In this document: in pieces, positions 1 through 33,239 of the stretch
Numbering within the stretch: the stretch's first letter is position 1
Layout of the letters: each line of letters begins with the position of its first letter
NCBI GenBank assembly: GCA_016939415.1
Contig: JAFGGZ010000035.1
Span: 1 to 33,239 of the forward strand
Direction: 5' to 3'
DNA: 33,239 nucleotides
Origin: Candidatus Iainarchaeum sp.
Lineage (GTDB): Archaea > B1Sed10-29 > WALL01
Position numbers and translations under genes: made by a program
Notes under the pieces: generated by a model
What the model saw: only the letters and a program-made list of their open reading frames with translations
Told to the model about the DNA's origin: nothing
Databases searched by the model: none

Positions 1-1
1 C

Positions 2-232
2 ATGAGCCACCTCCGCAGACTCATCTCCCCACTATCGAAAGTGCACCCCCACTTCGAAGCAAGGGACCTCCACCCCACCCACTACGGAAAAGTCTGCCCC
101 AATGAAACCCCAGAAGGACAGAGCTGCGGCCTCGTCAAAAACTTTGCCATAGGAACCATCGTCACCTCAGGCATCGACGAAGAGCGCGTGGAAAAAGACC
201 TCCAACAAATGGGAGTGATCCTGAAGAAGTAG
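2..232 (+). CDS. rpoB2: RNA polymerase subunit B'' (RpoB2), C-terminal end, 5' partial
   Basis: C-terminal 76 residues of the B'' half of the archaeal RNA polymerase beta-like subunit. The stretch LRRLISPLSKVHPHFEARDLHPTHYGKVCPNETPEG is the conserved segment of the fork/active-centre region shared with bacterial RpoB, followed by SCGLVKNFAIG. The protein ends shortly after, which is where B'' ends in lineages with a split RpoB. The reading frame is open to the left edge, so the true start lies outside the window and the ATG at base 2 is an internal Met. The stop TAG runs into AGGTGA, the ribosome binding site of rpoB1. Identity is certain; only the end is visible. Confidence 0.95.
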   Translation: MSHLRRLISPLSKVHPHFEARDLHPTHYGKVCPNETPEGQSCGLVKNFAIGTIVTSGIDEERVEKDLQQMGVILKK

Positions 233-242
233 GTGACAGAAC

Positions 243-2057
243 ATGGAAGGCGCCAGCGTTTACCTCAACGGAAAACTCATCGGATTCCACAACAAGCCCA
301 CGGAACTCGTCGAAAACCTGCGCAGAAAGAGACGCGCAGGAGCATTGCCGCACGAACTCAACGCCGCATACTACGCGGAAAACGACGAGGTCTACATCAA
401 CACGGATGCGGGCAGGGCACGACGCCCGCTCCTCGTCCTCGAAAACGGCAAGCTCAAACTCACGCAAAAGCACATCGAAGAACTTAAGGCAGACAAGATC
501 GGGTGGAAGGACCTGCTGAACGAAGGCGTCGTCGAGTACCTGGACTCCGAAGAAGAAGAGAACGCGTACATCGCAGTGAGAGAAGAGGACGCCACACCAG
601 AGCACACCCACGTCGAAGTGCACCCCTCGCTCATGCTGGGCGTCGTCGCGGCATGCGCGCCATTCCCAGACCACAACTCATCCCCGAGAGTAACGATGGC
701 AAGCGCGATGCTCAAACAGGCCCTCGGAGTATACCAGAGCAACTACGCACTCCGTATGGACACCCAAAGCCATGTCATGCACTACCCTCAGAAGCCACTG
801 GCGAGAACGAAGCACGCGGAGATCATCGGCTCCAACGACAGGCCAGCAGGTCAGAACATCGTGCTCGCAATCATGCCGTTCGGCGGCTATAACATGGAAG
901 ACGCGCTCATACTGAACAAAGCAAGCGTGGAGCGCGGCCTCGGCAGGACCACATTCTACAGGACGTACACAGCAGAAGAGCGCCGGTACCCCGGAGGACA
1001 GAAAGACAGATTCGAACTGCCAAAGCCGGAGATACAAGGCTACCGCGGAGACGAAGCGTACCGGTTCCTCGGAGAGGACGGGATCATCCTGCCCGAATGC
1101 AAGGTCGATGGAGGAGACGTGCTCATAGGGAAGACCTCCCCGCCAAGATTCCTGGAAGAAGTCGGGGAACTATCCATGATAGAGGAGAAGCGCCGCGAAA
1201 ACTCCGTGACACTAAGACCAAGCGAGGCAGGCGACGTCGACGCAGTCATAGTGACAGAAGCCACGACAGGAAACAAGCTCGTGAAAGTCCGTGTGCGCTC
1301 ACTCAAGATACCGGAGATAGGAGACAAGTTCGCGAGCAGGCACGGACAGAAAGGCGTTGTGGGAATGATCGTCCCGCAGCACGACATGCCCTTCACGGAA
1401 AATGGCATAACACCGGACATCATCATGAACCCCCACGCAGTGCCATCGCGTATGACAGTCGGCCACGTGCTCGAAGTCCTCGGCAGCAAGGCTGTCAGCC
1501 TTGAAGGAGAGGACTTCCTGAACGCAACAGCATTCGACAGACTGGATTACGGCGGCTTGAAAAAGATGCTGTTAAAGCACGGTTTCAGGCACGACGGCAA
1601 GGAAGTCCTGTACAACGGCGTGACAGGAGAAAAGATCGAGGCGGAGATATTCATAGGAGTGTGCTACTACCAGAGACTGAAGCACCTAGTCTCGAACAAG
1701 ATACACGCACGCAGCCGCGGCCCGGTCCAGATACTGACCAGGCAGCCGACAGAAGGCCGCGCGAGAGAGGGTGGCCTCAGGTTCGGTGAGATGGAACGCG
1801 ACACGCTGATAGGCCACGGCACAAGCATGCTCCTGCTCGAGAGATTGCTGAAAGAGTCCGACATCGTGACAGAACTCATTTGCGAGAAGTGCGGCACCAT
1901 CGCAGTGGACGACCAGATACGGAAAAAACAGTATTGCCCCATCTGCGAGAGCACAAACGTGAAACCAATAGAGATGTCGTACGCATTCAAACTACTGCTA
2001 AACGAACTCAAGGCACTGAACATAAGACCAAAAGTGGTGCTTGAGGACAAGGCCTGA
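243..2057 (+). CDS. rpoB1: RNA polymerase subunit B' (RpoB1)
   Basis: The 604-aa B' subunit carries the C-terminal half of the beta-like subunit and contributes to the catalytic cleft and nucleic-acid binding. Visible family blocks are GGYNMEDALILNK (about residue 214), KFASRHGQKGVVG, MTVGHVLEVLGSK, a zinc-binding CEKC..CPIC pair near the C-terminus, and the end YAFKLLLNELKALNIRPKV. Length fits B' of archaea with split RpoB. The ATG at 243 is preceded by AGGTGA at 231-236, overlapping the rpoB2 stop. It is co-directional with, and only 13 nt upstream of, rpoA1. No defects seen. Confidence 0.98.
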   Translation: MEGASVYLNGKLIGFHNKPTELVENLRRKRRAGALPHELNAAYYAENDEVYINTDAGRARRPLLVLENGKLKLTQKHIEELKADKIGWKDLLNEGVVEYLDSEEEENAYIAVREEDATPEHTHVEVHPSLMLGVVAACAPFPDHNSSPRVTMASAMLKQALGVYQSNYALRMDTQSHVMHYPQKPLARTKHAEIIGSNDRPAGQNIVLAIMPFGGYNMEDALILNKASVERGLGRTTFYRTYTAEERRYPGGQKDRFELPKPEIQGYRGDEAYRFLGEDGIILPECKVDGGDVLIGKTSPPRFLEEVGELSMIEEKRRENSVTLRPSEAGDVDAVIVTEATTGNKLVKVRVRSLKIPEIGDKFASRHGQKGVVGMIVPQHDMPFTENGITPDIIMNPHAVPSRMTVGHVLEVLGSKAVSLEGEDFLNATAFDRLDYGGLKKMLLKHGFRHDGKEVLYNGVTGEKIEAEIFIGVCYYQRLKHLVSNKIHARSRGPVQILTRQPTEGRAREGGLRFGEMERDTLIGHGTSMLLLERLLKESDIVTELICEKCGTIAVDDQIRKKQYCPICESTNVKPIEMSYAFKLLLNELKALNIRPKVVLEDKA

Positions 2058-2070
2058 GGGTGATGAAAAA

Positions 2071-4743
2071 ATGATGGGAAAACCGCAAGTGACCAAAAAG
2101 GTTAAGTGCGTCGAGTTTGGCATCCTGAGCCCCGACATCGCGAGGAAGATGAGCCAAATTCGCGTGGTTACTCCAGACACGTACGACGAAGACGGCTATC
2201 CGATCGAAGGCGGACTGATGGACCTGCACCTCGGAGTCATTGACCCCGGCCTCAGGTGCAAGGCATGCGGCGGCAGGATGGCAACATGCCCCGGCCACTT
2301 CGGCCACATAGAACTCGTCAGGCCGGTCATCCACGTCGGCTACGTCAAAATGATTTACACGCTCCTTAAGACAACATGCAGGAGCTGCGGAAGACTCCTC
2401 CTCACGCCGGAAAAGCTGGAGCAGTACAGAACCCTGCTCATGGAGGCGGAAAGCACGGAAGAGGAAGAAGACCAGAGCCTCGAAATCATAGAAAAGAGCA
2501 AGAAAGCCAGCGAGTGCCCTCACTGCAAAGCCAAACAATCCCAGATCAAGCTCATCAAACCAACCACGTTCTACGAGAAAGAGCAGAGACTCCTTCCCTC
2601 AGACATACGCAGGAGAATGGAACTCATCGCAGACGACGACCTCAAACTCATGGGAGTGGACGCTGATAACGCCAGGCCTGAGTGGTGCATACTAACCGCC
2701 CTGCCCGTCCCTCCAGTCACCACGAGACCATCCATCACGCTTGAGACAGGCGAACGCAGCGAAGACGACCTAACGCACAAGCTCGTTGATATACTGAGAA
2801 TAAACCAGCGCCTCCGCGACAACATCAGCGCAGGAGCGCCGCAACTCATCATAGAAGACTTGTGGGACCTCCTGCAGTACCACGTCACGACATACTTCAA
2901 CAACGAAGTCAGCGGCATACCTCCAGCAAGACACCGCAGCGGCAGACCGCTCAAAACGCTGGCCCAGCGCCTCAAAGGCAAAGAAGGCAGGTTCAGGTAC
3001 AACCTCTCAGGAAAGCGCGTGAACTTCTCAGCGAGGACCGTGATCTCACCAGACCCCAACCTCAGCATAAACGAAGTCGGCGTGCCATACGAGATTGCTG
3101 AAGAACTCACAGTGCCGGAAGCAGTCACCGAGTGGAATCTCGACTACCTGAAGAAGTTCGCGGAGACGGATAAGTACCCGAAAGCGAACTACGTCATAAA
3201 ACCGGACGGGAGGAGGAAGAAAGTCACCGAGATAAACAGGGCGGATGTCCTCGAAGAGCTCGCTCCCGGATATACAGTGGAGCGCCAGCTCATGGACGGC
3301 GACATAGTCCTGTTCAACAGGCAGCCATCACTGCACAGGATCTCGATGATGTGCCACAGGGTGAAAGTCCTCCCCGGAAAGACCTTCAGGCTGCATCCCG
3401 CGGTCTGCAAGCCCTACAACGCAGACTTCGACGGTGACGAGATGAACCTGCACGTCCCGCAGACAGAAGAAGCGAGGGCAGAAGCCCTAAGTCTCATGCT
3501 CGTCCAGGACCAGGTAATCTCCCCGCGCTTCGGGGCGCCCATCATAAAGGGGGATGAAGACATCATCACCGGCGGTTACTTGATGACGCAGAGGAACGTG
3601 AAGTTCTCAAAGAACGACGCCGAGCGGATCCTGATGAAGGCAGGCATAACAGACATCCCAGAGCCAGACCTGCCGGACAATCAATACTCCGGCAAGCTGC
3701 TTTTCTCGCAGTGCCTCCCGAAGAGACTGAGCATAGAATACAAAGCAGAAGTGTGCAGGAAGTGCCCTGAGTGCAAGAAGGAAAAGTGCGAGTACGACGC
3801 GTACGTAAAGATAAAGAGCGGCCGGATAATCACGGGCGTCATGGATAAAGTGGGCTTCCAGGGCACGCTTCTCAATGATATTACGAGAAAGTTCGGCACA
3901 GACGAGTCGAGAAGGTTTATAGACCAGAGCACTGCCCTCGTGCTGGCAGCGCTCATGGACCGCGGCTTCACCGTATCGCTCGCGGACATGGAGATACCTA
4001 AAGACGCCCAAACAGAGATTGCTGCAGTTCTCAAGGACGCTAAGGAGCAGACGAACGCATTCATACGGAAGTACCATGCCGGTGAACTGAAGCGCATCCC
4101 GGGAAAGACCCTGGAAGGAACGCTGGAAGACAACATCATGGCAATACTCGGAAAAGCCAGGTACAACGCAGGAAACATAGCGGCGAAGTACTTGGGGATC
4201 GACAACTCATCAATGATAATGAGCCGCGTTGGCGCGAGGGGCTCGCTGCTCAACGTGACGCAGATGAGCGCGGTCGTCGGACAGCAAGCAGTGCGTGGCG
4301 GCAGAATCCTCAGGGGCTACAAGAGCAAGACCCTGCCGCACTTCAAGGAAGGCGAGATAGGCATGGAAGCGAGGGGTTTCGTCAACTCGTCATTCTACGA
4401 CGGCCTCACGCCAATCGAGTATTTCTTCCACGCCATGGGTGGCAGGGAAGGCCTCGTCGACAAAGGAATCAGGACCGCGAAGTCGGGTTACATGCAGCGC
4501 AAGCTCATCAACGCGCTGCAAGACCTCGTCCTCAGGAGTGATGGCACAGTCAGGGACGCAAGCGACACAGTCGTGCAGTTCACTTACGGAGAGGACGGAG
4601 CAGACCCGATGAAGTGCCACGGAGATGACTCCGTGAAACTGCGGGAAGAGTCGTACATCGAAGAGCGACGCGAAGAAGAAGGCAGCGAGGGCGAAGAAGA
4701 AGTTGAGTATGAGACCGGCGAGGAAGATATGGGGTTTGACTGA
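2071..4743 (+). CDS. rpoA1: RNA polymerase subunit A' (RpoA1)
   Basis: The 890-aa A' subunit is the N-terminal part of the beta'-like subunit and carries the catalytic Mg2+ loop YNADFDGDEMN (about residues 449-458). An N-terminal zinc site CKACGGRMATCPGHFGH is followed by CRSC..CPHC, and an archaeal Cys-rich insert CRKCPECKKEKC precedes YDAYVKI. The bridge-helix region is ARGFVNSSFYDGLTP. The ORF track starts at TTG 2041, inside rpoB1, but ATG 2071 lies 7 nt after GGTGA (2059-2063) and gives the expected N-terminus. The last ~30 residues form an acidic tail (EERREEEGSEGEEEVEYETG) that I do not recognise as a family feature. The A'/A'' split is normal for Archaea. Confidence 0.97.
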   Translation: MMGKPQVTKKVKCVEFGILSPDIARKMSQIRVVTPDTYDEDGYPIEGGLMDLHLGVIDPGLRCKACGGRMATCPGHFGHIELVRPVIHVGYVKMIYTLLKTTCRSCGRLLLTPEKLEQYRTLLMEAESTEEEEDQSLEIIEKSKKASECPHCKAKQSQIKLIKPTTFYEKEQRLLPSDIRRRMELIADDDLKLMGVDADNARPEWCILTALPVPPVTTRPSITLETGERSEDDLTHKLVDILRINQRLRDNISAGAPQLIIEDLWDLLQYHVTTYFNNEVSGIPPARHRSGRPLKTLAQRLKGKEGRFRYNLSGKRVNFSARTVISPDPNLSINEVGVPYEIAEELTVPEAVTEWNLDYLKKFAETDKYPKANYVIKPDGRRKKVTEINRADVLEELAPGYTVERQLMDGDIVLFNRQPSLHRISMMCHRVKVLPGKTFRLHPAVCKPYNADFDGDEMNLHVPQTEEARAEALSLMLVQDQVISPRFGAPIIKGDEDIITGGYLMTQRNVKFSKNDAERILMKAGITDIPEPDLPDNQYSGKLLFSQCLPKRLSIEYKAEVCRKCPECKKEKCEYDAYVKIKSGRIITGVMDKVGFQGTLLNDITRKFGTDESRRFIDQSTALVLAALMDRGFTVSLADMEIPKDAQTEIAAVLKDAKEQTNAFIRKYHAGELKRIPGKTLEGTLEDNIMAILGKARYNAGNIAAKYLGIDNSSMIMSRVGARGSLLNVTQMSAVVGQQAVRGGRILRGYKSKTLPHFKEGEIGMEARGFVNSSFYDGLTPIEYFFHAMGGREGLVDKGIRTAKSGYMQRKLINALQDLVLRSDGTVRDASDTVVQFTYGEDGADPMKCHGDDSVKLREESYIEERREEEGSEGEEEVEYETGEEDMGFD

Positions 4744-5883
<1,140 letters not shown>

Positions 5884-5887
5884 CAAA

Positions 5888-6187
5888 ATGGAAGCAGTTG
5901 ACGTGATCAAGAGGATCATGGAGACGGGAAGAGTCACGATGGGGACGCGCAGCGTCCTGAAACAGATAGCCGCTGCCAAGCCCAAACTCATCGTGGTAAG
6001 CAGTAACTGCCCGAAGAAAACATGCGACGGCATAAGGGAGAAAGCGCAGAAGACCAAAGTCCGCGTGTACACGTACCCAGGCACTGCATACGAGCTAGGC
6101 GAAGCCTGCAGAAAGCCGTTCCCGATAAGTGCTATGGCCGTGCTGGATCCGGGCCAAGCAGACCTAACCGCGCTCAAGAAGGAATGA
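5888..6187 (+). CDS. rpl30e: Ribosomal protein eL30 (L30e)
   Basis: A 99-aa L7Ae/L30e-superfamily RNA-binding protein of the large subunit. The fold signature is visible as VLKQIAAAKPKLIVVSSNCPKKT, followed by VRVYTYPGTAYELGEACRKPFPISAMAVLD. Its position between rpoA2 and nusA is the classical archaeal order and supports eL30 rather than L7Ae. The ATG lies 4 nt after the rpoA2 stop; the end of rpoA2 (AAGGGAAGTGA) can serve as the SD. The stop TGA overlaps an in-frame ATG of the next gene. Confidence 0.95.
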   Translation: MEAVDVIKRIMETGRVTMGTRSVLKQIAAAKPKLIVVSSNCPKKTCDGIREKAQKTKVRVYTYPGTAYELGEACRKPFPISAMAVLDPGQADLTALKKE

Positions 6188-6189
6188 CA

Positions 6190-6597
6190 ATGAAGCTTGG
6201 AATGGAAGAACTTGCGTACATCAAGGTCGTGGAGAACATGACCAAAGCGCGGGTAAAGGACTGCGTCGTAAGCGACGGAGAACTCATCATAGTCGTCCAG
6301 GAAGGGGATATGGGGCTTGCCATCGGCAGGAACGGAGACCACATAAACCAGGTCAGGGAGAAGATAGGGAAGAAGATATCCATCATCGAGTTCAGCCCGG
6401 ACATGGAAAAATTCACGAGAAACCTGTTCAACCCCGCCGTCCTGACAAAGATAAGCATGGAAGATGGCGTCCTGACCCTGAAGGCGAAGGACGAGAAAAG
6501 GATCATAGGAAAGAACGGGAAGCGCATAAACCGCGCGAAGGAATTGCTGAACCGACACTTCGGCGTAAAAGATATAATCATTGAGTCAGGTGAATGA
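6190..6597 (+). CDS. nusA: Archaeal NusA-like RNA-binding protein (two KH domains)
   Basis: A 135-aa short archaeal NusA homologue made only of two tandem KH modules, thought to act in transcription elongation/termination or RNA binding. The GxxG loops are visible: [19 protein letters not shown] in KH1 and [17 protein letters not shown] in KH2. The ORF track opens upstream inside eL30. The realistic starts are ATG 6184 (overlapping the eL30 stop as ATGA) or ATG 6190; I prefer 6190 because AAGGA (6179-6183) is then 6 nt away. It sits between eL30 and uS12 as in other archaea. Confidence 0.93.
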
Positions 6598-6598
6598 G

Positions 6599-7024
6599 AT
6601 GCCAGGCGAACATTCCGCACGAAAACTTAAGTCAAACCGCCAGAAGCAGAAGTGGAAATCCATTGACTACAAGCGGAAGAAACTCCGACTGAAGAAGAAG
6701 CACGACCCACTGAAGGGATCCCCACAAGCAAAAGGCATAGTGCTCCAGAAAGTGGCGATGGAAGCCAAGCAGCCGAACTCCGGCCTCAGGAAATGCGTCA
6801 GAGTGCAACTCATAAAGAACGGCATCCAGATAACGGCGTTCGCCCCCTACGACGGCGCGATCAACTTCATAGACGAACACGATGAAGTCGTGGTCGAAAA
6901 ACTCCGCGGCTCCAAGCGTGGAACGCTCGGAGACCTGCCGGGAGTCAGGTGGAAAGTCATAAAAGTCAACAACGTCCCCCTCGAGATGATGAGGAGAGGT
7001 AAGAGAGAGAAGCCTAGCAGGTGA
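6599..7024 (+). CDS. rps12: Ribosomal protein uS12
   Basis: A 141-aa small-subunit decoding-centre protein. The conserved loop reads [19 protein letters not shown], and [13 protein letters not shown] is the C-terminal signature. An Ala common after PNS in archaea is Gly here. ATG 6599 is chosen because AGGTGA (6588-6593) stands 5 nt away; the TTG at 6581 of the ORF track lies before that SD. The gene overlaps neither neighbour: NusA stops at 6597, and its own TGA is embedded in the SD of uS7. Confidence 0.96.
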
Positions 7025-7029
7025 TTCAG

Positions 7030-7617
7030 ATGAGAGTTTTAGGCAAGTGGGAAACTGATGGCGTGGAAGTGCGAGACCCAGGGCTGGTCAAGTACATAAC
7101 GCTGGGTGGCAGCACGCACACGCACGGCAAGCACAGGAAACAGTTCGCGAAGAGCAGGATAAGCATAGTTGAGAGAATGATCAACACAATCATGCGCTCA
7201 GGGTCTGGAAAGAAAATCGAGGGCCACCTCATTGACGGAAGAGGAGGCTGCGGAAAGAAGATGCAGGCCAGGAAAACCATCATGGAGGCATTCGACCTGA
7301 TCCACAAAAAGACAGGCGAAAACCCCATGCAGGTCCTCATAAAAGCCATTGAGAACGCCGCGCCCCGCGAAGAAACAACGCGCGTGCGCATGGGCGGCAT
7401 GAGCAAGCACATCGCAGTGGACATATCACCCCAGAGACGCGTCAACCTCGCGCTGTCAACCATAGGCGTCGCAGCATTAGGCAAAACGTACAAAACAAAG
7501 AAGAGCAGGGCGCAAGTCCTCGCCGACGAGCTAGTGGCCGCTGCGAACAATGACAACGCAAGCATGGCAGTCTCAAAGAAGATTGAGATAGAACGCATCG
7601 CCAAAGGAGCTAGGTAG
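7030..7617 (+). CDS. rps7: Ribosomal protein uS7
   Basis: A 195-aa primary 16S rRNA-binding protein of the 30S head. Conserved parts are KSRISIVERMINTIMRSGSGKKIEGH, AIENAAPREETTRVRMGGM and the C-terminal DELVAAANNDNASMAVSKKIEIERIAKGAR. The ORF track opens at GTG 7021, but that GTG is part of the SD AGGTGATT; ATG 7030 has the proper spacing and is taken as start. It sits directly between uS12 and EF-2, the str-operon order. Confidence 0.96.
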   Translation: MRVLGKWETDGVEVRDPGLVKYITLGGSTHTHGKHRKQFAKSRISIVERMINTIMRSGSGKKIEGHLIDGRGGCGKKMQARKTIMEAFDLIHKKTGENPMQVLIKAIENAAPREETTRVRMGGMSKHIAVDISPQRRVNLALSTIGVAALGKTYKTKKSRAQVLADELVAAANNDNASMAVSKKIEIERIAKGAR

Positions 7618-7618
7618 G

Positions 7619-9814
7619 ATGGGACGAAGAGAAGAGATGGTCGAGAAAGTAACCACTCTCATGGACCAGCAGGAACAGATAAGGAACATAGGAATAATCG
7701 CCCACATAGACCACGGTAAGACAACGCTGACAGACAACTTCGTGAGCGGTGCGGGCCTGCTGTCAGAAGACCTGTCCGGAAAAGCGTGCGTCATGGACTT
7801 CCACGCCGACGAGCAGGAACGCGGCATCACAATCAACACGGCGAACATCTCTCTCGTGTACAAGAAGGAGAACAAGGATTACCTCGTCAACATCATTGAC
7901 ACGCCCGGGCACGTCGACTTCTCTGGTGAAGTCACGCGCGCCATGCGCGCAGTCGACGGCGCGATCGTCGTGGTGTGCGCAGTCGAAGGCGCCATGCCTC
8001 AAACCGAAACAGTGCTGAGGCAGGCCCTAAGGGAGCGCGTGAGACCAGTGCTCTTCATAAACAAGGTCGACCGCCTCATCAACGAGCTGCAAGTCACTCC
8101 AGAAGACATGCAGAAGAGATTCGCCAAGATCATCGGCAAGTTTAACGACACAGTCCAGAAGATGGCGCCGCCAGAGTTCAAAGAAAGCTGGCAGGTAAAG
8201 CCGGAAGACGGTACTGTCGCATTTGGCTCCGCTTACCACAACTGGGGGATAACAGTTCCGTACATGAAGAAGACAGGCATGAGCTTCAAAGACATCTTCG
8301 ACCACTGCAAAGAAGAGAAGCAGAAAGAGCTCAGCAAGAGACTCGTGCTCTACGACGCCATAATCGAGATGGTGATAGCGCACCTGCCGAACCCAGTCAA
8401 GGCACAGCAATACAGGATCCCGGTCATCTGGCACGGGGATCAAGCCAGCGAAACAGGGAAAGCAATGGTCAGCTGCAACCGAGAAGGCCCGCTTTCGCTT
8501 ATGGTCACGAACATATGCATTGACCCGCACGCAGGACCCGTGTCAACGTGCCGGGTCTTCTCAGGCACAGTGAGGAAAGGCCTGAAGCTCAGGCTATCGA
8601 ATGCGTCAGTGGAGAACACGGTCCAAAGCGTCGGCCTGTACATGGGCGCAGAAAGACTGAACGTGGAGCGCGTTTACTCCGGGAACATAGTCGCGTTGAC
8701 AGGACTCAGAGACGCCTACGCAGGAGAAACCGTTTCGGAACAGGGCGTAGACCCATTCGAAGCGATGAAGCACTTCTCAGAGCCGGTCATAACAAAGAGC
8801 ATAGAAGCAAAGAACACGTCAGACCTGCCCAAACTCGTTGAGATACTCCGCCAGGTAGCAAAAGAAGACCCCATGATCCGCGTGGAGATCAACGAAGAGA
8901 CCGGCGAGCACCTGATCTCGGGCATGGGCGAGCTTCACCTTGAGATAATCGAGAACCGCATAAAGACGGAGCGACACCTCGAAGTCGAGACATCGCCCCC
9001 GATCATTGTGTACAGGGAAACCGTGACAATGACCAGCCCGCAAGTCGAGGGCAAGTCCCCGAACAGGCACAACCGGTTCTACTTCACTGTAGAACCTTTG
9101 CCTGAAGCTGTTTTCAAAGCCCTTGCCGAAGGGGAGATAACCGAGAAGGACATGAAGCAGCCGAAGGAACTGCAGCAGAAACTCGTTGATTTGGGCATGG
9201 ATCGTGAGGAGACGAAGAAAGTGTGGGGCATCCACAACAAAAACCTTCTCCTCGACAACACTAAGGGCGTGCAGTACCTGAACGAGACAAAAGAACTCAT
9301 CGTCCAAGGATTCAAGGAAGCAATAGACAAGGGACCGCTCGCGAACGAGAAAGTGCTGAAAGTGCTTGTCAGGCTGCACGACGCAAAACTCCACGAAGAC
9401 GCGGTCCACAGAGGCCCTTCACAAGTCCTGCCGGCAATCCGCAAGCCAATATACGCGGCAATGCTCTCGGCAGCACCAACACTCATGGAGCCTTACCAGA
9501 AAGTGTTCATAACTGTGCCCCAAGACCTCATGGGATCAGTTACTAGGAACATCCAGGGAAGGCGCGGACGCATCGGCACGATGGAGCAAGACGACGAGAA
9601 CATCATCGTCGAGGGATTGACTCCGCTCGCAGAGATGTTCGGCTTCGCCGGTGACATCCGGTCCGCGACAGGAGGAAAAGCCATTTGGAGCACTGAGTAC
9701 GCAGGCTACGAACGCATGCCCAGCGAGCTCCAGCCCCGCATCGTGAAACAGATTCGCGAGAGGAAGGGGCTCAAGGCAGAGGTTCCTCAACCCAAGGACT
9801 TCATGGAACCATAA
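7619..9814 (+). CDS. fusA: Translation elongation factor 2 (aEF-2)
   Basis: A 731-aa ribosomal translocase GTPase. G1 is AHIDHGKTT, switch II is DTPGHVDFSGEV, G4 is NKVD. The domain IV tip reads LHEDAVHRGPSQV, with the His that is converted to diphthamide in this family at about residue 597, so the modification site is retained. The C-terminal domain contains NIQGRRGRIGTMEQDDENIIVEG. The start MGRREEM is the usual archaeal EF-2 N-terminus even though it lies only 1 nt after the uS7 stop and has a weak SD, suggesting translational coupling. Full length. Confidence 0.98.
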   Translation: MGRREEMVEKVTTLMDQQEQIRNIGIIAHIDHGKTTLTDNFVSGAGLLSEDLSGKACVMDFHADEQERGITINTANISLVYKKENKDYLVNIIDTPGHVDFSGEVTRAMRAVDGAIVVVCAVEGAMPQTETVLRQALRERVRPVLFINKVDRLINELQVTPEDMQKRFAKIIGKFNDTVQKMAPPEFKESWQVKPEDGTVAFGSAYHNWGITVPYMKKTGMSFKDIFDHCKEEKQKELSKRLVLYDAIIEMVIAHLPNPVKAQQYRIPVIWHGDQASETGKAMVSCNREGPLSLMVTNICIDPHAGPVSTCRVFSGTVRKGLKLRLSNASVENTVQSVGLYMGAERLNVERVYSGNIVALTGLRDAYAGETVSEQGVDPFEAMKHFSEPVITKSIEAKNTSDLPKLVEILRQVAKEDPMIRVEINEETGEHLISGMGELHLEIIENRIKTERHLEVETSPPIIVYRETVTMTSPQVEGKSPNRHNRFYFTVEPLPEAVFKALAEGEITEKDMKQPKELQQKLVDLGMDREETKKVWGIHNKNLLLDNTKGVQYLNETKELIVQGFKEAIDKGPLANEKVLKVLVRLHDAKLHEDAVHRGPSQVLPAIRKPIYAAMLSAAPTLMEPYQKVFITVPQDLMGSVTRNIQGRRGRIGTMEQDDENIIVEGLTPLAEMFGFAGDIRSATGGKAIWSTEYAGYERMPSELQPRIVKQIRERKGLKAEVPQPKDFMEP

Positions 9815-9817
9815 GTA

Positions 9818-9839
9818 ATATTAAAAAAACGTTTACAAA
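9818..9839 (+). promoter_or_regulatory. Possible promoter elements before EF-1A
   Basis: The 45-nt gap after EF-2 is A/T rich (TATTAAAAAAAC, then TTTACAAAA), unlike neighbouring operon junctions. Either run could be a TATA box giving EF-1A its own start. A separate GGAGG (9848-9852) lies 7 nt before ATG 9860, so translation would still be SD-led if the upstream box is used. Which box is real cannot be decided from sequence. Confidence 0.4.
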
Positions 9840-9859
9840 ATGAAACTGGAGGACTTTGT

Positions 9860-11149
9860 ATGGCAGACAAACCACACCTGAACCTCGTGTTTATCGGCCA
9901 CGTCGACCACGGCAAGTCCACTATGGTCGGCCGCATCCTGTACAACACAGGAGCAGTGGATGAGAACACTATGAGGAAGCTTAAAGAGGAGGCAGCCAAG
10001 GTAGGGAAAGCTACCTTCGAGTACGCCTTCGTGATGGACAACCTGAAAGAAGAAAGGGAGCGCGGCGTCACCATAGACCTGGCGCACAAGGAATTCAACA
10101 CCCAGAAGTACTACTTCACGATAATCGACGCGCCCGGACACAGGGACTTCGTCAAGAACATGATCACCGGCGCATCGCAAGCAGACGCCGCAGTCATTGT
10201 TTGCGACGTCGCTTCAGGCGTCCAACCCCAAACCAAGGAACACGCATTCTTGGCGAGGACGCTCGGCATTAAGCAAGTGATCGTTGCGATCAACAAGATG
10301 GACTCTGTGAAATACGACCAGGGTAAATTCAACGAGACTAAGGGACAGATCGAGACCCTGCTCAAGACCATCGGCTACAACCCGGCGGACATCCCGTTCA
10401 TCCCAACCTCTGCTTACGGAAGCGAGAAGACGAGGGCGAAGGGAGACAACGTGACTGAGAAGAGTTCCGAAACACCGTGGTACACCGGACCAACGATACT
10501 CGACGCGCTCAACGCGCTCAAGGTCCCTGAGAAACCCGTGGACAAGGCACTCAGACTGCCCGTCCAGGACGTGTACACCATCACAGGAATTGGAACCGTG
10601 CCAGTGGGACGCGTTGAAACAGGTATCCTGAAGATCGGACAGCAAGTCATCGTAATGCCTTCCGGATCCAAAGGAGAAGTGAAGACCATTGAAATGCACC
10701 ACCAGCAGCTCCAGCAGGCCGAACCCGGAGACAACGTCGGATTCAACGTGCGCGGCCTAGGAAAGAACGACGTGAAGCGCGGTGACGTGATCGGTCCTGT
10801 GGACAGCCCGCCAACAGTGGCGAAGGAGTTCACGGCACAGATCGTCATCCTGCAGCACCCCAGCGCCATCACCGCAGGGTACACGCCAGTGTTCCACTGC
10901 CACACAGCGCAGACTGCGTGCACGGTAGTCGAGCTGCAGAAGAAGCTTGATCCCAAGACGGGCGGCGTCGCTGAAGAGAACCCCAAGTTCCTGAAGACAG
11001 GTGACGTGGCTATTGTCAAGATAATGCCCACGAAGCCCTTGTGCATCGAGAGCGCGAAGCAGTTCCCGCAGATGGGCCGCTTTGCGGTAAGGGATATGGG
11101 TATGACAGTGGCTGCAGGCGTTGTCTTGGAAGTCACGCCAAAGACGTGA
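9860..11149 (+). CDS. tuf: Translation elongation factor 1-alpha (aEF-1A)
   Basis: A 429-aa GTPase that delivers aminoacyl-tRNA to the ribosome. G1 is GHVDHGKST, switch II is [13 protein letters not shown]4 is NKMD, and TSAYGSEKT is the G5 region, followed by beta-barrel domains 2 and 3 ([28 protein letters not shown]). Length and ending ([16 protein letters not shown]) are normal. The start has a strong GGAGG SD. The stop codon lies in the left arm of a 9-bp terminator-like hairpin. It is followed by rps10, the usual archaeal partner. Confidence 0.98.
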
Positions 11150-11187
11150 AGGGAGCAATTCCCTTCACCCAAACCCCCTTTATTTTT
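11146..11187 (+). terminator. Hairpin plus T-rich tract after EF-1A
   Basis: GTGAAGGGA (11146-11154) and TCCCTTCAC (11160-11168) form a perfect 9-bp stem with a 5-nt loop, followed after 10 nt by TTTATTTTT (11179-11187). The left arm includes the EF-1A stop codon. The T-rich tract fits archaeal termination; the hairpin may also protect the 3' end. Only 12 nt separate the tract from the rps10 ATG, so read-through or processing could set rps10 levels. Confidence 0.65.
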
Positions 11188-11199
11188 GAGTGATTTGAA

Positions 11200-11508
11200 A
11201 TGCAGGTTGCAACAGTAAAGCTGACAGGTCCGGACTACAAGAAGCTGGACGACGTGTGCGCGCAGATAAAGGATATCTGCAAGAGAACCGGCGCCAAGGT
11301 TAGCGGGCCGATTCCGCTACCAACCAAAAAACTGAAGATTCCGACCCGGAGAAGTCCTTGCGGGGATGGGTCTGAGACCTTCGAGCAATGGGAAATGCGC
11401 ATCCACAAAAGGCTCTTGAACATAGAGACAGACGAGCGCACTCTGCGCCAGGTCATGCGCGTTCAAGTGCCGGACCAAGTCAGCATTGAGATCGAGCTCA
11501 AGGAATGA
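11200..11508 (+). CDS. rps10: Ribosomal protein uS10
   Basis: A 102-aa 30S head protein. Family marks are VKLTGPDYKKLDDVCAQIKDI, the extended loop GPIPLPTKKLKIPTRRSPCGDG, and WEMRIHKRLLNIE. ATG 11200 follows a modest SD-like GAGTGATT. It is the last gene of the left block. In other archaea it commonly follows EF-1A as here. Downstream is a 111-nt spacer with a mixed hairpin and then a tRNA gene. Confidence 0.96.
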   Translation: MQVATVKLTGPDYKKLDDVCAQIKDICKRTGAKVSGPIPLPTKKLKIPTRRSPCGDGSETFEQWEMRIHKRLLNIETDERTLRQVMRVQVPDQVSIEIELKE

Positions 11509-11520
11509 ACTTGATCTTTA

Positions 11521-11551
11521 GAGGTAAAGAGCAGAAGCTCCTCTTTCTGCT
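11521..11551 (+). terminator. Hairpin region downstream of rps10
   Basis: Overlapping inverted repeats: AAAGAG (11526-11531) pairs with CTCTTT (11541-11546), or alternatively AGCAGAA (11530-11536) pairs with TTCTGCT (11545-11551). No T tract follows directly. It may be a terminator or an mRNA 3'-end stabiliser between rps10 and the tRNA. Confidence 0.35.
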
Positions 11552-11578
11552 AATCGGTAGCCCACCCAGCCATCAACA

Positions 11579-11586
11579 TTTTTAAG
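11579..11586 (+). promoter_or_regulatory. TATA box of tRNA-Ser
   Basis: TTTTTAAG centred near 11582 would place transcription start near 11609, about 11 nt before the mature tRNA 5' end at 11620. No other A/T-rich box exists in this spacer. Confidence 0.55.
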
Positions 11587-11619
11587 AAAGCGACTAATAG
11601 AGGTATCAGCGAACATTTT

Positions 11620-11704
11620 GCTGCGGTGGCGGAGTCCGGTTAACGCGCTGGCCTTGAGAGCCAGTGGGCGCAAGCCCGTGCAGGTTCAAATCCTGCCCGC
11701 AGCG
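11620..11704 (+). tRNA. tRNA-Ser (anticodon UGA)
   Basis: An 85-nt type II tRNA. Acceptor GCTGCGG (11620-11626) pairs with CCGCAGC (11697-11703). Anticodon stem CTGGC/GCCAG encloses loop CTTGAGA with anticodon TGA (11655-11657), reading UCA serine codons. The long variable arm GGGC-GCAA-GCCC and discriminator G (11704) are serine features (leucine tRNAs have A). T arm is GCAGG-TTCAAAT-CCTGC; the D stem is GCG/CGC. CCA is not encoded and there is no intron. Confidence 0.96.
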
Positions 11705-11848
11705 CCTTTCCAAGGAAGGGGAACACTGATTCCCCAAAGCATCCTCCCCACTACAAAACAGCGAGCGTGAGCGAGCAAGTGCTTGCTTGCAAAGCAAGCA
11801 ACGATAGATTTCCCAGGCTTTTTCCGCTCTAAAAGCGGAAAAAGGCTG
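11705..11848. repeat. Hairpin-rich non-coding spacer after tRNA-Ser
   Basis: No gene is visible. The spacer holds three perfect hairpins: GGGGAA-CACTGA-TTCCCC (11718-11735), TTGCTTGC-AAA-GCAAGCAA (11783-11801) preceded by a repetitive GCGAGCGTGAGCGAGC stretch, and an 11-bp stem (11818-11844). The first may end tRNA transcription; the middle one resembles a short palindromic intergenic repeat. I cannot tell whether it recurs elsewhere in the genome. Confidence 0.5.
11818..11844 (-). terminator. Terminator-like hairpin after the minus-strand gene
   Basis: CTTTTTCCGCT (11818-11828) and AGCGGAAAAAG (11834-11844) form a perfect 11-bp stem with a 5-nt loop, only 4 nt beyond the stop codon of the minus-strand gene at 11849. 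It carries a T5 run on either strand, so it could act in both directions between tRNA-Ser and the convergent gene. Confidence 0.6.
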
Positions 11849-12754
11849 TTACACAATCTCCACTCTTCGCATGTTCGGCACCTTCTCGCGCGAAGTCGAA
11901 AAAGGCGACGTGAACCTGCCGGGGAGAGTCACCAGCCACAAAGACTGACCCTCCTTTACGTGCGAGTCCACAACAAGCGAGGGAAAGCCCTGCTTTAACA
12001 CAGTCCTCAGGCTACTGGACGCCGGGCCGGGAGGCGTGGCGGCAGAAGCAGACTTGAACTGGATGTGGAGTGCAGCCACTCCATTGTTCTCAAGAAAAGG
12101 CACTAAGTTACGGTAGCCCATATTCTCTTTCCTCGACAAGTACGGCGGCATAGGCACGAGCTCAAGACTGCCATCATCCTGCCTCACAGCCCTCACAAGC
12201 CTCCGGCCCTCCGCATCAGACAAGGAAGCAGTCGATGAGAACGCTTTACTGCCCTTCTTCTCATCCCAATCGCTCATCGAAAACAGTTTCCTGGCATGTT
12301 CACTGCGAATGAATACCCTGCGCGCCGAATCGAACATGGACGAGATTTCAGCCCACCTGGGGGTGTTCGTTACGCTTTCGCGCAGCTCGGCCAGGGGCTT
12401 GACCACGCGATCCTCGAAATCCTTGTACATTGCATCCTTTTTCAACGCATCCCCGACAGCCGGGTTATCATCATAGCCAGCGCCATGCGCAAGGTTAGAA
12501 AAATCGCGCTCCACCTCCGGCTTGCTTTCCAAGACATCGTGGTTGTCGTAAAACAAGTAATGATGAAGATCAGTCAAGACATCGTGGACGCGGGCGAGCG
12601 CAAGAAGCGAGCCCTCGACCTCGTAATCCGAAAGCGCGTTCTCCAGCTCCTTAAAGCCTTGCTTGGCCTCAGCAGTAATGACGAACCGTTTATCGCGCTC
12701 GAGTTCCTGAGCCAGGTGAAGCATTTGCCTCAGCCTTTGAGGGTCAATATGCAT
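11849..12754 (-). CDS. Protein of unknown function (301 aa)
   Basis: The only minus-strand gene in the window. I recognise no family. The N-terminal ~150 residues look mainly helical and charged (RLRQMLHLAQELERDKRF, EVEGSLLALARVHDVLTDLHHYLFYD). The C-terminal half looks more mixed alpha/beta (LVRAVRQDDGSLELVPMPPYL; GQSLWLVTLPGRF). No signal peptide, membrane segment or Cys clusters, so probably cytoplasmic. The ORF opens at TTG 12769, but ATG 12754 lies about 26 nt from the centre of a TTTTAAAA box with no SD, indicating a leaderless mRNA. The 154-aa ORF on the opposite strand is judged a shadow. It is convergent with tRNA-Ser and divergent from the exported protein gene. Confidence 0.75.
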   Translation of the reverse strand: MHIDPQRLRQMLHLAQELERDKRFVITAEAKQGFKELENALSDYEVEGSLLALARVHDVLTDLHHYLFYDNHDVLESKPEVERDFSNLAHGAGYDDNPAVGDALKKDAMYKDFEDRVVKPLAELRESVTNTPRWAEISSMFDSARRVFIRSEHARKLFSMSDWDEKKGSKAFSSTASLSDAEGRRLVRAVRQDDGSLELVPMPPYLSRKENMGYRNLVPFLENNGVAALHIQFKSASAATPPGPASSSLRTVLKQGFPSLVVDSHVKEGQSLWLVTLPGRFTSPFSTSREKVPNMRRVEIV

Positions 12755-12776
12755 GCATAAGTAATGCAAAACCAGG

Positions 12777-12784
12777 TTTTAAAA
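12777..12784. promoter_or_regulatory. Palindromic TATA box of a divergent promoter
   Basis: TTTTAAAA reads the same on both strands. On the minus strand its centre is about 26 nt from ATG 12754, ideal for a leaderless transcript. On the plus strand it would start transcription near 12807, 18 nt before ATG 12825; alternatively ATTATTTA (12800-12807) serves the plus gene and gives leaderless initiation at ATG 12831. Confidence 0.6.
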
Positions 12785-12824
12785 GCTGTCGGGGAAACCA
12801 TTATTTACCTCAGCGCCCCCAAAC

Positions 12825-13598
12825 ATGAGTATGCGGTTGCTTTTGGCAATACTCTTGGTTTCAGCCGCGCTGGCTGCTTGCGACTACTCAGTTACGAGCA
12901 TGGCCATCGGCTCGAAAGCAGACTGCTCAGACGCAATGCCTGTGGAACAGGCACGCGTGTACGCGGGCGAAGACTACTACGTGTGCGGCGCTCTGGACAT
13001 CGGAGGCGCGCGCATAAGCGCTTACGAAGAGAGCATCATGCCGCAGCAGGAAGCAGACACTCGCGCGCAAGGCAGGTTCATACTACACGGCAAGGCCAAC
13101 ACAGAAAAGTGGGGAGTGTACTACATCAAGCTTGAATTGGAAGAACCGTGCGAAGGAGAACTGATGCAAGTGCCTGTCGAAGTCAGGACGCGGTGCGTCC
13201 AACTACCTCCCAGCACAGTCCAAGCAGTGCCGAACGCGGTCGAGGAAGGTAAGTCATTCGCGATAGAAGTCGCGAACGCAGACAAAGACCTGGACATGCA
13301 GATCCAGGGACTGGCAATGCCGATAACAGCAAGGATAGTGCAGGGAGAGAAGTGGACGCGCAGCGTGACAAGCCAAGAGTGCGCGCCAGCAGGACAGGCC
13401 TGCACCTTGCGCTTCAGCTTCGTTGAGGCCGAGCACCCCATCTGCAGGCACGACGGCAGCGCAATAGAAGTCAGGGTGCGTGAGGAGCAGCAGGCAACAA
13501 GCACAAGCATCACGGACCCCACGCTCGGCATAGCAGTGATGGCCGCAGTCGTCATAGTCGGCACTGGAGCGGGCGTGTTCGCGCTCTCCAGAGCGTGA
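12825..13598 (+). CDS. Exported, membrane-anchored protein of unknown function (257 aa)
   Basis: The N-terminus MSMRLLLAILLVSAALAAC is a signal peptide ending in a lipobox-like LAAC (Cys about 19). The C-terminus has a hydrophobic segment (GIAVMAAVVIVGTGAGVFAL) followed only by SRA. The middle, which would face outside, contains eight Cys counting the lipobox one and a beta-strand-like pattern, with a Pro/Thr-rich junction and a Ser/Thr stretch before the anchor. I recognise no family; an Ig-like cell-surface domain is only a guess. Two starts are possible, ATG 12825 and ATG 12831; the second fits leaderless initiation from ATTATTTA. It is divergent from the minus-strand unknown gene, and a 6-bp hairpin follows before the archease operon. 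Confidence 0.75.
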   Translation: MSMRLLLAILLVSAALAACDYSVTSMAIGSKADCSDAMPVEQARVYAGEDYYVCGALDIGGARISAYEESIMPQQEADTRAQGRFILHGKANTEKWGVYYIKLELEEPCEGELMQVPVEVRTRCVQLPPSTVQAVPNAVEEGKSFAIEVANADKDLDMQIQGLAMPITARIVQGEKWTRSVTSQECAPAGQACTLRFSFVEAEHPICRHDGSAIEVRVREEQQATSTSITDPTLGIAVMAAVVIVGTGAGVFALSRA

Positions 13599-13609
13599 GC
13601 GGGGCTAAG

Positions 13610-13627
13610 TCAGGGTGCGGCCCCTGA
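13610..13627 (+). terminator. Short hairpin between exported protein and archease
   Basis: TCAGGG-TGCGGC-CCCTGA is a perfect 6-bp stem with a 6-nt loop, 12 nt after the previous stop. No T tract follows, so terminator function is weakly supported. Confidence 0.3.
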
Positions 13628-13635
13628 ACTTAAGG
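13628..13635 (+). promoter_or_regulatory. TATA-like box of the archease-RtcB operon
   Basis: ACTTAAGG is centred about 26 nt before ATG 13657, the spacing seen at other leaderless starts in this island. It is a weaker match to a TATA consensus than the other boxes. Confidence 0.4.
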
Positions 13636-13656
13636 CATGCTAACGAAGGGATGAGT

Positions 13657-14073
13657 ATGGGCTACAAGTACGTTGATGAAATCACGTCAGACGTCATGTT
13701 CGAAGTCAAGGCAAAGACCTTCGAAGAAGTGCTTTCAGACGCGGCGAAAGCAATGCTCAACATCATGTACGACATCAGCAAGGTCAACCCGCAAAAGGAA
13801 GTCATCATACGGACAGAAGGCGATGACGAGAAAGAAGCCCTGCACAACTGGCTGTCGGAAGTGCTTGCCCAGTGGGAGATAGCGGGCCTCATGCTCTCGG
13901 AATTCGACGTGAAAGTTACCAGGAAAAACGGCGTGGGAATAGAAGCAGTGGCGAGAGGCGAGCCCACCAAAAACGACATGATCCAAACACTGGTGAAAGG
14001 CGTGACATACTACAAGTACGACCTCAAGAAGGCGAAAGACGGGTACACAGCAACAGTGGTAGTGGACATATGA
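13657..14073 (+). CDS. Archease (RtcB activator)
   Basis: A 138-aa archease-family protein; archeases help guanylylation and turnover of the tRNA ligase RtcB, encoded two genes downstream. Evidence is the N-terminal YKYVDEITSDVMFEVKAKTFEEVLSDAAKAMLNIM, the middle NWLSEVLAQWEIAGLML, VKGVTYYKYDL, and the C-terminal TATVVVDI, whose penultimate Asp is a conserved metal-binding position. The usual DHTAD motif reads DEITSD: the His is Ile, while the Asp residues remain. Start choice is between ATG 13651 and 13657; 13657 fits a leaderless start and normal length, and AAGGG precedes it as a possible SD. Its stop overlaps the next ATG. Confidence 0.9.
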   Translation: MGYKYVDEITSDVMFEVKAKTFEEVLSDAAKAMLNIMYDISKVNPQKEVIIRTEGDDEKEALHNWLSEVLAQWEIAGLMLSEFDVKVTRKNGVGIEAVARGEPTKNDMIQTLVKGVTYYKYDLKKAKDGYTATVVVDI

Positions 14074-14615
14074 TGCAGGGCTCGAGCTACAGGGAAAGAG
14101 AACTAGAACTCATAAGACTAAAACTGGTAATGAGGCTGAGGATCAAGAAAGGAGACGAAGTCTTGGAGATAGGTTCTGGGAAAGGAGGGACATCCCTGCT
14201 GATAGCCGCAGCCACCCACGCCAAAGTCACGGGAGTAGAACCAGACAAGGAGTTCCTTCGCATTTCCAGGAAGTGGGCGAAAGACCTCGGTATAAACGCG
14301 GCTTTCAAGCCCATGCCATTCGATGGAACAATCTCCCTCAAAGACAAGTACGACTTCGTGATCCTATCAGCGGTACTGCACCACACAGAAGAAAGAACAG
14401 GATTGAGGATAGTATCAGAAGCAGTCCGACTCACCAAGAAAGGAGGATGCATCGGCATCCTGGAGCATAGGAAAGTAAGCAAGAGCCGCGTGCACAAAAG
14501 CCAGTGGAGCGTTGCGAAACTAAGGAAATCCCTCGGAAAGAGCAGCGCCAAAGTCATCAGCACGGAAAGCGCCGGAAAGAACAGCTTCATAATCGTGGCG
14601 AAGGTGATGGAATGA
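14070..14615 (+). CDS. Class I SAM-dependent methyltransferase, substrate unknown
   Basis: A 181-aa Rossmann-fold methyltransferase. Motif I is VLEIGSGKGGTSLLIAAA (about residues 31-48), the acidic ribose-binding position is in VTGVEPDKE, and motif IV is YDFVILSAVLHH, followed by a KKGGCIGILEH strand. No target-recognition domain is present. The start ATG overlaps the archease stop (ATGATG) and the stop overlaps the RtcB start, so it is translationally coupled into an RNA-ligase operon. This suggests RNA, RtcB or archease as substrate, but that is inference; the fold alone cannot distinguish RNA, protein or small-molecule methylation. The long upstream part of the ORF-track entry is a shadow of archease. 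Confidence 0.88.
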   Translation: MMQGSSYRERELELIRLKLVMRLRIKKGDEVLEIGSGKGGTSLLIAAATHAKVTGVEPDKEFLRISRKWAKDLGINAAFKPMPFDGTISLKDKYDFVILSAVLHHTEERTGLRIVSEAVRLTKKGGCIGILEHRKVSKSRVHKSQWSVAKLRKSLGKSSAKVISTESAGKNSFIIVAKVME

Positions 14616-17521
14616 AGGAAAAACTCGAGAAAGTGTCGGACTGCAAGTGGAGAATCCCGAAGACCGCGCGAGACAGGATGCGCGTGGACGCAGTCGTGTA
14701 CGGCTCGCAAAAGATCATTGACCAAGCAGAAGACGCTGCAATAGAGCAACTCACCAACGTAGCCTGCCTCCCAGGCATCATGGAGCCAGTCGCAGGCATG
14801 CCGGACATTCACTGGGGCTACGGCCTCCCCATGGGCGCGGTAGGCGCGTTCGACGCGGAAGAAGGCGTTATCAGCGCGGGCTGCACGGGCTTCGACATAA
14901 ACTGCCTTCCTGCTGGGACAAAGGTTCTGCATGAATTCGGTTACAGAAAGAACATAGAATCATTCGAAGAGACATTTACAAAGGACAGGATTAAGTGTTT
15001 GAACCCCACGTCAAAACTAAAGAACACGGAGATTGCACTGTTTCTTAAGAAGAAGCAAAAAACTGTCATCGAGCTCGTGACAAAGGCAGGGCATAAGATC
15101 CAGGCAACGAAAGACCACCCATTCTTTACAAGAATGGGCATGAGAGAACTCAGGTATATTGCAGAAGGAGAAAGCGTTTCCGTCTTCCCGTTCCAAGGAG
15201 TCGAATACGAAAAGCCAGCAAGCGGCATAATCATTGAACACGAGCAGGTTGGCGCGAGTGTTCGCAAAGAACTGGAACAGAAGCACTTGCTCCCTCTGAC
15301 GCATGACAACGAAAAACTTCCTTATCTTCTCAAGTTGATGGGGTTCATAACCGGAGACGGCTGTGTGTACTGCAGCAAGGGACATTTCTTTGTATGCTTT
15401 TATGGAGAAAAAGAAGATCTTGAAGTAATAAGAGAGGATGTCAAGCGATTGGGATTCAAACCCGGGGTGATAAGCTCGAGAAATAGGAAACACAACATAA
15501 AAACATCATACGGCAACGTGGTCTTTGAACATCTAGAGAACACGTTCCGAGTATCCTCGAAAGCCCTATACGTCCTGCTTGAAACCCTTGGATTGACAAC
15601 AGGCAACAAAGTCAGAAAGGAAATGCTCGTCCCCGCGTGGGTGCTCAAGTGTCCTAAGTGGCAAAAAAGGCTTTACTTGGCAACGTTGTTCGGAGCTGAA
15701 CTTACCACTCCTTCCACCGTGACAAAACACGGTTATAACTTTTACGGACAAGTGCTTTCAATGAACAAAGAGAAAGGCCTGCTAGCAAATGGAAAGCGAT
15801 TCATGAAGCAGGTACAGGATCTCCTGAAAGAATTCGGTATTAAGAGTACGCTGCTAAAGGAGCGGAAAGAGTATGTTAACAAGGAAGGGATCGAATCGTA
15901 TAGGTTAAGGCTGCAGATCTCTGCCACGTCAGATAATTTGCTAAGACTATGGAGCACCATCGGGTTTGAATACAACAAAGAAAAGATGTTCAAAGCAAAT
16001 GCTGCGCTACAATACCTAAAGCTTAAACAGATAATAATATCCGAAAGGGAAAGAGCCCAAGATCAAATAAGGAAAATGAAAAAGCAGCACAAGCCATTCA
16101 AAGAAACTCTCTCCCTCAAAAGCGAGTACGTGAACCAAAGATTCCTCCAACGCTCATACTACGAAAAAAGTGGGATGCCAAGAGTGACCCATAAGTTTGA
16201 AACATTCGAAGAGTTTCTGAAGAACAGCACCGAAGGATTAGGAAAAACAGGGCAAGTATGGGACGCCATCGTAAAAATGCGGGAAATACCACACAATGGC
16301 CTTGTTTATGACTTCACAGTCGCTGATGAGAACCACAACTTCATCGCAAACAATTTCATGGTCTCTAACTGCGGCATCCACATGATACGAACAGACCTCA
16401 CAGCAAAAGAAGTGACCCCCAAACTCGATGAACTCGTGGAAACACTGTTCACCAAAGTCCCGTGCGGCGTCGGGTCGGAAAGCAAGCTACGCATCACAGG
16501 AGACGAATTCGACGAAGTCCTCACCACCGGCGCGGTCTGGGCGAAGGAAAACGGCTTCGCGACAGAAGACGACATCAAGCACATGGAAGAAGAAGGCAGG
16601 ATGGACGGCGCGGACCCATCAAAAATCAGCGACACAGCGAGAAAGCGCGGGCGCTCGCAGATGGGCACGCTCGGAGCGGGGAACCACTTCCTCGAAGTAC
16701 AGAAAGTGGACGACATCTATGACAAGAAAGCGGCAAAAGCCTTCGGAGTGGAGAGCAAGGACCAGGCAATCATCATGCTTCACTGCGGCTCTCGCGGATT
16801 CGGCCACCAAGTCGCCACAGACTACCTGAAAATCCACGAGAAAGCAGCCAAGAAATACGACATCTGGCTGCCGGACCCGCAGCTCGTGTGCGCGCCGACC
16901 ACGAGCCCGGAAGGACAAGCATACTTCAAGGCAATGAAGTGCGCAGTCAACTACGCCTTCTGCAACCGCACAGTCATGACGCACTGGGTGAGGGAAAGCT
17001 TTGCCCAAGTCTTCAAGCAGGACTGGGAATCGCTGGGAATGAAAACCATTTACGACGTCGCGCACAACATATGCAAGCTCGAGAAGCACAAGATCGGCGG
17101 CGAGACAAGGGAACTGTACGTGCACAGGAAAGGCGCGACCAGGTCACTGCCAGCAGGCCACGAACTGGTGCCGGACACGTACCGGCAGGTCGGCCAGCCA
17201 GTGCTCATCGCAGGATCCATGGGCACTGCATCGCACATACTAGTAGGCGCGGAAAAAGCAGCAGAGTCGTTCTACTCATCGTGCCACGGCGCGGGAAGAA
17301 CCATGTCCCGCCACGCAGCCATACGAGAGTTCTGGGGGGAGGACGTCAGGAAAAAACTCGCTGAAAAAGGCATAAAAGCCAAGTCCACCCACCCGAAAGT
17401 GCTATCAGAAGAAGCGCCGGAAGCGTACAAGGACGTTGATGAAGTCATAGAATCAGTGCACTGCGCAGGCCTATCCTCAAAAGTCGTGCGCGTAACACCC
17501 ATGGGCGTTGTCAAGGGCTAA
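14612..17521 (+). CDS. rtcB: tRNA-splicing ligase RtcB containing an intein
   Basis: A 969-aa precursor. Removing residues 98-586 (intein) leaves a 480-aa RtcB, the normal archaeal length. RtcB joins RNA 2',3'-cyclic phosphate ends to 5'-OH ends, e.g. tRNA exon halves. Extein marks are GFDIN^CGIHMIRTDL (metal-binding Asp95 and Cys98), LGAGNHFLEVQ, LHCGSRGFGHQ, YDVAHN, VHRKGATRS (with the guanylylated His in VYDVAHN/VHRKG-type active-site blocks of the family) and the C-terminal MGVVKG. ATG 14612 overlaps the methyltransferase stop and follows AAGGTGAT. The 36 residues before it in the ORF track are a shadow. Archease and a methyltransferase precede it in the same coupled operon. Confidence 0.97.
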   Translation: MKEKLEKVSDCKWRIPKTARDRMRVDAVVYGSQKIIDQAEDAAIEQLTNVACLPGIMEPVAGMPDIHWGYGLPMGAVGAFDAEEGVISAGCTGFDINCLPAGTKVLHEFGYRKNIESFEETFTKDRIKCLNPTSKLKNTEIALFLKKKQKTVIELVTKAGHKIQATKDHPFFTRMGMRELRYIAEGESVSVFPFQGVEYEKPASGIIIEHEQVGASVRKELEQKHLLPLTHDNEKLPYLLKLMGFITGDGCVYCSKGHFFVCFYGEKEDLEVIREDVKRLGFKPGVISSRNRKHNIKTSYGNVVFEHLENTFRVSSKALYVLLETLGLTTGNKVRKEMLVPAWVLKCPKWQKRLYLATLFGAELTTPSTVTKHGYNFYGQVLSMNKEKGLLANGKRFMKQVQDLLKEFGIKSTLLKERKEYVNKEGIESYRLRLQISATSDNLLRLWSTIGFEYNKEKMFKANAALQYLKLKQIIISERERAQDQIRKMKKQHKPFKETLSLKSEYVNQRFLQRSYYEKSGMPRVTHKFETFEEFLKNSTEGLGKTGQVWDAIVKMREIPHNGLVYDFTVADENHNFIANNFMVSNCGIHMIRTDLTAKEVTPKLDELVETLFTKVPCGVGSESKLRITGDEFDEVLTTGAVWAKENGFATEDDIKHMEEEGRMDGADPSKISDTARKRGRSQMGTLGAGNHFLEVQKVDDIYDKKAAKAFGVESKDQAIIMLHCGSRGFGHQVATDYLKIHEKAAKKYDIWLPDPQLVCAPTTSPEGQAYFKAMKCAVNYAFCNRTVMTHWVRESFAQVFKQDWESLGMKTIYDVAHNICKLEKHKIGGETRELYVHRKGATRSLPAGHELVPDTYRQVGQPVLIAGSMGTASHILVGAEKAAESFYSSCHGAGRTMSRHAAIREFWGEDVRKKLAEKGIKAKSTHPKVLSEEAPEAYKDVDEVIESVHCAGLSSKVVRVTPMGVVKG
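14903..16369 (+). mobile_element. RtcB intein with LAGLIDADG homing endonuclease
   Basis: A 489-codon in-frame protein intron. Block A begins at Cys1 (CLPAGTKVL), block B is GHKIQATKDHPFF (TxxH), and the end is YDFTVADENHNFIANNFMVSN followed by Cys+1 of RtcB. Endonuclease motifs are LLKLMGFITGDGCV and LYLATLFGAELTTPS, each keeping an acidic residue, so the endonuclease may be active. The penultimate intein residue is Ser where His is usual. Base and codon use is visibly more A/T rich than in the flanking exteins. Inteins at this same RtcB Cys are known in M. jannaschii and P. horikoshii. All splicing residues other than the penultimate one look intact. Confidence 0.95.
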
Positions 17522-17523
17522 GA

Positions 17524-17531
17524 TTTAAATA
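17524..17531 (+). promoter_or_regulatory. TATA box, leaderless promoter after rtcB
   Basis: TTTAAATA is centred about 27 nt before ATG 17555, and there is no SD in between. This fits a leaderless transcript for the membrane-anchored protein gene. The box begins 3 nt after the rtcB stop codon. Confidence 0.65.
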
Positions 17532-17554
17532 AACGCTCCTCGTTGCAGAAAGCA

Positions 17555-18100
17555 ATGGTGGAGCAAGAAATCATCGACGAAGTCAAGCGATTCATCAGCG
17601 GAGGCTATGATAAGCACACCATAATCCAGACCCTGGAAGGCTTAGGGTACACAGCAAAAGAAATCGTCGAGATCATTGCTGCAGCGACGCCCGCTCAAGA
17701 AACTGCCGAAAAACCGAGGAGAGAAGTGCCGAAGATAGAGGAAGAGGAAGAACTGCCAGAAGGCTTCGCCAAGGCACCAGAAGAAGAGAAAGAAGAGGAA
17801 ATCCCGCCAGAAGCCGAACTAGCACTCGAATTCGAAGAAGAATTGGGTGCGCTGGAAGGGCCGCAGGTCGTGAAGCCGCTGCCGCTCGCGCGAAAGCCAG
17901 CGAAGAAAGAAGTGCCCGCAGCACCGGAAAAAGCGAGGACGCCAGCTCCTAAACCTGTTCAGGAACCGCCGGCCGGGGAAGAGCAAGTCCAGAAAAAGCG
18001 CGCCACGATGAGCATCGTCATCTTCATCGTAGTGTTCGTCATCATCGGACTGCTCGCGTACCTCGCAGCCCCGAAACTCGGCATCAAAGTGCCGTTCTGA
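17555..18100 (+). CDS. C-terminally membrane-anchored protein of unknown function (181 aa)
   Basis: Three parts are visible. An N-terminal helical module (VKRFISGGYDKHTIIQTLEGLGYTAKEIVEIIAAA, about residues 8-42) resembles the short two-helix repeat seen in many archaeal membrane proteins of unknown function. A long acidic then Pro/Lys-rich linker (PKIEEEEELPEG ... KPAKKEVPAAPEKARTPAPKPVQEPP) follows. A single C-terminal membrane helix (MSIVIFIVVFVIIGLLAYLAAP) comes after a KKR patch. No signal peptide, so the bulk is probably cytoplasmic, like a tail-anchored protein. ATG 17555 is chosen from the TATA spacing; the TTG at 17543 of the ORF track is unlikely. Function unknown. Confidence 0.8.
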   Translation: MVEQEIIDEVKRFISGGYDKHTIIQTLEGLGYTAKEIVEIIAAATPAQETAEKPRREVPKIEEEEELPEGFAKAPEEEKEEEIPPEAELALEFEEELGALEGPQVVKPLPLARKPAKKEVPAAPEKARTPAPKPVQEPPAGEEQVQKKRATMSIVIFIVVFVIIGLLAYLAAPKLGIKVPF

Positions 18101-18111
18101 AAACCCCATTC

Positions 18112-18120
18112 TTTTTTTAA
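18112..18120 (+). promoter_or_regulatory. T-rich tract: terminator and possible TATA box
   Basis: TTTTTTTAA lies 12 nt after the stop at 18100 and can terminate the upstream transcript. Its 3' part is also centred about 26 nt before ATG 18143, the leaderless spacing used elsewhere here, so it may double as the promoter of the next small gene. Confidence 0.5.
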
Positions 18121-18142
18121 CAGCATGCACAATACCCTACGC

Positions 18143-18466
18143 ATGCCAAAACATGAAACCATTTTCAGGATGCGCGTGGGCGTGCCGCACACGCACCCGC
18201 AAGCCAAAGAACGAGCCGTCGCAAGACTGAACACGCTCCTCAACCAGGCGAAGAACAGCAAAGGCAACCTGCTCGCGCTGGAATCAGCAGAAACCGAAGC
18301 AGGCAGGAAGCTTGCCAGGCTCCACGAAGCAGAATACGTCGACTCAACGAATGAGATGCGCGAACTCGTGAGCGCGGTCGACGCGCTGCTCAGAGGCGTG
18401 AACACCAACGCGTACAAGGCCATGCTGGAAACCCCGCAGACCCAAGGCAAAGCAAAACCTTTATAA
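18143..18466 (+). CDS. Small protein of unknown function (107 aa)
   Basis: I recognise no family. The sequence is largely helical and charged (AKERAVARLNTLLNQAKNSKGNLLALESAETEAGRKLARLHEAEYVDSTNEMRELVSAVDALLRG) with a short basic N-terminus and a disordered C-terminus. No Cys, signal or membrane segment, so probably cytoplasmic. The ORF track starts at ATG 18125; I prefer ATG 18143 because a T-rich/TATA stretch is centred 26 nt upstream. Its stop codon TAA lies inside the TATA box of the ribosomal operon. Codon use resembles that of neighbouring genes, which supports it being real. Confidence 0.6.
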   Translation: MPKHETIFRMRVGVPHTHPQAKERAVARLNTLLNQAKNSKGNLLALESAETEAGRKLARLHEAEYVDSTNEMRELVSAVDALLRGVNTNAYKAMLETPQTQGKAKPL

Positions 18467-18467
18467 A
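18460..18467 (+). promoter_or_regulatory. TATA box of the large ribosomal protein operon
   Basis: TTTATAAA is the best TATA match in the window. It overlaps the stop codon of the preceding gene and predicts transcription start near 18490, giving a leader of about 95 nt before the uL3 start. It probably drives the L3-to-SecY operon. Confidence 0.7.
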
Positions 18468-18489
18468 CAGAGTCCCGCAGAACAATGGC

Positions 18490-18514
18490 ATACTGTACGG
18501 AACCCGTATGGTGT
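18490..18514 (+). promoter_or_regulatory. Hairpin at the 5' end of the ribosomal operon leader
   Basis: ATACTGTACGG (18490-18500) pairs with CCGTATGGTGT (18504-18514) as an 11-bp stem including three G-U pairs and an AAC loop. It would start at, or very near, the predicted first transcribed base. A second small hairpin, ACAAC-TTCT-GTTGT (18516-18529), follows. Such a leader could be an autoregulatory protein site or an mRNA-protecting structure; no known binding motif is recognised. Confidence 0.5.
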
Positions 18515-18584
18515 CACAACTTCTGTTGTTGTTTGGAATGGAACGCTTACGACCTAGAGTCCGCGTTCTGCACGGGTGATCAGA

Positions 18585-19583
18585 GTGACAAAACTATCAC
18601 GTCCCCGGAGAGGTTCTCTTGGGTTCTCACCGAGAAAGCGCGCGAAGCGCCCCTACGCCAGCCCCCGCTCTTACACAAAGAGCGAAGCGGCCAAGGCACT
18701 GGCATTCCCGGGATACAAAGCAGGCATGACGCACGTCATGGCAGTCGACAAATACCCCACCTCGCCATCCTTCGACCAGACCGTGTTCATCCCCGCAACC
18801 ATCATCGAGTGCCCGCCCATGACTGTGTTCGGCATCAGGGCGTACGAAATGACGGTTAACGGCCTAAATGCAGTCACAGAAGTTTGGGCCGAAAAACTCG
18901 ACAAGAACCTCAAACGCAAAACATCCACGCCCAAAGAACACAACCACGACACCAAAAAGATCGAGGAAAAACTCGGAACTCTTTCTGAAATCAGACTCCT
19001 CGTGCACACGAACCCCACATTCAAGAAAAAGCCAGAGGCATTCGAAGTCCTCGTCGGAGGGGACGTGAAAGCCGCATGGGAGTACGCCAAAAGCGTGCTC
19101 GGAAAACAAGTCAAGGCCAGCGACGTGCTCAAGGCAGGAGACTGCGTCGACGCAATCGCGATCACCAAAGGCAAAGGCATTCAAGGCCCTGTAAAGCGCT
19201 GGGGCACAAAAATACAGTACAGGAAAGCCCACGGCAAGCGCAGGCACGTCGGCGTCGTGAACCCATGGACGCCGAACCGGACCATGTGGACCGCGCTGGA
19301 AGCCGGCCAGATGGGATACCACCGCAGAACCGAATTCAACAAGCGCATACTTGCCATAGGCGAAGACGGCAAGGCCATCACCCCGAAAGGCGGCATACCC
19401 AACTACGGCGTGGTCAAGAGCGAGTACGTACTCGTGAAAGGAAGCCTTCCAGGCACGAAGAAAAGACTGGTTGTCATGAGGCCGCCCGCAAGACCGACAG
19501 CAGAGAAGCCAGCCTATGAAGTGAAGAGCATTTCAACAGACTCTCAGCAAGGCAAGCGCTCTTGGAAGGGGGTTGAAGCATGA
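18585..19583 (+). CDS. rpl3: Ribosomal protein uL3
   Basis: A 332-aa large-subunit protein that reaches toward the peptidyl transferase centre. The N-terminus (M)TKLSRPRRGSLGFSPRKRA is the typical archaeal uL3 start and argues for GTG 18585, 4 nt after GGTGAT, rather than GTG 18576 inside that SD. Other marks are FPGYKAGMTHVM, the central loop KGIQGPVKRWGTKIQYRKAHGKRRHVGVVNPWTP, and QMGYHRRTEFNKRIL. First gene of the S10/spc-type operon. GTGAT of the SD can pair with ATCAC at 18596-18600, which could lower initiation. Confidence 0.95.
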   Translation: MTKLSRPRRGSLGFSPRKRAKRPYASPRSYTKSEAAKALAFPGYKAGMTHVMAVDKYPTSPSFDQTVFIPATIIECPPMTVFGIRAYEMTVNGLNAVTEVWAEKLDKNLKRKTSTPKEHNHDTKKIEEKLGTLSEIRLLVHTNPTFKKKPEAFEVLVGGDVKAAWEYAKSVLGKQVKASDVLKAGDCVDAIAITKGKGIQGPVKRWGTKIQYRKAHGKRRHVGVVNPWTPNRTMWTALEAGQMGYHRRTEFNKRILAIGEDGKAITPKGGIPNYGVVKSEYVLVKGSLPGTKKRLVVMRPPARPTAEKPAYEVKSISTDSQQGKRSWKGVEA

Positions 19584-20374
19584 AAACCCAGATCTACTCA
19601 ATCAAAGGGGAACAAGTCAAGAGCATGGACCTACCCAAAGTGTTCAAGACAGGCTATAACCCGGCACTCATCAGGAGAGCAGTCGTGACAGAGCAGAGCA
19701 CGAGGCTGCAGCCGAAAGGCAATGACATAACCGCAGGACTCAAGACGAGTGCTGAGTACATAGGCCGCAGACAGGCATTCAGGAGCGGCATAAACAAAGG
19801 CATCTCCAGACTGCCACGCGTCAAGCTCGGCGGCGGAGGCCTCGGGGAAGTGCGCATAGTCCCGCACGCCAAAGGCGGAAGGAGAGCGCACCCTCCGAAG
19901 GTCGAAAAAGTGCTTGAGAAGCACATGAACAAGAAAGAAAAGAAACTCGCACTCATGTCGGCCATAGCCGCAACAACCCAAAAAGAACTCGTGAAGGAGC
20001 GCGGCCACGAACTCAACGGAATCAAGGACGTGCCGATCATAGTCGAAGACAAGTTCCAATCACTGAAGAAGACCAAGGAAGCAGTGGAAACACTCACGAA
20101 ACTAGGTCTCGGAAAAGACCTGAACCGCGCGAGCAAGAAGAAGGTGCGGGCAGGAAAGAAGCGCGTCGCAAAACATGAGAAGAAGAAGAGCGTTCTCATC
20201 ATCGTCGGCAAGGACGACGGCGCGATAAAGGCGTGCAGGAACATACAGGGCGTGGACATCGCCACAGTCGAGCGACTGAACGTGGGATTGCTCGCTCCCG
20301 GAGCGCACGCAGGAAGACTCACTGTCTGGACAGAGTCCGCAGTGAAGCAGGTCGGTGAGAAATATGGCGCTTAA
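19580..20374 (+). CDS. rpl4: Ribosomal protein uL4
   Basis: A 264-aa uL4 of archaeal/eukaryotic type. The signature loop near the exit tunnel is RLPRVKLGGGGLGEVRIVPHAKGGRRAHPPK. The C-terminal domain has VLIIVGKDDGAIKACRNIQGVDIATVERLNVGLLAPGAHAGRLTVWTESA. ATG 19580 overlaps the uL3 stop as ATGA, so the two are translationally coupled. The 3' end overlaps uL23 by 11 nt. Confidence 0.96.
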   Translation: MKTQIYSIKGEQVKSMDLPKVFKTGYNPALIRRAVVTEQSTRLQPKGNDITAGLKTSAEYIGRRQAFRSGINKGISRLPRVKLGGGGLGEVRIVPHAKGGRRAHPPKVEKVLEKHMNKKEKKLALMSAIAATTQKELVKERGHELNGIKDVPIIVEDKFQSLKKTKEAVETLTKLGLGKDLNRASKKKVRAGKKRVAKHEKKKSVLIIVGKDDGAIKACRNIQGVDIATVERLNVGLLAPGAHAGRLTVWTESAVKQVGEKYGA

Positions 20375-20612
20375 GTACCCTCTCACTACGGAAAAGTCTG
20401 TCAACAGCATCGAAGGCGAGAACAAGATCGTGTTCGTCGTGGACAAGACCGCGACAAAGAACGAGATAAAGAAGGAAGTGGAAGACACTTACAAGGTCAA
20501 AGTGAAGCAAGTGAACACAAGCATTGACCGCAGGGGAAAGAAGAAAGCCTTCATCACGCTCACAAAGGAGAGCAAGGCAGCAGACCTTGCAACGAAACTC
20601 AACCTGATATGA
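20364..20612 (+). CDS. rpl23: Ribosomal protein uL23
   Basis: An 82-aa exit-tunnel protein that contacts SRP and other nascent-chain factors. Conserved parts are KYPLTTEKSVNSIEGENKIVFVVDKTATKNEIKKEVEDTYKVKV and KKKAFITL. The ORF track opens at GTG 20355, but GGTGA (20354-20358) is the SD for ATG 20364, which gives MALKYPLTTEK. The start lies inside uL4. Confidence 0.95.
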   Translation: MALKYPLTTEKSVNSIEGENKIVFVVDKTATKNEIKKEVEDTYKVKVKQVNTSIDRRGKKKAFITLTKESKAADLATKLNLI

Positions 20613-20622
20613 GGCGGTGCAA

Positions 20623-21327
20623 ATGGGAAAACGAATAGGAACGCAACGCAGGGGACGTGGAGCAGCTAGGTACACAGCCCCTTCCCACAGGTTCAAAAGC
20701 GAGGCCAAGTACAAGCCCGGAAACCTGGAAGGCGTCGTGACAGACTTCGAGAAAGACGCATCCAAGACCACGGTCATGATGAAGATCGCGTGGAAGGACG
20801 GAACAGACTCATACTACCTCGCTCCCGAAGGCGTGTTCACCGAGCAAGGGGTAGTTCAAGGCACGGGGCCAGTCAACATCGGTAACATCCTGCCGCTCGC
20901 GAGCATTCCGGAAGGCACGCCCATATTCAACATAGAGAACGTGCCGGGCGACGGCGGCAAGACAATCCGCAGCTCCGGGACGAACGGCATCATAATCAAC
21001 AGGGTTGGCGACAAGGTCAATGTCAAACTGCCCTCAAAGAAAATAATGGTATTCAACGCGCAATGCAGGGCGACTGTAGGGATCGCTGCCGGAGGAGGCA
21101 GGCTTGAGAAGCCGCTCCTGAAGGCAGGCAACGCAGTGAAGAAGAACAGGGCGCGCGGCCACAGATACCCCCACGTCAGGGGAGTCGCCATGAACCCAGT
21201 CAACCACCCACACGGAGGCAAGGAACACCACACAGGAAAGCCGACTACAGTGAGCAGGAACGCCCCCCCAGGACAGAAGGTCGGGCACATCGCAGCTCGG
21301 AGAGTGGGCAGGAAGAAGAGGAAGTGA
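20623..21327 (+). CDS. rpl2: Ribosomal protein uL2
   Basis: A 234-aa large-subunit protein essential for subunit association and peptidyl transfer. The C-terminal block VRGVAMNPVNHPHGGKEHHTGKPTTVSRNAPPGQKVGHIAARRVGRKKR includes the highly conserved His of NHPHGG. The OB/SH3-type N-terminal half contains APSHRFKSEAKYKPGNLEGVVTDFEKD. ATG 20623 is chosen over GTG 20617, which lies within the SD region GAGGCGGTG. Confidence 0.96.
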   Translation: MGKRIGTQRRGRGAARYTAPSHRFKSEAKYKPGNLEGVVTDFEKDASKTTVMMKIAWKDGTDSYYLAPEGVFTEQGVVQGTGPVNIGNILPLASIPEGTPIFNIENVPGDGGKTIRSSGTNGIIINRVGDKVNVKLPSKKIMVFNAQCRATVGIAAGGGRLEKPLLKAGNAVKKNRARGHRYPHVRGVAMNPVNHPHGGKEHHTGKPTTVSRNAPPGQKVGHIAARRVGRKKRK

Positions 21328-21333
21328 GTTGAT

Positions 21334-21720
21334 ATGGTAAAAGAGTTCCTGTACAAAGGCAACACCATCGAACAACTGCAGGCAAAGACAGAGGAAGAGC
21401 TCATGAACCTGTTCCCGAGCAGGGAGCGCAGGCACATGAAGCGCGGGTGGACAGAAGAAGAAAAGAAACTCCTCAAGAAGCTGCGCAGCAGCGGGGAAGA
21501 CGCCGTAGTACGCACGCACTGCAGGAGCATGATCGTGCTGCCCGAAATGGCTGGCAGGAAGATAGCAGTATACAACGGAAAGGAATTCACTTACCTGACG
21601 ATAGTGCCGGAGATGGTTGGGCACAGGCTCGGGGAGTTCGCTCTAACGAGAAAGAACGTCAAGCACTCGGCCGCAGGAATCGGCGCGACGAGGTCCACAA
21701 AATTCATCTCTGTGAAATGA
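21334..21720 (+). CDS. rps19: Ribosomal protein uS19
   Basis: A 128-aa 30S head protein of archaeal length. Visible signature: VRTHCRSMIVLPEMAGRKIAVYNGKEFTYLTIVPEMVGHRLGEFALTRKNVKHSAAGIGATRSTKF. The N-terminal ~60 residues are the archaeal extension (FPSRERRHMKRGWTEEEKKLLKKL). The start follows GAGTTGAT. Confidence 0.95.
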   Translation: MVKEFLYKGNTIEQLQAKTEEELMNLFPSRERRHMKRGWTEEEKKLLKKLRSSGEDAVVRTHCRSMIVLPEMAGRKIAVYNGKEFTYLTIVPEMVGHRLGEFALTRKNVKHSAAGIGATRSTKFISVK

Positions 21721-21730
21721 GGTTGATTGC

Positions 21731-22153
21731 ATGGCTTACAGCACTGACATGGAAGGCGCACGCGCTATGGGAAGGGGGATAGACATGTCCCCAAAGCACG
21801 CCATCGAGGTGTGCACAGCAATCCGCGGAAAGCGCGTCGAAGCGGCCAAAAAGTTCCTTGAGAACGTCATGACCAAAGAGGAGCACGTGCCATTCAAGCG
21901 ATTCAACAAACAGGTGCCGCACAGGAGCGGCGGGCCGGGCAGGTACCCAGTCAAGGCCGCGAAGCACATCTTGGGCATCCTAAAGAATGCCGAAGCCAAT
22001 GCGGACAGCCGGGGCATGGACACAGAAAGACTGTACATCGCCCACGCCAAAGCCGATAAGGGCAGGGCGTACGCCCGCAGGGCCGCGAAGGGACGAATGA
22101 AGACGCACACGTTGCAGACAGTCAACGTTGAAATCGTGCTCAAGGAGGCATGA
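21731..22153 (+). CDS. rpl22: Ribosomal protein uL22
   Basis: A 140-aa exit-tunnel protein. Marks are RAMGRGIDMSPKHAIEVCTAIRGKRVEAAKKFLENVM and a loop/strand YPVKAAKHILGILKNAEANADSRGMDTERLYIAHAKADKGRAYARRAAKGRMKTHTLQTVNVEIVL. The stop of uS19 runs into the SD GAGGTTGATT upstream of ATG 21731. The end carries AAGGAGG, the SD of uS3. Confidence 0.95.
   Translation: MAYSTDMEGARAMGRGIDMSPKHAIEVCTAIRGKRVEAAKKFLENVMTKEEHVPFKRFNKQVPHRSGGPGRYPVKAAKHILGILKNAEANADSRGMDTERLYIAHAKADKGRAYARRAAKGRMKTHTLQTVNVEIVLKEA
22142..22148 (+). promoter_or_regulatory. RBS that favours a TTG start for uS3
   Basis: AAGGAGG ends at 22148, 1 nt before ATG 22150 but 7 nt before TTG 22156. The TTG start gives MIERKFIQEG, the usual archaeal uS3 N-terminus. 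Confidence 0.6.
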
Positions 22154-22155
22154 AC

Positions 22156-22848
22156 TTGATTGAAAGAAAGTTCATTCAGGAAGGCATCGTGAGGAGCAAC
22201 ATCAACGAGTTCCTCAAAAGGAAGCTCAGGAGAGCGGGCTTTGTCGGCGTTGACATACAGAAGACGCCGATCATGACCCGCGTGGTCATACAAGTAGAGC
22301 GACCCGGACTCGTCATAGGAAAGAAAGGCTCCACGATAAGAACGCTCACTACTGACTTGGAGAAGCGGTTCGGCCTCGACAACGTTCAGATAAAGGTTGA
22401 GGAAGTAGGCGTGCCCGAACTCAACGCGGCAGTCATGGCAAGGCGCATAGCATCAAGTTTGGAGCGCGGCGTGAACTTCAGCCGCGTCATTAATTGGACG
22501 CTGGAAAAGATCATGGGGGCAGGCGCGCGCGGAGCAGAAATCATTGTCGCAGGAAAGCTCGTGGGCAAGGGCGGCAAGTCGAAGAAGCAGCGCGTCAATG
22601 CCGGCTACATGATGAAGGCAGGCGAGCCCTCAAAGCTCGTGCAGACGAGCCAGACGCAGGCCATAATGAAGGCAGGCATCATAGGCGTCACTGTCAAGAT
22701 AGTGCCGCCGGACGTGAGGCCGCCGGACAAGGTAAGCATAGAAAAGCACGCGAAAGGAGGTGAAACCGTTGGCAATACTAAGACCCCCGGAAATCCGGCA
22801 GATGAGTCCGGAGGAAAGGAAGGAGAAGTTGCAGCAGTTGAAGAGTGA
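22156..22848 (+). CDS. rps3: Ribosomal protein uS3
   Basis: A 230-aa mRNA-entry protein with a type II KH domain (VERPGLVIGKKGSTIRTLTTDLEKRFG; GxxG = GKKG) and a C-terminal domain (GAGARGAEIIVAGKLVGKGGKSKKQRVNAGYMMKAGEPS). TTG 22156 is preferred from SD spacing; ATG 22150, overlapping the uL22 stop, adds only two residues. After VRPPDKVSIE the last ~30 residues (GGETVGNTKTPGNPADESGGKEGEVAAVEE) are a low-complexity acidic tail encoded by the same DNA, in another frame, as the N-terminus of uL29. Confidence 0.94.
   Translation: MIERKFIQEGIVRSNINEFLKRKLRRAGFVGVDIQKTPIMTRVVIQVERPGLVIGKKGSTIRTLTTDLEKRFGLDNVQIKVEEVGVPELNAAVMARRIASSLERGVNFSRVINWTLEKIMGAGARGAEIIVAGKLVGKGGKSKKQRVNAGYMMKAGEPSKLVQTSQTQAIMKAGIIGVTVKIVPPDVRPPDKVSIEKHAKGGETVGNTKTPGNPADESGGKEGEVAAVEE
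22756..22763 (+). promoter_or_regulatory. Strong RBS that sets a TTG start for uL29
   Basis: GGAGGTGA is a near-complete anti-SD match, 5 nt before TTG 22769. The GTG at 22760 used by the ORF track lies within this SD and cannot be served by it. Confidence 0.75.
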
Positions 22849-23035
22849 ATTCTCGAAAGAGAAAGCTGCGGTTGTCAGCGGCACGCGCCCAGAGAACGCC
22901 GGCCGCATTAAGGAAGTAAGGCGGACAATCGCGCGCATACTCACAATCCAGAAAGAACCCGGCAAGAAAGCCGCGGAAAAAACCACAACAAAAAAAGAGG
23001 CAAAGAAAGAATCGGAGGTCGTTAAAAAGAAATGA
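22769..23035 (+). CDS. rpl29: Ribosomal protein uL29
   Basis: An 88-aa two-helix protein at the exit tunnel rim. The N-terminus MAILRPPEIRQMSPEERKEKLQQLKSEFSKEKAAV and GRIKEVRRTIARILTIQKE are typical, and the C-terminus is a Lys/Glu-rich extension (KKAAEKTTTKKEAKKESEVVKKK). The start is TTG 22769, chosen from the strong SD and the family N-terminus. The first 80 nt lie inside uS3 in another frame. The stop overlaps the aIF1 start as ATGA. Confidence 0.93.
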   Translation: MAILRPPEIRQMSPEERKEKLQQLKSEFSKEKAAVVSGTRPENAGRIKEVRRTIARILTIQKEPGKKAAEKTTTKKEAKKESEVVKKK

Positions 23036-23337
23036 CAGAGATGTGTCCAGCGTGCGGTCTGCCAAAAGACCTGTGCGTCTGTCAGGAAATTGCCAAAGAA
23101 AAGCAAAAGATTCGCATAAGGGTCGAGACGAAGAAGTACCAGAAGAGGATGACCGTCATCGAGAACCTGGACCCTGACACGGATCTGGAAGACATCTGCA
23201 CGCAGCTCAAGAGAAAGCTTGCGTGTGGTGGCACAGTCAAGAACGGGCGCATAGAGCTTCAGGGTGGGCGCACTGACCGCGTGAAAGAAGCACTCATAAA
23301 ACTAAACTTCCCAGAGGATCGGATTGAAACATCTTAA
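23032..23337 (+). CDS. Translation initiation factor aIF1 (SUI1 family)
   Basis: A 101-aa start-codon fidelity factor. An N-terminal four-Cys zinc motif MCPACGLPKDLCVC is followed by the SUI1 fold (VETKKYQKRMTVIENLDPDTDLEDICTQLKRKLACGGTVKNGRIELQGGRTDRVKEALIKLNFPED). The start overlaps the uL29 stop; Met at 23041 is a less likely alternative. Location between uL29 and Rpp29 is the common archaeal arrangement. Confidence 0.96.
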   Translation: MTEMCPACGLPKDLCVCQEIAKEKQKIRIRVETKKYQKRMTVIENLDPDTDLEDICTQLKRKLACGGTVKNGRIELQGGRTDRVKEALIKLNFPEDRIETS

Positions 23338-23599
23338 GGCGCTGGCGATGAACCCCATCATCGGGTGCCCTGTCGAGGTCGTGAGGACGACTTCGCCCGG
23401 CCCCATCGTGAAGGGAGTCATTGCCGACGAAACGCTCAAGACCATCACGGTCCGAACCGAGAAGGGTGACAAGCAGCTTCAGAAACGGTCAATACGACTG
23501 CGCATCGGAATGCCCTCTGGCATCGTGGAGGTGGAAGGACACCAACTCATGCAGAGGCCCCACGAACGCCTCAAAAAGCTGTGGAAAAATATTCGGTGA
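23324..23599 (+). CDS. rnp1: RNase P protein component 1 (Rpp29/Pop4)
   Basis: A 91-aa subunit of archaeal RNase P, which removes tRNA 5' leaders. The Sm-like barrel is visible: IIGCPVEVVRTTSPGPIVKGVIADETLKTITVRTEKGDKQLQKRSIRLRIGMPSGIVEVEGHQLMQRPHERLKK. TTG 23324 has GAGGATC 5 nt upstream and overlaps aIF1 by 14 nt; ATG 23348 would give a barrel-only 83-aa protein and cannot be excluded. Confidence 0.92.
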   Translation: MKHLKALAMNPIIGCPVEVVRTTSPGPIVKGVIADETLKTITVRTEKGDKQLQKRSIRLRIGMPSGIVEVEGHQLMQRPHERLKKLWKNIR

Positions 23600-23603
23600 G
23601 AAC

Positions 23604-23915
23604 ATGACTGAAGAAACCAGTTGCATGGACGTAAACTGCCCGAGGCACGGAAGCCTCAAGCTTAGGGGCAACACATTCACAGGAGTAGTTGTGAGCGACA
23701 AGATGAACCGCAGCGTTGTGGTCGAGCGGAAGTACTTGAAGAAAGTGCCGAAGTACGAGAGGTACGAACGCTCAAAGTCCAAGATAACTGCTCATAACCC
23801 TGACTGCGTCGCCGCCAAGGCGGGTGACGAGGTCGTGATAAGCGAATGCAGGAAGATAAGCAAGACGAAGAGCTTCGTAGTCACTGGAATAAAGAAGAGG
23901 GGTGAGGCAAAGTGA
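23604..23915 (+). CDS. rps17: Ribosomal protein uS17
   Basis: A 103-aa OB-fold 30S protein. Marks are CPRHGSLKLRGNTFTGVVVSDKMNRSVVVERKYLKKVPKYERYERSKSKITAHNPDCVAAKAGDEVVISECRKISKTKSFVV, with the archaeal N-terminal CMDVNCPRHG segment. The ORF-track entry begins far upstream inside rnp1; ATG 23604 with GGTGAG 3 nt before it is the real start. The stop overlaps the uL14 GTG start. Confidence 0.95.
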   Translation: MTEETSCMDVNCPRHGSLKLRGNTFTGVVVSDKMNRSVVVERKYLKKVPKYERYERSKSKITAHNPDCVAAKAGDEVVISECRKISKTKSFVVTGIKKRGEAK

Positions 23916-24310
23916 AAGCAGTAGCAGCGCACATCACGAAGTGCCTGGGAATCCAGAGCATACTGAAGTGCGATGACAACACGGGCGCCAAAGAACTTCA
24001 GATCATCGGGGTTGTGGGATACAAGGGGCAGCGAAGGCAAGTCCCAAAGGCAGGTATCGGCGACGTAGTGGTCTGCAGCGTGAAGAAAGGCAAGCCTGAC
24101 GTCCGGAAGAAGATTGTCAAGGCCGTCATCGTGCGGCAGAAGAAGGAGTTCCGGCGCAGGGACGGCACTCACATAAAGTTCAACGACAATGCGGCAGTGC
24201 TCATTGATGATACGGGCATGCCCAAAGGCACTGAGATCAAAGGGGTTGTGGCCAAGGAAGTGGCCGAGCGATTCGCCAAAGTCGCGACGCGGGCCAAGAA
24301 CGTGGTGTAG
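23912..24310 (+). CDS. rpl14: Ribosomal protein uL14
   Basis: A 132-aa interface protein. Signature: SILKCDDNTGAKELQIIGVVGYKGQRRQVPKAGIGDVVVCSVKKGKPDVRKKIVKAVIVRQKKEFRRRDGTHIKFNDNAAVLIDDTGMPKGTEIKGVVAKEVAERF. It starts with GTG 23912 overlapping the uS17 stop (GTGA), served by GGGGTGAGG just upstream. Confidence 0.96.
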   Translation: MKAVAAHITKCLGIQSILKCDDNTGAKELQIIGVVGYKGQRRQVPKAGIGDVVVCSVKKGKPDVRKKIVKAVIVRQKKEFRRRDGTHIKFNDNAAVLIDDTGMPKGTEIKGVVAKEVAERFAKVATRAKNVV

Positions 24311-24319
24311 GTGATGGGG

Positions 24320-24670
24320 ATGGATTCCAAGCAACCGAGAAAGCAGAGAAAAGCGCACTTCGGCGCTGCGATGCACGAGCGGCAGAAGAAGGTAGCTGCG
24401 CCCCTCTCAAAAGAACTGCGCGAGAAGCACAAGAAGCGCAGCATGGCCGTGAGGAAAGGGGATACAGTGAAGGTAGTGCGCGGCCAGTATAAAGGCATCA
24501 CTGAGAAGGTCATGGAAGTCGACTTGAAGAGGTACAGGATATTCGTCAAGGGCGCGGAGCGAAAGAACGCCAAGGGCAAGGAATCTCCGTACCCTATTCA
24601 CCCATCAAACGTGATGATTACCGAGCTCAGCCTTGACGACGAGCTGAGGAAAAGCAAGCTGAAGGGATGA
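24320..24670 (+). CDS. rpl24: Ribosomal protein uL24
   Basis: A 116-aa KOW-domain assembly protein. Marks are KQPRKQRKAHFGAAMHERQKKVAAPLSKELREKHKKRSMAVRKGDTVKVVRGQYKGITEKVMEVDLKRYRIFVKGAERKNAKGKESPYPIHPSNVMITEL. Three in-frame starts exist; ATG 24320 has AGGTGAT at the right distance, whereas GTG 24311 and ATG 24314 lie within the SD. Confidence 0.95.
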   Translation: MDSKQPRKQRKAHFGAAMHERQKKVAAPLSKELREKHKKRSMAVRKGDTVKVVRGQYKGITEKVMEVDLKRYRIFVKGAERKNAKGKESPYPIHPSNVMITELSLDDELRKSKLKG

Positions 24671-24674
24671 TTGT

Positions 24675-25400
24675 ATGGCAAGCAGAGGAGAATCAAAGAT
24701 CCTGAAGAGGTTGCCGGCACCCAAGACGATGCACGTGCTCAGGAAAGAGCACAAGTTCACTGTAAAAGCCAGTTCAGGACCTCACGCGATCAGGAACAGC
24801 GTTCCGATGGCCACTGTCCTCAGGGAACTGACCGGAATGGCTGACAACCTGCATGAGGTGAAGCGCATACTCCAGGACGGCAAGGTGCTCATCGACGGGA
24901 AGATTGTCAAGGACTACGCTTTCCCGATCGGGTTCATGGACGTGGTGAGCATACCGAACGTGGACAAGTACTACCGCGCGGTGTATGACCGGAAGGGCCG
25001 GCTAAAGCTTACTGAGATCAACAGGCAGAACGCAGGATTCAAGCTGTGCAAGATACGCAACAAGACAGTAATCGGCGGAGGGAGGATACAGCTCAACCTC
25101 CACGATGGAAAGAACATACTGATGGAGAAGAACAAGTACAACGTGGGGGACGTGCTCAAGATAGAAGTCCCTAGCTTGAACGTGCTAGACTCATACTCCC
25201 TCGCCAAGGGCAGTGTTGCCTATGTAACAGGCGGCAAGCACGCAGGAGAAACAGGGCGGATCGAGGACTTGGTTCCGGGCACGATGGCCCGCAGGCCGCT
25301 GGCAGTGATAAAGAGCGGGGAAGAGCAGTTCGAGACGCAGAAGGACTACGTGTTCGTGCTGGGAACGAAAGAGGCCGCTGTGAAGGTCCAATTGGAGTGA
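24675..25400 (+). CDS. rps4e: Ribosomal protein eS4
   Basis: A 241-aa archaeal/eukaryotic small-subunit protein. The start MASRGESKILKRLPAPKTMHVLRKEHKFTVKASSGPHAIRNSVPMATVLREL is canonical. An S4-type RNA-binding part (ILQDGKVLIDGKIVKDYAFPIGFMDVVSIP) and a KOW-like C-terminal part (GSVAYVTGGKHAGETGRIEDL) follow. Full length, 4 nt after uL24. Confidence 0.96.
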   Translation: MASRGESKILKRLPAPKTMHVLRKEHKFTVKASSGPHAIRNSVPMATVLRELTGMADNLHEVKRILQDGKVLIDGKIVKDYAFPIGFMDVVSIPNVDKYYRAVYDRKGRLKLTEINRQNAGFKLCKIRNKTVIGGGRIQLNLHDGKNILMEKNKYNVGDVLKIEVPSLNVLDSYSLAKGSVAYVTGGKHAGETGRIEDLVPGTMARRPLAVIKSGEEQFETQKDYVFVLGTKEAAVKVQLE

Positions 25401-25406
25401 TGACCT

Positions 25407-25901
25407 ATGATTAACGTGAGCAAGGTCACCGTCAACATCGGCGTTGGAAACGCCGGAGAACAGCTGGAGCGAGCGGAGAAATTGCTGAACATACTCTGCG
25501 AACAGAAACCCATCCGCACCAAGGCCAGACAGAGAATTCCGACTTGGGGCATTCGCAAAAATGAAGAGATCGGCGTCAAGGTAACGCTCCGCGGGAAAAA
25601 GGCAAAGGACTTCGTTGACAGGGCCATTAACGCCAGGGAAAGGAAGCTCAAGGCAACGCAATTCGACGATGTAGGCAACTTCGCGTTCGGCGTGCCCGAG
25701 TACATCGACATACCCGGCGTGAAGTACGACCCTACAGTAGGGATATTCGGGTTCGACGTATGCGTCACTCTCGGGAAGAACGGTTACAGGATAAAGAGCA
25801 GGAAGCGCGCGAAGAGGAAAGTCCCTAGCTCACATAAGCTCACCAAAGAAGAGGCAATTGAGTGGGTGCGCAACAACATGAAGATCCAAGTGGAGGAGTG
25901 A
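25407..25901 (+). CDS. rpl5: Ribosomal protein uL5
   Basis: A 164-aa 5S rRNA/P-site tRNA contact protein of archaeal length. Marks are [57 protein letters not shown] and [29 protein letters not shown]. Start ATG follows GGAGTGATGA at the end of eS4. Its own end supplies the SD GGAGGAGTGAG for uS14. Confidence 0.96.
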
Positions 25902-25906
25902 GCGCC

Positions 25907-26092
25907 ATGGTAAAGAAGAAACAGCAGAAGGGCGGAACAAAGCAGAAGGGAAAGAAAGTCCCGAAAGGCACCAAGCAAAGGCAGTGCAGGATATGCAGGG
26001 CGCGAAGAGGAATTATCCACAGGTACGGGCTGCACATCTGCAGACGGTGCTTCCGCGAGCAAGCAGAGAGCATGGGGTTCAAGAAGTATTAG
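25907..26092 (+). CDS. rps14: Ribosomal protein uS14 (zinc-binding)
   Basis: A 61-aa small-subunit protein with a four-Cys zinc site [35 protein letters not shown]. The N-terminal ~20 residues are an unusually Lys/Gln/Gly-rich basic tail ([19 protein letters not shown]). ATG 25907 is chosen for its SD; the 15 residues before it in the ORF track are a shadow of uL5. Confidence 0.95.
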
Positions 26093-26101
26093 GTGATTAA
26101 C

Positions 26102-26494
26102 ATGGTTCTCAACGATCCGTTGCTCAACGCCATGAGCACAATGAAGAACGCCGAGAAGGTGGGAAAGAGCGAGTGCAAGATAAACCCCGCGTCAAAGATG
26201 ATAGGCGACGTGCTCAAGGTCATGCAGAAGGAGAAGTACATCGGCGAGTTCGAGTTCGTCGACAACGGCAAGAGCGGCCACTACAATGTCAAGCTGCTCG
26301 GCAAGATAAACAACTGCGGAGTCATCAAGCCGAGACTTGCAGTCAAGCGCGAGAGCTACGAAGAATACGAGAATAGGTTCCTGCCGGCAGAGAACATGGG
26401 AGTGCTTGTCGTGTCAACATCGTACGGCGTGATGACGCAGCGCGAGGCAACCACAAGAAAGGTTGGGGGACGGCTGCTGGCCTTCGTTTACTGA
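26102..26494 (+). CDS. rps8: Ribosomal protein uS8
   Basis: A 130-aa central-domain 16S rRNA-binding protein. Marks are [75 protein letters not shown] and the C-terminal [34 protein letters not shown] 26102 follows TAGGTGATT, in which the uS14 stop merges with the SD. Confidence 0.96.
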
Positions 26495-26505
26495 GGTGAT
26501 TTCGG

Positions 26506-27042
26506 ATGAGTATGGCTGTCGATATAAGAGAGGAAATCCCGATCGAGGACGGGGTGCAGGTGTCAGTGGAAGGTGACACAGTCAAAGTTAAGGGTCCTAA
26601 AGGCAGCTTGGAGCGCAATTTTGACCTCAGGAACATCCACGTCGCAACCGAGGGCAACAACGTCATTGTCTACTCCGAGTTCCCGAAACGCCAGCAGAAG
26701 GCGATGGTGGGAACAATCGCGTCGCACATAAAGAACATGATTCACGGCGCTAAAGAAGGGTTCGCGTACCGCCTGCAAGTGGTGTACGCCCACTTCCCCG
26801 TAAACCTCGGCGTGCAGGGGAACAAGGTCATCATCAAGAATTTCATGGGTGAGAAGCACCCCCGGGAATCACAGATTGCCGGCAATGTAAAAGTGGATAT
26901 ACAGGGGCAGAACATAACAGTCACGGGCGCCAACAAAGAAGACGTCGCCCAGACCTCCGCGAACCTCGTCGAGGCCACGCGCATAAAGCGCAGGGACCCG
27001 AGGGTGTTCAAGGACGGCATATACATAATAGGGAAGGAGTGA
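26506..27042 (+). CDS. rpl6: Ribosomal protein uL6
   Basis: A 178-aa duplicated-fold large-subunit protein near the factor-binding site. Marks are VQVSVEGDTVKVKGPKGSLERNF, IASHIKNMIHGAKEGFAYRLQVVYAHFPVNLGVQGNKVIIKNFMGEKHPRE and ITVTGANKEDVAQTSANLVEATRIKRRDPRVFKDGIYII. The uS8 stop runs into GAGGTGATT before ATG 26506; ATG 26512 is an alternative. Confidence 0.96.
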   Translation: MSMAVDIREEIPIEDGVQVSVEGDTVKVKGPKGSLERNFDLRNIHVATEGNNVIVYSEFPKRQQKAMVGTIASHIKNMIHGAKEGFAYRLQVVYAHFPVNLGVQGNKVIIKNFMGEKHPRESQIAGNVKVDIQGQNITVTGANKEDVAQTSANLVEATRIKRRDPRVFKDGIYIIGKE

Positions 27043-27047
27043 GCCGC

Positions 27048-27398
27048 ATGGTAAAAAAGAGCTCACCGAAGAAGAGGAAAGTACCTACATTCGCGAGACA
27101 GAACGCTTCCGAGAAGAAGAGAGTCGGGAGCCGCTGGCGGAAACCTCGTGGCATCGACTCGAAGCAGCGCCAGCAACGCCAGGAGAAGGGAGCGCACCCG
27201 AGGATTGGATACTCCCAGCCGCGCGCAATCAGGGGAATGCACCCAACGGGCGTCAGGGAAATCCTCGTAAACAACCTCGCGGGACTTGAGGGATGCGCCG
27301 GCAAGGCCGTTCGCATCGCGTCAGCAGTGGGAAAGAGGAAGCGCGAGGGGATACTCAAGAAAGCGGAGGAGATGAAGCTCAGGGTGCTGAACCCCTGA
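27048..27398 (+). CDS. rpl32e: Ribosomal protein eL32
   Basis: A 116-aa archaeal/eukaryotic protein. Marks are KVPTFARQNASEKKRVGSRWRKPRGIDSKQRQQRQEKGAHPRIGYSQPRAIRGMHPTGVREILVNN, with a typical C-terminal helix. ATG 27048 has GGAAGGAGTGAG upstream; the GTG of the ORF track is inside it. Shorter than forms with an N-terminal extension but complete. Confidence 0.95.
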   Translation: MVKKSSPKKRKVPTFARQNASEKKRVGSRWRKPRGIDSKQRQQRQEKGAHPRIGYSQPRAIRGMHPTGVREILVNNLAGLEGCAGKAVRIASAVGKRKREGILKKAEEMKLRVLNP

Positions 27399-27411
27399 GG
27401 AGTTGATGGTC

Positions 27412-27828
27412 ATGGAAGTCGGCAAGGTAAAGAAGCTCGCGGCTCGAACGCTCGGGGTTGGCGTCCATCGCGTCAAGGTGATGAACGCAGAGCGTGCGGC
27501 AGAAGCAATCACGAGAGAGGATATCCGGACAATGGTGAAGGAGAAAGCCATCAAGCTAACGCCTGTTGTCGGGACGAGCCGCGCACGCGCCAGGATCCTG
27601 GCAGCAAAGAAGAAGGCGGGACGCAGGACCGGCGCAGGAAAGCGCAAGGGCACCAAAAAGGTGCGGCAGAAAAAGAAGCGAACGTGGATGGTTCGCGTGC
27701 GCGCGCAGCGCAGGAAGCTGCGCGAACTGAACCCGACGAATTACAGGCAGGTATACCGCATGATAAAGGGCGGGTTCTTCAAGTCAGTAAAGCACTTGCA
27801 GGAATACGTCAGGAAAGGGGGGCAGTAA
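27412..27828 (+). CDS. rpl19e: Ribosomal protein eL19
   Basis: A 138-aa helical, strongly basic protein. Marks are VGKVKKLAARTLGVGVHRVKVMNAERAAEAITREDIRTMVKEKAIKLTPVVGTSRARARILAAKKKAGRRTGAGKRKGTKKVRQKKKRTWMVRVRAQRRKLREL. ATG 27412 is set by GAGGAGTTGAT; TTG 27403 and ATG 27406 lie inside that SD. Follows eL32 as in other archaea. Confidence 0.95.
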   Translation: MEVGKVKKLAARTLGVGVHRVKVMNAERAAEAITREDIRTMVKEKAIKLTPVVGTSRARARILAAKKKAGRRTGAGKRKGTKKVRQKKKRTWMVRVRAQRRKLRELNPTNYRQVYRMIKGGFFKSVKHLQEYVRKGGQ

Positions 27829-27829
27829 A

Positions 27830-28351
27830 ATGACCCAGAACACGACTTACACAATGCGATTCAGGAGAAGGCGGGAGGGTAAAACAGATTACCACAGGCG
27901 CCTTAGACTGCTGAAATCGAGGATTCCCAGATTTGTCGTCAGGGTCCTGCCGCGCCAAGTGATCACCCAAGTCATAAACTTTAACGAGAAGGGCGACAAC
28001 GTCGAAGCATGCGCATCCTCACTCGAGCTCAAGAAGTACGGCTGGAAGGTTCACACGGGAAACGTGAGCGCTGCTTACCTCACGGGGTTCATGTGCGGCC
28101 TGAGGGCGAAGAAGAGGGGCATATCCGAAGCCGTGCTGGACATAGGCCTGCACACCCCAGTATATGGCTCGAACGTCTTCGCTGCCCTTAAGGGCGCGCT
28201 GGACGCGGGCATAAACATTCCACACGACGAGAAGTGCCTGCCAGCAGAAGAAAAGATAAAAGGCAGGATTCTGGCTCAGAACCTGGGCCGCGAAGAGATC
28301 CAAAAGCAGTTCGAGGCCGTCATGAGCGAGATAGAGAAGAAGGTGAAGTGA
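27830..28351 (+). CDS. rpl18: Ribosomal protein uL18
   Basis: A 173-aa 5S rRNA-binding protein of archaeal type. Marks are YTMRFRRRREGKTDYHRRLRLLKSRIPRFVVRVLPRQVITQVINF, AAYLTGFMCGLRAKKRGISEAVLDIGLHTPVYGSNVFAALKGALDAGINIPHDEKCLP. It starts 1 nt after eL19 with an A/G-rich SD (GGAAAGGGGGG) upstream. Confidence 0.96.
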   Translation: MTQNTTYTMRFRRRREGKTDYHRRLRLLKSRIPRFVVRVLPRQVITQVINFNEKGDNVEACASSLELKKYGWKVHTGNVSAAYLTGFMCGLRAKKRGISEAVLDIGLHTPVYGSNVFAALKGALDAGINIPHDEKCLPAEEKIKGRILAQNLGREEIQKQFEAVMSEIEKKVK

Positions 28352-28352
28352 A

Positions 28353-29015
28353 ATGCCACCAAAAAGAAAGAAGAGGGAAAGCCGGAGACAAGAAGACCGT
28401 GAGGCAATGCTCACGGCATGGGTTCCGAGAACCAAGGCAGGCAAGCTTGTGCAGGCACAGGAGATCACTTCGCTCGACCAGGTATTCAAGATGAACATCC
28501 CCGTCATGGAGCCGGAGATAGTGGATTACCTCATGCCGAACATTTCCGAGGAAGTCCTTAACGTGGCAGCTGTCCAGCGCACGACTGATGCTGGGCGCAA
28601 GAGACAATTCCAAGTGACTGCGGTCGTCGGCAACAAAGACGGCTTCGTCGGCGTCGGGGTCGGAAAGGGCCCCAATGTCAAGCAGGCAATAGAAAACTCA
28701 ATGCGGAAGGCCAGACTGAACATCACCCCCATACAGCGCGGTTGCGGTTCGTGGCAATGCGGTTGCGGCTCAGAACATTCAGTGCCATTCAAATGCGTTG
28801 GGAAGTGCGGGTCTGTGAGGATTTACCTGATGCCCGCACCGAAGGGAACAGGCATCATGGCCGGGGACACAACAAAAAAAGTCCTGGAACTGGCCGGAGT
28901 GAGAGACGTGTGGACCCGCAGCAGCGGGAACACGAGAACAGTCTTCAACGCAGCCAGGGCAACTGTCGAAGCGCTCAAGAACACGAAAGAACTCAAGACA
29001 GGTGAGGTCATATGA
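28353..29015 (+). CDS. rps5: Ribosomal protein uS5
   Basis: A 220-aa decoding/fidelity protein. Marks are WVPRTKAGKLVQAQEITSLDQVF, the dsRNA-binding-like QVTAVVGNKDGFVGVGVGKGPNVKQAIENSMRKARLN, the Cys-rich archaeal loop RGCGSWQCGCGSEHSVPFKCVGKCGSV, and APKGTGIMAGDTTKKVLELAGVRDVWTRSSGNTRT. ATG 28353 follows GGTGAAG. The stop overlaps uL30 (ATGA). Confidence 0.96.
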   Translation: MPPKRKKRESRRQEDREAMLTAWVPRTKAGKLVQAQEITSLDQVFKMNIPVMEPEIVDYLMPNISEEVLNVAAVQRTTDAGRKRQFQVTAVVGNKDGFVGVGVGKGPNVKQAIENSMRKARLNITPIQRGCGSWQCGCGSEHSVPFKCVGKCGSVRIYLMPAPKGTGIMAGDTTKKVLELAGVRDVWTRSSGNTRTVFNAARATVEALKNTKELKTGEVI

Positions 29016-29476
29016 ACAGGATAGCTGTCGTCATGGTGAAAGGACTCATCAACACCCCGCAGACAGTAAAGGACACGCTGAAGATGATTAACCTCACGAA
29101 GGTTAATCACTGCGTTGTTATAGACGACAGGAAAGAGTACAAGGGAATGCTCCAAAAAGCCAAGGACTGCATCACGTGGGGCGAGGTCAGCGGCGACATT
29201 GTTGTGAGGCTTCTGGACAAGAGAGGTAGGATCGTTGGTGACAGGAAGCTGAGCGAGGAATGGCTCAAAGACCACAACTTTAAGTCGATTCAGGCATTCG
29301 CAGACTCATTTATGAAGTTCGAAGCAGAGCTCAGGGATTTGGATGTCAAGCCCGTCTTCAGGCTCGGCCCTCCAAAGAAGGGATACAAAACCACAAAGAA
29401 GACGTTCAGGCAGGGCGGCGACCTGGGATACAGGGGGGAAGCAATAAACGACTTGCTTGCCAGGATGGTGAGGTGA
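29012..29476 (+). CDS. rpl30: Ribosomal protein uL30
   Basis: A 154-aa archaeal form of uL30 (eukaryotic L7 homologue). Marks are AVVMVKGLINTPQTVKDTLKMINLTKVNHCVVIDDRKEYKGMLQKAKDCITWGEV and the C-terminal archaeal part FRLGPPKKGYKTTKKTFRQGGDLGYRGEAINDLLARMV. Start overlaps the uS5 stop; AGGTG precedes it. Confidence 0.95.
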   Translation: MNRIAVVMVKGLINTPQTVKDTLKMINLTKVNHCVVIDDRKEYKGMLQKAKDCITWGEVSGDIVVRLLDKRGRIVGDRKLSEEWLKDHNFKSIQAFADSFMKFEAELRDLDVKPVFRLGPPKKGYKTTKKTFRQGGDLGYRGEAINDLLARMVR

Positions 29477-29869
29477 ATGGCGCTCAAGAGCAGGAAGATC
29501 AGGACGAAGCAGAGAGGCACGCGAGTGTGCGGCAGGGGAAAAAAGGGATCACGCAGGCGCGACTCTGGCCGCGGTCTGGCAGGCTCCAAGAAGCACATGT
29601 ACTCCTGGATCCTCAAGAACGACCCTGACCACTTCGGCCGCAGGAAAATGAAGTCCCTGCAGAAGAAGCTCAAGGTCGTCAACGTAGGCTATTTAAATAA
29701 CCTCGCTGTAATGAAGGATGTTAAAGAGCTGGACGTCACAGAGCTGGGCTTCGAGAAAGTGATCGGCGGCGGCAAAGTCGACCAAGCGCTGAAAGTCACC
29801 GCCAAGTCCGTTACAGAGGCTGCCAAGCAGAAGATAGAGACTGCAGGCGGCTCAGTGACACTGGCTTGA
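29477..29869 (+). CDS. rpl15: Ribosomal protein uL15
   Basis: A 130-aa large-subunit protein. The glycine/arginine-rich N-terminus RKIRTKQRGTRVCGRGKKGSRRRDSGRGLAGSKKHMYSWILKNDPDHFGRR is typical, followed by LKVVNVGYLNN and a C-terminal VTAKSVTEAAKQKIETAGGSV strand-helix. Starts immediately after the uL30 stop with GGTGA inside the uL30 end. Confidence 0.94.
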   Translation: MALKSRKIRTKQRGTRVCGRGKKGSRRRDSGRGLAGSKKHMYSWILKNDPDHFGRRKMKSLQKKLKVVNVGYLNNLAVMKDVKELDVTELGFEKVIGGGKVDQALKVTAKSVTEAAKQKIETAGGSVTLA

Positions 29870-29886
29870 GTAAAGCAGGTGTTCCA

Positions 29887-31410
29887 ATGGCCTTTGAGTT
29901 CCTTGACCCGATAATCAAAATGCTTCCAGAGGTGAAGCGGCCTTCCCAGACACCGGACATGAAGAAGCGCATGATATGGGTCGCTGGAGCGCTGCTCATA
30001 TTCTTCATCCTCGGCCAGATAAATCCTGTGGGACTCCTATCGCCAGGAAGGCTTAACGAGATAAAGCTGAGTGACCCTGTGCGATACCAGCAGATCATAG
30101 ATTCACAAGGCGGAGTCATGCAGAGGGTTGGGTTCCTGGAAAGCGTTCAAACCATTCTCGCGTCAAAGATAGGCTCGCTCGCAACCCTGGGTATCGGACC
30201 CATAGTCATGGCATCGATCATCCTGCAACTGCTGGCAGGAGCCGAAATACTCTCCATAGAAAAAGAACGGTACCAGGGAGTGCAAAAGCTGTTCGCGATC
30301 CTGTTCTGCTTCTTCGAAGCAGCCATATACGTGTTCACCGGCTTCATTCCGATCGAGCCATCAGGCATAACGCTGTTCCCTGTCCCGGCGCTGGCAGGCT
30401 TCTTCGAGATGAACGCCATGCTCGTGCTCGCTCAAATCGCGTTAGGCTCCATAGTCCTGCTGTACTTAGACGAAGTCGTGTCCAAGTGGGGATTCGGCTC
30501 GGGAATAGGCTTGTTCATAGTGGCAGGCGTGTCGCAATCAATCATCTACCGCTCGGTGAATCCAGCCGCCGGACTGATACCCACATTCTTCAACACAGTC
30601 ATGTCGACTGGAGCTCTGGACTTCGACCTGCTGGCACCGCTAATCTTCACCTTCATCGTATTCATGGTAGTGGTCTTCGCAGAAGCCATGCGCATAGAAA
30701 TACCGCTGACGCTCGGGCGCATCAGGGGCGTGGGAGGACGATACCCACTCAAGTTCCTGTACGTGTCAAACCTGCCTGTCATACTCGCAGCCGCGCTGTT
30801 CGCAAACGTGCAGCTCTTCGCGTCAGTGCTCAGTAACTGGGGATTCCCGCTGCTAGGCCAATTCGGTCCTGGAGGACAGCCACTCCCCTCGCTCGTGCTA
30901 TCCCTTGACCCGAGCCAATTGTCCTTGCCGCTGGCGTACCTGGTAAAAGCACCCTACGGCATCGTAGGGACGACGACGGCGATACAACAGTACATACTCA
31001 GCCCGAGCGTCGTCGTGCTAGGTTTCATTCCATTGGAGCTCATCCACCTGCTGGGATACGCAACCATACTAATCGCGTGCTGCGTTGTGTTCGGCAAATT
31101 CTGGGTAGAGACCACGAACATGGGATCGTCGCAAGTGGCGAAGCAACTCCAGCAAGTCGGGTTCAGCGTGCCGGGCTTCCGCAGGGACGTGCGCGTCATA
31201 GAGCGCGTGCTGGACAGATACATACCAATAATCACTGTGCTGGGGTCGGCTGCGGTGGGGCTGCTCGCTGCCGGCGCAGACATCACCGGCGCGTTGGGTA
31301 CGGGAACGGGAATTCTGCTGAGCGTAGGCATACTGTACAGGCTGTACGAGGAACTGGCTGCAGCACAACTCTCGGAACTCCATCCTGCGCTGAAGAATTT
31401 CTTGGGGTGA
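29887..31410 (+). CDS. secY: Protein translocase subunit SecY
   Basis: A 507-aa Sec channel subunit with about ten membrane helices. Recognisable parts are LPEVKRPSQTPDMKKRMIWVAGALLIFFILGQI (TM1), the plug-region segment, IGPIVMASIILQLLAG, the cytosolic loop EIPLTLGRIRGVGGRYPLKFLYVSNLPVILAAALF, and the last helices with LGTGTGILLSVGILYRLYEELA. The ORF opens at TTG 29866 inside uL15; ATG 29887 with AGGTG 5 nt upstream is preferred. Last gene of the spc-type series, placed before the membrane-insertase gene. Confidence 0.96.
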   Translation: MAFEFLDPIIKMLPEVKRPSQTPDMKKRMIWVAGALLIFFILGQINPVGLLSPGRLNEIKLSDPVRYQQIIDSQGGVMQRVGFLESVQTILASKIGSLATLGIGPIVMASIILQLLAGAEILSIEKERYQGVQKLFAILFCFFEAAIYVFTGFIPIEPSGITLFPVPALAGFFEMNAMLVLAQIALGSIVLLYLDEVVSKWGFGSGIGLFIVAGVSQSIIYRSVNPAAGLIPTFFNTVMSTGALDFDLLAPLIFTFIVFMVVVFAEAMRIEIPLTLGRIRGVGGRYPLKFLYVSNLPVILAAALFANVQLFASVLSNWGFPLLGQFGPGGQPLPSLVLSLDPSQLSLPLAYLVKAPYGIVGTTTAIQQYILSPSVVVLGFIPLELIHLLGYATILIACCVVFGKFWVETTNMGSSQVAKQLQQVGFSVPGFRRDVRVIERVLDRYIPIITVLGSAAVGLLAAGADITGALGTGTGILLSVGILYRLYEELAAAQLSELHPALKNFLG

Positions 31411-31417
31411 ACAAGAC

Positions 31418-31930
31418 ATGATGGAATTGCTAGGGATAAAACTGATTTACCCAACATCCGCCGCGATAGTCGCTGTAGCAGCCATAGGCGTGTCGCTTGT
31501 GTCGATTATGCTGCACGGCAAGATGGTAGACCGATCGAAGATGGACGACGTGAGAAAGCGGGTTGAGGAACACCAGAAGCAGTTCCTCGAAGCGCAGAAG
31601 AACAACGACACGAAGAGAGTGGCCAAGCTGGAGCGCGAACAGGAAGCGATCATGAAAGAAGTGCGCCAGAACATGACAGCCAGCATGAAGCCCACACTCA
31701 TCACCATGCCCATCGTCCTGCTGCTCATATGGTTCCTCGGAGACCAGTTCGGAAAGGTCGGGCCACTGATGGACCTCCCGTTCGGCATTCCATTCCTGAC
31801 GAAAGCAGTCGCAGACGCAGGCATCGTGAACGGCATGGACTGGTTCGCGGTATACCTCGTGTGCGCCCTCACCACAAGCCTGTCGATAGAACTCGTGTTC
31901 CGAAAACTATGGAAAAGGTTGAAGGGATGA
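31418..31930 (+). CDS. DUF106/EMC3-TMCO1-type membrane insertase (archaeal Oxa1/YidC relative)
   Basis: A 170-aa membrane protein of the archaeal DUF106 family, related to EMC3, TMCO1, Get1 and YidC/Oxa1. Three membrane helices are visible: about residues 11-33 (YPTSAAIVAVAAIGVSLVSIML), 93-110 (TLITMPIVLLLIWFLGD) and 140-160 (WFAVYLVCALTTSLSIELVF). A charged coiled coil between TM1 and TM2 (MDDVRKRVEEHQKQFLEAQKNNDTKRVAKLEREQEAIMKEVRQ) is the expected cytosolic hairpin. Adjacent to SecY, it fits membrane-protein insertion. Its stop overlaps the cmk start. Confidence 0.9.
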   Translation: MMELLGIKLIYPTSAAIVAVAAIGVSLVSIMLHGKMVDRSKMDDVRKRVEEHQKQFLEAQKNNDTKRVAKLEREQEAIMKEVRQNMTASMKPTLITMPIVLLLIWFLGDQFGKVGPLMDLPFGIPFLTKAVADAGIVNGMDWFAVYLVCALTTSLSIELVFRKLWKRLKG

Positions 31931-32466
31931 TAATCACCATAGGCGGCCTTCACTGCGCCGGGCGCTCCACTGTCGCAAAGCTTCTCTCGGAAAAAACAGG
32001 GTTCAGGCACGTCAGCGTGGGGGACGTGGCAAGAAAGATGGCCATGGAAAAGGGCATGAGCATAGAAGAGTTCAATACGTACTTGGAGAAGCACTTGGAA
32101 GAAGACAAGGAACTCGACCGACGGATGCTCGCAGAAGCAAGCGGCGACGTCATCCTGGAAGGCAATCTCTGCGGCGCGCTCCTCCCGAAAGCGGATATAA
32201 AAATCTGGTTGACAGCAGATCCCCGGACCCGCGCCGAGCGAAGGATGATCAAGCAACGCTTCGGCGACAAGCCGTCAGGAAGCATTGAGGATGCGGAAAA
32301 AGAGCTGAAGCAGAGGGAGGAGAGCGAGAGGAAGAGGTACGAGAAGATGTACGGCATCAATCTCTCTGACCTCAGTGCGTATGACTTGATAATCAACACA
32401 GGCGAGTGGCCCGCCAAAAGCGTGGCCAGCATCATTCTCGAAGCTGTGGAAAGGAGGAATGAGTGA
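31927..32466 (+). CDS. cmk: Cytidylate kinase, archaeal type, with altered Walker A
   Basis: A 179-aa P-loop nucleoside monophosphate kinase that phosphorylates CMP/dCMP. Marks are MIITIGGLHCAGRSTVAKLLSEKTGFRHVSVGDVARKMA, EEDKELDRRMLAEASGDVILEGNLCG, DPRTRAERR and RKRYEKMYGINLSDLSAYDLIINTGEWP. The P-loop reads GGLHCAGRST, so the near-invariant Lys is Arg13. ATG 31927 overlaps the upstream stop (ATGA); the longer ORF-track start is a shadow. Position between DUF106 and eL14/Cbf5 matches cmk in other archaea. Whether it is active with Arg is unknown. Confidence 0.9.
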   Translation: MIITIGGLHCAGRSTVAKLLSEKTGFRHVSVGDVARKMAMEKGMSIEEFNTYLEKHLEEDKELDRRMLAEASGDVILEGNLCGALLPKADIKIWLTADPRTRAERRMIKQRFGDKPSGSIEDAEKELKQREESERKRYEKMYGINLSDLSAYDLIINTGEWPAKSVASIILEAVERRNE

Positions 32467-32621
32467 TGTTGTTAAAGAAAGGAACTAAGTGCGTGAAGAC
32501 ATCCGGACGCGAGAAAGGCAAGAACGTCAGGATAGTCGAGGTAATCGACGAGAACTTCGTCCTCGTAGAAGGGGATGGCGTCAAGAAGCGCAGATGCAAC
32601 GTCAAGCACCTGAAGTGTTGA
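32466..32621 (+). CDS. rpl14e: Ribosomal protein eL14, short form
   Basis: A 51-aa protein not in the ORF track because of its size. Translation is MLLKKGTKCVKTSGREKGKNVRIVEVIDENFVLVEGDGVKKRRCNVKHLKC. This matches the KOW-like core of archaeal eL14 (CVKT.GREAG..VV..I..NFVLV....VKRRR.N..HL). Archaeal eL14 is usually longer (roughly 75-95 aa), so the C-terminal part is missing. AAGGAGG (32451-32457) lies 8 nt before the ATG, and the ATG shares a base with the cmk stop. Located between cmk and Cbf5, its normal place. Confidence 0.88.
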   Translation: MLLKKGTKCVKTSGREKGKNVRIVEVIDENFVLVEGDGVKKRRCNVKHLKC

Positions 32622-32623
32622 CG

Positions 32624-33239
32624 ATGGATGGTTTCATAGTCCTCAACAAGCCGTTGGGGCCTTCCTCACACGAAGTCACTGCGTGGGCGGGGAAGCTTCT
32701 GGATTCGAAAGCGGGCCACGCAGGAACGTTGGACCCTCAGGCCGGCGGAGTCCTCGTCATCGCCCTTGGGAGAGCGATGAAGACCCTACTGGCGTTGTCA
32801 GAGTGCGACAAAGAATACGTTTGCGTGGCCAGGTTCGAGAAGGACGTTGACGCAGAACAACTGAAGAAAACACTGAAGGAGTTCACCGGCAGGATATACC
32901 AGACCCCCCCGAAAGAGAGTGCTGTGAGGAAAGTCATGCGCACGCGCGTCGTGCACCGGACCAAGCTCCTGGAAGTGGCTGGTCGGCTGGCATTGTTCCG
33001 CGCGCACGTCCAGCACGGCACGTACATACGAACACTATGCTCTGACATGGGAGAGGTGATGGGGAACGCCTGCGAGATGCTTGAGCTGCTGCGCACGCGA
33101 GCAGGGCCGTTCTCAGAGATGGTCACGCTGCAGGATGTGGCGGACGAGCCGGATAAATTCATCATGCCAATAGAAGCAGGAGTAAAGCAATTGAAGAAGA
33201 TAGTGGTGAGAGATTCGGCAGTGTCTGCTATCGCGCACG
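32624..33239 (+). CDS. truB: tRNA/rRNA pseudouridine synthase Cbf5/TruB, 3' partial
   Basis: 205 codons are visible, open to the right edge, hence absent from the ORF track. The catalytic Asp is in AGHAGTLDPQAGGVLVIALGRA. Further marks are VLNKPLGPSSHEVTAW, KEYVCVARF, FTGRIYQTPPKESAVRKV, FRAHVQHGTYIRTLCSDMG and ELLRTRAGPFSE, then MPIEAGVKQLKKIVVRDSAV, which matches archaeal Cbf5 just before its PUA domain. Cbf5 is the catalytic subunit of H/ACA RNPs. The protein starts directly at MDGFIVLNKP, lacking the ~50-residue N-terminal extension usual in archaeal Cbf5. No better upstream start exists: the frame closes at TAA 32486 and only shadows eL14. Confidence 0.93.
   Translation, partial: MDGFIVLNKPLGPSSHEVTAWAGKLLDSKAGHAGTLDPQAGGVLVIALGRAMKTLLALSECDKEYVCVARFEKDVDAEQLKKTLKEFTGRIYQTPPKESAVRKVMRTRVVHRTKLLEVAGRLALFRAHVQHGTYIRTLCSDMGEVMGNACEMLELLRTRAGPFSEMVTLQDVADEPDKFIMPIEAGVKQLKKIVVRDSAVSAIAH

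Follow-up and report, generated by a model that had tools for sequence, protein, structure and literature searches.

The question raised by this locus is how two ribosomal-protein genes, uS3 and uL29, came to share 80 nt of coding sequence, and whether selection keeps both reading frames.

The uS3/uL29 junction

The window (the whole stretch of 33,239 nt that was analysed) is part of an archaeal ribosomal-protein operon. On its forward strand, the uS3 gene (22150-22848) is a single open frame of archaeal type, running from ATG to TGA and encoding 232 aa, which matches archaeal uS3 models with E values of 6.9e-75 and 3.6e-66 and reaches 222.6 bits against the archaeal/eukaryotic uS3 model TIGR01008 (cutoff 150.25). 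The uL29 gene (22769-23035, same strand) starts at TTG (22769-22771) and has L29 matches in both NCBIfam (TIGR00012, 55.2 bits, cutoff 22.6) and Pfam (PF00831, 60.6, cutoff 24.5). The two genes overlap in phase 1 at 22769-22848, exactly the 80 nt given by a sequence-only reading of this DNA, so that a uS3 codon takes its first base from the third position of a uL29 codon and its other two from positions one and two of the uL29 codon that follows. The shared bases hold the final 25 codons of uS3 and its stop. The uS3 stop TGA (22846-22848) is read as agT GAa (Ser-Glu) in the uL29 frame. Within the tail that had been quoted as shared, GNTKTPGNPADESGGKEGEVAAVEE and the stop truly lie in both genes, whereas ETV stands at the edge.

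That reading had also placed a strong Shine-Dalgarno sequence (SD) and the TTG start of uL29 inside uS3, as we likewise found: GGAGGTGA (22756-22763, forward strand), the same bases of which serve as the GGE codons of uS3, ends 5 nt before the TTG. It is an 8-nt match, the longest among the 17 operon genes checked, and this result is unaffected by the misplaced uS17 start in that list of SDs and junctions. Overlaps of -4 nt were observed at four other operon junctions, namely uL3/uL4, uL22/uS3, uL29/SUI1 and uS17/uL14. Rfam and tRNA scans returned no match at the overlap and one tRNA-Ser elsewhere. The gene after SUI1 is, by position and sequence, a putative RNase P subunit Rpp29; if it starts at TTG 23324, it has an apparent 14-nt phase-1 overlap with SUI1 (23324-23337).

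Overlap length among relatives and across archaea

uS3 was detected in 100 of 101 genomes, the one without a match being G007 (family f4, 66% complete). The overlap was exactly 80 nt in all seven genomes examined from the window's family (f1, G000-G004) and its sister family (f2, G005 and G008); both are families of uncultured archaea with small genomes, and the seven genomes span six genera. In each of the seven, uL29 begins with GTG or TTG, uS3 ends at the identical TGA, and the uL29 codon preceding the Glu is NNT, whether it encodes Ser, Asn, Thr or Ala. The overlap is thus kept in related genomes, and relatives with an earlier uS3 stop occur only outside this clade, so that the refutation proposed for relatives stopping before 22769 does not apply to the clade itself. 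Overlaps of 29, 38 and 38 nt were present in the three genomes of the third family of the order (f3), and of 0-53 nt in less closely related members of the class. Outside the order, 64 of 80 genomes start uL29 with ATG. On a tree of the uS3 core and uL29, the 80-nt state requires a single change (support 90/95 for f1 and f2 together, 100/98 for f3). A scan of a public genome collection yielded one locus only, apparently on the same contig as G001. As separate observations, uL29 of G003 (L005) carries a long Lys/Ala-rich C-terminal tail not present in other members, and an archaeon outside the phylum, G098, has two uS3 homologues on one contig (C23:51331-51933 and C23:1149-1688), with 54% and 32% identity to the window's uS3.

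We extended the comparison to 90 archaeal genomes in which both uS3 and uL29 were located (the start in L063 being uncertain). Overlaps of more than 4 nt were present in 34, all of them in phase 1 and none in phase 2, and overlaps of at least 50 nt in 12, comprising the seven of the 80-nt clade and five outside it; the long overlap, described earlier as unusual for ribosomal genes, is therefore uncommon but not exceptional. In archaea with no or a short overlap, the median distance to the first phase-1 stop within uL29 is 23 nt, and this stop is beyond 50 nt in 8 of 56, so that loss of the uS3 stop would mostly yield short overlaps and now and then long ones. Phase-2 frames of non-overlapping genomes run into a stop earlier, at a median of 13 nt, ten of them at ATGA. 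Similar EGNK/NE-rich uS3 C-termini were seen in unrelated archaea with long overlaps (L063, L099, L044 and L074), examples being EGNKSDERGGNEGE in L063 and DEGNKGNEQG in L074. These are a trap for comparison: EGNKxNE-like tails in unrelated archaea reflect only reading over the same conserved uL29 start, in particular its KEIREMS stretch, and not common ancestry of the tails.

The uL29 N-terminal sequence A-I/V-L-R/K-x-x-E-I-R follows the start also in archaea without the overlap, which argues that uS3 grew into uL29 and not the reverse. We consider it probable that the uS3 stop was lost in the common ancestor of f1 and f2 with read-through into uL29, that both frames have since been under purifying selection, and that uL29 is started independently. 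Because overlaps are short elsewhere in the class, we infer lengthening in the two families rather than shortening in f3. The stop-loss origin suggested by the sequence-only reading thus holds as regards the growth of uS3, but f3 and the class indicate that the extension probably began from an existing overlap, with the lost stop already about 20-40 nt inside uL29, and not from a clean boundary. Reading would then have run on in phase 1 until the following in-frame stop, the TGA of the Ser/Asn/Thr/Ala-Glu pair of uL29, and uS3 would have gained a hydrophilic, disordered tail.

Selection on the two frames

We estimated how often such an open frame would arise by chance by holding the uL29 protein fixed and drawing codons from local usage, taken from the 16-33 kb surrounding the operon. 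An open uS3 frame of this length has a probability of 0.48 in the window's genome and of 0.12-0.50 across the seven, and a single genome therefore proves nothing. For all seven jointly, with synonymous codons treated as independent, the product of the per-genome probabilities is 3e-5 (open frame) or 2e-9 (same stop). When 32% or 50% of codons are assumed to be inherited per lineage, these values become 1e-3 and 7e-3 for the open frame and 9e-6 and 3e-4 for the stop; this correction for shared ancestry is a rough star-tree model on seven genomes only, and the 32% share comes from the part of uL29 beyond the overlap, in which same-codon matches have a frequency of 0.383 (expected 0.312). In each genome, 3-7 single changes synonymous in uL29 would truncate uS3, and none has been fixed. 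It is the retention of one and the same stop by seven diverged genomes that goes beyond chance.

The base composition of the overlap bears the same mark of a second frame. T at the third position of uL29 codons, which is the first position of uS3 codons, occurs in 1 of 92 eligible overlap codons of the seven genomes, compared with a T-ending share of about 25% in codons 2-25 of other genes of the same genomes, in agreement with the third-position constraint that the sequence-only reading had proposed to look for. f3 serves as a natural control, with T-ending codons at 0 of 17 positions inside its shorter overlap and at 5 of 23 just past the stop. Even where no stop would result, T-ending codons are depleted across all genomes (8/92 inside vs 122/478 outside, P=2e-4), which indicates that not only stops but also amino acids are involved. 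mRNA composition around the start of uL29 might account for part of the depletion, though the first 24 codons of other genes show 25% T. uS3 would thereby limit the synonymous third positions of uL29 to almost no T and hold the TGA in place, leaving its tail with no early stop and few Phe, Tyr, Trp, Cys or Ser codons.

Identity among the uS3 tails is 0.339, compared with 0.253 (sd 0.018) in a null model that keeps the uL29 protein, the open frame and the stop constant, and none of 5000 draws was as high. Same-codon conservation of uL29 within the overlap is 1.46x expectation. Among 2000 windows of 26 codons from operon genes (mean 1.14, sd 0.14), 0.7% have a value at least as high, and the ten highest are uS3's own overlap, at 2.2-2.5x. 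The higher value for uS3 codons marks uL29 as the more constrained frame, as had been claimed; uL29 dictates positions two and three of the uS3 codons. The two frames constrain each other: these sequence comparisons point to uL29 as the dominant constraint and to uS3 as a weaker but real one. Since the uS3 frame marks the synonymous sites of uL29, its tail does not appear to be a free by-product, and both frames are presumably translated.

The alternative that survives best is that the uS3 stop was lost and the tail has merely been tolerated, with neither its content nor its end under selection. The per-genome probabilities of 0.12-0.50, the drift of tail charge and sequence, and simulations that account for long phase-1 overlaps without selection (PMC3887535) all accord with it, but it leaves unaccounted for the stop shared by all seven genomes, the depletion of T where no stop would form, the excess similarity of the tails and the raised synonymous conservation in uL29, and we regard it as unlikely. 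Under the favoured account, stop loss followed by purifying selection on both frames, selection would appear to act on a tail of given length and solubility. AlphaFold2, run on ten sequences, predicted uS3 residues 195-232 to be disordered (pLDDT <50) within an overall model of moderate confidence (mean 70), and solved chains of related archaeal uS3 align only as far as about residue 199-220. The net charge of the shared tail ranges from -5 to +2, so that the acidic character ascribed to it is not conserved. With sequence and charge so loosely kept, a specific function of the tail is not indicated. The proposal that the dual-coded tail has a specific ribosomal role, with the overlap as a device that couples small-subunit to large-subunit protein output, is unlikely. 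The best reading is of a maintained disordered extension of uS3.

Initiation of uL29 and known overlap types

Termination-reinitiation is described as working only where the stop lies between about -8 and +6 nt relative to the following start (PMC3887535; PMC10666635), and on this measure uL29, at -80 nt, cannot depend on termination of uS3, 77 nt downstream of its own start. It is likely that uL29 is initiated at its own GTG or TTG by means of the strong SD that lies within uS3. The overlap could in addition be regulatory, with the uL29 start inside uS3 tuning uL29 output, either because ribosomes translating uS3 expose the SD or through competition between elongating and initiating ribosomes, and with the TGA held 77 nt away to keep terminating ribosomes from interfering. 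Such a role would be compatible with stop loss and selection on both frames as an added layer, and is in keeping with the longest SD match of the operon and with the departure of this junction from the four -4 nt couplings. However, RNA structure that might hide the SD and start of uL29 gave no consistent signal (z -3.1 to +0.7), and T avoidance in non-stop contexts would be left unexplained; we consider a regulatory role unsupported and unlikely, slightly less probable than a merely tolerated tail. It is very improbable that uL29 extended upstream into uS3, or that its true start is a later codon, such as the in-frame ATG at uL29 residue 12, and the overlap only apparent: the conserved N-terminal sequence follows the start in non-overlapping archaea too, the SD spacing suits TTG/GTG, and in G002 an in-frame TGA immediately before the GTG leaves no room for a more upstream start. 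That assembly or sequencing error made the overlap, as the window's origin in a fragmented draft genome of 56 contigs might suggest and as had been named as a refutation, is rejected with near certainty, given the identical 80 nt in seven genomes of six genera.

Long overlaps are described as arising mainly through loss of the upstream gene's stop and as persisting in phase 1 (Fonseca et al. 2013, PMC3887535; PMC10666635). uS3/uL29 resembles these long unidirectional phase-1 overlaps in lying on the same strand, in fitting the -8, -11, -14... series (80 = 8 + 72), in elongation of the upstream gene and in the lack of close stop/start coupling; the uL29 N-terminus is constant while the end of uS3 varies by family, although the direction of change within the order is our reconstruction. 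It differs in the exact length kept across two families, in selection on both frames and in joining two ribosomal-protein genes, and its 80 nt exceed the -10 to -60 range discussed (PMC3887535; PMC10666635). The -4 nt (ATGA) termination-reinitiation pairs (PMC6728339) are likewise adjacent cistrons of one operon that share bases, as at other junctions here, but the uS3 stop, 77 nt past the uL29 start, is too far by reported distances, and the overlap is in phase 1 and not phase 2. In Thermus rnpA/rpmH (Feltens et al. 2003, as outlined in PMC9841429), a ribosomal-protein gene and a different essential gene likewise use the same bases in two frames; according to that outline, the pair is fully nested with one shared initiation site, whereas uS3 and uL29 overlap terminally, with a separate SD and start for uL29.

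We found no report of a uS3/uL29 overlap in the literature (open-access papers). Collectively, the overlap is genuine and ancient, is maintained by selection, and is a tidy example of a documented but uncommon type, the stop-loss overlap. It provides a clean, datable case between two universal, highly constrained genes, in which the length has stayed fixed while synonymous sites turned over, making the mutual constraint of two reading frames directly measurable.
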